DNA of 53,723 bases from Bryobacterales bacterium (GTDB taxonomy: Bacteria; Acidobacteriota; Terriglobia; Bryobacterales; Bryobacteraceae): positions 79,498 through 133,220 of the forward strand of contig PLRJ01000060.1 in assembly GCA_003163855.1 (NCBI GenBank), given 5' to 3'. Under the pieces are notes generated by a model. The model made no database searches. It was not told the origin of the DNA and worked only from the letters and a program-made list of their open reading frames with translations. The position numbers and the translations under genes were made by a program. Position 1 is the first letter of the stretch. Each line of letters begins with the position of its first letter. Shown in pieces: positions 1 through 53,723 of this stretch.

Positions 1-641
1 ACCGTAGTGGCGCCGAGTTCGCGCGCAAGTCGAAGACGGGTGTCATCTATATCGGACACAAGCACTGTGGTGCAACCGGCTTCACGCAAGGCTTGCAACA
101 CCAGCAGACCGATCATGCCTGCGCCAACGACAAGTGCCGTTGAACCCGGCTTCATTTCCGAAACGGCAACCGCGTGCACGGCGACAGCTAGTGGTTCGAC
201 CATGGCAGCTGCGTTAAACTCCACCGATGCGGGCAAGTTGTAGAGCACGCGTTGCGGCACAACGACGTAGTCGGCGAAGGCGCCGGGACGGCGAAAGTCC
301 GGCGTAGAAACACCTAGAATCTGGCGGTTCTGGCAGAGATTCATTTCGCCGCGCAGACAGTATTCACATTTGCCACAGTAGATGGTGGAGTCGAAAGTGA
401 CCCGGTCGCCTTCTTTACTGCCGGACACGTGAGCACCAACAGCCGCGATGGTTCCGGCGGCTTCGTGGCCCATGATAATAGGCGGAATACGGCGCCCGGT
501 GCTGCCATCGAAGCCATGAACATCGCTGCCGCAGATGCCGCAGGCCTCCACACGTATCAGAACTTCTTCGGGGCCCGGCAGCGGCATGGGAACTTCCACC
601 ATCTCCAGGCGATTGTAGTCAGCGAGCAATAATGCCTTCAT
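1..641 (-). CDS. Zinc-dependent alcohol dehydrogenase (MDR family), C-terminus outside window
   Basis: Medium-chain zinc alcohol/polyol dehydrogenase, oxidising an alcohol to a ketone or aldehyde with NAD(P)+. The visible 213 residues begin MKALLLADYN and carry the catalytic-zinc segment CGICGSDVHG (about 35-44), the GHE motif (MGHEAAG) and the structural-zinc cysteine cluster CGKCEYCLRGEMNLC (about 88-102). The start of the Rossmann domain follows (VVGAGMIGLLVLQ). The reading frame runs off the left edge, so about a third of the protein is missing. An ATG one codon upstream (644) is equally possible and neither start has a clear Shine-Dalgarno sequence. The family resembles threonine or galactitol-phosphate dehydrogenases. 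The substrate cannot be told from the sequence. Confidence 0.9.
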   Translation of the reverse strand, partial: MKALLLADYNRLEMVEVPMPLPGPEEVLIRVEACGICGSDVHGFDGSTGRRIPPIIMGHEAAGTIAAVGAHVSGSKEGDRVTFDSTIYCGKCEYCLRGEMNLCQNRQILGVSTPDFRRPGAFADYVVVPQRVLYNLPASVEFNAAAMVEPLAVAVHAVAVSEMKPGSTALVVGAGMIGLLVLQALREAGCTTVLVSDIDDTRLRLARELGATT

Positions 642-845
642 CATCACTAGGATCTTATCGAACCGTGGCGAGGGTTGGCGGCCACGACCAGCTCCGCTCG
701 CTACGAGCGACGTCTAGGCAATTCGGCCCAAAATTTTCAACAAAAGCCACCAGTGGACACAGAAACAGAGTGGCGCGACGATACCTTCGAACGATCCGGC
801 ATATTATCGTCCCGATTCCAAGTGAAGCGAGAAGCCTCCCCGCTT

Positions 846-1508
846 TTAATCCCCGGCGGGAAGCGCCCGGGTCTTTAAATCTGCCAGCAAGCGGTCCACC
901 TGATCGGCTTTTTCCATCTCGAGCAGACGCTGCTCGGCGCTGGGAAGACCGTTTGCCAATTGACCGAGGCCTTCTGCTTCGACATCGGCAACCTTCGTGC
1001 GGGCGCGGTCGAACCTTGCTTCCGTTTGGACGTCCTGCAGGTTTCCTGCTCCAGCCTTCAACATCAGCCGAGCCCGGCGATGCTGGGCCACCAGCAGCTC
1101 GGTCTTAGCTTTAGTCTCGGCGATCTTCTGCTCCAGCCGGTGCAGCGCGTCGCGCAGCATCTGGACCGAATGCGACTGATCTTCAATCTGCTGCGCGAAG
1201 TTTGTTGCTGCGGTCTCATAGGTCAGCGAGCGCTCAATCGCCACGCGCGCCAGGCCCTCCTCGTTCTTGTGAACGGCGAACTCGGCCTTGCGCAGCCACT
1301 CGCGCTGGGAAGCAAGGTTTTCCTGCTGCTTCTTCTCCAGTTGATGCTGGTCGGCAATGGCCATCGCCACCTGCGTCTTTACCTGCATGTACTGGTTCTG
1401 CATGTCGAGGAGAAGCTGCTTCAGCAGCTTCTCCGGATCTTCGGCCTTGTCGATGAGGTCGTTCAAATTAGCTTTGATGAGCGTTGTCACTCTATCGAGT
1501 AGTGCCAT
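846..1508 (-). CDS. pspA: PspA/IM30 family phage shock protein
   Basis: PspA/IM30 (ESCRT-III superfamily) protein of 220 residues, the usual length. The N-terminus MALLDRVTTLIKANLNDLID is the amphipathic membrane-binding helix. Nearly all the rest is charged coiled coil rich in Q, E, K and A (about 25-190), including the conserved segment EDPEKLLKQLLLDM. In characterised systems PspA polymerises on damaged inner membrane and limits proton leakage. It is the last gene of a leftward operon, 11 bp after the flotillin gene, in the order XRE regulator, NfeD-like, flotillin, PspA. No PspB, PspC or PspF is seen, so control is probably through the XRE protein. The function is family knowledge; the operon is read from the sequence. 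Confidence 0.92.
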   Translation of the reverse strand: MALLDRVTTLIKANLNDLIDKAEDPEKLLKQLLLDMQNQYMQVKTQVAMAIADQHQLEKKQQENLASQREWLRKAEFAVHKNEEGLARVAIERSLTYETAATNFAQQIEDQSHSVQMLRDALHRLEQKIAETKAKTELLVAQHRRARLMLKAGAGNLQDVQTEARFDRARTKVADVEAEGLGQLANGLPSAEQRLLEMEKADQVDRLLADLKTRALPAGD

Positions 1509-1519
1509 AGTGTTGTTCC

Positions 1520-2950
1520 TTATTTACCTTTCGAGACATCGGGGTTGATGATGCCGTTCACGTGATCGCCCATGCCGCGCACTTTGCCTAATAGTTCGGA
1601 CATCGGCATGCCCGAAAGAGTTTCAAACAGAGCCGGCACCTGCGCGGCAATTTTGACCATGTCGCCGGTGATGTGGTTCATACCTGACGTGCCCTCGCCG
1701 GTAGAAACAATGGTGATCTTATCTACGTTGGCCAGAGGGGACGCCAGCGCCCGCACCACGTCTGCCATGTTGGTGATGATCTTATCCGCGACGGCGGCTT
1801 GGTTCCACTGCTTATAAGCTTCGGCCTTCACGTTCATGGCTTGCGCCTCGGCTTCACCCTTCTTCAAGATGATTTCGGCATCGGCCTGACCTTGCAGCCG
1901 CGTGGCTGCAGCGTTACCCTCAGCCTCGGCGATGGTCTTCTGACGCAAAGCATCGGCCATGGTTTCAATGCGCTTCTTCTCCGCTTCCACGTTCTTTAAA
2001 ACTGTGGCGGTAAGTTCCCTTTCATGCCGGATGATTTCGGCTTCCTGAACCTTGATCTCCTGTTCCTTCTCTACCTGCCGCACCTTAACCGACTCCACCA
2101 CTACCTGCTGTTGCATGATGTTGGCCTGAATGTCGTAGGCTTTGTCGGCTTGCGCCTGCTGGCGCTTGATGGTTTCGACGTATTGCGCGCGTTTGATTTC
2201 AAGATCACGTTGCGCTTCCGCCTGCGCGCCGAGCGAAAGTGATTGCGCCTGCACTCGCTCCTGGTCGGCCTGCGAGGTGGCCACGGCGGCTGCCCTGGTG
2301 GCCTCGGCACGCCGAATGGCGGTGTCGCGTTCCGCTTCGGCGGCGGCTACATCGGCGTCGCGTTTGATGCGCGCGATGTCGGGCCGTCCCATATTGCTGA
2401 TGTACTCGTTCTTGTCGCGGACTTCCTTGATGGTGAACGAAACCACTTCCAGACCCATCTTGCTCATGTCTTCGGCGCAGGTGCCGCGCATGCGGTCACC
2501 CACCATTTCGGGCTCTTTGACAATCTGCTCCACCGAAAGCTGGCCGATGATGCCGCGCAGGTGGCCTTCCATGACAAGCCGGATCAGCCCTTCACGCGCC
2601 GCGTCGGACTTCGTCAGAAACTGTTCCGCCGCCGTTCTTATGGACTCGGGGTCGCTCTTCACCTTGATCTGAGCTACCGCTTCCACCGTCACGGCGACAC
2701 CTTGCTTGGTGTAGAGGTCCTGCTGCGGCGCCACATCAAAAGACATCAATTGGAGTGAAAGCTGACGGTATGTTTCGATCATCGGGAAAATGAAAGTACC
2801 GCCGCCGTTAATGATTCGGGTTTTGCGCAAACCGTAGACGATGATGGCTTCGTGCGGACCCGCCTTACGAAAGAGCGTAGCGGCCGTGGCCATAAACACC
2901 AGAACTACGAGCACCAAGATAATCACAAAAATCGCAACTTCACTGAACAT
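1520..2950 (-). CDS. floT: Flotillin-family SPFH/band-7 membrane scaffold protein
   Basis: Flotillin-like protein of 476 residues. One N-terminal membrane segment (about 6-25, very V/I/L rich) is followed by an SPFH/band-7 domain (about 30-195). A long coiled coil with repeated EA/AEA blocks (about 200-380) and a short C-terminal region with Gly and Met complete it. This matches the domain order of bacterial FloT/YqiK proteins that oligomerise in ordered membrane microdomains. The gene follows the NfeD-like gene with no spacing (stop and start within 1 bp) and precedes pspA by 11 bp. NfeD-flotillin pairs are a well-known arrangement (for example yuaF-floT in Bacillus). The symbol is by family, not by proven orthology. 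Confidence 0.93.
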   Translation of the reverse strand: MFSEVAIFVIILVLVVLVFMATAATLFRKAGPHEAIIVYGLRKTRIINGGGTFIFPMIETYRQLSLQLMSFDVAPQQDLYTKQGVAVTVEAVAQIKVKSDPESIRTAAEQFLTKSDAAREGLIRLVMEGHLRGIIGQLSVEQIVKEPEMVGDRMRGTCAEDMSKMGLEVVSFTIKEVRDKNEYISNMGRPDIARIKRDADVAAAEAERDTAIRRAEATRAAAVATSQADQERVQAQSLSLGAQAEAQRDLEIKRAQYVETIKRQQAQADKAYDIQANIMQQQVVVESVKVRQVEKEQEIKVQEAEIIRHERELTATVLKNVEAEKKRIETMADALRQKTIAEAEGNAAATRLQGQADAEIILKKGEAEAQAMNVKAEAYKQWNQAAVADKIITNMADVVRALASPLANVDKITIVSTGEGTSGMNHITGDMVKIAAQVPALFETLSGMPMSELLGKVRGMGDHVNGIINPDVSKGK

Positions 2951-2951
2951 G

Positions 2952-3578
2952 TCAGTTCTCCTTTGGCGATGCTTCGGGCCGCGCAGTTTCGCCGGCCGAC
3001 TGGGTCATCGCCTCCCAAGTGCGTACATACGCAATCCCTTTTTCGAAGCGGGTAACGACCACTTCTTCTCCACGCGGAATGGGGATGCCCGATTCGCTGC
3101 GGGCACTCGCCAGGCGGCGCGCGCCCTCGTGGGTATAAACCAATTCGCCGACACCATCGGCACGGATGGTGCTGGAAACGCGGCCTAAAACTCCCACCAT
3201 CTCGAAGTCGGCTGGATCAAGATGGCGCTCGTGCTTCATCAGCCAGCTGAGGAACGACGCTATCAGGAACGCGCCTGCCAAGCCCATAACGACGGCTATC
3301 GCCAGGTTGACCCAGAACAGCCAACCCGAATATTTGTTCAACAGGTAGCCACCGCCTCCAAACCAGGCGAGAAACACCGCGATAGCGCTGGGATTTAGCA
3401 GGCTCAGCAGCCAACCAGGGGCGCCGTGGCCTGCATGACCATGGCCGGCCTGACCGTGGCCGATACTGCCGTGCCCATGCCCCATGTGACCAACGTGAAA
3501 GCCGCCCAGCAGGAACGACACTAATGCCCAGAGTGTTCCCACACCAAAGCAAATCAGATAGATTTCAGGCCAATTCAT
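2952..3578 (-). CDS. NfeD-like membrane protein with His/Gly-rich loop
   Basis: Membrane protein of 208 residues. It has an N-terminal membrane segment (about 5-25), then a striking His/Gly-rich stretch (about 27-52) built of repeated GHG/HAG units. Two further membrane segments follow (about 56-75 and 88-115), and then a soluble beta-rich C-terminal domain (about 125-190) that fits the NfeD OB fold. NfeD-C proteins are partners of flotillins, and this gene sits directly upstream of the flotillin gene. Its start overlaps the end of the XRE gene by 14 bp, implying translational coupling. The His-rich loop is not a usual NfeD part and could bind metal ions (inference). The role is assigned mostly from context, topology and the C-terminal domain. 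Confidence 0.8.
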   Translation of the reverse strand: MNWPEIYLICFGVGTLWALVSFLLGGFHVGHMGHGHGSIGHGQAGHGHAGHGAPGWLLSLLNPSAIAVFLAWFGGGGYLLNKYSGWLFWVNLAIAVVMGLAGAFLIASFLSWLMKHERHLDPADFEMVGVLGRVSSTIRADGVGELVYTHEGARRLASARSESGIPIPRGEEVVVTRFEKGIAYVRTWEAMTQSAGETARPEASPKEN

Positions 3579-4056
3579 CGCGCAATACCTCCTTGGGTTT
3601 CAACACGTCCCACAGCCTGTTCAACAAGCCGGGAGCATCCAGCACCTCGGCCAAGAGCAAGATACATTTGCGGGTGTCCTCATGTCGCGCAACCTTCAGC
3701 AAAGCCTCCGCCAGCGGGGGGTCGCGCCGGAAGCGCTCAACCCCTTGAATAAGCCAGAGGTCGAGTTTGTCTTCCTGCTCGCTAAGATCGGTAATAAGTT
3801 CGGTCTGGAAGCCTTCTGGATCATCCACCAGATAACCCGGATGAACTTTGAAGAACCTGGCCAGCAGCAGCCGGGTTGTATTAGTAAGGTGCTTTCGCGT
3901 TCCATTCTCTAATTGCGAGAGGTAGGACTGGCTGATGGACTTCTTCATCTCGCGCTTGATGGCCGCAACGATCTCCTTTTGCGTCATCTCGCGGTCTAAT
4001 CCGCGCAGATGCCCCTCTACAGAGCGCAGATAGCGAATTTTAGCGGCGACATTCAT
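3565..4056 (-). CDS. XRE-family helix-turn-helix regulator of the NfeD-flotillin-PspA operon
   Basis: Regulator of 163 residues and first gene of the leftward operon. A helix-turn-helix lies at about 25-60. It begins MTQKEIVAAIKREMKKSISQ and has the XRE signature SQSYLSQLENGTRKHL, followed by TNTTRLLLARFFKVHPGYLVDD. The C-terminal half (about 85-163) is helical and of unknown role, possibly for dimerisation or sensing. The gene end overlaps the NfeD-like gene by 14 bp. A perfect inverted repeat lies 15 bp upstream of the start (4071-4108), so autoregulation is likely. Membrane stress is the obvious candidate signal, judged from the genes controlled, but nothing in the sequence names the ligand. 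Confidence 0.88.
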   Translation of the reverse strand: MNVAAKIRYLRSVEGHLRGLDREMTQKEIVAAIKREMKKSISQSYLSQLENGTRKHLTNTTRLLLARFFKVHPGYLVDDPEGFQTELITDLSEQEDKLDLWLIQGVERFRRDPPLAEALLKVARHEDTRKCILLLAEVLDAPGLLNRLWDVLKPKEVLRDELA

Positions 4057-4070
4057 GACGATTTACTTAA

Positions 4071-4108
4071 TATTGCAATCTGCTAATTAAATATCACGGA
4101 TTGCAATA
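4071..4108. promoter_or_regulatory. Inverted-repeat operator upstream of the XRE gene
   Basis: TATTGCAATC at 4071-4080 is matched by its exact reverse complement GATTGCAATA at 4099-4108. The arms are 10 bp with an 18-bp AT-rich spacer. Each arm also contains the 8-bp palindrome ATTGCAAT, so the two sites are identical dyads with centres 28 bp apart. The position is just upstream of the XRE start and inside the divergent intergenic region shared with the DIP1984-family gene. That suits a dimeric repressor acting on its own operon and perhaps on both directions. The rest of 4057-4359 shows no gene. Confidence 0.7.
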
Positions 4109-4359
4109 AGCGGCAAGGGAAATCGAGCCAACCCTTGGTACTGGCCGATTAGTTTGAAGGAAGGGGGGAGACGGCTCGGCCTTGCGGAAAAGTAAACGGA
4201 GGCGGTTAAAGCTGAATGCGGAATAGTCCGGATCGGATAAAAACTACCTCCGTCCACCGCGCCCCCCGTCCACCGCGACCCGGCACGTTGGAAGTGGGAC
4301 CGGCGGACCGGTCGATGCGGAGAAATCGTATTGCTAGAATCACGGCAAGGAAGCAAAGG

Positions 4360-4815
4360 ATGAAACTTGCGGAGGCACTGGCCTTGCGGGCGGATCTCCA
4401 GAAACGTCTCGAGCAATTAAAGCAGAGGCTCGTAAAAAATGCGCGTATCCAGGAAGGTGACGCTCCGGAGGAGGACCCAGGTGAATTGCAGGCCGAGTTG
4501 GAGAAGTCGGCACGGGAACTGACTTTGCTGATTCAGCGTATCAACCGGACAAACGCTCAGTCTACATTTGGAGCCGGAACGCTTGCCGATTCACTTGCCG
4601 AACGGGACGTCCTGAAAATAAGATATACCGCCTATCGGGAGTTAGCCAATGCGGCTTCGACATCCCAAGGGCGCACTACGCGTTCGGAGGTGAAGTTCGT
4701 CAGCACAGTGAGCGTGGCGGCCACACAGCGAAAGGCCGACGACCTTGCGCGGGAGTATCGGGAGCTTGACACGCGAATCCAGGAAGCGGACTGGTTGACT
4801 ACTTTATTGGAATAG
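4360..4815 (+). CDS. DIP1984-family protein
   Basis: Protein of 151 residues of the DIP1984 family, annotated in some genomes as septicolysin-like. Family-typical segments are the start MKLAEALALRADLQKRLEQL, then NARIQEGDAPEEDP, LIQRINRTNAQ, LAERDVLK, RSEVKFVSTVSV and the end REYRELDTRIQEADW. Almost all of it is predicted helix. The start at 4360 matches the family N-terminus; the reading frame stays open back to 4216, but the extra Arg/Pro-rich residues look non-coding. An AAGGA lies about 8 bp upstream. The biochemical function is not established. The gene lies just upstream of a Y-RNA-like structure (4831-4998), which suggests a link to non-coding RNA or RNA repair (inference). It diverges from the XRE operon. 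Confidence 0.85.
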   Translation: MKLAEALALRADLQKRLEQLKQRLVKNARIQEGDAPEEDPGELQAELEKSARELTLLIQRINRTNAQSTFGAGTLADSLAERDVLKIRYTAYRELANAASTSQGRTTRSEVKFVSTVSVAATQRKADDLAREYRELDTRIQEADWLTTLLE

Positions 4816-4830
4816 GACGAGTAGGTAGTT

Positions 4831-4998
4831 GGCGAAACGAGAGGTGAGCACGACCCTCCGGCGGGGCAATGCCGATCTGGTAGTGCGAGGGCAGCATTAA
4901 ACGGTTCGATTCCGACCGCACAGCGTATGCCCCGTATTTCGTACAAACGCACGGCGTATTGTAACCGTGTACAACCGTGTGCTGATCTCGTATTCGCC
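4831..4998 (+). ncRNA. Predicted Y RNA-like ncRNA with tRNA-like module
   Basis: A structured RNA begins 15 bp after the DIP1984-family stop. The ends form a long helix: 4831-4842 pairs with 4986-4998 (12 bp, one bulged A at 4992). After a small internal loop, 4847-4851 pairs with 4979-4983. Inside, 4863-4872 (GGGGCAATGC) pairs with 4923-4933 (GCGTATGCCCC, one bulged A) as an acceptor-like stem of 10 bp. That stem encloses a D-loop-like TCTGGTAGTGCGA and a T-loop-like GGTTCGATTCCGACC. A possible 5-bp, 7-nt-loop hairpin (4882-4898) competes with the D-arm fold. A terminal Ro60/Rsr-binding helix plus a tRNA mimic is the design of bacterial Y RNAs (YrlA class). No Ro60 (TROVE) gene is in this window. 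The strand is inferred from the gene context and the T-loop orientation. Exact ends are unknown. Confidence 0.7.
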
Positions 4999-5057
4999 GG
5001 CGAGGGTGGGAACGGGGCACTCGTCCAGGCATTAGCCGCCACCCGGTTTCAAGGAAA

Positions 5058-5188
5058 GGCGACGTCGGAGCGGTGCGGTAGGGGACACGCCTGCGGTTCG
5101 GACCTGGGTGGAGGACGGAATCCAGCCTGGAGTGTCCCCGAGAGGCTTTTCGGTTGCTGGGGAGAAGAGGAGTCAGTGGCTCGTCGCT
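5058..5188 (+). ncRNA. Possible second Y RNA-like structured RNA
   Basis: About 60 bp after the first RNA the same plan appears again. Closing strands 5058-5063 (GGCGAC) and 5068-5071 (GAGC) pair with 5183-5188 and 5179-5182. After 9 nt, 5081-5088 (GGGGACAC) pairs perfectly with 5132-5139 (GTGTCCCC). About 40 nt then precede the 3' closing strand. The spacings (9 and 39 nt) match those of the first RNA (10 and 42 nt). A GGTTCGGACC near 5095 only weakly recalls a T-loop. The 3' end runs into the stop codon of the convergent PhyH gene. A competing helix (about 5038-5045 with 5104-5111) exists. It may be a paralogous RNA or a degenerate copy. The 5001-5057 stretch holds nothing else recognised. 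Confidence 0.35.
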
Positions 5189-6023
5189 AAACCGCCGCCC
5201 CCTTCAACTTATCCACCTCGTCGTAAAGCCGCTTAATCCGCTGCGTGCGCGAATTCACAAACAACTCATTCTCCGTCAAATGCAGCAGCCACTCCGTTTG
5301 CCTCTGCCCGCCTATCACAAACTTTGTCGTCGGCTCATTGATGTCCTGGATGTGCACCTCCAGGTAAACCCGATCAGTCAGTTCGCCGTTCTCCGGTGAC
5401 TCATGCCATGTTCCTGAATGCATAATCAGCACATCACCCGGCCGCGTATTCGTCTCCACCTTCGGATATCCCGCCGGGAGCACGTTCGAAATCTCGCCCG
5501 CATCGCCCAGGTATCCATAGTTGTGCGTGCCCGGATACAGTACCAGCCCGCCATTGGCGTAATGGCAGTGCGTCAGCGGAATAAACAGTGAGTAGCGCTG
5601 GAAACTCCCAATCTGGTAGCACGTGTCCTGATGCAGGAACACGGACAGGAAATTCTTCTTGTCTTTCTTCACAACACGGATAAAGTCCGCGCCCACGTTG
5701 CCGCCGAAAAAGTTGCCGGCGATGCTCCGCAGTTCAGGTTCAGCCAGAATGTCATGCAGCGGATTCTCGTGCTTAATCTTCACCTCCGTCACATGGAAAG
5801 GTGTTTTCTCAAGACCCGGTCCGCCAAGATGTTCGAAGTACGAAGCCGCATAGCGCGCGATCGTCTCCGGCCGGAACGCATTCTTCAGCACAAACATGCC
5901 GAGAAACGCCAGCACCTGATGGTCAAGCGACTCCGCTATATACCGTTTGCTCTCGATGATCGCCTTCAATTTCTCGATAGGCGCACTGATCTTCTCGCTC
6001 ACACACACTAAGTAGTTGGACAT
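5187..6023 (-). CDS. Phytanoyl-CoA dioxygenase (PhyH) family Fe(II)/2-oxoglutarate oxygenase
   Basis: Protein of 278 residues from the ATG at 6023. A longer frame to 6119 would run into the divergent gene and is not favoured. The PhyH double-stranded beta-helix is visible. It has the iron ligands HQD (in FLHQDTCYQIG) and the distal His (in HSGTWHESPENG), followed by an Arg (DRVYLEVHIQ) that usually holds 2-oxoglutarate. Family members hydroxylate fatty-acyl chains or small natural products using O2, Fe(II) and 2-oxoglutarate. It diverges from the LuxC/LuxE/transketolase operon with only 94 bp between the starts. It may therefore tailor the same product (inference). The substrate is unknown. 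Confidence 0.85.
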   Translation of the reverse strand: MSNYLVCVSEKISAPIEKLKAIIESKRYIAESLDHQVLAFLGMFVLKNAFRPETIARYAASYFEHLGGPGLEKTPFHVTEVKIKHENPLHDILAEPELRSIAGNFFGGNVGADFIRVVKKDKKNFLSVFLHQDTCYQIGSFQRYSLFIPLTHCHYANGGLVLYPGTHNYGYLGDAGEISNVLPAGYPKVETNTRPGDVLIMHSGTWHESPENGELTDRVYLEVHIQDINEPTTKFVIGGQRQTEWLLHLTENELFVNSRTQRIKRLYDEVDKLKGAAV

Positions 6024-6024
6024 G

Positions 6025-6060
6025 CGGCTATCTCTCGTAACAAAAACGGAGAGCCAGCCG
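6025..6060. promoter_or_regulatory. Inverted repeat in the divergent PhyH/NeuD-like intergenic region
   Basis: CGGCT-AT-CTCTC (6025-6036, touching the PhyH start codon) pairs with GAGAG-CC-AGCCG (6049-6060), giving two 5-bp blocks around a 12-nt loop that includes an A-run. It lies between the divergent starts at 6023 and 6118. It could be an operator controlling both directions or a leader hairpin in the PhyH transcript. No convincing -35/-10 pair was recognised. Confidence 0.35.
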
Positions 6061-6117
6061 ACGTGCCGCCAACTATTCGCATATGGCTTTGTATCGCGGG
6101 AAGCCAACCCTATTCCC

Positions 6118-6789
6118 ATGAATCTACTGGTCTACTGCTCCGGCGGGTTCGGTAAAGAAGTCATCGACATTGCGCGCCGCCTCAACAAAGCCTATCTTCG
6201 CTGGGACCGCATCGCCTTCATCGACGATATTCGCGCCTCAAATTGCGAGCAGGAACCCGCCCACTATGGCTTGCCGGTGTTCCAATTGGAAACGGCCTGC
6301 GATCATTTCGCCGATTATGAAACAGAAGCCGTCATCGCCAACGGTGAGCCCTCGGTGCGTAGCGCACTGCTTGAGAAACTCGATGCCGTCAACGTGCGGC
6401 TGGCCACCCTGATCGACCCTTCTGCCGTAGTCTCAGAAACGGCGCTCATCGGCGACGGCGGCATCGTCTTTCCAGGCTGTTTTATATCGAGCATGGCCAA
6501 ACTGGGCCGAAACGTCGCTATCGTGGCCGGTTCCATGGTGGGACACGACACCATCATCGGCGACAACTGCGTCATCTCCGGCCATGTCAACATCGGTGGC
6601 GGCTGCATCATCGGCGGCGACAGCTATGTCGGCATGGGCAGCCAGATCAAGCAGAAGACCAGCATCGGACGCGGCGCTGTTGTCGGCATGGGATCGGTCG
6701 TGTTTGCGGATATTCCGGAAGAAGTAATCGCCCTGGGCAATCCGTGCCGTCCCATGCGGCCGAATACCGGCAAGAGGATCTTCGCGTAA
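6118..6789 (+). CDS. NeuD/PglD-like left-handed beta-helix acyltransferase
   Basis: Protein of 223 residues starting MNLLVYCSGGFGKEVIDIAR, the glycine-rich N-terminal fold of the NeuD/PglD sugar O-/N-acetyltransferases. The C-terminal half (about 100-205) is a run of hexapeptide repeats (VVSETALIGDGGIVFPGCFI, AIVAGSMVGHDTIIGDNCVI, INIGGGC-type turns) forming a left-handed beta-helix that uses acetyl-CoA or another acyl donor. The family's catalytic His may be the H in MVGHDTIIGD. It is the first gene of the rightward operon and ends directly against the ACP start (6790). With an ACP next door the donor could be acyl-ACP (inference). The upstream in-frame extension to 6016 overlaps the PhyH gene and was not used. 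Confidence 0.85.
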   Translation: MNLLVYCSGGFGKEVIDIARRLNKAYLRWDRIAFIDDIRASNCEQEPAHYGLPVFQLETACDHFADYETEAVIANGEPSVRSALLEKLDAVNVRLATLIDPSAVVSETALIGDGGIVFPGCFISSMAKLGRNVAIVAGSMVGHDTIIGDNCVISGHVNIGGGCIIGGDSYVGMGSQIKQKTSIGRGAVVGMGSVVFADIPEEVIALGNPCRPMRPNTGKRIFA

Positions 6790-7059
6790 ATGAGTAATAA
6801 AGACCGATACGATCACGTCTTTTTTCAGTCGTTCACCCTGCAGCCGCAGGACCTGAACGAAAACCTTATCTACAACTCCATCCCTAGCTGGGATTCCGTT
6901 GGCCACATGTCCATGATTGCCGCGCTAGAAACCGAGTTCGACATCATGATGGAAACCGACGACATCATCGATTTCAGCTCGTACTTCAAAGGCTTTGAAA
7001 TTCTTGCCAAGTACGACGTCAAGATAGTCACGCCTGGAGGAAGTCATCCCTTTCCATGA
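6790..7059 (+). CDS. Acyl carrier protein
   Basis: Small acidic protein of 89 residues with the phosphopantetheine attachment site in IPSWDSVGHMSMI (Ser about 36; the usual DSL appears as DSV). Typical ACP helices follow (ALETEFDIMMETDDIIDF). It should be modified by a phosphopantetheinyl transferase encoded elsewhere and carry an acyl chain as a thioester. It starts immediately after the NeuD-like stop. A dedicated ACP beside an AMP ligase, LuxE and LuxC suggests the chain handled by these enzymes is ACP-bound. The C-terminal tail (about 75-89) is Pro/Gly rich and unusual for an ACP. The 94 bp to the next gene contain a GC-rich hairpin (about 7087-7110). Confidence 0.85.
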   Translation: MSNKDRYDHVFFQSFTLQPQDLNENLIYNSIPSWDSVGHMSMIAALETEFDIMMETDDIIDFSSYFKGFEILAKYDVKIVTPGGSHPFP

Positions 7060-7153
7060 CGAGCTTTTAGGTAACACGCGCAAGACGGGCGCGGGGTCGG
7101 GCGCCCCGCCGAGAGGGCTAGGGAATGCATTTCTTCCCTGGCGGCGCGCAGCC

Positions 7154-8545
7154 GTGCCCTTTGCGCTTCGCCAGTTCGGTCAGGCTGCCGCGCTCATCAC
7201 CCCTGCCGGCGAGACTCTAACCTATAACGACACCGCCGCTGCGGCCGATAACTTCGCGACGCACATCGGCCCGCGCAAGTTGGTGTTCATTCTGGCTTCC
7301 AACTGTGCCGAATCGGTGATTGGGTATCTCGGGTGCCTCGGTGCCAAAGCGCCGGCGGCGCTGTTAGCCCCGAACATCCACCCTGATCTCCTCAGCAATC
7401 TGCTGCACCTCTACCGCCCGCATTATTTATGGCTGCCGCGTGGCCGCGCTAGTGTCCTGCCTGCTGGCGCCGAACTCTTCGCTTTGGGCGATTACGTGCT
7501 CGGTGCCTACTGTACAGAACCACTCGAGGTATTCGACCAACTCGCCCTACTCATGCCAACTTCTGGTACCACCGGTAGTCCTAAGTTCGTTCGCCAGTCC
7601 TACAGCAACCTGGCGTCTAACGCCGCGGCCATCGCGAGTTACCTGCAAATCTGCGCCTGCGACAAAGCCATCACTACGCTGCCCATGCACTACGTTTATG
7701 GCCTGTCCATCATCAACTCGCACTTGCAGGCCGGCGCTGCAGTCGTCCTCACCACGGCCGGATTGATGGAAAAGCGCTTCTGGGAGTTGCTCAATTCTCA
7801 GCAAGTCACCAGCCTCGCTGGAGTACCTTACACCTACGAGCAACTTAAGCGCCTTGCCTGGCATCGCATGCAGTTGCCCAGCCTTCGCACGATGACTCAG
7901 GCCGGCGGCAAACTGCACCCCTCGCTTGCCGTTGAGTTCGCCTCGCATTGCCTGGCGAAAGGCATTCTTTTCTATCTTATGTATGGAGCGTCGGAAGCTA
8001 CGGCCCGCATGTGCTATCTGCCGCCCCACCTGGCGCTTGAAAAATCGGCCAGCGTGGGCATTCCCATCCCCGGCGGCGAACTCTGGCTCGAAGATGAAAC
8101 ACGCCAACCTATCACCCAGCCCAACGTTTCGGGCGAGCTGTGTTATCGCGGTCCCAACGTTGCTCTAGGTTATGCCCACTCCCGCGCTGACCTGGCGCTC
8201 GGCGACGAGTTCCACGGCACTCTCAGAACAGGCGACCTGGCCCACTGTGACGAGGACGGCCACTACTACATCACAGGACGCAAAAGCCGCTTCATTAAGT
8301 TATTCGGCAACCGGGTGAGCCTGGAAGACATGGAGCAGTTGATTCGCAACGCCGGCATCGATTGCGCCTGCACGGGCGACGACCAGGCACTCCGAGTGTA
8401 CGTCTCCAAAGTCTCCGAGCACGACGATATCGCCTCTTTCGTGCAGCAACTCACCAACCTGCACCGTTCCGTCATTAAAACCACCGTCATCGATTCCATA
8501 CCCAGAAACGAAGCCGGGAAGATCATCTATGCGGAGCTTCCCTGA
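7154..8545 (+). CDS. AMP-dependent acyl-CoA/acyl-ACP synthetase (ANL superfamily)
   Basis: ANL-family adenylating enzyme of 463 residues. Motifs are the P-loop PTSGTTGSPK (about 136-145), the aromatic-box region YGASEA, the hinge FGNRVSLED, and a C-terminal catalytic lysine in IPRNEAGKI. It would activate a carboxylic acid as the acyl-AMP and load it on CoA or the neighbouring ACP. It is somewhat short for the superfamily (usually 500-600), mostly at the N-terminus. The start is a GTG at 7154 preceded by no clear Shine-Dalgarno; no in-frame ATG is better. The start lies inside a 36-bp sequence that recurs with 4 mismatches at 13141-13176. The gene ends 1 bp into the next start (TGATGG). Confidence 0.88.
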   Translation: MPFALRQFGQAAALITPAGETLTYNDTAAAADNFATHIGPRKLVFILASNCAESVIGYLGCLGAKAPAALLAPNIHPDLLSNLLHLYRPHYLWLPRGRASVLPAGAELFALGDYVLGAYCTEPLEVFDQLALLMPTSGTTGSPKFVRQSYSNLASNAAAIASYLQICACDKAITTLPMHYVYGLSIINSHLQAGAAVVLTTAGLMEKRFWELLNSQQVTSLAGVPYTYEQLKRLAWHRMQLPSLRTMTQAGGKLHPSLAVEFASHCLAKGILFYLMYGASEATARMCYLPPHLALEKSASVGIPIPGGELWLEDETRQPITQPNVSGELCYRGPNVALGYAHSRADLALGDEFHGTLRTGDLAHCDEDGHYYITGRKSRFIKLFGNRVSLEDMEQLIRNAGIDCACTGDDQALRVYVSKVSEHDDIASFVQQLTNLHRSVIKTTVIDSIPRNEAGKIIYAELP

Positions 8546-9612
8546 TGGAAGATCTAATGGCGACCGCTCCGTTCTCGCTCGACGCCCCTGCCCGGCGCAG
8601 AATCTGCTCGGACGAGTTGTCAAATCTTACCCGCCATCACTACGAACAAAGCCCGGAATTCCAGCGAGTCGCCACGCTATTCGGCTACTCTGCAAGCGCG
8701 TGTAAACCGGTTGAAGACCTGCCCTTTCTCCCCATTCGATTGTTCAAAGAATTTGAACTTCTCAGCGTTCCTCGCGGCGAGATCATCAAGACCATGACCT
8801 CTTCCGGAACTTCCGGCCAGGCTGTCTCAAAAATCTTTCTCGACCGCACTACCGCCACTAATCAAACTAAAGTCCTGGTGAAAATCGTCTCCTCGTTCAC
8901 CGGCGCCAAACGACTGCCCTTGCTGATCGTCGATAGTCCGTCCGTTATCAAAGACCGCAATCTTTTTTCCGCGCGCGGCGCCGCCATCCTCGGCTTTTCC
9001 ATGCTGGGCTGCGATCCCACCTATCTCCTCAACGACGATTATCAGATCGATTTCGGCCGCCTCGACGCTTTCCTCGAAAGGCATGAGGGGAGCAAAGTAC
9101 TGCTTTTCGGTTTCACTTTCATCGTTTGGCAGCATCTGTGCCTGGCGCTGGAATCCACGGGCCGCCGACTCGAACTCGATGGCATCCTGCTGCACGGTGG
9201 AGGCTGGAAAAAGCTTGCCTCACTGGCGGTCGATAACCAGACTTTCAAAGCCCGCGTTGCCGGCCTCTGCGGCATCTCCACCGTCTGCAACTACTACGGC
9301 ATGGTGGAACAAACAGGCTCTATCTTCCTCGAGTGTTCCGCGGGCGTTCTGCACGCCTCTATTTTTTCCGACATCATCGTGCGCGACCCCGTGACTTTCG
9401 TTCCTCTCCCGCCGCGCCAGGCCGGCCTGCTGCAAGTGATCTCACTGCTGCCCACCAGTTATCCCGGCCATTCCCTGCTGACCGAAGACGTGGGGGAAAT
9501 CCTCGGCGAGGACGACTGCCCGTGCGGGCGCAAGGGCAAGTATTTCGCCGTCCACGGCCGCGTCGTCAATGCCGAAGTCAGGGGGTGCAGCGATGTGTAT
9601 GCTCCCCAATAG
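8545..9612 (+). CDS. luxE-like: LuxE-like acyl-protein synthetase
   Basis: Protein of 355 residues of the LuxE/PaaK-like group. Recognisable parts are the N-terminal PVEDLPFLPIRLFKEFELLS, the adenylation motif MTSSGTSGQAVSKI (about 90-103), LLFGFTFIVW, LHGGGWKK and NYYGMVEQTGSIFLEC. There is also a C-terminal CPCGRKGKYF, a Cys pair common in this family. In luminous bacteria LuxE activates a fatty acid and passes it to LuxC for reduction to the aldehyde. Here it overlaps the ligase stop by a base and overlaps luxC by 20 bp. No luciferase (luxAB) gene is present, so the aldehyde has another use. A second start (MATAPFS) 4 codons in is possible. Confidence 0.9.
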   Translation: MEDLMATAPFSLDAPARRRICSDELSNLTRHHYEQSPEFQRVATLFGYSASACKPVEDLPFLPIRLFKEFELLSVPRGEIIKTMTSSGTSGQAVSKIFLDRTTATNQTKVLVKIVSSFTGAKRLPLLIVDSPSVIKDRNLFSARGAAILGFSMLGCDPTYLLNDDYQIDFGRLDAFLERHEGSKVLLFGFTFIVWQHLCLALESTGRRLELDGILLHGGGWKKLASLAVDNQTFKARVAGLCGISTVCNYYGMVEQTGSIFLECSAGVLHASIFSDIIVRDPVTFVPLPPRQAGLLQVISLLPTSYPGHSLLTEDVGEILGEDDCPCGRKGKYFAVHGRVVNAEVRGCSDVYAPQ

Positions 9613-10792
9613 CAATGGTCTGCGCTATGTCCTCGGCAGCCCGGTTGGCTTCTTCGCTCAACCGCTGCCACCTTTCGCGCCGCCGGTTTGCGATCTTCTA
9701 GCCAACCTTTCTGCCCAGCTTGTCGCCGACCACGAAACCCGCACTATGCCGGACGTCGTCGCCTTCGCCTGGTGGTGCCGGAAAGCCAACATGCAGCGCC
9801 TGGCTGCTGGTTATGAGGACGGTCAACTGCGCCTCGGCCGCGGCTTGGCCCTGCACATCACGCCCACCAATACTCCCATCAACTTCGCTTTCTCCTGGGC
9901 ATTCTCACTGCTGGCCGGCAATGCCAACATCGTGCGCCTGCCGAATCGCGATTTTCTGCAGGTCGAGTTCGTCCTGCGTCATCTGCGGCTGCTCTTAGCA
10001 AATGAATTATGCACCAGGAACGCCTTTATCCGCTACGGCCACGACGAAGAAATCACCAGCGCGCTCAGCGCCCTCGCCGACGTGCGCCTCATCTGGGGCG
10101 GCGACTCGACCATTCAAGCTGTACGGAAATCTGCTCTGCCGCCGCGCGGCCTCGACCTCGCCTTCGCCGACCGCTACTCGCTCTGCGTCCTGTCACCCGA
10201 CGCCGTTCTGGCCTTGGATGCAGCCTCAGTCAAGCAGCTTGCGATGCACTTTTTCAACGATACGTACCTTATGGATCAGAACGCCTGCTCGTCGCCCCGC
10301 CTGGTGATCTGGCTTGGCAGCGCGTCCGAAACCGCTGACGCGCAAGCCCGTTTCTGGACCGTTCTGCAAGCCGAACTCGATCGACGCTATCAACTCACCG
10401 CCTCCTCCGCCGTCGATAAATTCACTCAAGCCTGCCGCGACGCCATCGAACTCAATGGCAACGTAACGGCATTTCAGCGCGCCGATCCGCGCCTTTACCG
10501 GATTCCGCTCAACCATCTCTTCACCGGGATCGAAGAACGCCGCTGCGGGCATGGCTACTTCTATGAATTCACCACCAGTTCGCTTGACCAGCTCGCACCT
10601 ATCGTTAACAGTAAATACCAGACTCTGACATACTTCGGCGTTGTCAAAGAGGAACTGGCCGCTTTTGTGGCAAACAACCGGCTGAGCGGTATTGACCGCA
10701 TTGTTCCCATCGGAAAGGCGCTTGACATCGGCCTCACCTGGGATGGCTTCGATCTCATCCGAACTCTCTCCCGCGTTTGCGAGGTTACCTAA
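9593..10792 (+). CDS. luxC-like: LuxC-like acyl-CoA/acyl-protein reductase
   Basis: Protein of 399 residues of the LuxC family (aldehyde-dehydrogenase fold), making an aldehyde from an enzyme-bound acyl thioester with NADPH. Visible are LHITPTNTPINFAFSWAFSL (cofactor region), the nucleophile in DQNACSSPRL (Cys about 230), and IRYGHDEEIT and RLIWGGDSTIQ. The chosen ATG (9593) has AGGGGG 7 bp upstream and lies inside the luxE-like frame, so the two are translationally coupled. An alternative ATG at 9569 adds 8 residues. It sits directly downstream of the LuxE-like gene, the pairing needed for a two-component fatty-acid reductase. Confidence 0.92.
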   Translation: MCMLPNSNGLRYVLGSPVGFFAQPLPPFAPPVCDLLANLSAQLVADHETRTMPDVVAFAWWCRKANMQRLAAGYEDGQLRLGRGLALHITPTNTPINFAFSWAFSLLAGNANIVRLPNRDFLQVEFVLRHLRLLLANELCTRNAFIRYGHDEEITSALSALADVRLIWGGDSTIQAVRKSALPPRGLDLAFADRYSLCVLSPDAVLALDAASVKQLAMHFFNDTYLMDQNACSSPRLVIWLGSASETADAQARFWTVLQAELDRRYQLTASSAVDKFTQACRDAIELNGNVTAFQRADPRLYRIPLNHLFTGIEERRCGHGYFYEFTTSSLDQLAPIVNSKYQTLTYFGVVKEELAAFVANNRLSGIDRIVPIGKALDIGLTWDGFDLIRTLSRVCEVT

Positions 10793-11532
10793 TGCTTGAA
10801 GGAAAAACAGCTCTCATCACAGGCTGCCTAAAAGGCATCGGCTACGAAGCCATGCAACTATTCGCTCGTTCCGGAGCCAACATTCTGGCCTGCTGCCAGC
10901 ATCAGGACCCCGCCTGGGAAGCTTCTCGTCAACAACTCGCCGAAGAAGCCGGCGTCACCATTACCCCTTTTTATTTCGACATGGCCAACGCGGAAGAAAT
11001 CCGATCCGCCATGAAGCAACTGGCTGCCCAAAAGCACAAAGTAGACATCCTGCTGAACATTGCTGGCATCGCGCAGGATTCGCTCTTCCAAATGACCACC
11101 CTCGACAGCATGCGCTCTGTCTTCGATGTCAACTTCTTCTCCCAGATGCTCATCACCCAATACGCCAGCAAGCTGATGGCGCGCCAGGAATCCGGCAGCA
11201 TCGTCAATGTCTCCTCCATCTCAGCCATCGACGGGAACGCCGGACAGATCTCTTACAGTTGCTCCAAAGCCGCCCTCATTGGAGCGACGAAGACACTGGC
11301 AACCGAACTCGCGGAACACAACATCCGCGTCAACGCCATCGCTCCTGGCGTCATCAAAACCGGCATGACCACTGCTCTCCCTGCTGCTGCGCTCGAAAAT
11401 CTCTGCGCCCGCATCCCGATGAAGCGCATGGGGTTGCCTTGTGAGGTCGCGGGCGTCATGCTCTTCCTCGCCTCCGACCTTTCCAGCTACATCACCGGCC
11501 AAGTCTTGCGCGTGGACGGAGGCATCGGCTAG
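10792..11532 (+). CDS. SDR-family oxidoreductase (FabG-like), copy 1
   Basis: Short-chain dehydrogenase of 246 residues. The nucleotide site is TGCLKGIG, and the catalytic Ser-Tyr-Lys is read as VSSIS...YSCSK. The C-terminal ASDLSSYITGQVLRVDGG is typical of FabG-type ketoreductases. The usual NNAG motif is NIAG here, a mild deviation also seen in active SDRs. The start ATG overlaps the luxC stop (TAATG). A close paralogue follows after 2 bp, so the pair arose by tandem duplication. Likely role: reduction of a keto group on an acyl chain, or on the ketol made by the neighbouring transketolase (inference). Confidence 0.92.
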   Translation: MLEGKTALITGCLKGIGYEAMQLFARSGANILACCQHQDPAWEASRQQLAEEAGVTITPFYFDMANAEEIRSAMKQLAAQKHKVDILLNIAGIAQDSLFQMTTLDSMRSVFDVNFFSQMLITQYASKLMARQESGSIVNVSSISAIDGNAGQISYSCSKAALIGATKTLATELAEHNIRVNAIAPGVIKTGMTTALPAAALENLCARIPMKRMGLPCEVAGVMLFLASDLSSYITGQVLRVDGGIG

Positions 11533-11534
11533 CC

Positions 11535-12284
11535 ATGCTGCTTAGACAAAAAACCGCGATCATCACCGGTTGCGCACGCGGCATCGGCCGCCAAACTCTT
11601 ATCGCTTTCGCGCAGCACGGAGCCAATCTCTGGGCCTGCAGCCGCAGCGAAACACCCGAACTGCACCAACTCATCAGTAACCTCACGCAAACTCACGGGG
11701 TCTCCATCACACCGCTTTTCTTCGACCTCACCGATGCCGCGCAGCTAAAACAAGCCGTCAAAACAATTGCTACGGCTAAATCCCCGGTTGACATCCTGGT
11801 CAACAACGCCGGCATCACCCACAACGCCCTGTTTCAAATGACTTCCAGCGAGAAAATGCGCGAACTTTTCGAAGTCAATTTCTTCGCCCAGACCGCCCTG
11901 ACTCAATATATTGTCCGCCTCATGCTGCGCCAGAAATCGGGCAGCGTCATTAACATCTCATCCACCGCCGCCCTCGACGCCAATCCGGGCCGCGGCGCTT
12001 ATGGAGCGAGTAAAGCCGCCCTAAGCTGCATCACCCGCACCATGGCGCACGAACTCGCTGAACACAACATCCGGGTGAACGCTATCGCTCCCGGTGTCAC
12101 CGACACCGACATGCTGTACGACAGCATGTTGCCATCGACAATCGACGCGGCCATCCGGCAAACACGGCTCAAACGCCTGGGGCAGCCATCGGAAATTGCC
12201 AGCGCCGCCGTCTTCCTGGCCTCCGATCTTGCTTCTTATATGACCGGTGAAATTCTGCGCGTAGACGGAGGATTGCAAAATTGA
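11535..12284 (+). CDS. SDR-family oxidoreductase (FabG-like), copy 2
   Basis: Second short-chain dehydrogenase, 249 residues, paralogous to the preceding gene along its length (for example NIRVNAIAPGV and FLASDL.SY.TGE.LRVDGG in both). It keeps the canonical motifs TGCARGIG, NNAG, a Ser in INISSTAAL and YGASK. Retaining two paralogues side by side points to two distinct reductions, or opposite directions, in one pathway (inference). Its TGA stop overlaps the TTG start of the transketolase subunit gene, so translation is coupled. Confidence 0.92.
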   Translation: MLLRQKTAIITGCARGIGRQTLIAFAQHGANLWACSRSETPELHQLISNLTQTHGVSITPLFFDLTDAAQLKQAVKTIATAKSPVDILVNNAGITHNALFQMTSSEKMRELFEVNFFAQTALTQYIVRLMLRQKSGSVINISSTAALDANPGRGAYGASKAALSCITRTMAHELAEHNIRVNAIAPGVTDTDMLYDSMLPSTIDAAIRQTRLKRLGQPSEIASAAVFLASDLASYMTGEILRVDGGLQN

Positions 12285-13198
12285 TTCAGCTCGAAACCCT
12301 TGAGTCCATGGCCCGGCGCATGCGCTTAACCTCGCTGTCCCTCACCCTCGGCGTCGCTCCCCAAGGCGCGCACATCGGTCCGGCCCTCTCTATCATCGAA
12401 ATTTGCGCCGTCCTCTACGGCGCCGTCCTGCGCCTCGATCCCCAAAAACCCTTCTGGCCGGAGCGCGATCGGTTCCTGCTCAGTAAAGGTCACGGAGCCC
12501 TTGCCCTCTATACCGCCCTCACTGAGGCCGGTTTCCTCACTCCGCAAGAACTGCACGCCTACGAAACGCCCGATTCGCTGCTCTCCGGCCAGCCCGCCAT
12601 GTGCGTCGAAAAAGGCATGGAAATTTCCAGCGGTAGCCTCGGTCACGGACTTTCCATCGGCATCGGCATGGCTCTCGCCGGCCGCAAGACGCAGCGCCGC
12701 TACCACACTTACGTCCTGATGGGCGATGGAGAGTGTAACGAAGGCACCGTCTGGGAAGCTGCAATGGCCGCAGCGCACTTCAAGCTCAATAACCTTGTTG
12801 CCATCGTCGATGCTAATGGACTGCAAAGCGACGGCTGCTGCTCGACAGTCATGGACATGGGTAGCCATCAGGCCAAGTGGAGCAGCTTTGGCTGGGAAAC
12901 CCGCAGCGTGGATGGCCACAACGTTGCCGCTTTACTCGACGCCTTCAGCGCGCCCCGCACTCAGCCCGATCGCCCCCTTGCTGTCATCGCCGCCACTGTG
13001 AAAGGCAAAGGTGTTTCCTTCATGGAGAACAACAACGACTGGCATAACAACCGCCTTACACAAGCTCAATACGAAGCCGCTATTGAGGAACTCGCGCAAG
13101 ACGGTATCAGTCGCTCCGCCCAAAGGTTTAGCCAGTTCCCTTCTTCCTTGGCGGCGCGCACCCGCGGCCTTTGCGCCCTCGACGAAATAGGAGCTTGA
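12281..13198 (+). CDS. Transketolase, N-terminal (ThDP-binding) subunit
   Basis: Protein of 305 residues, the N-terminal half of a split transketolase. It has SLTLGVAPQGAHIGPALSI and LSKGHGALALYTAL, and a ThDP/metal motif GDGECNEGTVWEAAMAAAHF continuing to VDANG. FMENNNDWHNN lies near the end. The start TTG overlaps the preceding stop by 4 bases (TTGA); no in-frame ATG fits the family N-terminus. It works with the C-terminal subunit encoded next. Split transketolases outside the pentose-phosphate operon are often found in secondary or surface-sugar pathways, where they move a two-carbon ketol unit onto an aldehyde. The LuxC-made aldehyde is an attractive acceptor (inference). Confidence 0.93.
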   Translation: MIQLETLESMARRMRLTSLSLTLGVAPQGAHIGPALSIIEICAVLYGAVLRLDPQKPFWPERDRFLLSKGHGALALYTALTEAGFLTPQELHAYETPDSLLSGQPAMCVEKGMEISSGSLGHGLSIGIGMALAGRKTQRRYHTYVLMGDGECNEGTVWEAAMAAAHFKLNNLVAIVDANGLQSDGCCSTVMDMGSHQAKWSSFGWETRSVDGHNVAALLDAFSAPRTQPDRPLAVIAATVKGKGVSFMENNNDWHNNRLTQAQYEAAIEELAQDGISRSAQRFSQFPSSLAARTRGLCALDEIGA

Positions 13199-13199
13199 C

Positions 13200-14219
13200 A
13201 TGCTGCCCATCAATCCGCAAAATGCCCGTCTCTGGTCCATCCTGGGCTCGCGCGGAACCTTCGGCGCCGCCATGCTCGAGGCCGCTGCCGGCGCGGAAGA
13301 TCTCATGGTGCTCACCGCCGATCTCTCGGTCACCTCCGGCCTCGAACGTTTCCGCGCCACTCACCCCGACAAGTTCATGAACGTCGGTATCGCCGAACAG
13401 AACATGATCGGCATCGCTGCCGGACTCGCTAAAGAAGGCTTCAATACGTTCGCCACTACATTCTCCAACTTTGCCGCCATGCGCAGCTACGAGCAGATCC
13501 GTTTGAATCTCGGCTACATGGGCCTGAATGTAAAAGTGATTGGCCTCGCGGGCGGCATGGCCATGGGCCACTTCGGAAATACGCATTACGGCATCGAGGA
13601 TCTCGCCCTCATGCGCGCTGTGCCTGGTCTCACCGTTATCGCTCCTGCCGACGGTGCCGAAATCGTCAAAACCGTCAATGCCCTTATAACTCATCGGGGC
13701 CCGGTCTTTGTGCGGCTCACCGGAGCCATGAACAATCCCATCGTCTATACCGCCGACTACAACTTCACTATCGGCAAAGCCGTGCCGCTGCGACAGGGAA
13801 CCGACGTGGCCATCTTCGCCTGCGGCACCATGGTCGCTGAGTCGGTCGCCGCCGCTAAAAAACTTGACACCCTAGGCGTCTCCGCCTCCGTCACCAACAT
13901 CCATACGTTGAAGCCGCTTGATACCGATGCCATCGACAGCGCCTGCGGAAAAGCAACCCTGCTGGTCAGCGTCGAAGAGCACGGCATCATTGGAGGTCTC
14001 GGCGGAGCTATTGCCGAACACACCGCGCGGCGCGGCGGCGCCCCCCGGCAGCTTTTCATTGGCCTGCCCGACAGGTTTGGCAAGAACGGCGACTACAAGT
14101 ACCTGCTGCACAAATACGGCCTCACCGGCTCGCAGATTGCCGCCAGCATCCTGGAAGCACTCGGCGCCGCCGCCCCTGAGGCCGGAGCCACCTGCTATGC
14201 TCTTTCCCAAGACAAATGA
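13200..14219 (+). CDS. Transketolase, C-terminal (pyrimidine-binding) subunit
   Basis: Protein of 339 residues, the second half of the split transketolase. It holds the Pyr domain with ADLSVTSGLERF, then FMNVGIAEQNMIGIAAGLA carrying the catalytic Glu that activates ThDP, and FATTFSNFAAMRSYEQIR. The C-terminal regulatory domain includes EEHGIIGGLGGAIAE. It starts 1 bp after the N-subunit stop and its TGA overlaps the cyanase ATG (ATGA). The subunit pair matches many transketolase-like proteins of about 300 plus 330 residues. Confidence 0.93.
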   Translation: MLPINPQNARLWSILGSRGTFGAAMLEAAAGAEDLMVLTADLSVTSGLERFRATHPDKFMNVGIAEQNMIGIAAGLAKEGFNTFATTFSNFAAMRSYEQIRLNLGYMGLNVKVIGLAGGMAMGHFGNTHYGIEDLALMRAVPGLTVIAPADGAEIVKTVNALITHRGPVFVRLTGAMNNPIVYTADYNFTIGKAVPLRQGTDVAIFACGTMVAESVAAAKKLDTLGVSASVTNIHTLKPLDTDAIDSACGKATLLVSVEEHGIIGGLGGAIAEHTARRGGAPRQLFIGLPDRFGKNGDYKYLLHKYGLTGSQIAASILEALGAAAPEAGATCYALSQDK

Positions 14220-14665
14220 ACGAACTCAAAACCGCGCTGGGAAACAAGATCGTGCAGTTGAAGAAGAAACGTAATTGGACTTGGGCGGATGTCGGCCGCG
14301 AGCTCGGTCACTCGCCCGTCTGGAGCTGTGCCGCCTGTCTCGGTCAAATGTCCATGAAGCCCGAAACGGCAGCCAAGGCAGCCGCTCTGTTCGCTCTCTC
14401 CAATGAAGAAAAAGCGCTGCTCGAACAAGTACCTTATCGCGGATCAATACCCTCAACGCCACCCACCGATCCCCTCATCTACCGCTTCTACGAACTGATA
14501 TCCGTCTACGGAACCACCTTCAAATCGCTAATCGAAGAAGAATTCGGCGACGGCATCATGAGCGCTATTGACTTTGACATGGCCCTTGAACGTCAGCCCG
14601 ATCCCAAGGGCGACCGCGTCAAAATCACCATGAGCGGTAAGTTCCTGCCGTACAAAACGTACTGA
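14216..14665 (+). CDS. cynS: Cyanase (cyanate hydratase)
   Basis: Protein of 149 residues, standard cyanase length, decomposing cyanate with bicarbonate to ammonia and CO2. The N-terminal helical domain resembles a degenerate HTH (about 5-75). The C-terminal catalytic domain contains YRFYELISVYGTT and EEFGDGIMSAIDF, giving the catalytic trio Arg90, Glu93 and Ser116 at the positions of E. coli Arg96, Glu99 and Ser122. The start overlaps the transketolase stop by 4 bases, so it belongs to the same operon rather than a cyn operon; no CynT or CynR is nearby. Why a cyanase is coupled to this pathway is not clear. Downstream, 14666-14790 has no gene. Confidence 0.93.
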   Translation: MNELKTALGNKIVQLKKKRNWTWADVGRELGHSPVWSCAACLGQMSMKPETAAKAAALFALSNEEKALLEQVPYRGSIPSTPPTDPLIYRFYELISVYGTTFKSLIEEEFGDGIMSAIDFDMALERQPDPKGDRVKITMSGKFLPYKTY

Positions 14666-14790
14666 ATTTGATGAGTCGGCTGAGGATCCGCTCACGTGCC
14701 AGAATCAAGAGGGAGCCAATGCTGACGGCGGGTGCAGCTGCGGACCCGGTCCGCGTCCCTATAGGCGCAAGATCTTCGTAATGCCCTTCC

Positions 14791-15827
14791 ATGCGAGTAC
14801 TCATCCTTGGCGGTACAGGCTTCCTCGGTCCCCAAATCGCTCTACACTTACTCGCGGCCGGCCATGAAGTCATCATTTTTCAGCGTGGCATCGCCAAGGC
14901 GTATGCCCACCCTGGCGTCACCATAATCCAGGGCGACCGCAACAACCTCGAACAAGCTGCTGATTACCTTCGACGCCTTCATCCCGAAGTCGTAATCGAC
15001 TTAATCGCGTTTACGCAAGCGCATGCCGAATCGCTCCTGACCGTTTTTCGCGGACAAGCGGCCAGGATCGTAGTTTTAAGCAGCGGCGATGTCTATCGCG
15101 CCAATGACATTCTTTTCCGGCGCGTGGAGCGAGATGCCGATCCCACGCCTCTCGCAGAGTCATCTCCGTTGCGCGAGCGTCTCTATCCCTACCTCGGCAT
15201 TCCCATTCCCTACCAGTACGGCTTCGCTTGGGATGACTACGACAAAATTCTAGTGGAACAAACGTTAATGCAGCAGCACGATGTGCCTGCAACTGTGCTG
15301 CGCCTTCCCATGGTCTACGGACCCGGTGCCCGACAAATCGCGCAGCGCCGTTTCTTTCCCTACCTGAAGAGGATGGACGATGGTCGCGAAGTGATTCTGC
15401 TAGATGAACGAACCGCGAGGTGCGAGCGCCTTGGGGCTATTCAGGCGATGTAGCGGAGGCGGTGAAACTCGCTATCGAAAATGAGCGGGCTGTTGGCGAG
15501 ATCTTTAACGTTGGTGAGCGCCAGAGCCTCACCATGCGGGGCTGGATTGAGGAACTGAGAACTGCCGCGGGCTGGAGCGGGAAAGTTCTCACCAGCAAAC
15601 TTCCATGCCCTTCGCCCAGCCTTCCGCTTCAACTCAACCTCGAACAACACTTGGATATGGACACGACCAAGATTAGAAACGAACTCGGCTATCGCGAGAC
15701 GTTGTCGCGCCGCGAAGCACTAACGATAACTGTTGCCTGGGAGCGGGAGCACTGGCCCGCTGAGATCGATCAGGCGCAGTTTGACTACCCGGCCGAAGAC
15801 GCGATCCTCCGCCAGGCAATGAAGTAG
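14791..15827 (+). pseudogene. NAD-dependent epimerase/dehydratase, split by a frameshift
   Basis: Extended-SDR protein in two overlapping frames. The first (14791-15453) begins MRVLILGGTGFLGPQIALHL, includes VVLSSGDVYR and a YxxxK-like YDKILVEQ, and runs to LLDERTAR before shifting. The second continues from about 15420 with RAPWGYSGDVAEAVKLAIEN, GEIFNVGERQSL and WEREHWP to the end at 15827. Joining them restores a normal protein of about 345 residues. The join needs one extra base near 15419-15422, where the family would read R-W-R before the AP-W-GY segment. It may be a recent natural frameshift or a sequencing error; nothing else in the gene is damaged. It follows the cyanase gene by 125 bp and may be separate from that operon. 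Confidence 0.8.
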
Positions 15828-15873
15828 GCGTTCCTCGCATCTGCCATCCGGCGTTCCATAGAACTTCGCCGCC

Positions 15874-17289
15874 TCAGTTGACGCCCAGCGAACCGCGAAC
15901 GGAGTTGATCAACTTCGCCGGATCGTAAGCGATGCCATCTTTAAACACATACTCCACATGCTCAACGTCTTGAATGTTCTTCGATGGATCTCCCGATACC
16001 ATAACCATGTCAGCGCGCTTGCCCTTGGCGATTGATCCGATGCTGCCGGCCTGATTCAGGTACTGCGCTCCGTTGAATGTGTAAATCTGAATCGCCTGCT
16101 CCGGAGTAAACCCCGCTTCCACCAGCAGTTCCAGGTTGCGCTCGTCACCGAAGCCCGGCAGTGCGCCGCCGTTACCAGTCGGATCGCAACCGGCCATCAG
16201 CAAACCGCCTGCCACCACAAAAGCGCGCTCGAAAGCCATCTCTTTCTTAAGCTGCGCCAGCGGCCGGTCCGAATGCGCCGCCGAAGTTCGCTCCTTGGCC
16301 GCCAGATAGGACAGCGCGGCATCGTGCGACATTGTCTCAAGCATGCGCGCAGTCAACGCCGGCCGGCCCGGAACCATGGCATCGAAGACAGCCAGCGTCG
16401 AAGTGATGGCGACATGATGAGATAGCAACGTCTGGATCATCTTTTGCGCCGGCTCGCCGGCCAGATCCAGCGACAAAATCGATTCTACGCCTTTGCCACC
16501 GCCCGGGCAAACGTTCAACTGTTTGCCCGCAACGAACTCGGTATCGGCAATCAGGCCATGTTCCAGATTGTCGATGCCTAGCTCGGCCGCTTCGGTAAAG
16601 CCCACCGAACACAGATGGCCTGTCACTTTGAAGTGATGCTTGTGCGCCTCTTCAATCGCTGCCTTCAGCGCATCGTGCGAGATATTCATGTAGGCCTTGA
16701 AAGAAGTCGCGCCTTCCGAGACCCAGTAATCGACCAAGCGGCGCGCTTGTTCCGGCGTTGCCAGCGCGGGCATCTGAATGGAGAAACTGCCGGTGCCTTC
16801 TATGTACGGACCGGTCACATCCATCTTCGGTCCCGGCATGTCGCCTTTGTCAATCGCTCGCTTGATATTCAGGTCGGTGTAAGGCTCAAGCGACCCGGCC
16901 GTTCGCATCGTGGTGATTCCCGCCGCAAGGTACAGGCGTGGCGCCGACAAAGCTTGCTCATCATACAGCGGAGCACCAAATCCGGACGGATAGAAGATAT
17001 GTTCATGCATGCCCACCAAGCCCGGGTAAACAGTTTTGCCGGAGCCATCGATAACGCGCGCACCCGCGGGAACTTGCACCGCACCCGCATTACCCACCGA
17101 TGCAATCACGCCATGATCGATAACGATAGTCTGATCCGAGCTTGCCGGAGCGCCAGTTCCATCCATCACGCGCACGTGTTGCAGGGCAATAACCGGTTCC
17201 CCGAAAGCAATAAAGGGAGCCGTCCCAGGGGTCAGCATACCTTGACCTCTTAGGAGACTCGCCAATGATAAAAGAAGAAGGGTCCGCAT
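15874..17289 (-). CDS. Secreted imidazolonepropionase-like amidohydrolase
   Basis: Amidohydrolase-superfamily protein of 471 residues with an N-terminal signal-like segment (MRTLLLLSLASLLRGQG). Metal-binding motifs are HEH in LVGMHEHIFYPSG (about 100-105), later His residues in HLCSVGFTEAAELGIDNLEH, and the Asp in LLMAGCDPTGNGG. The end carries the typical KGKRADMVMVSGDPSKNI. The family includes prolidases and cyclic amidases. Acidobacteria often carry many exported paralogues. The substrate is unknown. It ends the same leftward strand block as the Gfo/Idh/MocA gene, 38 bp downstream of it, possibly co-transcribed. Confidence 0.9.
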   Translation of the reverse strand: MRTLLLLSLASLLRGQGMLTPGTAPFIAFGEPVIALQHVRVMDGTGAPASSDQTIVIDHGVIASVGNAGAVQVPAGARVIDGSGKTVYPGLVGMHEHIFYPSGFGAPLYDEQALSAPRLYLAAGITTMRTAGSLEPYTDLNIKRAIDKGDMPGPKMDVTGPYIEGTGSFSIQMPALATPEQARRLVDYWVSEGATSFKAYMNISHDALKAAIEEAHKHHFKVTGHLCSVGFTEAAELGIDNLEHGLIADTEFVAGKQLNVCPGGGKGVESILSLDLAGEPAQKMIQTLLSHHVAITSTLAVFDAMVPGRPALTARMLETMSHDAALSYLAAKERTSAAHSDRPLAQLKKEMAFERAFVVAGGLLMAGCDPTGNGGALPGFGDERNLELLVEAGFTPEQAIQIYTFNGAQYLNQAGSIGSIAKGKRADMVMVSGDPSKNIQDVEHVEYVFKDGIAYDPAKLINSVRGSLGVN

Positions 17290-17327
17290 AGCTGAACTAT
17301 CGTAGCGGACCCGTTATTAGTCACGCC

Positions 17328-18479
17328 CTAGTTTTTAGGACTCTTTTCCTTGCCGCGTGCCGGTGACGAGGCATGCACCATCTCCGGCGTTCGTTCCGCG
17401 CCTAGCGTCTCCTCCTGGCTGGGTGAAATGCGGCGCTTTACGGTTACCGTTTCCACTTTCTCGAACCGCCCCGACTTGATGCTGCGCAACGCCGCTTCAA
17501 TTACTTTGACATCTGCCATGCCTTCCCAGCCATCGGGTTCAGGATCTTGGCCCGAAAGTATGCAGTCCGAGAAGTATTTCATCTCGCCTCCGAAATGGTC
17601 GGTGTTCTTGAAACTTCTGTCGCTCTTGTCCTCGCCAATCCCTACCGTAAACGCAAGCGATTTCCCGTACATAAAAGCCGGATCCGCTTGCAGCATGCCT
17701 TTTGATCCGACAACTGTGTACTGGTCGACCATATTCCCGTAGTACGAAACAGTGAACTGCGCTAGTCGTTCATTGGGAAAACGTAGAGTCACACTAACGG
17801 TGTCATCCAGGTCTGGAAATCCGGATGCGGGATGACGAGTCGCAGTGGCAAACGCCTCAATCGGTTCGTCCTCAAACAGATTGCGTACACCATTAATGGG
17901 ATAGGGCCCCATATCGAACAGCGGTCCGGCCAGGATTCCGTTCTCCACTCGGTGGTTAGCGGGATCGACCAACTGGCAGAAGGTAGACGTAAAGAGGTGT
18001 ACTTCACCCAACTCGCCCGATCTCACTTTCTCGATAGCGGCAATCGTCGCCGGCTCAAAGTGAAGGCGGTAAGCCACCATGAGTTTCGCTCCCGATTTCT
18101 GCTGGGCATCGAGTATCCTCTGGCACGCCGCCGAACTGACTTCCATGGGCTTCTCGAGAAGCACGTGGATACCCGCCTCCAGCGCGGGCACGGCAAACTC
18201 CGCATGCCGCCAGTTGGGTGTTGCAATATAAAGAGCATCCACCGTGCCCGACGAAAGAAGTTCGCCGAACTGTTCATAAGAGTAAGTCTTCGCCACATCG
18301 TACATCTGGCTAAGCCGCGTGGCCTTTTCCGGGTCGCTTGTCACCAGCGCTGTAATCTCCGAATTGCCGGTGTGTTCAACGCCGGGCATCATCGCCTCTT
18401 GCGCAATGCTGCCAAGAGCAACAATGCCGTATCTTATCTTCTTATCCGAAGAAGTTCCTAGAAGGTTGGAAAGTTTCAT
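17328..18479 (-). CDS. Gfo/Idh/MocA family NAD(P)-dependent oxidoreductase
   Basis: Sugar-type dehydrogenase of 383 residues. The start at MKLSNLLGTSSDKKIRYGIV is preferred over an upstream frame to 18602 that would overlap the divergent gene. The Rossmann motif is GIVALGSIAQEAMMPG, followed by the family signature LLEKPMEVS (about 118-126) and AYRLHFEPA. The C-terminal beta-sheet domain has GPLFDMGPYPINGVRNLFED, close to glucose-fructose oxidoreductases. No Tat signal is visible. The C-terminal tail (about 360-383) is charged and disordered. It diverges from the sugar-acid operon at 18583, sharing a 103-bp control region with a perfect 12-bp palindrome. Confidence 0.92.
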   Translation of the reverse strand: MKLSNLLGTSSDKKIRYGIVALGSIAQEAMMPGVEHTGNSEITALVTSDPEKATRLSQMYDVAKTYSYEQFGELLSSGTVDALYIATPNWRHAEFAVPALEAGIHVLLEKPMEVSSAACQRILDAQQKSGAKLMVAYRLHFEPATIAAIEKVRSGELGEVHLFTSTFCQLVDPANHRVENGILAGPLFDMGPYPINGVRNLFEDEPIEAFATATRHPASGFPDLDDTVSVTLRFPNERLAQFTVSYYGNMVDQYTVVGSKGMLQADPAFMYGKSLAFTVGIGEDKSDRSFKNTDHFGGEMKYFSDCILSGQDPEPDGWEGMADVKVIEAALRSIKSGRFEKVETVTVKRRISPSQEETLGAERTPEMVHASSPARGKEKSPKN

Positions 18480-18496
18480 AAAGGCCTCACGCAGTA

Positions 18497-18508
18497 AGAC
18501 TGCAGTCT
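18497..18508. promoter_or_regulatory. Perfect 12-bp palindrome between divergent genes
   Basis: AGACTGCAGTCT lies 17 bp upstream of the Gfo/Idh/MocA start and 74 bp upstream of the enolase-superfamily start. A short perfect palindrome in a divergent promoter region is a reasonable regulator-binding site, but no cognate regulator gene is in the neighbourhood. A GGAGGAG about 17-23 bp upstream of 18583 may serve as a distant Shine-Dalgarno. Confidence 0.3.
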
Positions 18509-18582
18509 CCGTAAAAGCGTGGCGGTGAAATCTTCGGGCGCTTATTTGGAAACTACCGGGGAGGAGCGGAGTCTCACCAGCG

Positions 18583-19677
18583 ATGTTAGATGCCGCTATC
18601 ACGGGCAGTCAGGTAAGGGTTTATACCGTACCCACCGACGCACCCGAGGCGGATGGAACGTTCAAATGGACCAGTACCACCATGGTACTGGTGGAGATCC
18701 AATCTGGCGATCAAAGCGGCATCGGCTACACGTATGCGGATGCGGCGACTGGCAAACTAGCGCGATCGCTACTGGAGAAAGTTGTTCACGGAAGGGATGC
18801 CTTCCGTCATAACGAGATCTGGCTGTCACTGCTTCGTCATGTCAGGAACTCGGGCGAGTGTGGCATTTCGCACATGGCTATTGCCGCAATCGATAACGCC
18901 TTATGGGATCTGCGGGGACAATTATTGAAGACGCCGGTAGTAAACCTGCTGGGTGCTGCCCGCCCTGGTATTCCAGTTTATGGCAGCGGAGGCTTCACCT
19001 CCTATAGCGATGAGCAACTGACTGATCAACTGGGAGGCTGGGCGCACGACGGATTCTTCATGGTGAAGATGAAGGTGGGCACCCACCCCTGCGACGACTT
19101 GCGCCGCGCTAAAGTGGCCCGCCAAGCCATCGGCAATGAGGTGAAGCTCTTTGTGGATGCGAATGGCGCCTACACAGTTCCGCAAGCAGTCTCCATGATC
19201 AACGAGTTTGCCAGTGTCGGCGTCACTTGGATGGAGGAGCCCGTCAGTTCCGACAACCTCGCCGGTCTGAATCAGGTCCGGGAGCGTGCGCCCGCTGGCA
19301 TGGACATCGCCGCCGGTGAATACGGTTACACAGGCTGGTATTTCCGCCGCATGATTGACCATCAGTCAGTTACGGTGCTGCAGGCTGATGCTACTCGCTG
19401 TGGCGGTGTCACTGGTTTTCTGGCTGCGGCCGCTTTGTGCTGGGCGGGAAATATGCCGCTGTCTTCGCACTGCGGACCCAGCATGCATCTTCACGTTTGT
19501 TGCTCCGTTCCGCGGGCCATTCACATGGAATTCTTCCACGATCATGCCCGCATTGAACGGATGTTTTTTGATGGCTTTTGCGAGCCGGTAAAGGGAGTTA
19601 TGTCACCCGACCTCTCTCGCCCCGGCATGGGTCTCGAGTTGAAGGAACAGGACGCTTCGAAATATCTGGAGGATTGA
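18583..19677 (+). CDS. Mandelate racemase/muconate lactonizing enzyme family protein (enolase superfamily)
   Basis: Enolase-superfamily protein of 364 residues. Capping domain at about 1-120, then the barrel with KMKVG (catalytic Lys region, about 162-166) and metal ligands in VDANGAY (Asp), WMEEPVS (Glu) and AAGEYGYTG (Glu). SSHCGPSMHLHV carries a candidate catalytic His. In this family such proteins dehydrate acid sugars or epimerise acids by abstracting the alpha proton next to a carboxylate. It opens an operon whose next gene starts directly at its stop (19677/19678). Neighbours fit a sugar-acid catabolic or oxidative route. Which acid is used cannot be told. Confidence 0.9.
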   Translation: MLDAAITGSQVRVYTVPTDAPEADGTFKWTSTTMVLVEIQSGDQSGIGYTYADAATGKLARSLLEKVVHGRDAFRHNEIWLSLLRHVRNSGECGISHMAIAAIDNALWDLRGQLLKTPVVNLLGAARPGIPVYGSGGFTSYSDEQLTDQLGGWAHDGFFMVKMKVGTHPCDDLRRAKVARQAIGNEVKLFVDANGAYTVPQAVSMINEFASVGVTWMEEPVSSDNLAGLNQVRERAPAGMDIAAGEYGYTGWYFRRMIDHQSVTVLQADATRCGGVTGFLAAAALCWAGNMPLSSHCGPSMHLHVCCSVPRAIHMEFFHDHARIERMFFDGFCEPVKGVMSPDLSRPGMGLELKEQDASKYLED

Positions 19678-21429
19678 ATGGCAAAGCAAGTATCAGACCT
19701 GATTGTGGAACGGCTGCTCGATTGGGGCGTCGACACCATTTTCGGATTTCCCGGTGATGGCGTGGACGGCTTCTTTGAGTCGTTGCGGACGCATAAAGAC
19801 CAACTTAAGTTCATCCAGGTGCGCCACGAAGAAGCCGCCGCCTTTGCTGCCGTCGGGTATGCCAAGTATACGGGAAAATTAGGAGTCTGCTGCGCAACAT
19901 CCGGACCTGGGGGAGTGCACTTACTTAACGGTCTCTATGACGCCAAGTGCGATCAGCAACCTGTGCTCGCCATTACCGGCCACACCTTCCATGACCTGAT
20001 CGGTATGGACTATCAGCAGGATGTCGATCTCGACAAGTTGTTCATGGACGTTTGCGAATTCAACCAGCGAGTGATGGGTCCCGACCATGCCATCAATGTC
20101 GTCGATATGGCCGTGAGGACCTCCTATGGACGGCGAGGCGTCTCTCATATTTGCATTCCCAAGGACATTCAGGAATGGCCCGTCACTGCCGGCAAGCGCA
20201 GCAACGCAAACATCCCGCACCACAGCGGCGACTGGAGTGCACCGTCTACCGCGAAGCCATCCCAAGCCATCATTAAGCTGGCGGCCGATATTATCAACGA
20301 TGGATCGAAGGTAGCCATCTTTGTAGGGCGTGGCGCTCTTCACTGCCGCCAGGAGGTGACCCAACTTGCCGAAACTGTCGGTGGTCCGGTGATCAAGGCG
20401 CTGCTGGGCAAAGCCGTGCTGCCTGATCGAAGTCCGGTCACAACGGGTGGTCTCGGACTTTTAGGAACTGCCCCTTCTGTGGATGCGATGGAGGAATGCG
20501 ACACGCTGATCATGATCGGCACCAGCTTCCCTTACATGGAGTTCCTGCCGAAACCTGGACAGGCAAAGTGCGTGCAGATTGATTTAGATGCCACCCGCAT
20601 AGGTCTGCGGCACCCGGTTGACGTCGGTTTGGTGGGCGATTCGAAGACGATTCTGGCCGCTCTACTCCCTCTTATCAAGCATAAGAGCGACCGCTTCCTC
20701 CGAAAAGCACAAGATCGTATGAAGAGCTGGAATGCGCTGATGGAGGAACGCGGCACGCGCCAGGATATGCCGATGAAGCCCCAGGTGGTGACGCACACCC
20801 TCAACAAACTGCTGAAAGACGATGCAATTGTTTCCTCCGATAGCGGTACCATCGCCACCTGGACTGCGCGCCAGGTTGAAATGCGGGGCGACATGCAATT
20901 CTCGCTTTCCGGCTCACTCGCCACCATGGCCAACGGCCTGCCTTATAGCATTGGTGCGGCGGTCGCTTATCCGGGCCGGCAGGTGGTCTGCATCGTCGGA
21001 GATGGCGGACTTACTATGCTGATGGGTGAGATAGCGACACTTGTAAAGTACAAGCTTCAGGTAACGGTAATCATCATCAAGAATAATGTTCTTGGCCAGA
21101 TCAAGTGGGAACAGATGATTCTGGAAGGCAACCCGGAATTCGGAGTTGAGCTTGAGCCTATAGACTTTGCAAAAGTAGCCGAGGCCTGTGGGGCGCGCGG
21201 CTTTACACTGGAAAAGCCGGAGGATGCCGAACAGGTACTTCGCCAGGCGCTAAGTACGCAGGGCCCCTCTGTAGTGCAGGCGGTGGTTGATCCAAACGAG
21301 CCTCCGATGCCCGGCAAAATCACCACCGAGCAAGCTCTTCACTTTGCCAAGTCTCTGGTGCGAGGCCAGAAGGACGCAGTCAAGATAATCAAGACCATCA
21401 GCGAAGACCAGGTTCGCGAGGTCATTTAG
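19678..21429 (+). CDS. ThDP-dependent enzyme (pyruvate oxidase/acetolactate synthase family)
   Basis: Protein of 583 residues with three-domain POX/AHAS architecture. The Pyr domain (1-170) has FGFPGDGVDGFFESL and the catalytic Glu in VRHEEAAAFAAVGYA. The central domain (190-330) has IFVGRGALHCRQEV. The PP domain carries the GDG-to-NN ThDP motif, starting GDGGLTMLMGEIATL and ending KNN. It is nearest in look to bacterial pyruvate oxidase-type enzymes. Whether it is a decarboxylase, ligase or oxidase is not decided by the sequence. The stop is followed after 3 bp by the next ATG. In this operon it may split the 2-keto acid made by the upstream dehydratase (inference). Confidence 0.88.
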   Translation: MAKQVSDLIVERLLDWGVDTIFGFPGDGVDGFFESLRTHKDQLKFIQVRHEEAAAFAAVGYAKYTGKLGVCCATSGPGGVHLLNGLYDAKCDQQPVLAITGHTFHDLIGMDYQQDVDLDKLFMDVCEFNQRVMGPDHAINVVDMAVRTSYGRRGVSHICIPKDIQEWPVTAGKRSNANIPHHSGDWSAPSTAKPSQAIIKLAADIINDGSKVAIFVGRGALHCRQEVTQLAETVGGPVIKALLGKAVLPDRSPVTTGGLGLLGTAPSVDAMEECDTLIMIGTSFPYMEFLPKPGQAKCVQIDLDATRIGLRHPVDVGLVGDSKTILAALLPLIKHKSDRFLRKAQDRMKSWNALMEERGTRQDMPMKPQVVTHTLNKLLKDDAIVSSDSGTIATWTARQVEMRGDMQFSLSGSLATMANGLPYSIGAAVAYPGRQVVCIVGDGGLTMLMGEIATLVKYKLQVTVIIIKNNVLGQIKWEQMILEGNPEFGVELEPIDFAKVAEACGARGFTLEKPEDAEQVLRQALSTQGPSVVQAVVDPNEPPMPGKITTEQALHFAKSLVRGQKDAVKIIKTISEDQVREVI

Positions 21430-21432
21430 CGA

Positions 21433-22359
21433 ATGACGACTGAACTGGCAGTCTACGCGAATGACATTCGCGAGGGTAAATTTCAGCGCAGCTTGTCGTT
21501 ACTGACTGCGGCCACAAGCGTAGTCAGCGGCCTTGAAGTTGCCTACGAACATTATCGCGGCAGTTATAGCCGGCGCGTAATGTACACACCCGTCATTCTA
21601 AGTGGCCTGTTGGCGTGCGCTGCGTTTGCGGCGTTCTTCAGCCGGCGAGCCGCGCGCACCGTGCTGCGTTTCGTATCCGCGGCGACACTACTTGATGCGT
21701 TTGTAGGCTTTTATTTCCACATTCGAGGCATTCACCGGAAGCCGGGTGGCTGGCGCTTCCCCATGACCAACATGATTATGGGTCCGCCGATCTTCGCGCC
21801 GCTCCTGTTCGGGACCAGCGCGTACCTCGGCCTGATCGCGTCGTACTTGCAGCGCGAAGAGGCAGGCCAGAACGACAATGGCAAAGATGGGGACACTTGG
21901 CTGGCGCGCTTACTGCCTAGCTCGGCAAGCCGGGAGCTTCTTTCCAGCGAGCAGGATATTCGCGAGGGAAAATTTCAGCGGCAGGTTGCCATTGCTGCCG
22001 GCATCAGCGCGCTGCTGAGCGGCTTTGAAGCCTACTATTCGCATTACAAAAACAATTTCCGCTACAAGGTTCAATGGTCTCCAATCATCATTGCGCCTAT
22101 GCTGGCAGCGGCAGCTTTTGCTTCTGTTGGCAGCCGTCGAGCGGCAACGACGATTCTTCCAGCGGCTTCCGCTTTGGCCTCAGCCGATGCGGCCGTCGGT
22201 TTTTACTATCACGCGCGCGGCGTGTTGCGCCGGCCTGGCGGCCGCAAGCACCTTGTCTACAACATTATTTATGGCCCGCCCATCTTTGCACCATTATTGT
22301 TTGGCGCGGCTGGTTTCCTCGGATTCATGGCTAGTCTACTGAGGCGGAGGCGCGCATGA
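21433..22359 (+). CDS. Membrane protein made of two tandem homologous halves, unknown function
   Basis: Protein of 308 residues that I cannot assign. It is an internal duplication. Residues about 10-145 and 175-305 share DIREGKFQR near their starts, SGLE/SGFE, HY, then FY.H.RG, RKPGG/RRPGG, and IMGPPIFAPLLFG / IYGPPIFAPLLFG with FLG.. at the end. Each half has about three hydrophobic segments, so the whole likely has six. The paired HY/FYxH histidines and GPPIFAPLLFG repeats hint at a cofactor or membrane subunit, but no haem motif is clear. Its stop overlaps the next start (ATGA). Placed between a ThDP enzyme and a gluconate-dehydrogenase-like subunit, it may anchor or accept electrons from the GMC dehydrogenase (inference). 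Confidence 0.75.
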   Translation: MTTELAVYANDIREGKFQRSLSLLTAATSVVSGLEVAYEHYRGSYSRRVMYTPVILSGLLACAAFAAFFSRRAARTVLRFVSAATLLDAFVGFYFHIRGIHRKPGGWRFPMTNMIMGPPIFAPLLFGTSAYLGLIASYLQREEAGQNDNGKDGDTWLARLLPSSASRELLSSEQDIREGKFQRQVAIAAGISALLSGFEAYYSHYKNNFRYKVQWSPIIIAPMLAAAAFASVGSRRAATTILPAASALASADAAVGFYYHARGVLRRPGGRKHLVYNIIYGPPIFAPLLFGAAGFLGFMASLLRRRRA

Positions 22360-23141
22360 GCAGTTACAAAGACAACGATCCCACGTTACGTCCGATTGAC
22401 GGAGAGACCGGGGAGCCGCTGGCTCCAATGCGGCAGCCAGGCTACTACGCAGGATTCAGCACGCTCTCACAAAGTCCCTTCTGGGATGACGCGACTCGAA
22501 AGACGGTTACCGAGAGAGTAAAAGATCCTCCGCAGCGCCGGTTCTTCAGTGAAAGCGAATGGAAGTTCTGGGAGGCGGTTTTCGATCATCTGATTCCGCA
22601 GACTGACCGGACCACCGACCGCCGCATTCCACTACTACCGCCGCTAGATGCGCGTCTCTATGAAAATCGGACGGTAGGTTATCGCTTCCAGTCCATGCCG
22701 CACGACCGTGAAGTCTATATTCTCGGAATTGAAGCCATCAATGCGGAATCGCAAGCACGATTCAATGGCGATTTTGTCTTTCTTGGACACTGGCAGCAGG
22801 AAAAAGTTATTCAGGCCCTCCACGACCGGCGTCCGAAAGCTGCGCGTTACATTTGGAAGCGGATGTCCATTCACCGCTTCTGGCAAATGATTATGAGCGA
22901 TGCAATAGAGGCGTATTATGCGCACCCTTGGGCGTGGGATGAAATTGGTTTTGGTGGACCCGCCTATCCGCGCGCCTACACAAGGTTGGAGCGCGGCGAA
23001 CCGGAGCCGTGGGAAGTGGCAGAGCAGCGTTACGACTGGCTTCCACCAGATGGAAGCATCTCCGACGAGGTAGAACCGCTGCATCACCTGGATACCGAAG
23101 CCGATCAACATGCGCATGTTTCGCCTGAGAGGAAAGCTTGA
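22356..23141 (+). CDS. Gluconate 2-dehydrogenase subunit 3-like protein
   Basis: Protein of 261 residues. The region about 65-190 (FFSESEWKFWEAVFDHLIPQ, then HDREVYILGIEAINAES and a C-terminal HPWAWDEIGFGGPAYPRAY) matches the gluconate 2-dehydrogenase subunit 3 family, the small subunit of membrane-bound sugar or sugar-acid dehydrogenases. The N-terminal 60 residues are extra (DGETGEPLAPMRQPGYYAGF). No Tat signal is seen, though many family members have one. It overlaps the preceding gene by 4 bp and the following GMC gene by 4 bp (TTGA), so the two subunits should be made together. Confidence 0.85.
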   Translation: MSSYKDNDPTLRPIDGETGEPLAPMRQPGYYAGFSTLSQSPFWDDATRKTVTERVKDPPQRRFFSESEWKFWEAVFDHLIPQTDRTTDRRIPLLPPLDARLYENRTVGYRFQSMPHDREVYILGIEAINAESQARFNGDFVFLGHWQQEKVIQALHDRRPKAARYIWKRMSIHRFWQMIMSDAIEAYYAHPWAWDEIGFGGPAYPRAYTRLERGEPEPWEVAEQRYDWLPPDGSISDEVEPLHHLDTEADQHAHVSPERKA

Positions 23142-24847
23142 AGAATCGAAATAACAAGCACATGCTCGGTCCAATTCAGCACATTCATGTGCCGATGAAG
23201 AAGTTCGGCCCGAACGATTCCGTGGATTACGTCGTTGTGGGGGTTGGGTCGGCCGGCGGAGTTCTGCTCCAGCGTCTGGCGCGCTCGGGATTCAATGTTG
23301 TGGGATTGGAAGCCGGGCCGTTCTGGGATACCGAGAAAGATTGGGTCAGTGACGAGATGGGCTCGCACGAACTCTACTGGGAGGATCCACGGGTTACTGG
23401 CGGATCGGACCCTTTAGCGCTGGGTGCAAATAACTGCGGTAAAGGCGTAGGCGGAGGGTCGGTGCACTGGGCGGCATTTACTCCGAGATTGCATCCTTCG
23501 GACTTCGAGGTTTACACACGAGACGGCGTCGGTGCGGACTGGCCCATCTCTTACAGTGATTTGCTTCCCTACTACGAGCAACTGGAACGCGAGATGCCGG
23601 TTGCCGGACCAGCGTATTATCCGTGGGGCCACCCGCATGGTTACTCCTACGGTCCCCACCCGATGGGCGGGGTCGGAAACACCCTGATAAAGGGTTGTAC
23701 AGCTCTTGGCATACCGGTCTCCATCGGTGGCCCGGTGGCCATTCTTTCAGGATCGTTCGGCGATCGCCAGCATTGCATTTATCGGGGTTTTTGCATTCAA
23801 GGCTGCAAGGTGGGCGCGAAAGCGAGTACGCTGATCACCCATGTTCCCGATGCAATCGAGTCAGGTGCGGAAATTCGCGATCACTCGATGGTTTCGCGCG
23901 TCGAGTTGGGCAGCAATGGCAGAGTTACTGGCGTTCATTATTTTGATCGTGACGGTGAGTCTCATTTCCAAAGGGCGAAGGCAGTCATCATTAGCGGCTA
24001 CGCGATTGAGACTCCTCGTCTGTTACTGAACTCGGCTTGCCGCGGGTTTGAAAATGGCCTTGCGAATTCCAGCGGCACAGTGGGAAAATACCTGATGGCT
24101 CAGGCGGGAAACGTAGTGCTGGGACGCTTTGACCAGCCGGTCCGCATGTACAAAGCGCCGCCCGCGCATGCATTGACGGAGGAGTTTTACGAAACCGATC
24201 CGCGAAACGATTTTGCGCGCGGCTTCGCTATCCAGACTGTAGGGCCGCTGCCGGTGGCTTTTGGGAAGCAGATGCTGGCGGCTAAAAAGGCGTGGGGATG
24301 GGGACTGCGCCGCGAGATGATGGACTACAACCACTGGGCCAGTTTGGGTCTGTTAGGCGAGATTCTGCCCTGGGCTGATAATCGAGTGACGTTGTCTGAA
24401 GACACCGACAGATTTGGACTCCGTGTGGCGCATGTGTCCTTCAATTTGTATGACAACGACAAGAAATTGATCAAGTTCGCAAAGCAAAAAACCATGGAGG
24501 TGATGCGTGCGGCGGGCGCTACCGAGGTTGTTCAGGAGGCTCGCTATGCCCACTTGGTGGGGGCGGCACGCATGGGCGCCAATCCCGAAACTTCCGTGGT
24601 CGACCGGTTCGGGAGAACGCACGATATTGCCAACCTGTTCATATGCGACGGCAGTATTATGCCGACGCAAGGCTCGGCCAATCCTGGACTTACCATTCAA
24701 GCGCTGGCGGCACGGACGGCCGATTACCTGATTTCGCAGGGCAGCCGTATCTTCACCTCCGATGAGCGTGACATGACTCAGCCGGGCATTCGACGCGAGC
24801 TTGCGCCACCGGCCACCTGGGGTAAAGGTGTTCCGAGATTAGTATAG
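23138..24847 (+). CDS. GMC-family FAD oxidoreductase, large subunit of a sugar dehydrogenase
   Basis: Protein of 569 residues with the FAD dinucleotide fold VVGVGSAGGVLLQRLARSGF (about 31-50) and LEAGPFW. GVGGGSVHWAAFTPR (about 105-119) and a Cys cluster CIYRGFCIQGCKVGAKAS follow. The C-terminal GMC signature region is YAHLVGAARMG...LFICDGSIMPTQGSANPGLT. This is the pattern of gluconate/sorbitol-type dehydrogenase large subunits that oxidise polyols or sugar acids at the membrane. The start TTG at 23138 overlaps the subunit-3 stop; MLGPIQ at residue 9 is an alternative ATG start. It ends the operon; the convergent NUDIX gene starts its stop side 6 bp away. Confidence 0.92.
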   Translation: MKNRNNKHMLGPIQHIHVPMKKFGPNDSVDYVVVGVGSAGGVLLQRLARSGFNVVGLEAGPFWDTEKDWVSDEMGSHELYWEDPRVTGGSDPLALGANNCGKGVGGGSVHWAAFTPRLHPSDFEVYTRDGVGADWPISYSDLLPYYEQLEREMPVAGPAYYPWGHPHGYSYGPHPMGGVGNTLIKGCTALGIPVSIGGPVAILSGSFGDRQHCIYRGFCIQGCKVGAKASTLITHVPDAIESGAEIRDHSMVSRVELGSNGRVTGVHYFDRDGESHFQRAKAVIISGYAIETPRLLLNSACRGFENGLANSSGTVGKYLMAQAGNVVLGRFDQPVRMYKAPPAHALTEEFYETDPRNDFARGFAIQTVGPLPVAFGKQMLAAKKAWGWGLRREMMDYNHWASLGLLGEILPWADNRVTLSEDTDRFGLRVAHVSFNLYDNDKKLIKFAKQKTMEVMRAAGATEVVQEARYAHLVGAARMGANPETSVVDRFGRTHDIANLFICDGSIMPTQGSANPGLTIQALAARTADYLISQGSRIFTSDERDMTQPGIRRELAPPATWGKGVPRLV

Positions 24848-24853
24848 AAATGC

Positions 24854-25489
24854 TCAATCGCACAGCGCGGGTAGTTCCGGATTTGCTAAAAACATGAAAA
24901 ACATGTCGAGTTGCTCCTGGGTGACTCGGTCCACAGATAACTCCAGGCCGGAGATGGCATCCTGCGTGAACCAAGCTGCCCCGGCGGTCTCGGTTGTCTC
25001 CTGAGTGAGATCGCCTCCTATCACTTCGCACCGGATAAAGGCCTTATAGGCATACGCCGGCTCAGGAGGGTGAGCATGCTTGGCCTTATCCAAGAGTGCC
25101 AAAAGACGGCTAGGCTTTACCAGGAGTCCGGCTTCCTCATGCACTTCCTTTACCGCGACCTCGGTGGGTGAATAGCCGATATCAGCCCAGCCGCCGGGCA
25201 GCGTCCATCGGTTGTGATCCAGCTTTTCGCGCACCAGCAGGATTTCCTTGCCGTCTCGAAAAACAACGGCCCGAATGTCTATCTTCGGTGTTTGGTAGCC
25301 GGTTTCCTGTGTAAAGACTCGGAGGATTTTCTCGAACGGCTCGTCGGTGAGTTCCTGCAGAAGCTTTGCGCTGATCTCGCGAATTTCGAGGTAGCGCTCA
25401 AGGTCGTAAGGATTGACCGCATAAGTGATGCCGTTTTGCGCAAGGGCCTGCAGGCGCTGGGCATGGTGCAAAAGTTCGGGGGCTTTCAT
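24854..25489 (-). CDS. NUDIX hydrolase (ADP-ribose pyrophosphatase type)
   Basis: Protein of 211 residues. An N-terminal helical domain (about 1-62; LHHAQRLQALAQNGITYA) is typical of NUDIX proteins with an added N-domain. The NUDIX box starts GGWADIGYSPTEVAVKEVHEE and continues AGL (about 118-141). Such enzymes hydrolyse nucleoside diphosphates linked to another group, often ADP-ribose or sugar nucleotides. It is followed in the same direction by nothing, since the convergent GMC gene ends 6 bp away. It starts only 4 bp after the TonB-receptor stop, so it may be read through from that gene. Confidence 0.9.
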   Translation of the reverse strand: MKAPELLHHAQRLQALAQNGITYAVNPYDLERYLEIREISAKLLQELTDEPFEKILRVFTQETGYQTPKIDIRAVVFRDGKEILLVREKLDHNRWTLPGGWADIGYSPTEVAVKEVHEEAGLLVKPSRLLALLDKAKHAHPPEPAYAYKAFIRCEVIGGDLTQETTETAGAAWFTQDAISGLELSVDRVTQEQLDMFFMFLANPELPALCD

Positions 25490-25492
25490 CCA

Positions 25493-28348
25493 CTACCACT
25501 GCGCCCTGACTCCCAACTGGACAATCCTGCCTTCCAGCAATGTCGAAGTCGGCGCCAGCGTAGGCGACGCGGTGATTTGTCCAGCGGTATTGACTGTGGC
25601 CGTCGTGTTGATGCTGGTGATGTTGGGGTGGTTGAAGATATTGTTCGCCTCCAGGAAGAACTTTGGAGTAAAGCGGTCGAACAGTTTGAAGAACGAACGG
25701 CTGTAGCGTGCATCAACCTGATAAATATTGGGCGTACGAAGCGTGTTGCGGCCGACAAACAGCGGCCGCGTCACACCGGCGCCCGCCAGACTGTCACCAT
25801 TTAACACCCGGTTGGAAATCTCGTTCTGCTCGTCGCCGGAGGAAAGGTTTCCCAGCAGCGCGATTTGATTCCCATTCGCTATCGCCCGCAGGACGCGATT
25901 TTGAATGCCGGGGAACGACGGCTGCAAGACACTGCTTAGCGTGAAAGCATTGGGGCGATTGATAGCGGTGTTGCCGCGGTCCCGTTCGCGGTTGCTCGGA
26001 TCTTCGATGAAGTTAGAGCCCTGGTCATAGGCGTTGGCTTCCGGAGCGTCACTGATAGAGTGCGACCAGGTGTACGACGCATTGACGGTAACGCCGCGCT
26101 GCAGGCGACGCTGATAATTCACAATCAGCGCGTTGTAAGAACTGTTGGCGCCTGTGTCCTCCAGCGCGATGTTGTTGAACTGCGGATACAATCGCGTTGC
26201 CGCGCTCGCGGTGGTGGAATACACTGGCCGCCCGTCGGCAAGATAGCTGGTGGGATTAATCAGGTTTAGATTTCGCAGATACTCCAGATTGCGCGCGTTC
26301 ACATTGGCGTACCCCACCGTCAGTGAGTCATTCTGCGAAAGCTGCCGCGTTATCTGAAAGCTGCTGTTGATGGCGTAATCGTTCTTGAAGTTCGTCGTCA
26401 CCGTATAGATGGTCTGCGAGGAACGCGGCAACGTGCCGTTCACCACCACCGCGGGAAATGCCGGCGCACCGGCGGCGCTGGAAGCGATGGATGCAATGTA
26501 CGATGCCGATCCGCCATCGTTATAAATCGCGTTGTACCAGAGATTGGTGGGCGGCGCTTCGTAGAAGATGCCGGAACTGGCGCGTAGCACGGTCTTGGAG
26601 TCGATGGCCCATGCGATGCCTAGACGCGGCGCGAAATCCGCACCCGGTGTGCGGAAATTCTGCGACCACGGGAACAGCGCACTTTTATCGCCGCCGGGCG
26701 AATCGAAGCGGTCGTAGCGCACGCCATAAACCACTGTCAGGTTCGGTTTAATCTTCCAACTATCCTGCAGGAACCAATCCCAGAAGAACGAGTGATACCA
26801 CGCGCCCGGTTCTCCCACGCTGGCATTGAAGGTGCTGTATGAGTACGGATTGGTGCCCGCCAGCGCCGATTGGTAGGCCGCAATGGTGGGAAACACATAC
26901 TGCGTATAGATGTCGGCCGCCTGGGTGTCCAGATTCTGCTGGAAGCCGAAGCCCGCTTTGAATGTATGCGCGCCGCGGATCACTGTGAAGTTGTCATTCA
27001 GGTTGGGAATCTTTTCCTGAAAGCGATCGCCCACTGCGGTGCTGCCTCCGAAGTTGGCGATGCCGCTGATGGTGATCTCCGAACCGGTCCCCGTCAGTGG
27101 GTCCGCTATGTGTTGTTCGTTCCGATAGGGCCAGCCGAAGCGCAGCTCGTTCAACACAGTCGGAGAAAACGTTGATAGAAGTTGGGCGCCCGCCACATGC
27201 GCACGGTCGCGGAAATCAGAAGCTGCATTTAGCGCATACAGGCCGCCATCGTTGGTGTTGAACGGATAACGGTTGCGGAAGTAGTTATAGCGAATGAAGA
27301 ACTGATGCTTCTGGGTGATGCTCCAATCCAGGCGCGTGTCCACCCATTGCGCATGCTCGACGGCGGGCGGATTCGCAAGCAGCGAACTCGGCAGGCCCAA
27401 CGCCAGGGCGTTTGCCGTCGTAATGGTGGAAGGTGAGGGCACGCTGCGCTTCACGTGCTCATAAGAAGCAAAGAAGAAAAGCTTATCCTTAATGAGGCGG
27501 CCGCCGGCGTTGGCGGAAAAGTCGTTGGCGATCGGTTTCAGCGTGGCGGGCGTCGCAAGTATCGGGCGCGCCACTAAATCCAGCGGCCTTCCGATAAATT
27601 GCACCTCTCCATGAAACTGATTGCTGCCCGATTGCGTGATGACGTTGAAGATGTCACCCGCAGTGCGGCCGAATTCGGGCGAAAAACTGTTGGAGACAAC
27701 CTGAACCTCGCTCACATAGTTGTCAGCGATGGCATACAATCGCAGGCCCGTGCGATCGCTTTCCGTGTCGTTGCTGCCGTCTAACTGATAATTTACGTGG
27801 TCGGCCAGCCCATTGGTGTTCAGCAGGCGCGGGATGCCGAGCTCGGGGTTGGGATGCCCGCTCACGCCCGGTTGGAACAGGATGAAGTTGTATGGATTGC
27901 GCGACGTCAGCGGCAGATTGTCGGTCTCCTGGAAGCTAATGGTTCGGCCGGTGCTGACGCGATCCGGATCAACGATAGGTGCACCCCCTTCCACATCTAC
28001 CGATGTCGTCAACTGGCCCACCTTCAGGCTCGCGTCGATGGTGGCTGTGGTTCCAGCATCAAGCAGCACGCCGGGATGGCGTTCGCTGCTGAAACCGCTT
28101 TTCTGAATTAGCAGCGTATAGCTGCCTAGCGGCAGATTGGGTATCACGTAATAGCCGTCGTCGTTTGTCTCCTGCGACCGGGTAAAGCCAGTTGCGTCGT
28201 TCGTCGCATCCACTTTTGCGGCGGTAATGGGAGCACCCGCTGAATCCAGCACGCGCCCCCGCACTGAGCCATTGATAGCCTGAGCCTGGCCAAAGGAATT
28301 TGCTGCCAGTAGAAAGACCAGTACGGAAGGAACAAGCAAAGAGCGCAT
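25493..28348 (-). CDS. TonB-dependent receptor with N-terminal carboxypeptidase-regulatory-like domain
   Basis: Outer-membrane protein of 951 residues. Signal peptide about 1-20 (LVPSVLVFLLAANSFGQAQA), a CarboxypepD-reg domain about 24-105 (VRGRVLDSAGAPITAAKVDA, GSYTLLIQKSGFS), a plug region about 110-230 and a long beta-barrel ending in an aromatic residue (LGVRAQW). This Oar-like layout is strongly expanded in Acidobacteria. No TonB box is obvious after the regulatory domain. The barrel likely imports or binds a large substrate such as a glycan or peptide. Downstream on the same strand is the NUDIX gene. Upstream on the same strand is a GH29 fucosidase, 85 bp away, which suggests fucosylated glycans as a possible substrate (inference). 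Confidence 0.9.
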   Translation of the reverse strand: MRSLLVPSVLVFLLAANSFGQAQAINGSVRGRVLDSAGAPITAAKVDATNDATGFTRSQETNDDGYYVIPNLPLGSYTLLIQKSGFSSERHPGVLLDAGTTATIDASLKVGQLTTSVDVEGGAPIVDPDRVSTGRTISFQETDNLPLTSRNPYNFILFQPGVSGHPNPELGIPRLLNTNGLADHVNYQLDGSNDTESDRTGLRLYAIADNYVSEVQVVSNSFSPEFGRTAGDIFNVITQSGSNQFHGEVQFIGRPLDLVARPILATPATLKPIANDFSANAGGRLIKDKLFFFASYEHVKRSVPSPSTITTANALALGLPSSLLANPPAVEHAQWVDTRLDWSITQKHQFFIRYNYFRNRYPFNTNDGGLYALNAASDFRDRAHVAGAQLLSTFSPTVLNELRFGWPYRNEQHIADPLTGTGSEITISGIANFGGSTAVGDRFQEKIPNLNDNFTVIRGAHTFKAGFGFQQNLDTQAADIYTQYVFPTIAAYQSALAGTNPYSYSTFNASVGEPGAWYHSFFWDWFLQDSWKIKPNLTVVYGVRYDRFDSPGGDKSALFPWSQNFRTPGADFAPRLGIAWAIDSKTVLRASSGIFYEAPPTNLWYNAIYNDGGSASYIASIASSAAGAPAFPAVVVNGTLPRSSQTIYTVTTNFKNDYAINSSFQITRQLSQNDSLTVGYANVNARNLEYLRNLNLINPTSYLADGRPVYSTTASAATRLYPQFNNIALEDTGANSSYNALIVNYQRRLQRGVTVNASYTWSHSISDAPEANAYDQGSNFIEDPSNRERDRGNTAINRPNAFTLSSVLQPSFPGIQNRVLRAIANGNQIALLGNLSSGDEQNEISNRVLNGDSLAGAGVTRPLFVGRNTLRTPNIYQVDARYSRSFFKLFDRFTPKFFLEANNIFNHPNITSINTTATVNTAGQITASPTLAPTSTLLEGRIVQLGVRAQW

Positions 28349-28433
28349 AGTTGTATCAGCTTAGCGGATATACTCACGCAATATCAAATATGTCAATCGG
28401 GATTATTGACAACCTCGCGGAGGATGCGAGTAC

Positions 28434-29999
28434 TCAGGAGTAAATTACTTTGAAGACAATGGCGTGTTCGCTTGGGAAGGTGCGAGGCGAGGCAATGGTC
28501 AGTGCGCCAGCTGTAAACTTCCACTCAATGGGCTCTCCTGAGCCAAGCAGTTCGACTTTTTCAATCTTTTGCCAACCGCCCTCTCTTTGCTGGCTGAGAG
28601 ATGAGATTTGTATTTCACTCGCTGGATGTCCCATGACGAAGGCATACAAAATCCCGGGCTTCGCGGTGAAGCGGATGTCTTTGGCGCTTAGATCTTTTCG
28701 CTGATTTTCATTGAAATGTTCAGGCGTGCCGTTCATCCCTGCATTGCCAGTGACTTTCTGCATCGCCGGCCCTTCACCGAAAACTTTCCACGGTCGTGTG
28801 CCATAGATTGCTTCGGAGTTGACCGTCATCCAGGCTGTGATGTCACTAAGAATGTGCAGTTCCCGGTCATCCGGCATGCCGCTGGCCGGCAAAGGAATAT
28901 TCAGCAGCAGGTTGCCATTGCGGCTAACGATGTCCACCAGAAGATCGACGATAACTTTCGGCCGCTTGTAATCGATACCGCGCTTGTAGTGCCAGTCACC
29001 AAGGCATGTGTCGGTCTGGAAAGGCCGCGGTTCAATGTTGTCGCTGACTCCGCGCTCGATATCGAGAGTGCAGAGGCCCAGTTCACTTTCGCCCCTGCGT
29101 TTCGCGGTGTACACCACTTCCATCCCGCCGTTATGCCAGCGCAGACTTTGGTTGTAGTAATGCGCCGCTAGCGAACGTCCCCACCCGTCAAACGGTACCG
29201 GTCCATCTTCGTAATAGAGATCGGGCTGGTGCTGGTCGATAAGATCCTGAGCGCGCAGAAACCATTCTCGTTTCCAGTCTTCGCTTTCGTTCCCTTGCTC
29301 CGCCCAAGCCTCGCGCCCGGGTGGGTGCGGCGGAAAATACAGATCGAAATTTGCAGGATCGTTACCGTCATAACTCACCCCTGCGTAGGGACCCTGCTTA
29401 TCGGCCCCCTTGTTCGTCTGCCACCAGTTGTAGCTCGCCCAGACATGCTCGCTGACGCCAAAACGTAATCCCGCGTCCCGCGTCGCCTGACGCCATTCGC
29501 CTACGATGTCCCGCCTCGGTCCCATACGAACTGAGTTCCATCGATGATTGCGCGAATTCCATAGGTCAAAATTGTCGCAATGCACACCCATGCTGACGAA
29601 ATATTTGGCGCCAGCCCCGGCGTAGAGCCGCATCAGCGCCTTGGGGTCAAAGCGTTCCGCCTTCCACAACGGGAACGTGTCTTTGTAACCGAACTTAGAA
29701 GGGTGTCCGTAGGTCTTGTTGTGGTATTGGTTCTGTGGAGTTCCTTCGATGTACATGTTGCGCGCGTACCAGTCGCCCTGTTCGATGGCAGACGTAGGGC
29801 CCCAGTGCGCCCAAATTCCGAATTTGGCGTCTCGAAACCAGTTAGGACACGAGTAGGCCTGAAATGTTTGTTTGTCAGAGGAGAATGGTCCGTGTTGAAT
29901 AGCGGGGCGTGGCGTTGCAGTTTGGCCTGAAACGCGGCCAAGGCATGATGCCGCGCCAAGAGTGGTAGCTGTTCGCAGTATGTTCCTTCGTGTGCGCAT
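28434..29999 (-). CDS. Secreted alpha-L-fucosidase (GH29)
   Basis: Protein of 521 residues beginning MRTRRNILRTATTLGAASCL, a Tat-like or lipoprotein-like export signal (RRNILR, then an AASC lipobox). The GH29 fold is marked by WFRDAKFGIWAHWGP, ARNMYIEGTPQNQYH, YFVSMGVHCDNFDLWNS and PDLYYEDGPVPFDGWGR. The last holds the Asp expected as nucleophile. GNLLLNIPL and the C-terminal beta domain follow. It releases terminal alpha-L-fucose from glycans. It starts 23 bp after the end of the serine hydrolase gene on the same strand, so the two may be co-transcribed, and the TonB receptor follows. Confidence 0.9.
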   Translation of the reverse strand: MRTRRNILRTATTLGAASCLGRVSGQTATPRPAIQHGPFSSDKQTFQAYSCPNWFRDAKFGIWAHWGPTSAIEQGDWYARNMYIEGTPQNQYHNKTYGHPSKFGYKDTFPLWKAERFDPKALMRLYAGAGAKYFVSMGVHCDNFDLWNSRNHRWNSVRMGPRRDIVGEWRQATRDAGLRFGVSEHVWASYNWWQTNKGADKQGPYAGVSYDGNDPANFDLYFPPHPPGREAWAEQGNESEDWKREWFLRAQDLIDQHQPDLYYEDGPVPFDGWGRSLAAHYYNQSLRWHNGGMEVVYTAKRRGESELGLCTLDIERGVSDNIEPRPFQTDTCLGDWHYKRGIDYKRPKVIVDLLVDIVSRNGNLLLNIPLPASGMPDDRELHILSDITAWMTVNSEAIYGTRPWKVFGEGPAMQKVTGNAGMNGTPEHFNENQRKDLSAKDIRFTAKPGILYAFVMGHPASEIQISSLSQQREGGWQKIEKVELLGSGEPIEWKFTAGALTIASPRTFPSEHAIVFKVIYS

Positions 30000-30022
30000 A
30001 AATGTGTCCCTCTTCCGATCCG

Positions 30023-31303
30023 CTATTTTGACGGATCGGTAAGCGCACTATAGACGACCGCATGGCTTCTGTACTCCAGCGAATGATTGTCGGAGGAAGT
30101 CATTCTCTGGATCATTGCGACAAAGACAACATCGTTGGTAGGGTCAACCCAGAACCAGGTTCCCGCGGCGCCGTCCCAGAAAAAGGTGCCTTTACCGTCG
30201 GACATGCCTGCCTCCGGCGGATCGAACACTACGGCTACATTGAAACCATAGCCAAAGCCAGGCCGCATCACCGACTGACCGATGCCGAATTGGCCTGTGA
30301 GCAGCGAAGGCGGGAGGTGATTGGACGACATGAGCTTGACCGTCTCGGGCGATAGAATCCGCTTGCCCGCTAATTCACCGCCGTTAACGAGCATTTGTGC
30401 GAAGTGGTAATAGTCTTCGGCGGTCGTCACCGATCCGCCTCCGCCTGAAGCCATAGTAGGCTGCTGGCTGTAATCGGTGGGCGTGCTTTTGCCCGGATTG
30501 AAGGGTTCCAGATGGCCGTCGGGCTGCGCCGCGTAGTTGACGGCGAAACGGGAACGTTTCTCCTCGGGCACAAAGAAGCCGGTGTCCTTCATGCCCAGTG
30601 GGTCAAAGATATGCTCGCGCATGAAGTCAGGCAGACTTTGGCCCGAGAGTTTTTCAACCAGGTAACCTTCAATATCCATGCCGACGCTATACTGCCAGCC
30701 TTTGCCGGGCTGGTAGTTAAGGGGAATGGTAGAGAGCTTTTCGATCATCTCCTGCAGGTTGGCCGATTGTAGAACCTTTTTCTCGTGATACATGGCATCC
30801 ACCGGCGATTGCGAGAAGCCATAAGAAAAGCCGGCCGAGTGAGACATGACTTCGCCAATGGTCGGCGTGTGTTCTGGATCCACCAGCATCATCTTGCCCG
30901 AGCCGTCGAAACCAGCAAAGACTTTCAGATGCTCGAATGCAGGGATGTACTTGGAGACCGGCTGCCAGGGCAGCCATTTACCTTGCTCGTAGAGAATCAT
31001 CATGGCCACCCCGGTGAGTGGTTTGGTCATGGAGTACGCGCGGAAGATAGCGTCCTTAGTCATAGGGATGCCCTTCTCCATGTCACGCTGGCCGTAAGTG
31101 CGGTACTCGATGATTTTGCCGTGCCGCGCGAGGATGGTGGCTGCTCCGGCGAGTTGTTTCTGGTCGATTTCGTTCTGGATGACGGCATGCAGGTTCTCCA
31201 GCCGCTCGCTTGAGAAGCCGACGGATTCAGGTTTGGCGGTTGGCAGATCGGCAGCGGCACACAGAGCGATGCTTTGGATGGCGAGGAGGAGGGCTCGTTT
31301 CAT
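30023..31303 (-). CDS. Serine hydrolase of the beta-lactamase class C/esterase family
   Basis: Protein of 426 residues from the ATG at 31303, which has AGGACG about 6 bp upstream; an ATG 7 codons earlier lacks one. Signal peptide MKRALLLAIQSIALCAA. Motifs of the beta-lactamase fold are SMTK (Ser-x-x-Lys, about 90), YSV (Tyr-x-Asn position, in WQYSVGMDIEGYLVEKL) and a late GAAGTWFWVDP segment in place of KTG. Members are esterases, D-aminopeptidases or penicillin-binding-like enzymes, rarely true beta-lactamases. Probably periplasmic. Confidence 0.9.
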   Translation of the reverse strand: MKRALLLAIQSIALCAAADLPTAKPESVGFSSERLENLHAVIQNEIDQKQLAGAATILARHGKIIEYRTYGQRDMEKGIPMTKDAIFRAYSMTKPLTGVAMMILYEQGKWLPWQPVSKYIPAFEHLKVFAGFDGSGKMMLVDPEHTPTIGEVMSHSAGFSYGFSQSPVDAMYHEKKVLQSANLQEMIEKLSTIPLNYQPGKGWQYSVGMDIEGYLVEKLSGQSLPDFMREHIFDPLGMKDTGFFVPEEKRSRFAVNYAAQPDGHLEPFNPGKSTPTDYSQQPTMASGGGGSVTTAEDYYHFAQMLVNGGELAGKRILSPETVKLMSSNHLPPSLLTGQFGIGQSVMRPGFGYGFNVAVVFDPPEAGMSDGKGTFFWDGAAGTWFWVDPTNDVVFVAMIQRMTSSDNHSLEYRSHAVVYSALTDPSK

Positions 31304-31432
31304 GTTGGGCGTCCTGTCGATCATGTCACAATGGCGGCTACGCTGCTGAGCTTGGATACTGTCTTTCAGTGTCCTGCCAACGATCCCGGCTCATTCAGAG
31401 ACTCAGCTGTGAATACGAACAATTCCCCCGTG

Positions 31433-31755
31433 CTACACCGCAAGGCCGCCAACGAGCGATGTATCCCGAAGAATGTGCAGCGTTTTCTCAATCTGCTCCC
31501 GAATTCCATCCTCTGTCGGCGGATCGATCTTCAAACGAAGCACGCCAGGTGTTGCCGCTGGGGGAAACCGGAGAACGTTCCCGAAATCGGCGTCCAGCGT
31601 GAGCGGGATTCTTCCACTCTCAATCGCAAACATCCTTACAATGCTGTCCGGTTGTCCCTACAAACCGACCTCAACCACGCAACTGCATCGTGACCTTTTT
31701 CTCTTAAGAGCGCAGCATGCCGGTGGGAGAGATTTTCATCCAGTAGAAGCTTCAC
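31433..31755 (-). pseudogene. Broken DUF5615 PIN-like toxin gene
   Basis: The GTG at 31755 overlaps the DUF433 stop (GTGA) and starts MKLLLDENLSHRHAALLREK, then GHDAVAW, an excellent DUF5615 N-terminus. The frame is then lost. The rest of the family (VVEVGL, a TAG stop, GQPDSIVRMFAIESGRIPLT, LDADFGNVLRFPP, PGVLRLKI) is found in another frame down to 31433. One frameshift near 31680 and one nonsense codon are therefore present. DUF5615 proteins are PIN-like nucleases thought to act as toxins with DUF433 antitoxins. The toxin here should be dead; the antitoxin frame is intact. Confidence 0.75.
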
Positions 31756-31985
31756 GAAGCAAGGACGATCTCATTACCCGCCAAACTGGCGGCATATTTC
31801 AGCGCCGCTCTAATATGGTCGCTCGTAAGTTGCGGGTAGGCACTAAGGATCTGTTCGGTGGTCTCGCCGGCCGCAAGCTTCTCCAGAACGAGGTAAACAG
31901 GAATTCTGGTCCCTTGCAGACACGGTTTCCCCGGCATTACATCGGCGCGGATCTCAATATCCTGGGGCAGTTCCATATTGTTCAA
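31752..31985 (-). CDS. DUF433 antitoxin-like protein
   Basis: Protein of 77 residues, the full DUF433 family length. Typical segments are VMPGKPCLQGTRIPVYLVLE, LAAGETTEQILSAYPQL and HIRAALKYAA. DUF433 has a winged-helix-like fold and is usually paired with a DUF5615 PIN-like protein, as antitoxin and regulator. Here the partner gene, overlapping by 4 bases, is broken. The antitoxin has outlived its toxin. Confidence 0.85.
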   Translation of the reverse strand: MNNMELPQDIEIRADVMPGKPCLQGTRIPVYLVLEKLAAGETTEQILSAYPQLTSDHIRAALKYAASLAGNEIVLAS

Positions 31986-32054
31986 CTTTACCAGCGAACC
32001 AATGGCAACAATGTTAAAAACGGCAGATCAGCGACACGATTCTCCCAAAACTAA

Positions 32055-32315
32055 TGGAAGGTGTTTCGACGCCGAGATCGTTCGGGATGGTGCTCTGTCG
32101 CGCACCCGAGGATGAGATTCTGGCGGATCGTGCGCGAAGCGAAGCCCTGACGTTACTTACGCCGGACTTAGATTTTGCAAAGATTCAGGATACCCGCGAG
32201 ACCGCCACGACGGCATCATCGTACTGCGTCTGAACAAGCAGGAAAAGGCGACTGTCGTGGCTTCGCTGGGCAGAATAATACCGGTGTTGCAGTGGTATCG
32301 ATGACAGGGCACAAC
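32055..32315 (+). pseudogene. Fragment of a second DUF5615/PIN-like toxin gene
   Basis: Short stretches in two frames match the C-terminal half of a PIN-like toxin. EDEILADRARSEALTLLTPD and LDFAKIQ (about 32110-32190) are followed in another frame by RDRHDGIIVLRLNKQEKATV and VASLGRIIPVLQW (about 32195-32303). There is no start and the N-terminus is missing or unrecognisable. It lies on the opposite strand from the DUF433 pair at 31433-31985, so it is an independent relic. The rest of 31986-32439 shows no gene. Confidence 0.55.
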
Positions 32316-32439
32316 TGAAACGCAATTCATTTCAGGAGGATTGTTGATTGTGTGCTGACCCGCGTTACCCCCCGGGTCACCCCTAAAACAAATATGATCA
32401 TGCAGTGCGATCCAACAACTCACCGGCAGGACTTCGTTC

Positions 32440-35400
32440 TTACTCAAGCTTACGGCCGGTGGGCCGCGCCACGGTGGTCGAAGGACTTTGCAGCTTTGTG
32501 CCGGGGTTCTGCGGAATAGTTTCGTATGCCTGCGCTGGGTTGAAGCTGCCGCGGCGGCGCGCAAGCGGCGATCGGCGCGCGCTATCTTTAGGCAAGTTTA
32601 CCGCTTGCGGTATTGCCCGCAGTGCCGGGGGCCTGCTTGGTGTGGCCGACGTCCGGCGACCGATAGCGCCGGAGCGATCGGAGGGTTCGGGCACCGCCGA
32701 TAAATCGACAAGGGCAATCCCATTGCCAGGCAGCAGAATGGCCGCGAGGATGTTGTCGGCGTTGTCGGAGACAAGCGCATCAAAGGCGTTCGCTGGGGTC
32801 GTGGGCAAGCCAATCTCTTGAATGGCCAAGGCACTCGCCGTATCGAAAACGGTCATGGCCTGCTCGTCAGGCTGAAACAGGAGTCTGCCGTCGGCGCTAA
32901 ACTTGGTTCCCTCGGCTGGGTTTATGTGCGCCAAACCATAGGAATACGATTCCTTCATGTAGGCGAGTGGATTGCCACTCCCATCTGTGAGCGATCCCCA
33001 TGCCTCCAAAGTTGTGCCATCCGGCGAGAGGGCCAAGCTAGTGCTGCCAATGACAACATCAGGAACGTAGCCGCCCTCATTGGTCGCGGTGTTTACCTTG
33101 TAGAGAGAGTAGGTATCGGCGGCGGCGAAGAAGACGGTAGCATTGTCCGGAGTGATCAGAACGTGTGAGTCGAACTGGTCAGTCTGGTTGAAAGCTGGGA
33201 TGGCGGAATAGGAGGTGACGATTCCAGTGCTCGTGTCTAATCGGTGGAACGTCGATGCACCGCCGGTAATAGTCTCGTAAGAGGCGAAGTAAACGATCCC
33301 GGAATCCGAGATGGCAATCCCGCAAGGATAGGAGTCGCCAGATGCGACGGAAAACGTCTTTAGCACCGACAGTGTGCTTGTATCCAGCACGTAGACTGAT
33401 GCAGTTCCGTCATCGGAAACCGCCATTTTGGTGCCGTCGGGAGAGAGCGCGATGCCGACCAGTTCCTGTGTTTCACTGCCGGGATTCGGCAGGGAGATGG
33501 GCGACTGCCAACTCATGGTGTGGCGCGAGAAAACCTGGATCTTGGTGAGGTCGGTGAAATAGTAGAGTTGGCGCTTGGCGTCATAAACGCCTTCGGCGAG
33601 ATTCGAACCCGGCAATGGAAAAGTTTGGATGGCCGGCAGATAGGTGATGGATGATGGCGCTGTGGTGGATCCGTACTGGTTGGAAATGGTAACCGGTACC
33701 GTTGCTCCGGCTTCGCCTGGCGGGATAGTGAACTGAACGTATTGATAGGGAATGCCAAATTCACCGTTCACGTTAGCGGTGTAGGAAGTGACCAAAGCGG
33801 CCTGCGTTCCCACCTGGACCTGCGGCGCGGTGTTAAGACTTTGCAGCGAGAAGCCGTAGCCGAAAACCGAAACCGTGCCTCCGCCTTCCGCGGTGGACAG
33901 GGAGCCGATGACTTGAGTCGCGGACGGCCCATAGCTAAAGGCATTAAATCCAACGAACACAGCGCCGTCAGACGTAGTAAGAGCCAAATCGACAGCGCCG
34001 TCCGCGTGAGGCGGCGAAACGGCGGTCGGTGAGCTATTACTTGCAACATTGAAATTAGGGGCGGCCTGGTAATCAAAATAGAGATTAGTGGCGATTTGGC
34101 CGTTCGCAACGCCAGCAAATTGCACGGACGTTCCACCGCGGGTGGGGCCAACATTCACGGCGGCGGTATAGGGGCCTCCCATCCAATCTTGAAGTTGAGT
34201 GATGGTTGCCGCTGTTTGAAGGTTCGAGACATCCGCGAATCCAAAGCCGCCATTTATTATGCTGCCGACGGTGCCTCCGATAAGGCCGGTATTGTCAATC
34301 ACCATCGGCACCAGCGCGCCGTCCAGATTTGCAACTGGTTCGCTGGCCCAGCCTGTCACGTTAAAGGTCCGCCAATTGTAGGCAACGACGACGCCGGCAT
34401 TGGACGGAGAGATATAAAGTGTGTTGCCGTCCGGACTGAGGACGCCCGTTTCTGCCGAATGATAGGTCGGAAAGGCGAATTGATTGGCAATAGTCATACT
34501 GGCGCTATTCCAGATATAAAGATTTCCATAGCCAAGAGTAAGGAAGTTCCCGTCAAGTGTGGGCAGCGCATGTGTGCTGCCGCCATCGTAAGGAGGGGCG
34601 GGTGCGTTGCCTGTTGCGGACTGGCCGGAAAGCGGGTCGAATTCACAAATGGTCGAGTCACCGAAATAGCCGCCGAGGAAAACCTTGGTTCGTGCGGCGT
34701 TGATAGCTATATTCCCAACACCTACTAGCGATCCACAGAAGCTTTGGCCAGTCAGTGAGTTTTGCACGCCGTCCGTGGTTATGTATTTCGTCAAAGTATT
34801 GCTGGTCTTGTTCCAAACGGCAATGGAGTTATAGGTGGTGGTCGCGCCAAGCGCCGACGGATCTCCCATCAACACAAAGTTGCCATCGGCTAGAGGAAAT
34901 ATTGCGAACGAAGGATAACCGGATGGGCCAATTTGCGAAGACTTGATCAACTCCGTAATGGCCAGCGTGCCGGGATTGAAAGTGTAGATGTCACCCACGT
35001 TGGTGGCAACGTAGACGACGCTGCCATCTGGCGCCTGATCCAAGGCCAAGGCGCCCGGAATATAAACAGAACTTAACTGTTTCTCCGTTTTGCCGTCAAA
35101 CGCGAATACCTGGTTTTGGCTTCCGTCGACGAAGAAGTAATGCCCGGATGGCGCGTTGTAAAGCGCCACTGGCGCTATGTATCCAGTATTGGAAATGCCC
35201 GTTTCCGTGTTGAAATAGCGGATGCGCGTTGTCAGGATTTGCGGCGCAGGTTGCAGGCTTAGAGCTATGGATGCGCTATGGCTGAGCGATCCCGAGGTTG
35301 CATTGAAAGTTACGGTAGCGGTTGTGGCTGTGGCAATGGAGGCGGCTGTGAGGGTGACGGTTTGCGGAGTGCCTGGTGTGACAGACAGGGACCCCGGCGC

Positions 35401-35754
35401 AGCCGTGACTGCGGATGGCAGACCGGAAATGCTTATGGCGACTGTGGAATTAAAGGAACCGGAAGCGGTAACGGAGACCGATAGCGTAACCGGCGCAGCG
35501 GGAAAAACAGTGAGGCTGCCGGGCGTGACAGAAACAGAGAAATCACCAGTTGGCTGAGGTACGGTTGGGGCACCGATTGATTGCGATGTGCCGCCACCTC
35601 CGCAACTGACAAGGGACATTGCCAGGAACGCGCAGACGATCGCAAGAAGAGGATTAAACGTTTCTCGAGCTTGCCAACAATTCCGGATCAGCCCGCGACC
35701 TTGGCTTCTACCCAAGCCCAACCGCCCTATTCGGAAGACCGAATCTGAAAGCAT
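32440..35754 (-). CDS. Large lipoprotein with Ig-like and beta-propeller repeats
   Basis: Protein of 1104 residues. A membrane segment ends in the lipobox LVSC at Cys51, followed by GGGG, so it is probably a lipoprotein with an unusually long N-terminal region. About 70-170 is an Ig/BIG-like repeat rich in S/T/V (FSVSVTPGSLTVFPAAPVTL). About 175-560 and 715-1010 are YVTN/NHL-like beta-propellers with repeats such as LDQAPDGSVVYVAT and IALSPDGTKMAVSD. About 600-710 looks IPT/TIG-like. The last 90 residues are Pro/Arg/Ser rich and look like a low-complexity tail or read-through from a shifted stop. The function is unknown; surface adhesion or carbohydrate binding is usual for the type. Confidence 0.75.
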   Translation of the reverse strand: MLSDSVFRIGRLGLGRSQGRGLIRNCWQARETFNPLLAIVCAFLAMSLVSCGGGGTSQSIGAPTVPQPTGDFSVSVTPGSLTVFPAAPVTLSVSVTASGSFNSTVAISISGLPSAVTAAPGSLSVTPGTPQTVTLTAASIATATTATVTFNATSGSLSHSASIALSLQPAPQILTTRIRYFNTETGISNTGYIAPVALYNAPSGHYFFVDGSQNQVFAFDGKTEKQLSSVYIPGALALDQAPDGSVVYVATNVGDIYTFNPGTLAITELIKSSQIGPSGYPSFAIFPLADGNFVLMGDPSALGATTTYNSIAVWNKTSNTLTKYITTDGVQNSLTGQSFCGSLVGVGNIAINAARTKVFLGGYFGDSTICEFDPLSGQSATGNAPAPPYDGGSTHALPTLDGNFLTLGYGNLYIWNSASMTIANQFAFPTYHSAETGVLSPDGNTLYISPSNAGVVVAYNWRTFNVTGWASEPVANLDGALVPMVIDNTGLIGGTVGSIINGGFGFADVSNLQTAATITQLQDWMGGPYTAAVNVGPTRGGTSVQFAGVANGQIATNLYFDYQAAPNFNVASNSSPTAVSPPHADGAVDLALTTSDGAVFVGFNAFSYGPSATQVIGSLSTAEGGGTVSVFGYGFSLQSLNTAPQVQVGTQAALVTSYTANVNGEFGIPYQYVQFTIPPGEAGATVPVTISNQYGSTTAPSSITYLPAIQTFPLPGSNLAEGVYDAKRQLYYFTDLTKIQVFSRHTMSWQSPISLPNPGSETQELVGIALSPDGTKMAVSDDGTASVYVLDTSTLSVLKTFSVASGDSYPCGIAISDSGIVYFASYETITGGASTFHRLDTSTGIVTSYSAIPAFNQTDQFDSHVLITPDNATVFFAAADTYSLYKVNTATNEGGYVPDVVIGSTSLALSPDGTTLEAWGSLTDGSGNPLAYMKESYSYGLAHINPAEGTKFSADGRLLFQPDEQAMTVFDTASALAIQEIGLPTTPANAFDALVSDNADNILAAILLPGNGIALVDLSAVPEPSDRSGAIGRRTSATPSRPPALRAIPQAVNLPKDSARRSPLARRRGSFNPAQAYETIPQNPGTKLQSPSTTVARPTGRKLE

Positions 35755-36219
35755 GCCAACGAATTCCAGGGGTAACCTGTTGAAGGATTGTTGCCAAGAC
35801 TGGTACCGGTGGGTTCGGGGACGAACCCGCTAACAACACCGGAGGCGACGGTCTCGCCCAAAGGCGTCTGTGGCGGGTTCACATAAATAACCCACCAGAT
35901 AGTGCCCGAGAAATCGTTCGTATGCAATATTTTCGGCCTCGAGGTCGGGAAACTTACCATAAACTGTCCCGTCGGGAGCAGGGATTGATGAAATGCCGAC
36001 GCTGAAAAGCCGTCTCGAAATAAAACGCATGTGGCACTCACACTAGCAGTGCCAAATCTAGCCAGTCAAGTACCGCACGTACCTCTAGATATGTAACCCT
36101 CATCCACTCTGACCCATAGTCGGCTAGGGTGACGGTCGAACGTCGGTGTACTCGGCGAACTCGACACAGCACTCAATCACCATTCTCTTCAGCCGGATTA
36201 TGAGTCGCACTTCCCCGGC
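35755..36219. other. 465-bp intergenic region, no gene recognised
   Basis: Between the divergent-facing ends of the lipoprotein gene start and the TPR-like gene stop. Two short overlapping minus-strand frames exist (35727-36041 and 35830-36030), but neither resembles a known family nor shows a convincing ribosome site. No tRNA, strong hairpin or repeat was seen. It presumably holds the promoter of the lipoprotein gene near 35760-35850. Confidence 0.5.
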
Positions 36220-37596
36220 TCAGATGTTCGGTGCGCCAGCTTGATCCAGCATCCGCTGTGCGAGCCAAAGTTCCAACTTTGCCCTTAACGCCACACTGCT
36301 CTGGCGGTGCACGAAGGCGATCGCTTCGTCTGGGTCGCCGCCCATGAGCCAGGCCTGCGCCACGCGCTCAGGACCTGACCGAGCCTCCATGCCCCACATA
36401 TCTGCCATTCGCCGCGCAGTGGCCAAGTCGTGAGCTCGCAAAGCTGTGGTGAAGATATGCTCGTACGCTTCGGCTCGATAATGACGGGTTGCCGCGGCCC
36501 GCTGCAGACGGACGCTGTCAACCGGCTCGCTAGGCAATCGGCGGGCAACCTCTTCGGCACTTCGCAGTGCTTCCTGGGCAGTGGCCGCAAGGCCGCCCTG
36601 GCTCTCCGCTTCGCCTATCGATGCCAGGACAACAACTGCCCCAATTGGAAGTCGATTCGACAATTGCGCCAACTTCGTTGCGGTAGCAAACAAAGCGTTC
36701 GCTCGCTGCGAATCCCCGGCCCGCAGCCACTCCGCTCCAACAGAAGCTAGTGCCTCCGCCTTCGCCAAAACGCACTCTTGATCAGACTCAGGGATAGTTG
36801 ACGCGACTTGCTCGGCCTCCTCTGGCCGATGCGCTTGGATGAGTAGATGCTCGATACTTGCAATGGCTAATGTCTTCTCAAACGGACCGCTCGCTTTTAG
36901 CCTAATCTGCTCGACACCTTCCCGATCCCCGCTTTTGATCGCCCCGTAAAGCGCCTCCATCATCGCGCTATTGGAGCGCGCTCGCTCCTCGCGCTGGGTT
37001 GGAGTTAGGTCCGCAAAACCGTCCGCTGTAATCGGAAATCCCGGCACCCGTGATCGCTCGGGTGATCGAGCGGCCAGAGGCGTAGGCACAGGAGAAAGCG
37101 CGCTAGGAGCCGGCATCGCCATATATTCCAGGTCTTCCGCCGCTGTCTTTGATAGAACGATGCGCTCCGTTGTGTTCGCGATGATTGACGCTGTCTGTTT
37201 AGCCCGCTTGGCGTACTCGCTCGCCTTTTTCGTTTGCCCCATGCGCCAAAGGACATCCGCAACACTTAGTTCCGCCTGAGCCTTCTTGTAAGAATCCGAA
37301 ACACGCGCCAATAACTCGTCAGCTGAAGGGATTCGTCCATAAAGCACATATGCCTTCAAAAGTGCAAAAGGGAACGAAGGCGTTCGCGCGTAAGCGCGTT
37401 CTGCCTCCTCCAAATATCCTCCGCGGGCATATAGGTGGCCGGCCCATTCGGCAGGAACGCTCCTATCATCGAACGTTGCGATGTGAACCGAGGCCGCTTC
37501 TGCCTCATGAATAAGCGCATGAGCCGTAGGATAAAGATCGTGATTCTCAGCAGCGCACAAAAGACTTGCAGCAACAAGAAGGAAGAAAAGTCGCAT
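36220..37596 (-). CDS. Secreted helical-repeat (TPR-like) protein of unknown function
   Basis: Protein of 458 residues with a clear signal peptide (MRLFFLLVAASLLCAAENHD). The rest is alpha-helical with tetratricopeptide-like units, for example AGHLYARGGYLEEAERAYAR (about 51-70), AELSVADVLWRMGQTKKASE and AEWLRAGDSQRANALFATAT. A Pro/Ser-rich linker sits at about 155-200. I do not recognise a specific family. Such proteins in Acidobacteria are usually periplasmic scaffolds. It stands alone on its strand between decaying accessory DNA on both sides. Confidence 0.75.
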   Translation of the reverse strand: MRLFFLLVAASLLCAAENHDLYPTAHALIHEAEAASVHIATFDDRSVPAEWAGHLYARGGYLEEAERAYARTPSFPFALLKAYVLYGRIPSADELLARVSDSYKKAQAELSVADVLWRMGQTKKASEYAKRAKQTASIIANTTERIVLSKTAAEDLEYMAMPAPSALSPVPTPLAARSPERSRVPGFPITADGFADLTPTQREERARSNSAMMEALYGAIKSGDREGVEQIRLKASGPFEKTLAIASIEHLLIQAHRPEEAEQVASTIPESDQECVLAKAEALASVGAEWLRAGDSQRANALFATATKLAQLSNRLPIGAVVVLASIGEAESQGGLAATAQEALRSAEEVARRLPSEPVDSVRLQRAAATRHYRAEAYEHIFTTALRAHDLATARRMADMWGMEARSGPERVAQAWLMGGDPDEAIAFVHRQSSVALRAKLELWLAQRMLDQAGAPNI

Positions 37597-37730
37597 CTAC
37601 GACTATTATCGAGATCCCCAACACCAATTTGCATTACGTGCTGCGGCGGGGGAACGCGGGATGGGACTAGCGACGATACATTAAGTCACCATTCTCTCCA
37701 AATGAACTGACGGGGCAATGCGGGACAGCC

Positions 37731-37770
37731 CACTCAAACAGCATTCTTTTTAATAAACTGTGTTTGAGTG
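37731..37770. repeat. 10-bp inverted repeat around a 20-nt AT-rich loop
   Basis: CACTCAAACA (37731-37740) and its exact reverse complement TGTTTGAGTG (37761-37770) flank an AT-rich stretch with a T-run. The right arm runs into the 17-bp sequence AGTGTCCTGCCAACGAT (37767-37783), which recurs exactly at 31368-31384. It may be a terminator, an operator of the following antitoxin-like gene, or the end of a lost mobile element. Confidence 0.5.
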
Positions 37771-37986
37771 TCCTGCCAACGATTCCTATGTACAAAGGAA
37801 AAGCTACTCGCACGGCTTGCAGCATCGAAAAAGGCCCCCGCGCCGGTCGTTTCATTGCGCATTCCAGCCGCAGACCTCGCGTTAGCTCGAAAACAGGCTG
37901 AACAGAAAGGGCTGCCTTACCAAACCTACATCAAGTCGCTTTTGCACGAAACGCTCGCCGAACGCGAAAAGCGCAAAGTGGGATAG
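37768..37986 (+). CDS. CopG/BrnA-like antitoxin homologue
   Basis: Short protein of 72 residues. The core SLRIPAADLALARKQAEQKG and LPYQTYIKSLLHETLAEREK is typical of CopG/BrnA ribbon-helix-helix antitoxins that pair with RelE/BrnT-like toxins. No intact toxin frame lies on either side. The first about 20 residues (from a GTG) look unlike the family, so the true start may be later or the 5' end rearranged. Its last 90 bp recur at 38811-38899. Confidence 0.5.
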   Translation: MSCQRFLCTKEKLLARLAASKKAPAPVVSLRIPAADLALARKQAEQKGLPYQTYIKSLLHETLAEREKRKVG

Positions 37987-37987
37987 C
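37898..37987 (+). repeat. Direct repeat, copy 1 (antitoxin 3' end)
   Basis: About 90 bp covering the C-terminal codons of the CopG/BrnA-like antitoxin (from CTGAACAGAAAGG to GTGGGATAG). It is matched by 38811-38899 with only a few substitutions and a 1-base indel. The two copies lie 913 bp apart in direct orientation and bracket the vapBC remnant. This indicates a segmental duplication or an insertion into the 3' end of the antitoxin gene. Confidence 0.85.
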
Positions 37988-38083
37988 AAATCTTGGGGGC
38001 ACTCCAGGGGCACCCAGACGTCGCGCGGAACAACCTTGCCCCCGTCCCATGATGCATGCCATGCTCGATACCAGGAGCCCTTT

Positions 38084-38335
38084 GCGTGGAAAAGATAGAA
38101 AAAGCCCGCGTCTTCAAAAATGGCCACAGCCAGGCAGTGCGCATCCCCGCCGCTTACCGTTTCTAGTGCGATGAAGTGTACATCCGGCGCAACCCGAATG
38201 CCGGAGAACTGACCTTGTCAGAAAAGCTGCCGGTCCCTCTCTGGACGTGATTTACACCGAGTTGGATGCAGTCGGTGCGGTCGACTTCGTTCTGGACCGA
38301 GACCTTAACCCGCCTGAAAAACGGGAACTCCTCTA
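38084..38335 (+). pseudogene. Broken vapB-like (AbrB-fold) antitoxin gene
   Basis: The frame from about 38084 reads EKARVFKNGHSQAVRIPAAY then RF, the swapped-hairpin AbrB fold of VapB antitoxins. A TAG stop follows, then CDEVYIRRNPNAGELTLSEK. After a frameshift it resumes as SLDVIYTELDAVGAVDFVLD and RDLNPPEKRELL with a stop at 38335, the usual VapB C-terminus. One nonsense codon and one frameshift inactivate it. The toxin relic follows immediately. Confidence 0.75.
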
Positions 38336-38350
38336 AATCGGTCGTCCCTC

Positions 38351-38755
38351 TACTTCCTGGACACCAATAGCACCGGCTACATCGTGAGTGGCCGCTCGCA
38401 GACGGCCCGGCAGAGTTTCAAGCTCCATCAAGAGCAGGCAACAATGGCTATTTCAACCATTACCGAGGCGGAGATTCTCTTTGGACTTGAGAGTAAACCC
38501 GCGGCCCCGCGGCTACGTAGGTCGGTGGAAGAACTTTTCGGTACGCTGCAAATCCTGGCCTCGGATTCTAATGCCGCGTATGCTTATGGCAGGCTTCGCG
38601 CCCGCTTGGCAGCAGCCGGAAAATCCTTGGCTGCGCTAGATATGCTACTCGCGGCTCATGCCCTCTCGGCGAATGCTGTCCTGGTGACGCACGATAAAGC
38701 TTTTCTGCAGATAACCGCTTCCCTGAACGTCATCGACTGGGCAACTGACTTGTGA
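38351..38755 (+). pseudogene. vapC-like PIN-domain toxin gene, start codon lost
   Basis: An open frame encodes a nearly whole PIN toxin: YFLDTNSTGYIVSGRSQTAR (first acidic site), ISTITEAEILFGLE (second Glu), LAALDMLLAAHALSANAVLV (third Asp region), THDKAF and the end VIDWATDL. Upstream of YFLDTN there is no ATG/GTG/TTG start next to the vapB end. The first usable GTG (38384) would remove the catalytic LDTN motif. Together with the broken vapB this marks a dead vapBC module lying between the two 90-bp direct repeats. Confidence 0.65.
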
Positions 38756-38810
38756 ACGTCGGAGCCGAGCAACTCGGCCGCAACTTCGCGCGACAGTGGG
38801 TACAGTCAAA

Positions 38811-38899
38811 CTGAACAGAAAGGCCTGCCTTGTCAAACCTACATCAAGTCGCTCTTGCACGAAACGCTCGCCGAACGCGAAAGCACAAAGTGGGATAGC
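38811..38899 (+). repeat. Direct repeat, copy 2 (antitoxin 3' end fragment)
   Basis: Second copy of the antitoxin C-terminal segment (CTGAACAGAAAGG to GTGGGATAG). It has no start of its own and a 1-base deletion relative to copy 1 at 37898-37987, so it is not translated as the same protein. Together with copy 1 it brackets the vapBC remnant. Confidence 0.85.
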
Positions 38900-38962
38900 G
38901 AAGATTGGGGAAGTGGGGGGGGAGCTAGGAGCGGTCAGGTGAAGACTTGAGATAATACACGC

Positions 38963-39292
38963 GTGGCTAGTCTTCGCGAATTCAAAGCCTTATTAAACTC
39001 CTTGTCCGAAGGAGAGAAAGCGCTGATCCTGAAGTGCGCCATAGAAGAACTGCGCGGCGTCTTTCCCGGTATCGATTCCCGGCCTGAGGTGTGTGGCGGC
39101 GAGCCTTGTATCATTCGTACGCGTATCCCAGTTTGGATTTTGGAGCAGGCCCGCCGGCTTGGCGCCTCCGAGCAGACACTACTCGCAAATTACCCCACAC
39201 TTCGCGCCGAGGATCTGCAAAATGCTTGGGACTACGCACGAGCCCACCCCAGCGAGATCGACAATCAAATTTGCGAAAACGAAGCCGCGTAA
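38963..39292 (+). CDS. DUF433 antitoxin-like protein with N-terminal extension
   Basis: Protein of 109 residues from a GTG. An extra N-terminal helix region (about 1-40, EFKALLNSLSEGEKALILKC) precedes a normal DUF433 domain (about 44-98). That domain contains RPEVCGGEPCIIRTRIPVWI, LEQARRLGASEQTLLANYP and LQNAWDYARAHP. The next gene, 6 bp downstream, is its expected DUF5615 partner. The pair looks intact, unlike the other modules nearby. Confidence 0.85.
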   Translation: MASLREFKALLNSLSEGEKALILKCAIEELRGVFPGIDSRPEVCGGEPCIIRTRIPVWILEQARRLGASEQTLLANYPTLRAEDLQNAWDYARAHPSEIDNQICENEAA

Positions 39293-39298
39293 GGCGAC

Positions 39299-39631
39299 GT
39301 GGCTCTCATCTATACGAACGAGAATATCGAGCAGCAGGTCGTGACCGCACTCCGAGCGCTAGGGCACGATGTAGTGACTTCGTTGGAGGCGGGGAACGCC
39401 AATCGCGCCATCGCAGACAAGGATGTGTTGGCGTTTGCGGTTTCCCAGAATCGAATCCTTATCACTCACAATCGTCTTCACTTCGTTCGCTTGCATAACC
39501 ATCGGAGCGCGCCGCACGCCGGAATTGTTGTTTGTAGTGTCGATCTCGACCACAAGGGCCAAGCGCAGCGAATTCACGACGCGATCCAGTCGGGCGCTGC
39601 CGATGAGCTTATGCGGGTAAATCGCCCTTGA
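39299..39631 (+). CDS. DUF5615 PIN-like toxin candidate
   Basis: Protein of 110 residues from GTG at 39299, with AAGGCG about 5 bp upstream. It follows the DUF5615/COG4634-type pattern: ALIYTNENIEQQVVTALRAL, GHDVVTSLEAGNANRAIADK, DVLAFAVSQNRILITHNRLH, FVRLH, HAGIVVCSVD. The usual acidic DEN near the start is NEN, and the later aspartates are N and H (THNRLHF). The site is therefore less acidic than in canonical PIN nucleases, although variants of this kind occur in the subfamily. Paired with the DUF433 gene upstream. Confidence 0.8.
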   Translation: MALIYTNENIEQQVVTALRALGHDVVTSLEAGNANRAIADKDVLAFAVSQNRILITHNRLHFVRLHNHRSAPHAGIVVCSVDLDHKGQAQRIHDAIQSGAADELMRVNRP

Positions 39632-39891
39632 CAGGAGGGGCTTGCGTATAGGAGAACCTCGCAGCGCAGTCCGCAACGAACTATTGAACTCCTTGCCTGA
39701 AAGCACCATTCACAAGACTTCCCAAAAAAAATGAGGACCGCCAACTCCCAACCCATCAGCCATTTAGCAAGTCTTCGGCCACTCAGCCACCCTCAACCCG
39801 AACACCCCAAATGCGACCCTTCGCATACGCTGGCAAGCTGGCACTCCGCCCGCCCCAGCCCACTTCTACCAGGAGAAACTCAGTGTCAAAA

Positions 39892-40344
39892 CGTACCCAA
39901 CGCCGCGCCGAACAGCGCCGCCTCAATCGCGAGCATCGCGAAAAAACCGGACCTGCTTCCGAAGCGCAGATCGCCGCCAATCGCGAAAACGCCACTCACT
40001 CCACCGGTCCAACGTCGGACCTCGGAAAAGCCATCGTCAGCCAGAACCGAACCGTTCACGGCCTGAACTACAACCCAGAGACCTTCCATGTCCTAGCCTG
40101 CGAAGACCCAGGCCCAGCATGACGCCGCTCCAGGCCCTTCGCGACGGCACAAAACAATCGAAACAACCGAAACTCTGCTCGTCACCTCAATGGCCGAGCA
40201 CGGCTGGCTGCTCCAGTGCCAGCCGCCTCCAAGAAACCTGCTTCAACCAGGAAACCGCCAAAATCGCCGACCAAAAGCTCTTCTCCCTCTACCTCCGCTA
40301 CGCAAAAGATCGAAATTGGCTTTGAATCGGAAAACGCCGCGTAG
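39892..40344 (+). pseudogene. Frameshifted member of a repeat-rich acidobacterial family (STGP/GK..N..HGL motif)
   Basis: The start region encodes SKRTQRRAEQRRLNREHREK, then QIAANRENATHSTGPTSDLG, KAIVSQNRTVHGLNYNPETF. This is the N-terminal motif of an unnamed family with ANxxxSTGPxTxxGKxxxxxNxxxHGL seen widely in Acidobacteria. It breaks near 40120. Further family pieces occur in other frames: TIETTETLLVTSMAEHGWLL, ETCFNQETAKIADQKLFSLY then LRYAK, and the usual ending IGFESENAA with a stop at 40344. At least three shifts or deletions are present. Nothing convincing was found in 40345-40762. Confidence 0.65.
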
Positions 40345-40762
40345 GCCGTTACCGGGCCATCCTCGACCTGGAAGAAATCAGCTTTTTATTGAAAGAACAG
40401 AAGATGCTCATGGCGCAAATCGACATAAAGTACATGGCCCACCCGAACATGTGGCCGGAAAGGAAGCGAAAAGCCGCCCTAAATCGCATCGAATTCACCT
40501 GTTCGGTTAAGGTCCGCACCAAAGTGCGCCCAGCTAGGGCTGCCTTTCTTGGCTGCGGAGTGACTTTCCAGCCGCTCCAGGCAAATTTGTCGCCCGTTCC
40601 GCTGATCAAGCTCGCAGATCTCAGATAATGACGGAAAATTGGCGTCCCGAAGCACCAGAAGTTCGAACCATAGTATGGGACTTTGCTCTGGGTATTTTGG
40701 AGATTGGCCGGAAGCTGCCGGTTGTCAAACAACTCACTTCACAAAAGCTGGGAAGTTGAAAC

Positions 40763-41449
40763 TCACTGCGATGGGCTTGCAAGTAGGCTGTACAGTTCGT
40801 ACGTCTCGGCAATCGCTTGTTCATGGGCTGCGCGAAGCGTGAAATCCTTGTCGAAGCGTCCGCTCAGTCGAACGCGAACCGGCTGATGACTGTCACTGGC
40901 GGCCTTGATCGCATTGGCTATCAAGATACTTTGTTCGACAGAAGGTCGCGTTACTTCGCAGACGCCACCCCCATTGATAACTTCGTGCTGCGTCTTGCCG
41001 GAAGACGCCACGGGCACGATTCCTTTGGCCTGGACTTGAATCGAGTCATGAAATATCCAGTCATTTGACACATACTCGGATTCGACAAAGATACGACGTG
41101 CGTTCCCATTTTCGTGAATCTCGGCCTCAATTGTGGTGCCGTTGCCATTCATGAATTTACTGAAAACTCGGTGCCGATAGGTTTTGATTCCATCAAACTC
41201 GTCGGTGGTGATTACGAAGTGCTTCTCTAGCTGCTTGATGCGGGCTTTCTCTGCCGCAAACTCGGCAGACCTCTTCTTTCGTGACTGTTTCTCTTCGGTC
41301 GAAGTCGGAGAGGCTATTTCATGGGAAGGCTGGGGTTCAGAATGATTTGGGGCGATCCGGTTTAGGATGGCAAATATCATCACGGCTAAAGCTACGAGCG
41401 TAAATAACAAACCGGCGCCGAAAGAAACACCCTTCTTGTCATCCACCAT
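40763..41449 (-). CDS. Membrane-anchored protein of unknown function
   Basis: Protein of 228 residues. One N-terminal membrane segment (about 11-29, FGAGLLFTLVALAVMIFAIL), a charged linker (about 40-75) and a soluble beta-rich domain (about 78-215). I do not recognise a family. The soluble part contains FVITTDEFDGIKTYRHRVFS and RVRLSGRFDKDFTLRAAHEQ. It stands alone. The 628 bp upstream (41450-42077) contain no gene I can support. Confidence 0.65.
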   Translation of the reverse strand: MVDDKKGVSFGAGLLFTLVALAVMIFAILNRIAPNHSEPQPSHEIASPTSTEEKQSRKKRSAEFAAEKARIKQLEKHFVITTDEFDGIKTYRHRVFSKFMNGNGTTIEAEIHENGNARRIFVESEYVSNDWIFHDSIQVQAKGIVPVASSGKTQHEVINGGGVCEVTRPSVEQSILIANAIKAASDSHQPVRVRLSGRFDKDFTLRAAHEQAIAETYELYSLLASPSQ

Positions 41450-42077
41450 TAGAAAATCCTCCGAGGTAGTAAGAGCAAAATAACCTTCAAGATTAAGCCG
41501 GGTGATATGGCAATGAAAAGTTGGTGTGGTTGTAGTACGTGCCCGGCGACGCTGCTGACGAAGGCAACGCGGTCGTTTCGGACCTCTTCGGATGGCGATT
41601 CCTTGATTCTCATCCGAACCTATCTAGTATAAAACTAGTATTTAGCCTAGTCGGAGTCCGTTAGATGGTCATTCGGCGGTGCCTAAATAGCGTCCGAAGG
41701 GCTGTCAATAAAGGCGTAGACGCGAATTTGGCGTCTTTGTGGCAGAGGGATGTACGCGGGGTTCGGGCTGGTTTGGCTGGTCAGGATAGAAGGGCGTCAC
41801 AATGCCGTAGAATGGCCCGCAATCGCTCAGAAACGCTCTAGGTTGCATCGGAGTGTTGCGCCTAGAGCTAACCCTTTTGAGGCGGTGGTGGGTCGAGGGG
41901 AGTAGACGCTCGATCCCACAACACACCGCCATTGGCGACAGGCGAGTATCTCTAAGCGGCTGGTCACCAATATCAATCCCAATAGAGTGCCCAGATTTTA
42001 GCAAACCCGATCTTAGGGAGTAACCCTTTGATGCTCAATCGGGCAGGTAGCTGCAAAGCCTCAACTGGGTTGTGTTA
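41450..42077. other. 628-bp region without a supported gene; possible element boundary
   Basis: Holds the short inverted repeat CTAGTATAAAACTAG at about 41624-41638, and TTTGGCGTC at 41725-41733, which recurs at the tRNA-Glu 3' end (47364-47372). A minus-strand frame at 41705-42004 encodes nothing recognisable. Base composition and gene content change across this stretch, from decaying chromosomal genes to the unknown small genes of the recombinase element. Confidence 0.45.
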
Positions 42078-42758
42078 TCATGCTGCCCTCTTGGAACTGG
42101 CTTCTATTTCAAGTGAGTCGATGATGCGCTTGGCATCCGCTTTCGTCAGGCTGCCCAAGAAGCGATCTTTCGTGGCGATAATCTCTTCGATGCGTTCTTT
42201 GCGTGCCTCGATTGTGGTGTAGCCTGTCTCAGCCAAGAGGTGTCCGACATAGGCGTTCTGCTGGGCTGTGGCTGGGTCTGTCATGAGACCCGTAGTGGCT
42301 GGTGCTCTAAACAACTCTCCAGACTTGAGGCGGTGCATGAAACCCTTCGCTAGAGTGATCAACCTGCTAGCGGCTTCTTGCGATAGTGAGCGTGCGTGCT
42401 TATCGACGAAGCTGGCGAAGGCTTCGTACTCTTCATCGACGAACTGAAGCTCAGCATCAAGCTTGTCTTTGGTGCTGGCCTCTTTGTGCGCGCGCCACCA
42501 CTTCAAATATGGCTTCAGGATCGGCTGGTCAAGTGCTAACTCGGCATCTAGATCGCGCCTGATCTTCGCTGCTGTAGTATTCGGGAGGATTGGACCGACT
42601 AGCCAAGGAACGTCGTAATCGAAGACAAGATCCATCAAGGCGAGACTGGCCTTCTTGAAGTCTTCTTTCAGTTCCTCAAGCTTGGTTAGTTGGCTAGTGG
42701 TAACTGGGGCATCTGCCCGCAGCGATGATTTGAGTATTCTGTCTAATTCTTGTCGCAT
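42078..42758 (-). CDS. Helical protein of unknown function (recombinase element)
   Basis: Protein of 226 residues, almost wholly alpha-helical and highly charged, without membrane segments. Recognisable words are LEELKEDFKKASLALMDLVF, FASFVDKHARSLSQEAASRL and the C-terminal IEARKERIEEIIATKDRFLG. I do not recognise a family. It is the leftmost clear gene of the stretch that carries the two serine recombinases. The 404 bp to its right (42759-43162) are AT-rich, with a CTAAT/ATTAG dyad near 42914-42931, and hold no gene. Confidence 0.6.
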   Translation of the reverse strand: MRQELDRILKSSLRADAPVTTSQLTKLEELKEDFKKASLALMDLVFDYDVPWLVGPILPNTTAAKIRRDLDAELALDQPILKPYLKWWRAHKEASTKDKLDAELQFVDEEYEAFASFVDKHARSLSQEAASRLITLAKGFMHRLKSGELFRAPATTGLMTDPATAQQNAYVGHLLAETGYTTIEARKERIEEIIATKDRFLGSLTKADAKRIIDSLEIEASSKRAA

Positions 42759-43162
42759 AGAGGATCTTCAGGTGAGTGGTTGGACGGCTTAGCTTTTGGA
42801 TAAGGCTTCCAGCATGTGCTTACTGGAATCGCTTCTTAGAGTGCGTACTAGCTGCTGTTGCCTGCTGGCGCTTCCAGTTTGGCTGGAGGTTTACTTGCAG
42901 GCTAAGGGGGGGTCTAATCAGAATTAATTAGTTACACTCTTAGCTGCTTAGCTCACTTAGCATATAGGCAGCGGCGCTAATGATAGCGTACCACATTCCA
43001 GAACTAAATCTTTTCTATTATCACTGTTGATAGCCAAGGGTTTAGCGGTCTGTAGCTAACGATGTTCACATTAATGTTTATTAATTTTTGTCCATCTTCT
43101 CTCTCGGATTGCGAGGCGACACAGGGCAGCGCTTGGTGACGCTGCCCCGCTCTCTCTCTCAA

Positions 43163-43444
43163 CTACAGCGAAGGACGTACTGCCAAGTTGCACTCGTAGG
43201 CTGTTGGTGATATCGGGCTCTTGGCCAGTTTGTCTCTCCGCCACATCTGGCTTGCAAGACGTTGCTCGTAGGCTGGTGATCTTTCTGTCACCGTGTTGAG
43301 GTCAAGTGCCAGCAGAGCCTTGTACACTTCTTTGGTAACGAAGATGGCAGCATACGCGTACTTCGGAAACCCCTCTGTTGGGCTTCCGATGTGGATATTG
43401 GCCAAATAAATGTCTCGCTCTGTTGCGTAGACGGGTTCACTCAT
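43163..43444 (-). CDS. Small protein of unknown function (recombinase element)
   Basis: Protein of 93 residues from the ATG at 43444, chosen because GGAGGAA lies about 6 bp upstream; a TTG five codons earlier would hide that site. Sequence includes ATERDIYLANIHIGSPTEGF and KYAYAAIFVTKEVYKALLAL. No known domain is recognised. The upstream gene on the same strand ends 3 bp past the start, so the two are co-translated. Confidence 0.6.
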   Translation of the reverse strand: MSEPVYATERDIYLANIHIGSPTEGFPKYAYAAIFVTKEVYKALLALDLNTVTERSPAYEQRLASQMWRRDKLAKSPISPTAYECNLAVRPSL

Positions 43445-43446
43445 GG

Positions 43447-43938
43447 CTATTTCCTCCAACGCTCTTTCTCAATTGCAGCGAGGCGATAGAGACCTGGCCT
43501 CTTCTTCCCTAGCTCATTCGCCTTCCGGCTGTCGTCTAACATGCCACTGGCTAGGACCGACTCAACTAGCGATGGGTTTCGAAGCGCTTCGTACTCGTCT
43601 GCGGTCACGATGATTGGATCAAGCCTTGAGCTAGGAGCTTTAGGTACCGCTCCGATTCGGATGGCTGCTTTGGAGAGATGCTCAGGCGAATACTTAGGCG
43701 TTGTAGGGTTGCGCTTGGCTGCTTCGGCTTGTTGCTTGGCTGCTTCGGCAGCACGCTCAGTGCGTGTGTGGGCTGCGTCCATTTCTTGGAGGCGGTCTTC
43801 TAGAGTGGCTGGGATTCCATTCTCTTGTCGGTAGCGACGTGCAGCTTTAACGAAAGCTTCGTCTGTATCAAACTCGCTGGTATTGGAAGCCTTGTCGTTA
43901 GGTTCTGGCGCATATGGTGCGCTGGTTGTATGGGGCAT
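43447..43938 (-). CDS. Protein of unknown function with Ala/Glu-rich helix (recombinase element)
   Basis: Protein of 163 residues if translation begins at the ATG at 43938 (MPHTTSAPYAPEPND); a TTG at 43989 would add 17 residues. Central coiled-coil-like segment TRTERAAEAAKQQAEAAKRN (about 77-96). The C-terminal half has DPIIVTADEYEALRNPSLVE and GLYRLAAIEKERWRK. No family recognised. It overlaps or abuts the following 93-residue gene. The region upstream to 44188 holds no other gene. Confidence 0.55.
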   Translation of the reverse strand: MPHTTSAPYAPEPNDKASNTSEFDTDEAFVKAARRYRQENGIPATLEDRLQEMDAAHTRTERAAEAAKQQAEAAKRNPTTPKYSPEHLSKAAIRIGAVPKAPSSRLDPIIVTADEYEALRNPSLVESVLASGMLDDSRKANELGKKRPGLYRLAAIEKERWRK

Positions 43939-44187
43939 GTTGTTATATGGTTTTGGCAGAATGCCGAGGAATTGCGACGGTTGAACCAAGTGGGACTAGC
44001 GACGAATCGCTAGCCCCGAACAACTTACCTTCAACCGTGCAGTGTGGGCGTCGCTGCCAACGACAGGGAAGAGAATCTCTCCCTATTACTAGTATACCAC
44101 ACTCGCCAAGCTTTCTCTCGATTAAAATGTGCTATTATTTGCCGCACAAACGGGGCGGGAGATGGTTTTAGAAAGCAAAAAAATTTA

Positions 44188-44213
44188 CGCGGCACCACCG
44201 CGCTCTTTTTTTT
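44188..44213. terminator. Candidate bidirectional intrinsic terminator
   Basis: CGCGG (44188-44192), loop CACCA, CCGCG (44198-44202), then a T-rich tail (44206-44213). On the other strand the same hairpin is followed by a T-run from the A-run at 44178-44183. It could end rightward and leftward transcripts. The stem is short (5 bp), but fully GC. A 34-codon minus-strand frame at 44239-44340 lies beside it and is not supported further. Confidence 0.5.
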
Positions 44214-44346
44214 ATCGAGACATCCCCCACCGTAGTTGCTACTTGGTGTGCGTGGGCAGCAACGTGTAGCGCTGGGTTACCTTGCACGTCTGACCAGGTG
44301 AAGAGTGAACGCCAGCAACGACGTGGTTGCTAGCGTCCATGCGTTG

Positions 44347-44547
44347 CTAGTTGCTGGTCTGCCGTTCACATCCACAGTGACCAGTACAAGGCGATGGTTG
44401 CTCAGGTGTCGGGAGTTTGCCTTCATGCGTCCATTGGCCGCACACGGTGCAAACGCTGAGGGCGTTGATGTCTGCTAGCTTGCCGCAGTCAAAGCACGCG
44501 GTCATGAGTACAGGTTCGGTGTTGGTGTTGCTGGTAAGGGTTGTCAT
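44347..44547 (-). CDS. Small zinc-ribbon-like protein
   Basis: Protein of 66 residues from the ATG at 44547. Two CxxC pairs (ACFDCGK and CTVCGQW) and a C-terminal CTGHCGC cluster suggest zinc binding, perhaps a small DNA- or RNA-associated ribbon. A longer frame to 44799 is rejected because its upstream part crosses the resolvase promoter on the other strand and looks non-coding. No clear Shine-Dalgarno. Confidence 0.45.
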   Translation of the reverse strand: MTTLTSNTNTEPVLMTACFDCGKLADINALSVCTVCGQWTHEGKLPTPEQPSPCTGHCGCERQTSN

Positions 44548-44749
44548 GATCCAATCGTAGGTGCTTCTGCTTTGCAGTGGCAAGCGCTTTAATCTGTAGA
44601 CAACAAGCTTTGTAGGTAGCGGTGGTACTATGCCAAGCGACGATGCAACGCTAAACGATGCAATGGACAGCGATATAAGGCTGGGCAGTGGCAGTGTACG
44701 CAAGGGAAACCATTGGTACATGATCGGACGGAGTGTACGAAAATAAGCC

Positions 44750-44787
44750 TTGACATATTTCGGACAGGCATTGATAATTCGGACAGG
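44750..44787 (+). promoter_or_regulatory. Consensus sigma-70 promoter with repeated TTCGGACAGG sites upstream of the resolvase
   Basis: TTGACA at 44750-44755, a 17-bp spacer and GATAAT at 44773-44778 give a near-perfect vegetative promoter 20 bp before the resolvase ATG. TTCGGACAGG occurs at 44759-44768 (in the spacer) and 44778-44787 (over the -10 end), exactly 19 bp apart. A related ATCGGACGG lies about two such steps upstream near 44723. Such spacing suggests a dimeric recombinase or repressor covering the promoter (autoregulation or a res-type site). Confidence 0.7.
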
Positions 44788-44797
44788 AGCTTCGTAC

Positions 44798-45373
44798 ATG
44801 TCCCGAGTATTCGCTTATGCCCGTGTTTCAACAACAGATCAGACAACCGATAACCAGCTTTGTGAAATCAAAGCGGCTGGATTCAACATAGAGACGAGAA
44901 GAACAGTAACAGAGAGCGTAAGTGGCAGCGTTGCTGCTATGCAGAGGAAGGGCTTCAGCAAGCTGGTTGACAAGCTAGAGGCGGGAGATGTCCTGGTAGT
45001 CACTAAGCTTGATCGCTTGGGAAGGAACGCAATGGACGTCAGGCAGACTGTGGAGCGTTTGGCATCTGAAGGCGTTAAGGTTCACTGCCTAGCGCTTGGT
45101 GGTGTGGATCTTACAAGCGCTGCGGGCAAGATGACCATGCAGATAATCAGTGCTGTAGCTGAGTTTGAACGCGATCTTCTAATCGAGCGCACGAAGAGCG
45201 GGATCAGCAGAGCAAAGGCGGAAGGCATTCACATGGGACGTAAGCACTCGCTGACGGAAGCGCAACGGGCAGAAATCAAGGCGAGGCTAGCGAAGGGTGA
45301 ATCGGTGAGAGGAATTGCTGCTGAGTTCGATACGACTCGGCAGACAGTCATGCGCGTGAGGGATGCCGGGTAA
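44798..45373 (+). CDS. Small serine recombinase (resolvase/invertase)
   Basis: Protein of 191 residues, the standard length of Tn3-type resolvases and DNA invertases. Catalytic Ser in VFAYARVSTTDQTTDNQL (Ser11), Arg-containing TKLDRLGRNAMDVR (about 67-80), and the long E-helix start GKMTMQIISAVAEFERDLLI, then ERTKSGI. The C-terminal HTH is AEIKARLAKGESVRGIAAEF with DTTRQTVMRVRDAG. The ATG at 44798 has GGAGC about 8 bp upstream and a consensus promoter. It precedes an unknown gene and a large serine recombinase in the same direction. Confidence 0.95.
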   Translation: MSRVFAYARVSTTDQTTDNQLCEIKAAGFNIETRRTVTESVSGSVAAMQRKGFSKLVDKLEAGDVLVVTKLDRLGRNAMDVRQTVERLASEGVKVHCLALGGVDLTSAAGKMTMQIISAVAEFERDLLIERTKSGISRAKAEGIHMGRKHSLTEAQRAEIKARLAKGESVRGIAAEFDTTRQTVMRVRDAG

Positions 45374-45404
45374 ACGGCGTCTCTCCGCAGAGTGTGCGGA
45401 GTGC

Positions 45405-45884
45405 ATGATGGTTGATATGCCGAGAGGGAAGAAGAGGAAGAAGGCGAAACCGTTCGTAACCGTAGAAGGGCTTGAAGAACTGGCAGAACAATATCGAGCG
45501 TTAGCCGACGTAGAACGGCTCCGGGCAGACCGTCTGGTGATGGAATTAGACACCATGCAGCGTAGCTTTGGGATTAATCCCGAGCAACTTCCTCCAACCG
45601 TGCAAGAGTTAGGCCCCGTGAAGAGTGAGCACCGCATAAGCACCGACAGGCTACGAAAGGTTATGAAGCCGATTGCGGACGGTGCGAGTGATGAGGAGCT
45701 TATAGAGCTTCGGTCACATCTGTATGGACTCGCTGATGTCCTTACGGATGCGATAGCGAAAGCTCCAACAGATACCGACCTCTGGGAGGATGGCGTAAGG
45801 CGCCCTGCGAAGTCGGAATTGCTGGACTTGGAGTTGGCCACACAGTATGCAGAGGAATTGCTAGAGGAGGAAGAAGGCGAGTGA
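45405..45884 (+). CDS. Protein of unknown function between two serine recombinases
   Basis: Charged helical protein of about 159 residues (ATG at 45405, GGAG just upstream; ATGs at 45363, 45408 and 45417 are alternatives, 45363 overlapping the resolvase end). Basic N-terminus PRGKKRKKAKPFVTVEGLEE, coiled-coil-like middle (ERLRADRLVMELDTMQ, about 35-50) and acidic end LLEEEEGE. I recognise no family. The position, overlapping both recombinase frames (its TGA overlaps the next GTG), suggests an accessory or directionality role (inference). Confidence 0.6.
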   Translation: MMVDMPRGKKRKKAKPFVTVEGLEELAEQYRALADVERLRADRLVMELDTMQRSFGINPEQLPPTVQELGPVKSEHRISTDRLRKVMKPIADGASDEELIELRSHLYGLADVLTDAIAKAPTDTDLWEDGVRRPAKSELLDLELATQYAEELLEEEEGE

Positions 45885-47422
45885 AAACGGCCGTAATTTA
45901 CACGCGCGTTTCGACGGGCAAGCAAGCAGACGGTTTAAGCACAAGTGTTCAAAAAGATGTCTGCGAGGACCACTGCAAGCGTGAAAGGCTGAAGGTTCTA
46001 GAGGTTTTTGAAGATGCCAAGTCTGGAACGACAATCAGACGCCCTGAGTTTCAAAAAATGCTGCGCTTCTGCAAGGACAGACGCGTTGACTTTCTCGTGG
46101 TTCACGACATGACTCGCTTCAGTAGAGGTGAGGATGACGCGATAGCTCTTGTGGAGCTACAGAGCCACGGTACACGGCTTCGCTCCGCTATGGAGCGTGT
46201 TATCGACGAAACTCCAATGGGCAAGAAGATTCGGCGATATGCAGCGGCGGATGCTGCTTATCACAGCGATGAGAAGCGAGTCCTAACGATGGAACGCATG
46301 AACGCTGCCATTCGCTATGGTGGATGGCCTTGGAAGGTCCCTATAGGCTACGTGCGTAGTCCAAAGCTCCCTCGAATGCCCGCCACTATTGAGGCTGATC
46401 AATCCGGCAGACGTGCGGAACTTGTCGCTGAGATTTTTCACCTTTACGCTGCTGGAAAGACTAAGGCGAGGATTTTGGACAAGGTGGTGGCTGACGGTCT
46501 GCGTTATCGGCGGTCTGGGAAAGCCCCGACCAAGCAGACGATTGATGAGATCCTTCGGAACCCTGTTTATGCAGGTAAAACCTACGGCGTAGATCAGAAG
46601 ACTAAGCTTCCTTTCGAAGTGGAGGGACTCCACGAAGCTCTGGTTAGTCGAGAGCTATTTGACCGAGTGCAAGCACGGCTAAACGGAAAGAAACTCGTCG
46701 AACGTGGCGATAGCAATCCTTCATTCCCTTTAACGGCGTTCGCTCATTGTGGTGCATGCAAGCGTGCGTTGCGGGGTTATCAGGCGAAGAAGAAGTATCC
46801 CTGGTATGACTGCAAATACTGTAAGCGGGTAAGCGCTAGTGGCAAGAAGCTCCACGTGGCCTTTCTTGAGTTCTTGGCGGGGATGGAGCTTGACGAGACG
46901 CTTCTGAAGGGAGTTCTGGAAGTAGTCGCCGACGTCTGGAAGCAAAAGAATGAGGAGACGGCAAAAACCGCCAAACGTCGGAAAGCTGAGCTAGAGGCGT
47001 TGGAGTTAAGACTTAGTGCGATACAGGAGCGAATAATTCTGCGTGATTTCGGCTCTATGCCAAGTAAAGTTTTCGAGGACGAATGGCACAAACTAAACAA
47101 CCAAGTCGATAAAGTTCGAACCTCCCTGAATCAGGAGTTTGGCGACATCACGCTTGAAGACGTCCGAATGTACTCAAATACAATACTGACGCACGCTAGC
47201 CTCTACTGGCAAAGAGCGGATGAGGACGCGAAAAGGGCGTTCCAGAAGGCTATTTTCCCATCTGGAGTGCTGGTTTCGCCAGAGCTTGTTTTTGATGACG
47301 TTCGAACCGACTTAAGTACTTCATTCTATTGCCTTTTGAGGCAAATAAAAAACAAAAGTGAGGTTTGGCGTCCCCAAGGGGATTCGAACCCCTGTTATCG
47401 CCGTGAAAGGGCGGTGTCCTAG
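45881..47422 (+). CDS. Large serine recombinase (site-specific integrase)
   Basis: Protein of 513 residues. Resolvase-type catalytic domain (about 1-150) with Ser in VIYTRVSTGKQADGLSTS and RFSRGEDDAIALVEL. Recombinase domain (about 160-270) with VPIGYVRSPKLPRM and ILRNPVYAGKTYGV. Zinc ribbon with CGACKRALRGYQ...WYDCKYC (about 290-315). Coiled-coil region (about 360-430). It starts at a GTG overlapping the previous stop (GTGA). The last about 18 residues (WRPQGDSNPCYRRERAVS) are encoded antisense to the tRNA-Glu gene, so the original C-terminus was probably replaced on integration. Lacking phage structural genes, it most likely mobilises a small element. Confidence 0.95.
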   Translation: MKTAVIYTRVSTGKQADGLSTSVQKDVCEDHCKRERLKVLEVFEDAKSGTTIRRPEFQKMLRFCKDRRVDFLVVHDMTRFSRGEDDAIALVELQSHGTRLRSAMERVIDETPMGKKIRRYAAADAAYHSDEKRVLTMERMNAAIRYGGWPWKVPIGYVRSPKLPRMPATIEADQSGRRAELVAEIFHLYAAGKTKARILDKVVADGLRYRRSGKAPTKQTIDEILRNPVYAGKTYGVDQKTKLPFEVEGLHEALVSRELFDRVQARLNGKKLVERGDSNPSFPLTAFAHCGACKRALRGYQAKKKYPWYDCKYCKRVSASGKKLHVAFLEFLAGMELDETLLKGVLEVVADVWKQKNEETAKTAKRRKAELEALELRLSAIQERIILRDFGSMPSKVFEDEWHKLNNQVDKVRTSLNQEFGDITLEDVRMYSNTILTHASLYWQRADEDAKRAFQKAIFPSGVLVSPELVFDDVRTDLSTSFYCLLRQIKNKSEVWRPQGDSNPCYRRERAVS

Positions 47423-47443
47423 GCCGGGCTAGACGATGGGGAC
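47366..47443 (-). tRNA. tRNA-Glu (UUC)
   Basis: On the minus strand from G47443 to the encoded CCA (47368-47366). Acceptor stem GTCCCCA pairs with TGGGGAC. The anticodon loop is CTTTCAC, with TTC at 47407-47405, and the T-arm is AGGGGTTCGAATCCCCT. Sequence is close to E. coli tRNA-Glu, but the closing base pair of the anticodon stem (27-43) is a C-A mismatch. The large serine recombinase frame overlaps its 3' part by 57 bp from the opposite strand, so the 3' end is a likely integration site. Confidence 0.95.
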
Positions 47444-47495
47444 GCATGCGTGGCGTCACTTCCTACGTTAGCAGACCGGGCCTTTCGCGACCCCC

Positions 47496-47831
47496 TTATA
47501 GCGTATGCAAATACGCCAGGATATTTTCCTTATCGTCCTTCGACAACATATCCGCATACGCAGGCATGCCATTGCCTCCGTTGTTGATCTGCATCATCAC
47601 GTTCGCGTCGTTCACAGGCTTGCCGCTTTGCAGCGTCTTGCGCTTGAACAAACCTTTCAGCGACGGACCCATCTTCTTCTCGTCGTTATCGACGTTATGG
47701 CAAATGGCGCACTGCTCGAAGGCCTCTTTACCTTTGGCAACATCGCCCGCTTTGCCGGCCGCCGAGGCGTTCCCGGCCATTCCCGCGCTCAGCGCTACGA
47801 CCACCGCAAAAACAAATCCGTGACGAATCAT
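47496..47831 (-). CDS. Class I c-type cytochrome
   Basis: Protein of 111 residues from the ATG at 47831, with AGGA about 6 bp upstream (a TTG 6 codons earlier is less likely). Signal peptide MIRHGFVFAVVVALSAGMAG, ending near ASA. Haem-binding CAICH (about 41-45), with MGPSLKGL and the sixth ligand Met in NGGNGMPAYADML (about 88-100). A soluble periplasmic electron carrier like cytochrome c552/c553. Stands alone beside the tRNA-Glu gene. Confidence 0.93.
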   Translation of the reverse strand: MIRHGFVFAVVVALSAGMAGNASAAGKAGDVAKGKEAFEQCAICHNVDNDEKKMGPSLKGLFKRKTLQSGKPVNDANVMMQINNGGNGMPAYADMLSKDDKENILAYLHTL

Positions 47832-48084
47832 TTGGTTCCTGGCTCCCAAGTGGATTAAAAACTACAGTCTACAACCTACATGATGGACAATTCTGAAAGC
47901 AAAAAGCATCGGGAATGAAGCACCTTTAACACTATGGAAACTTCATCTGAAAGAACGGCGTCTGCCGAAGTATAGAGAAACGGGCCCGCGCCGCCATTCG
48001 TTCTGGGTGATAATTGAAACACTTGGTGACTTCTCCCCGCTGAAACGGCACCATACCCGAACCCGATTATTCCTGAAGGTAAAC

Positions 48085-49950
48085 ATGTTCCTTAGAGCCA
48101 CTGCTCTTTCTATCTTTAGCGTCTTCAGCCTGCTGGCGGCACCGTCCAACGGCGTGCCGAATATGACGGAAGCACCCAAAGCGGGCAAAGTGGATTTGTT
48201 TCCCGAAAGCTCACTGAAACCCGGTATGCACGCCGTTGCCTGGACCACTTTCCAGGGAACTGCGCCTGAAGCCGTACCAATCGAAATCATCGGCATCTGG
48301 GAAAACGCCTGGGGACCTAAGCAGGACATCATCATCGGCAAGATGGGCGGTAAAGCGCAGCGTACCAACGTCGCCGGTGGCATGAGCGGCAGCCCTGTTT
48401 ATATCGATGGCAAGTTGGTGGGCGCTGTTTCCTTACGTCTTAGCGTTTTTTCGCCGGACGCCATCTGCGGCATCACGCCCATCCAGTTGATGCTCGATGT
48501 GAAGGATTTCGATAAGACCCGGCCTGCGGATAGCCGCACGCCCGACAAAATTAGCGTCGCCAAAGAGAACATGCCGCTGCCCGATGGCTTGCTGGCGCGC
48601 GTGATGGCCGGTAGTGCCAGCGGGTTGGGTCAGACTCCGACGATGACCCCTATTGCCACGCCGATAACCATGTCCGGTTTTTCCGATGAAGCGTTTCGTC
48701 AGTTTGCGCCCATCTTCAGTCAGCTTGGCATGGCGGTGGCACAAGGCGGATCGGGCGGCCAGTTGAATTCGGCTACACCGGCAAAAGACTGGGCCACCTC
48801 GCTGCAGCCGGGTGAGCCCATTGCCGCCGTGCTCGTTTCGGGCGATGTCACCATGACCGGCGGCGGCACCGTTACTTATAACGACGGTAAGCGCGTGCTG
48901 GCTTTCGGGCATCCGATGTTCAACCTGGGACCTGTCGACATGCCCATTGCCAAGGACGACATCATCACGACGCTCGCCTCTTCCTATCAGCCCACGAAAA
49001 TGGGCAACGCCACGGAAGTGGTCGGCGCGCTGAAGCAGGACCGCCACAGCGCCATTGAAGGCGAACTCGGCGCAACCGCGCAGATGATTCCCGTCACCAT
49101 GCACGTCTCCTCGTTCAACCCCGACAACAGCGTCCGCAAGAATCAGGACTTCCACTTCAACGTCTTCGTCAATCAGAAATGGACGCCCTATCTGATGATG
49201 GCCACGCTCTTCAACGCGCTTTCGAACCTGAACGACTTTTCAGACGATGAAACCTACCGGCTGCATGGCGAATTGCATCTGGAAGGCCAGCACAAGATCG
49301 ACTTAACAACCATGCAGGCGCCTGCCGAAACACAGATTCCCACGCCCATGCTGCTGGCCGGCTGGTGGGGCGACAAGTTCAACCGGCTATTCGCCAACTC
49401 AAACCAGTTGCCGAAACTGGACGCGGTGAATATCACGGTCGATCTGCTGCCGGAGCGCCGCATTGCGCAAATTGAAAATGCCTGGATCGCCGATAACAAA
49501 GTGATTCCCGGTACCGAAGTGCCGGTTAAAGTGTTCCTGCGGCCTTACAGCGGCGACAGGATAGAGCGGACGATTATGGTAAAAATTCCGGCTGGCTTAC
49601 AGCGCGGAGAACATCAGATTCTGTTCAGCGATGCCGATACCTTAAGCCGCACCCAGAACATTGCCAGTTCACTAAACCGTATTGAAAGTATTCCCCAGAC
49701 TGTCGCGCTCCTGAATGAAGAGCGCAGCAACACCCGCATGTACGTTTCCCTCATCGAATCGCAGCCTACCGTCTATTCGGATGAGAAAGTTCTCCCCAGC
49801 CTGCCGGCTTCCGTGCTGAACGTGATGCAAAGCGGCCGCGCCACCAACCACCAGTTTGTCAGCGCTCCCGAAAGTGCACATGAGCAGACTTCCATCGCCT
49901 TCGACACGGTCATCACCGGCAGCTATTCGCTAAAAATACACGTCAATTAG
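48085..49950 (+). CDS. SpoIVB-like S55 family peptidase domain protein
   Basis: Protein of 621 residues from the ATG at 48085 with GAAGG about 5 bp upstream; a frame to 48007 adds unlikely residues. Signal peptide MFLRATALSIFSVFSLLAAP. The S55 (SpoIVB) peptidase domain spans about 25-250, with His in GMHAVAWTTFQG and the catalytic Ser in NVAGGMSGSPVYIDGKLVGA. A second block GGTVTYNDGKRVLAFGHPMF is typical. The rest (about 330-620) is beta-rich. SpoIVB cleaves a sporulation factor in Firmicutes; here the host does not obviously sporulate, so the role is different. A beta-propeller gene follows after 34 bp. Confidence 0.88.
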   Translation: MFLRATALSIFSVFSLLAAPSNGVPNMTEAPKAGKVDLFPESSLKPGMHAVAWTTFQGTAPEAVPIEIIGIWENAWGPKQDIIIGKMGGKAQRTNVAGGMSGSPVYIDGKLVGAVSLRLSVFSPDAICGITPIQLMLDVKDFDKTRPADSRTPDKISVAKENMPLPDGLLARVMAGSASGLGQTPTMTPIATPITMSGFSDEAFRQFAPIFSQLGMAVAQGGSGGQLNSATPAKDWATSLQPGEPIAAVLVSGDVTMTGGGTVTYNDGKRVLAFGHPMFNLGPVDMPIAKDDIITTLASSYQPTKMGNATEVVGALKQDRHSAIEGELGATAQMIPVTMHVSSFNPDNSVRKNQDFHFNVFVNQKWTPYLMMATLFNALSNLNDFSDDETYRLHGELHLEGQHKIDLTTMQAPAETQIPTPMLLAGWWGDKFNRLFANSNQLPKLDAVNITVDLLPERRIAQIENAWIADNKVIPGTEVPVKVFLRPYSGDRIERTIMVKIPAGLQRGEHQILFSDADTLSRTQNIASSLNRIESIPQTVALLNEERSNTRMYVSLIESQPTVYSDEKVLPSLPASVLNVMQSGRATNHQFVSAPESAHEQTSIAFDTVITGSYSLKIHVN

Positions 49951-49984
49951 ACACACGTTAATTAAGGATCGTCGTCTCTCAAAA

Positions 49985-52189
49985 ATGAATTCCAATTCGG
50001 TTCTACGCCGGGCGGCCTCGCTCCTGCTGCTGGCTGCTCCTTCCCTTTGCTTTGCCGTTGACACACATATATGGGAGCAGTCCGATCAAGCGGACTTCTC
50101 GCGTGGAACTGCCCAGAAACTTTCCATTCGCAGCGACGGCCGCGTGACGCTTTCTCCTTCTTTCAAAGAACTCGACAGCACGACGGTTCCTTATCTTTGG
50201 GCGCTGGCGGAAGACAGCAAAGGCACCTTGTATTACGGCGGCGGCGCGCCCACTGGAAATTCCACCAAGGTCTTTGCTCTAACTCCTGGTATGAAGCCGC
50301 ACGAGTTTGCAGATCTTATCGGGTTGGAAGTGCACGCCCTGGCAGTGGATTCGCACGATCACGTTTATGCGGCCGTTCTGCCCGATGCCAAAATTTACAA
50401 GATTGACGATAAAGGCAAGCCCACGCTGTTCTTTGATGCCAAGTGCAAGTACATCTGGGCCATGGCGTTCGACAAAGCGGGCGCGCTGTACGTGGCCACT
50501 GGGGATGCCGGCATTATTTATAAAGTCACTCCTGACGGCAAGGGAACCAAGTTTTTCGAAACGGGCGAGACGCACGCGCGCTCCATGACCTTCGATGAAG
50601 CGGGCGACCTGATTGTCGGTACTGACCCCAGCGGCCTCATTATTCGTGTCACCCCGAAAGGCGAAGGCTTTGTCTTGTATCAGGCCAACAAGCGCGAAGT
50701 CACTGCCGTGGCCGTGGAGAAAGGCGTCATCTATGCCGTCGCCGCAGGAAATAAGACGGGCGGCTTGACAGTTACCGGACCGCCTCCTGTCCTGCCCGGC
50801 GGTCAGTTGCAGGTTTCGGGAACAGGTCTGGCACACGCAGGCGCAGCGCCGCCATCGCTTCCTCCGGCTGTTGGTTCCTTGAGCGCGTCCGTGGCTGGCG
50901 GTTCGGAGCTTTATCGCATTCAAGCCGATGGCTTTGCCGAGAAAATCTGGTCAAGTCCCACCGATATCGCCTACGCACTTTCGTTCGATGCCGCCAGCCG
51001 TCCGCTGGTGGGCACAGGCAACAAAGGGATAATCTACCGCGTTGATTCCGAACAGCTCTCGACCGAACTGCTAAATACGCCGCCAACGCAGGTGACCAAT
51101 TTTCTGCGCGGTAAGGATGGCGTGGTCTACGCGGTAACGGGCAATGTGGGTAATGTTTATGCCATCGGGCCAGGGTTGGAAACGAAGGGCACGCTGGAGA
51201 GCGATGCGCTGGATGCGTCGGAATTTGCACAGTGGGGCAAAGTGCATATGACCACCACCCTGCATGGCGGCAACATCACGCTGGAGACGCGCAGCGGAAA
51301 CCTGAACCATCCGGAGAACCTGTGGAGCGCGTGGACCAAGGTGAACGTGACTGAGTTGGGCGGCCAGATCCAGTCGCCTTCGGCGCGTTTCCTGCAATAT
51401 CGCCTTACATTGTCTGCATCGCCGACCGGAGAGTCGCCCGACCTGAGCCTGATCGATATCGCTTACCTGCCAAAGAATATTGCGCCGCGCGTCTCGATCA
51501 TCGAAATGGCCCCGGCGAATTACAAGCAGTCGGCTAGCAACGCAGCGCTGGAGCGCAACGTGCTGCCTTCGGGTTCGCCCGCAACCTTGACCTTGCCGGC
51601 GGTGGGACAGAAGCGCAACGGATTAAACCCGCCTTCGCTTGAAGTGGGAGCCACCTCTACGCTCCAATACAGCAAGGGCTTCATTACCGCCCGCTGGAGC
51701 GCCAGCGATGCCAATGGCGATCCCCTAATTTTCAAAGTTGAAATAAAGGGTAAAGCGGAGACGCAGTGGCGCCTGCTTAAAGACAAATTGCAGGATCGCT
51801 TCTTCGCTTTTGACAGCGCCGCGTTTCCCGACGGCAGCTACCAGATTCGCGTAACTGCCAGCGACGCTCCGGGCAACACAATCAGCGCCGCGTTGACCGA
51901 TAGCTTAGTGGGTGATGCGTTCACCATCGATAACACTCCGCCTGAGATTATCAACGCGAAGGTTGCCAGCGGCGAAATCCATTTCACAGCGAAAGATTCG
52001 CTTAGTTGGATTGATAAAGCCGAGTACGCTGTCGATGGCGGCGAGTGGAATATCCTGGAGCCCGTGAATAAAGTGACGGATTCGCAGTCGCTTGATTTCG
52101 AACTCAAAGGTCAGCCGGGACAGATGATCTCGGTGCGGGTCTACGACGAATACGACAATGTCGTAGTCAAACAGTTCCCCATCTCGTAA
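49985..52189 (+). CDS. Secreted beta-propeller (NHL/SMP-30-like) protein with Ig-like C-terminus
   Basis: Protein of 734 residues. Signal peptide ending at about LCFA (25). A six-bladed-type propeller (about 30-400) with repeated units such as ALAVDSHDHVYAAVLPDAKI, AMAFDKAGALYVATGDAGII and SMTFDEAGDLIVGTDPSGLI. A Pro/Gly-rich insertion sits at about 265-300. Beta-sandwich-like regions fill about 420-734, with FITARWSASDANGDPLIFKV and VTASDAPGNTISA. Function unknown; it may form a secreted pair with the S55 peptidase upstream (34-bp gap, same strand). Confidence 0.85.
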   Translation: MNSNSVLRRAASLLLLAAPSLCFAVDTHIWEQSDQADFSRGTAQKLSIRSDGRVTLSPSFKELDSTTVPYLWALAEDSKGTLYYGGGAPTGNSTKVFALTPGMKPHEFADLIGLEVHALAVDSHDHVYAAVLPDAKIYKIDDKGKPTLFFDAKCKYIWAMAFDKAGALYVATGDAGIIYKVTPDGKGTKFFETGETHARSMTFDEAGDLIVGTDPSGLIIRVTPKGEGFVLYQANKREVTAVAVEKGVIYAVAAGNKTGGLTVTGPPPVLPGGQLQVSGTGLAHAGAAPPSLPPAVGSLSASVAGGSELYRIQADGFAEKIWSSPTDIAYALSFDAASRPLVGTGNKGIIYRVDSEQLSTELLNTPPTQVTNFLRGKDGVVYAVTGNVGNVYAIGPGLETKGTLESDALDASEFAQWGKVHMTTTLHGGNITLETRSGNLNHPENLWSAWTKVNVTELGGQIQSPSARFLQYRLTLSASPTGESPDLSLIDIAYLPKNIAPRVSIIEMAPANYKQSASNAALERNVLPSGSPATLTLPAVGQKRNGLNPPSLEVGATSTLQYSKGFITARWSASDANGDPLIFKVEIKGKAETQWRLLKDKLQDRFFAFDSAAFPDGSYQIRVTASDAPGNTISAALTDSLVGDAFTIDNTPPEIINAKVASGEIHFTAKDSLSWIDKAEYAVDGGEWNILEPVNKVTDSQSLDFELKGQPGQMISVRVYDEYDNVVVKQFPIS

Positions 52190-52192
52190 TCG

Positions 52193-53503
52193 CTAGCGCC
52201 GCTTCGTCTTAATCACGATCGGCGTCCCGTCGAACCCGAACTGTTCGCGCAGTCGATTTACTAAATACCGCTCCATCGAGAAGTGCATCTTGTCGGCTTG
52301 GTCGGTAAACACAATGAATGTCGGTGGCCTGATCGACGCCTGCGTCATGTAGTAAACCTTTACGTCGCTGCCGAAATGCAGCGTCTCGACAAACCGGTTC
52401 AGTTCGCCGGTCGTCACGCGTTTGGAAGCCGCATCGAACACCCGCCGGATAGTGGCGTAGATTTTTCTGATGCCCTCCGCGTTAATGGCGGAAGTGTAGA
52501 TGATGGGCGCGTAATCCAAAAACTTAAGTTCATCCTTAACGGTTTCGGTGAAGGTGCGCTTGCTGGCTTCACCCACCGCATCCCACTTGTTCACCACGAT
52601 GATGACGGCGCGCCCTTCTTCATGCGCATAGCCCGCAATGGTCGCGTCCGATCCTACGACGCCCTGCGTTGCGTCCACCACAATTAACGCAACGTTCGCC
52701 ATGCGGATGTGACGCCGCGCCATCACCACGCTTAGCTTTTCGGTCATCTCCGTGGTCTTGCCTTTGCGCCGAATGCCGGCCGTGTCGACAAAGCGGTAAG
52801 TCGTGTTCCCTTCCTTCACGCTCTCATCCACCGCGTCGCGCGTGGTGCCGGGTACGGGCGAGACAATCGACCGTTCCGAACCAACCAGCGCATTCAGCAG
52901 CGTCGATTTACCAACGTTAGGCCGTCCGATAATCGCCACCTTTATACGGCGTAGATTGCCTTCCGGCTCAGGCTCTTCCGTCTCCGGTTCCAACAGCGGA
53001 AACGGTTCGGTAATCTTGTCCAGCAGTTCGGCAATACCGCGCCGATGCTCAGCCGAAACTGGCATGGGGTCGCCCAGTCCCAGCGAATAAAACTCAGGCA
53101 CCAGGCTTTCGCGAGCGACAACATCAATCTTGTTAACGACAAGAGTCAGCGGCTTATTCAATTTGCGCAGCAGCTTGGCCAGATCGCGATCGGCCGAAGT
53201 GATTTCCGTGCGGCCGTCGATGACATAAACAATATGCGAAGCAATTTCAAACGCCACCTGCGCCTGTTTCAATATCTGGCTGGGGATAAGCGCGTCGTCG
53301 TTGACGACAATACCGCCGGTGTCGATAAGGCCAAACTTCTTGCCGCCATAATACGCTTCACCGTAGATGCGGTCGCGCGTAATGCCGGGCTCATCGCCCA
53401 CGATGGAACGCCGGTCGCCCAAAACGGCGTTAAACAATGTTGATTTACCGACGTTCGGGCGCCCGACGATCACAACGGTTGGTAGTGGTTCGTCTGCCGT
53501 CAC
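52193..53503 (-). CDS. der: Ribosome-associated GTPase Der (EngA)
   Basis: Protein of 436 residues with two complete GTPase domains. The first (about 8-170) has GRPNVGKSTLFNAVLG, DTGGI and NKID. The second (about 187-355) has GRPNVGKSTLLNALVG, DTAGIRRKGKT and NKWD. A C-terminal KH-like domain (about 356-436) ends in basic residues (KTKRR). This double-GTPase plan is unique to Der, needed for 50S subunit maturation. The start is a GTG at 53503, 42 bp from the divergent typA start. A core gene, not part of the accessory DNA. Confidence 0.97.
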   Translation of the reverse strand: MTADEPLPTVVIVGRPNVGKSTLFNAVLGDRRSIVGDEPGITRDRIYGEAYYGGKKFGLIDTGGIVVNDDALIPSQILKQAQVAFEIASHIVYVIDGRTEITSADRDLAKLLRKLNKPLTLVVNKIDVVARESLVPEFYSLGLGDPMPVSAEHRRGIAELLDKITEPFPLLEPETEEPEPEGNLRRIKVAIIGRPNVGKSTLLNALVGSERSIVSPVPGTTRDAVDESVKEGNTTYRFVDTAGIRRKGKTTEMTEKLSVVMARRHIRMANVALIVVDATQGVVGSDATIAGYAHEEGRAVIIVVNKWDAVGEASKRTFTETVKDELKFLDYAPIIYTSAINAEGIRKIYATIRRVFDAASKRVTTGELNRFVETLHFGSDVKVYYMTQASIRPPTFIVFTDQADKMHFSMERYLVNRLREQFGFDGTPIVIKTKRR

Positions 53504-53544
53504 TTCGCTTTAAGCTTCGCACAATGCGACCATGTAAGTGACGA

Positions 53545-53723
53545 ATGCCTTTAGAAAAACAAACGATCAACTCGCGCAACATCGCGATTATTGCGCACGT
53601 TGACCACGGAAAGACCACGCTTGTCGACGCCATGCTGCGCCAAAGCGGTATCTTTCGCGCCAACGAAGAAGTAACCGACCGTGTGATGGATTCCAACGAT
53701 TTGGAGCGCGAACGCGGCATCAC
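53545..53723 (+). CDS. typA: GTPase TypA/BipA, N-terminal part
   Basis: The first 59 residues begin [20 protein letters not shown] and continue to the right edge. The G1 motif [15 protein letters not shown] (about 17-31) and the conserved switch-I region [11 protein letters not shown] place it in the TypA/BipA translational GTPases, which act on 50S assembly and stress adaptation. The rest lies outside the window. Divergent from der. Some elongation factors share the motif, but the order [17 protein letters not shown] and [12 protein letters not shown] is TypA-like. Confidence 0.9.

What the first reader, a model, noticed from the sequence alone, without database searches (positions are those of the whole stretch)
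4831..4998. A bacterial Y RNA-like gene next to a DIP1984-family gene
About 168 nt after the DIP1984 stop fold into a long closing helix (12 bp plus 5 bp with an internal loop and a bulged A) around a 10-bp acceptor-like stem with D-loop-like and T-loop-like sequences. Terminal Ro60/Rsr-binding helix plus tRNA mimic is the design of YrlA RNAs, and the two-level pairing is hard to explain by chance. No Rsr gene is in the window, so the partner may lie elsewhere, or the DIP1984 protein itself may be the partner.
Basis: partly seen in the sequence, partly recalled or inferred. Interest (0 to 1): 0.85.

Follow-up and report, generated by a model that had tools for sequence, protein, structure and literature searches.

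The report
Widespread unnamed RNA beside DIP1984 gene
Just after a bacterial gene of unknown function sits a large, intricately folded, conserved RNA that matches no catalogued RNA family and in some lineages lies among transfer-RNA and RNA-repair genes.

Summary
The window holds a real structured RNA, but not a Y RNA. It is longer than reported (about 4815-5026; modelled core 4823-5017) and starts at the DIP1984 (DUF6847) stop codon. 65 of 65 DIP1984 loci fetched, from about ten phyla, carry it (28 of them trained the model). In Chloroflexota it lies beside 19 of 21 DIP1984 hits, one of them a training member. In 200 relatives the strong matches to gene and RNA are the same four genomes. P1-P3, a pseudoknot, P5 and a T-arm-like hairpin are supported by compensatory changes (covariation 0.469 against 0.204 +/- 0.010 shuffled). 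No Rfam 15 family reached threshold at the RNA. The genome shows no Ro60/Rsr, and one relative has a separate true YrlA beside this RNA. In some lineages the pair lies in tRNA arrays or beside RtcB/RtcA, RNA-ligase or Rsr-YrlA genes. Best explanation: DIP1984 and this RNA form an RNP serving tRNA-damage or translation stress (inferred, about 0.5). Whether a 2016 paper I could not read already described it is open.

The parts
4360..4815 (+). DIP1984-family gene (PF20935 DUF6847, NF038048), 151 aa, stop TAG 4813-4815
   Evidence: Pfam 175.1 bits, NCBIfam 181.2 bits; AlphaFold2 model of four helices, pLDDT 93.6; matches PDB 3kdq
4815..5026 (+). whole structured RNA, about 212 nt, from P1 to P1'
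   Evidence: CM R1 148.3 bits at 4823-5017 (the window is one of the 29 training sequences), single copy in the genome; P1 extends it
4815..4822 (+). P1 5' strand (GGACGAGT), begins at the last base of the stop codon
   Evidence: 8 bp with 5019-5026; P1 of at least 6 uninterrupted bp in 48 of 81 members against 7.9% of swapped partners
4824..4827 (+). GGUA, unpaired junction, 96-99% conserved
   Evidence: A6 column conservation
4828..4842 (+).
4847..4851 (+). P3 5' strand (AGCAC)
   Evidence: 99.3% of cells paired in A1, 5 of 5 pairs with changes on both sides; 99.6% in 52 rows not used for training
4854..4874 (+). H-type pseudoknot: stem A 4854-4856/4864-4866, stem B 4859-4862/4871-4874
   Evidence: covariation 0.247 against 0.115 +/- 0.017 shuffled, 0 of 500
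4882..4898 (+). P5 hairpin, loop GAGGGCA
   Evidence: 78.9% paired, 5 of 5 pairs with double changes; 90.5%
4902..4914 (+). T-arm-like hairpin, loop TTCGATT; optional in the family
   Evidence: strict T-loop motif in 43 of 81 members
4927..4957 (+). P7 hairpin (4927-4931/4953-4957 in the window), weakest helix
   Evidence: 67.1% paired in A1 and 63.5% in A6; the window pairs one base out of the register of A1 (read by eye)
4979..4983 (+). P3 3' strand
4986..5001 (+). P2 3' strand with bulged A4992
5002..5017 (+). conserved G-rich strand GAGGGnGGGnnnGGGG
   Evidence: G columns 93-100% conserved; motif in 74 of 81 members by the strict pattern
5019..5026 (+). P1 3' strand (ACTCGTCC)

Best explanation
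A roughly 210-nt structured RNA, encoded at the 3' end of the DIP1984 transcript, forms an RNP with the DIP1984 protein. The pair travels as a module and serves the response to tRNA damage or translation stress. SHOWN: the RNA is conserved, structured by covariation, placed at the end of the DIP1984 gene, and found in part of its range inside tRNA arrays or next to RNA-repair genes. INFERRED: co-transcription and release from the mRNA, binding by DIP1984, horizontal transfer, and action as a tRNA mimic. In the inferred mechanism P1, GGUA and the G-rich strand form the protein-binding base, while the P5/T-arm half imitates a tRNA elbow and either holds tRNA-handling enzymes (ligase, modification or processing enzymes) on damaged tRNAs or decoys tRNA nucleases.
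For: 65 of 65 DIP1984 loci have an R1 match (28 trained the model, 37 did not; weakest L049, 26.7 bits, a disrupted locus). Chloroflexota: 19 of 21 hits, 18 of 20 without the training member L109 = L016. Of 200 relatives the same 4 have strong gene and RNA matches (three of these four, window, L007 and L009, are training members). The RNA starts a median 11 nt after the stop, 52 of 63 within 20 nt. Terminator-like hairpins follow it in 12 of 81 loci against 0 of 78 and 0 of 81 controls. At least one tRNA in 13 of 57 loci against 2 of 77 control segments; four or more: 6 of 57 against 0 of 77. Rows of genes: 20 tRNAs - RNA ligase - DIP1984 - RNA - RtcB in a cyanobacterium (L089); 12 tRNAs - Rsr - tRNA-Leu - YrlA - DIP1984 - RNA (L091 = L026); 27 and 21 tRNAs around the module (L092, L095); tRNA-Asp - DIP1984 - RNA - RtcB in Rubrobacter (L090). 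Acinetobacter: rtcB - unknown - DIP1984 - weak RNA match (13.4 bits) - rtcA. A viral contig with 27 tRNAs and the module. Published (passages only): in A. baumannii rtcB and the gene after it were the most induced under tigecycline (PMC7652931); in Anabaena a 26-tRNA operon and rtcB share a repressor relieved by translation inhibitors (PMC10272220).
Against: Nothing here shows transcription, protein binding or function. The own genome (89% complete) has no match to RtcB or TROVE, and the only tRNA in the window lies at 47.4 kb. 11 of 43 carrier genomes had no RtcB match at E <= 0.001. 44 of 57 loci have no tRNA in the fetched stretch. Only 2 of 92 nearest-neighbour ORFs are RtcB. The T-loop motif is missing from 38 of 81 members by the strict pattern. 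One strong RNA (G350, 62.8 bits) is in a genome without a PF20935 match. Two of four viral DIP1984 loci and two Acinetobacter plasmid loci have no R1 match. The DIP1984 model matches only a solved structure of unknown function. I could not tell whether the gene induced with rtcB in A. baumannii is DIP1984.
Confidence: 0.5

Rival explanations
1. A cis-acting 3'-UTR element: the RNA binds DIP1984, a tRNA or another ligand and controls the stability or 3' end of its own mRNA; it has no life as a separate RNA.
For: It starts close to the stop codon (median 11 nt) and is followed by terminator-like hairpins in 12 of 81 loci. T-loop motifs are used by RNAs that bind tRNA elbows (general knowledge).
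Against: A strong RNA in a genome without a PF20935 match (G350) and two copies about 550 and 1350 nt after the gene in a viral contig (L083). Its size and conservation across phyla are unusual for a 3'-UTR element (general knowledge).
Confidence: 0.22
2. An RNA-based addiction or toxin-antitoxin module with DIP1984 as one half and the RNA as the other.
For: Patchy distribution: 4 of 200 relatives with a strong match, 370 of 72,556 plasmid records, 341 of them Acinetobacter, a tRNA-rich viral contig. Some plasmid copies are annotated 'septicolysin'.
Against: Type III antitoxin RNAs are tandem repeats before an endoribonuclease gene (general knowledge); here the only tandem repeat found is 2.2 copies of 16 nt at 4246-4281, outside the RNA, and the RNA follows the gene. 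DIP1984 matches only DUF6847 in Pfam and only 3kdq below E 0.001 in the PDB fold search.
Confidence: 0.1
3. A bacterial Y RNA (YrlA type) held by a Ro60/Rsr protein encoded elsewhere.
For: Long closing helix, T-loop-like hairpin, and a Rsr-YrlA neighbourhood beside the module in L026.
Against: No YrlA match; no TROVE match in the own genome; no conserved acceptor stem; YrlA and this RNA are two separate matches side by side in L026.
Confidence: 0.03
4. A structured RNA for a task unrelated to tRNA, for example envelope or membrane stress, with tRNA arrays merely a shared landing site of mobile DNA.
For: 44 of 57 loci have no tRNA nearby and 90 of 92 nearest neighbours are not RtcB; in the window the neighbours are PspA, Band_7 and an HTH protein.
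Against: tRNA linkage exceeds the control and several RNA-repair contexts recur; the window's Band_7 and HTH proteins have no match in the other loci held by then, most with flanks of only 2 kb.
Confidence: 0.15

Closest known systems
YrlA, bacterial Y RNA (RF02553) with Rsr
   Same: Closing helix, T-arm-like hairpin, ties to RNA-repair genes; could work alike as a scaffold RNP.
   Different: No match to the model, no Rsr match in the genome, about 210 nt instead of 90-150 nt (PMC8394870, passages), pseudoknot and G-rich junction, no conserved acceptor arm; both RNAs occur side by side in L026.
GOLLD RNA
   Same: A large ornate RNA that co-localises with tRNA clusters and HNH genes (PMC9569102, passages).
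   Different: No Rfam match to GOLLD at the RNA; this one follows a DIP1984 gene.
tmRNA
   Same: T-arm-like hairpin and a pseudoknot.
   Different: No tmRNA call by ARAGORN in the window or 57 loci; no conserved reading frame: no plus frame is open in more than 13 of 81 members. One chance-level match to a tmRNA model at L079 (12.4 bits, E 7.2).
'Novel tRNA-like molecule' with SPFH/Band-7 RNA-repair systems (Burroughs and Aravind 2016; recalled from its abstract, paper not held)
   Same: tRNA-like RNA in RNA-repair neighbourhoods; the window has a Band_7 gene 1.4 kb away.
   Different: Cannot be compared. Band_7 was not among the seven Pfam families matched by two of 92 nearest neighbours.
OLE and similar RNAs with a dedicated protein gene next door (recalled)
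   Same: Large conserved RNA plus an adjacent partner gene.
   Different: No Rfam match; different protein.

Membership tests
YrlA / bacterial Y RNA | Match to the curated covariance model RF02553 | tested here: not met
   No YrlA match to E = 10 in window 4600-5300; none at this RNA in the loci at gathering score, while a true YrlA was found elsewhere in L026
YrlA / bacterial Y RNA | Ro60/Rsr partner (TROVE) in the genome | tested here: not met
   0 matches in the own genome, 89% complete; the control rings in 1 of 14 genomes, Deinobacterium chartae
YrlA / bacterial Y RNA | Large stem pairing the 5' and 3' ends | tested here: met
   P1 and P2
YrlA / bacterial Y RNA | tRNA-like domain with D, T and acceptor arms | tested here: not met
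   T-arm-like hairpin yes; acceptor stem unsupported; no D arm among the supported helices
YrlA / bacterial Y RNA | Binding of Rsr and PNPase | not testable with these tools
   needs biochemistry
tRNA / tmRNA | Call by ARAGORN or Rfam at the RNA | tested here: not met
   window: only a tRNA-Glu at 47.4 kb. In relatives: one ARAGORN tRNA-Arg call inside the RNA of L128, a weak tRNA-Sec match in L138, the same place (22.7 bits, E 3.2), and a weak tmRNA match in L079, both below threshold
Any Rfam 15 family | Match at gathering score overlapping the RNA | tested here: not met
   window and 31 loci (28 of the 31 have an R1 match at E <= 1e-5, L077 only a weak one, L084 and L085 none); with E up to 10 in 13 loci, three weak matches overlap the RNA, to three different families, two of them of the tRNA clan
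DIP1984-associated RNA (this family) | CM R1 match directly after a DIP1984 gene | tested here: met
   148.3 bits at 4823-5017, 7 nt after the stop codon; by construction, as the window is in the training set
Type III antitoxin RNA | Tandem repeats before a toxin gene | tested here: not met
   the RNA follows the gene and has no tandem repeat; one repeat of 2.2 x 16 nt lies before the gene at 4246-4281
RtcB-dependent RNA-repair operon | RtcB in the genome or operon | tested here: not met
   no match in the own genome; met in L089, L090 and L077

The most novel reading that the evidence does not exclude
An unrecognised RNP, as complex as the Ro60-Y RNA or tmRNA-SmpB particles and spread by horizontal transfer through bacteria, plasmids and tRNA-rich viral genomes. 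Its RNA imitates a tRNA elbow and works as scaffold or decoy in the arms race over tRNA cleavage, with DIP1984 as its dedicated protein. The GGUA plus three G-tracts, nearly invariant, may form a quadruplex-like base that DIP1984 grips (not tested).
Probability: 0.3. Interest if true: 0.95.

Novelty: categorically new. Interest (0 to 1): 0.85.

Why it matters
A DIP1984/DUF6847 protein has had a solved structure (3kdq, released 2009, titled 'functionally unknown'). An RNA that accompanies the gene almost one to one in the sets tested, across about ten phyla, gives the family a concrete lead and a ready test: pull down the protein, sequence the RNA. If it is an RNP of the tRNA-damage response, it would join Rsr-YrlA, RtcB and tRNA arrays as a missing part of bacterial RNA repair. 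It would also call into question the label 'septicolysin' that this gene carries in some Acinetobacter plasmid records.

Tried and rejected
Rejected: (1) YrlA. (3) A tRNA or tmRNA gene. (4) A coding region: in none of six frames are more than 19 of 81 members open. (5) Pairing of the nearly invariant GGUAG with CUACC: the first hardly varies, the second does (alignment A1); by eye, not scored. (6) Window neighbours Band_7, HTH and PhyH as conserved partners: no matches in the loci held by then outside the own genome, but most flanks were only 2 kb.

Led nowhere: DNA search with the bare 168 nt (no match in the other 99 genomes); viral fold search (none at E <= 0.001); promoter and terminator scan of window 4050-5250 (none found); papers naming DIP1984 (1 paper, listing only) or DUF6847 (none); Burroughs and Aravind 2016 and Chen 2014 not held.

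Weak points: P7 is poorly supported. P1 varies in offset: at least 6 bp in 48 of 81, own partner in the top 5% of swaps in 53 of 81; in the earlier free-duplex test the own partner was best in 17 of 55 and among the best three in 29 of 55 for P1, and 34 and 45 of 55 for P2, 10 near-duplicates dropped. Alignment A6 is fitted to the model and so leans to it; A1 was aligned by sequence alone, but I drew the structure after looking at an earlier alignment of the same loci. A1 used 29 of 66 sequences; near-duplicates and divergent members were left out. The whole-genome RNA searches over more than 40 genomes used stricter filters that lose weak matches, so RNAs without DIP1984 may be undercounted; G523's RNA was missed there and found in its locus. 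Three of the four carrier relatives and one of the 21 Chloroflexota loci are training members under another handle. L049 is a disrupted locus. The A. baumannii and A. lwoffii plasmid copies give no match at E <= 1; these and L085 keep a P2/P3-like pairing by eye. The Acinetobacter contig L077 scored only 13.4 bits. The terminator counts use my own rule and include close relatives. The wide loci were chosen partly for having tRNAs, so only the counts are used for enrichment; its 57 loci contain related cyanobacteria, and the 77 control segments come from 20 stretches of 16 carrier genomes.

Mended on checking: the row in L091 has 12 tRNAs before Rsr (13 in all, not 13 before it); the 21 Chloroflexota hits are not all independent; weak tRNA-clan matches added; repeat test run. 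None of these changed my odds.

Full report
WHAT IS THERE. The DIP1984-family gene ends at 4815 (PF20935; NF038048). So one sequence alone does not decide. The bare DNA finds nothing in the other 99 genomes searched, and the DIP1984 family has a match in 5 of 200 relatives, one of them (G011, 31 bits) a partial match inside a 689-aa frame.

A CONSERVED RNA AFTER THE GENE. A search of genome contigs with the DIP1984 protein gave 65 loci. Printing the DNA after the stop codon showed the same elements in locus after locus (output partly cut): a GGUA near the start, GAGCAC and GUGCUG, a T-loop-like GGTTCGANTCC in many, and a G-rich end GAGGGnGGGnnnGGGG. A first pattern for the end found it in 60 of the 65 loci and in the window, in L071 at a wrong place first; the other five were found with a second pattern written after looking at them. 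By record title the carriers include Acidobacteria, Chloroflexi, Cyanobacteria, Planctomycetes, Poribacteria, Armatimonadota (Capsulimonas, Chthonomonadaceae), Actinobacteria, Firmicutes, Bacteroidetes and one gammaproteobacterium; one MAG labelled Micrarchaeota may be a binning error (titles; the phylum names for genera are general knowledge).

STRUCTURE. A sequence-only MAFFT alignment of 29 members (A1) and a structure I drew on it gave 43 pairs, 83.9% of cells paired and 36 pairs with changes on both sides; covariation 0.469 against 0.204 +/- 0.010 in shuffles (0 of 500) and 0.069-0.102 when the partner is slid. The segment after P3 forms an H-type pseudoknot (covariation 0.247 against 0.115 +/- 0.017). 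P5 and the T-arm-like hairpin also covary; P7 is weak (67.1% paired). A covariance model of 195 positions (R1) was then used on 80 sources: 81 matches gave covariation 0.636 against 0.205 +/- 0.007 (this alignment is fitted to the model). In the 52 rows not used for training, the inner half of P2 is 96.5% and P3 99.6% paired. An outer helix P1 abuts GGUA and the G-rich strand: at least 6 uninterrupted bp in 48 of 81 members against 7.9% of swapped partners. In the window P1 is 8 bp and its 5' strand begins at the last base of the stop codon, so the RNA spans about 4815-5026.

HOW TIGHTLY IT FOLLOWS DIP1984. R1 matches 65 of 65 loci (28 of them in the training set; weakest L049 with 26.7 bits), the window (148.3 bits, training) and L005, a relative not in the training set (65.1 bits). 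In the own genome it is a single copy. In 200 relatives the strong RNA and strong DIP1984 matches are the same four genomes, three of them training members (window, L007, L009); the leftovers are weak and partial (G011 for the protein, G006 with 25.6 bits for the RNA). In 301 Chloroflexota genomes PF20935 hits 21, 20 over the curated cut-off. The RNA lies in 19 of the 21 loci, one of them a training member; of the two misses one locus ends 115 bases after the matched domain (L110) and the other has a run of N after the gene (L126/G488). At genome level, with stricter filters, the RNA is found in 21 of 301: 19 of these have a PF20935 match; G350 (62.8 bits) has none, and G402 is a partial 23-bit match. 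The start of the modelled RNA lies a median 11 nt after the stop codon (63 of 65 loci measured, 52 within 20 nt, largest 110). Terminator-like hairpins follow within 160 nt in 12 of 81 loci, against 0 of 78 further downstream and 0 of 81 inside the gene. This speaks for one transcript with the RNA at its 3' end; none is predicted in the window itself.

NEIGHBOURS. ARAGORN finds at least one tRNA in 13 of 57 loci (up to about 4.4 kb each) and four or more in 6, against 2 and 0 of 77 control segments from 16 carrier genomes (Fisher P 0.0003 and 0.005, loci not fully independent). Wider stretches show 20 tRNAs, an RNA ligase with a tRNA-binding domain, DIP1984, the RNA and RtcB in a row (L089); 12 tRNAs, a Rsr/TROVE gene, tRNA-Leu and YrlA next to the module (L091, same place as L026); the module inside 27 tRNAs (L092) and 21 tRNAs (L095); and tRNA-Asp, DIP1984, RNA, RtcB in Rubrobacter (L090). 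An Acinetobacter contig filed as phage has rtcB, an unknown gene, DIP1984, a 259-nt gap with a weak RNA match (13.4 bits, E 0.003), then rtcA. Two of four viral DIP1984 contigs carry the RNA; one of them has 27 tRNAs within 12 kb. On plasmids, Picosynechococcus (85 bits), Streptomyces (101.6) and Enterococcus (31.3) copies match, two Acinetobacter plasmids do not. Against this, RtcB had no match in 11 of 43 carrier genomes and in the own genome, and only 2 of 92 nearest-neighbour proteins were RtcB.

WHAT IT DOES. The best reading is an RNP of DIP1984 and this RNA in the response to tRNA damage or translation stress. Support is context (above) and published expression of neighbouring systems: rtcB and the gene directly after it rose most under tigecycline in A. 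baumannii (PMC7652931, passages; whether that gene belongs to this operon type I did not establish), and in Anabaena a 26-tRNA operon and rtcB share a repressor that translation inhibitors relieve (PMC10272220, passages). Rsr-YrlA, the closest analogue, is also coded with rtcBA in some bacteria and has a tRNA-like domain (PMC7790460 and PMC8394870, passages). Binding, transcription and function are inferred. The protein model (four long helices) matches below E 0.001 only 3kdq, itself without known function.

NOVELTY. No Rfam 15 family reaches its threshold at the RNA in the window or in 31 loci, 28 of which have a clear R1 match. With E up to 10 in 13 loci three weak matches overlap the RNA: tRNA-Sec in L138 (E 3.2) and a tmRNA model in L079 (E 7.2), both of the tRNA clan and in keeping with the T-arm-like hairpin, and an unrelated family on the other strand in L081. 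Paper searches for DIP1984 (1 hit), septicolysin (24 hits, 15 listed), DUF6847 (none) and combinations of YrlA, Rsr, RtcB, SPFH, Band-7, tRNA-like, tRNA array and noncoding RNA terms did not show this RNA in listings or in the passages I read. From memory, Burroughs and Aravind 2016 mention a novel tRNA-like molecule with SPFH/Band-7 systems; the paper is not held, so prior description is not excluded.

Noticed in passing
L026 1821-1957 and 3-1304 (same place as L091): A Rsr/TROVE gene, a tRNA-Leu and a true YrlA (71 bits) directly before DIP1984 and this RNA: two RNAs with tRNA-like parts in one neighbourhood.
   Followed up: partly
L083 6997-7178 and 7798-7983: A 178-kb viral contig has two copies of the RNA flanking an Endonuclease_7 gene, about 550 and 1350 nt after its DIP1984 gene.
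   Followed up: partly
L140 8768-8958 (minus strand): An RNA of this family (62.8 bits) in a Chloroflexota genome (G350) with no PF20935 match.
   Followed up: partly
L073 about 1960-2180, L078, L085: Acinetobacter plasmid copies of DIP1984 (annotated 'septicolysin' in some plasmid records) and a similar viral-collection contig are followed by a diverged version that keeps P2/P3-like pairing by eye but has no model match.
   Followed up: partly
L077 1208-4765: Acinetobacter contig filed as a phage: rtcB, a 166-aa protein with no Pfam match, DIP1984, rtcA in a row.
   Followed up: partly
L086: A 115-kb viral contig with 27 tRNA genes within 12 kb, a short (85-nt) Rfam tmRNA match, and DIP1984 and the RNA among them.
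   Followed up: partly
window 6118-12281: PglD-like acyltransferase, a small protein without Pfam match, AMP-binding enzyme, LuxE, LuxC and two short-chain dehydrogenases in a row: a LuxCE-type cluster.
   Followed up: no
window 846-4056 (minus strand): PspA/IM30, Band_7/flotillin, a protein without Pfam match and an HTH protein next to the DIP1984 gene.
   Followed up: partly
L128 1996-2075: ARAGORN calls a tRNA-Arg inside the RNA, which shows how tRNA-like some members look.
   Followed up: no
window 4246-4281: A 16-nt unit repeated 2.2 times about 80 nt before the DIP1984 gene.
   Followed up: no
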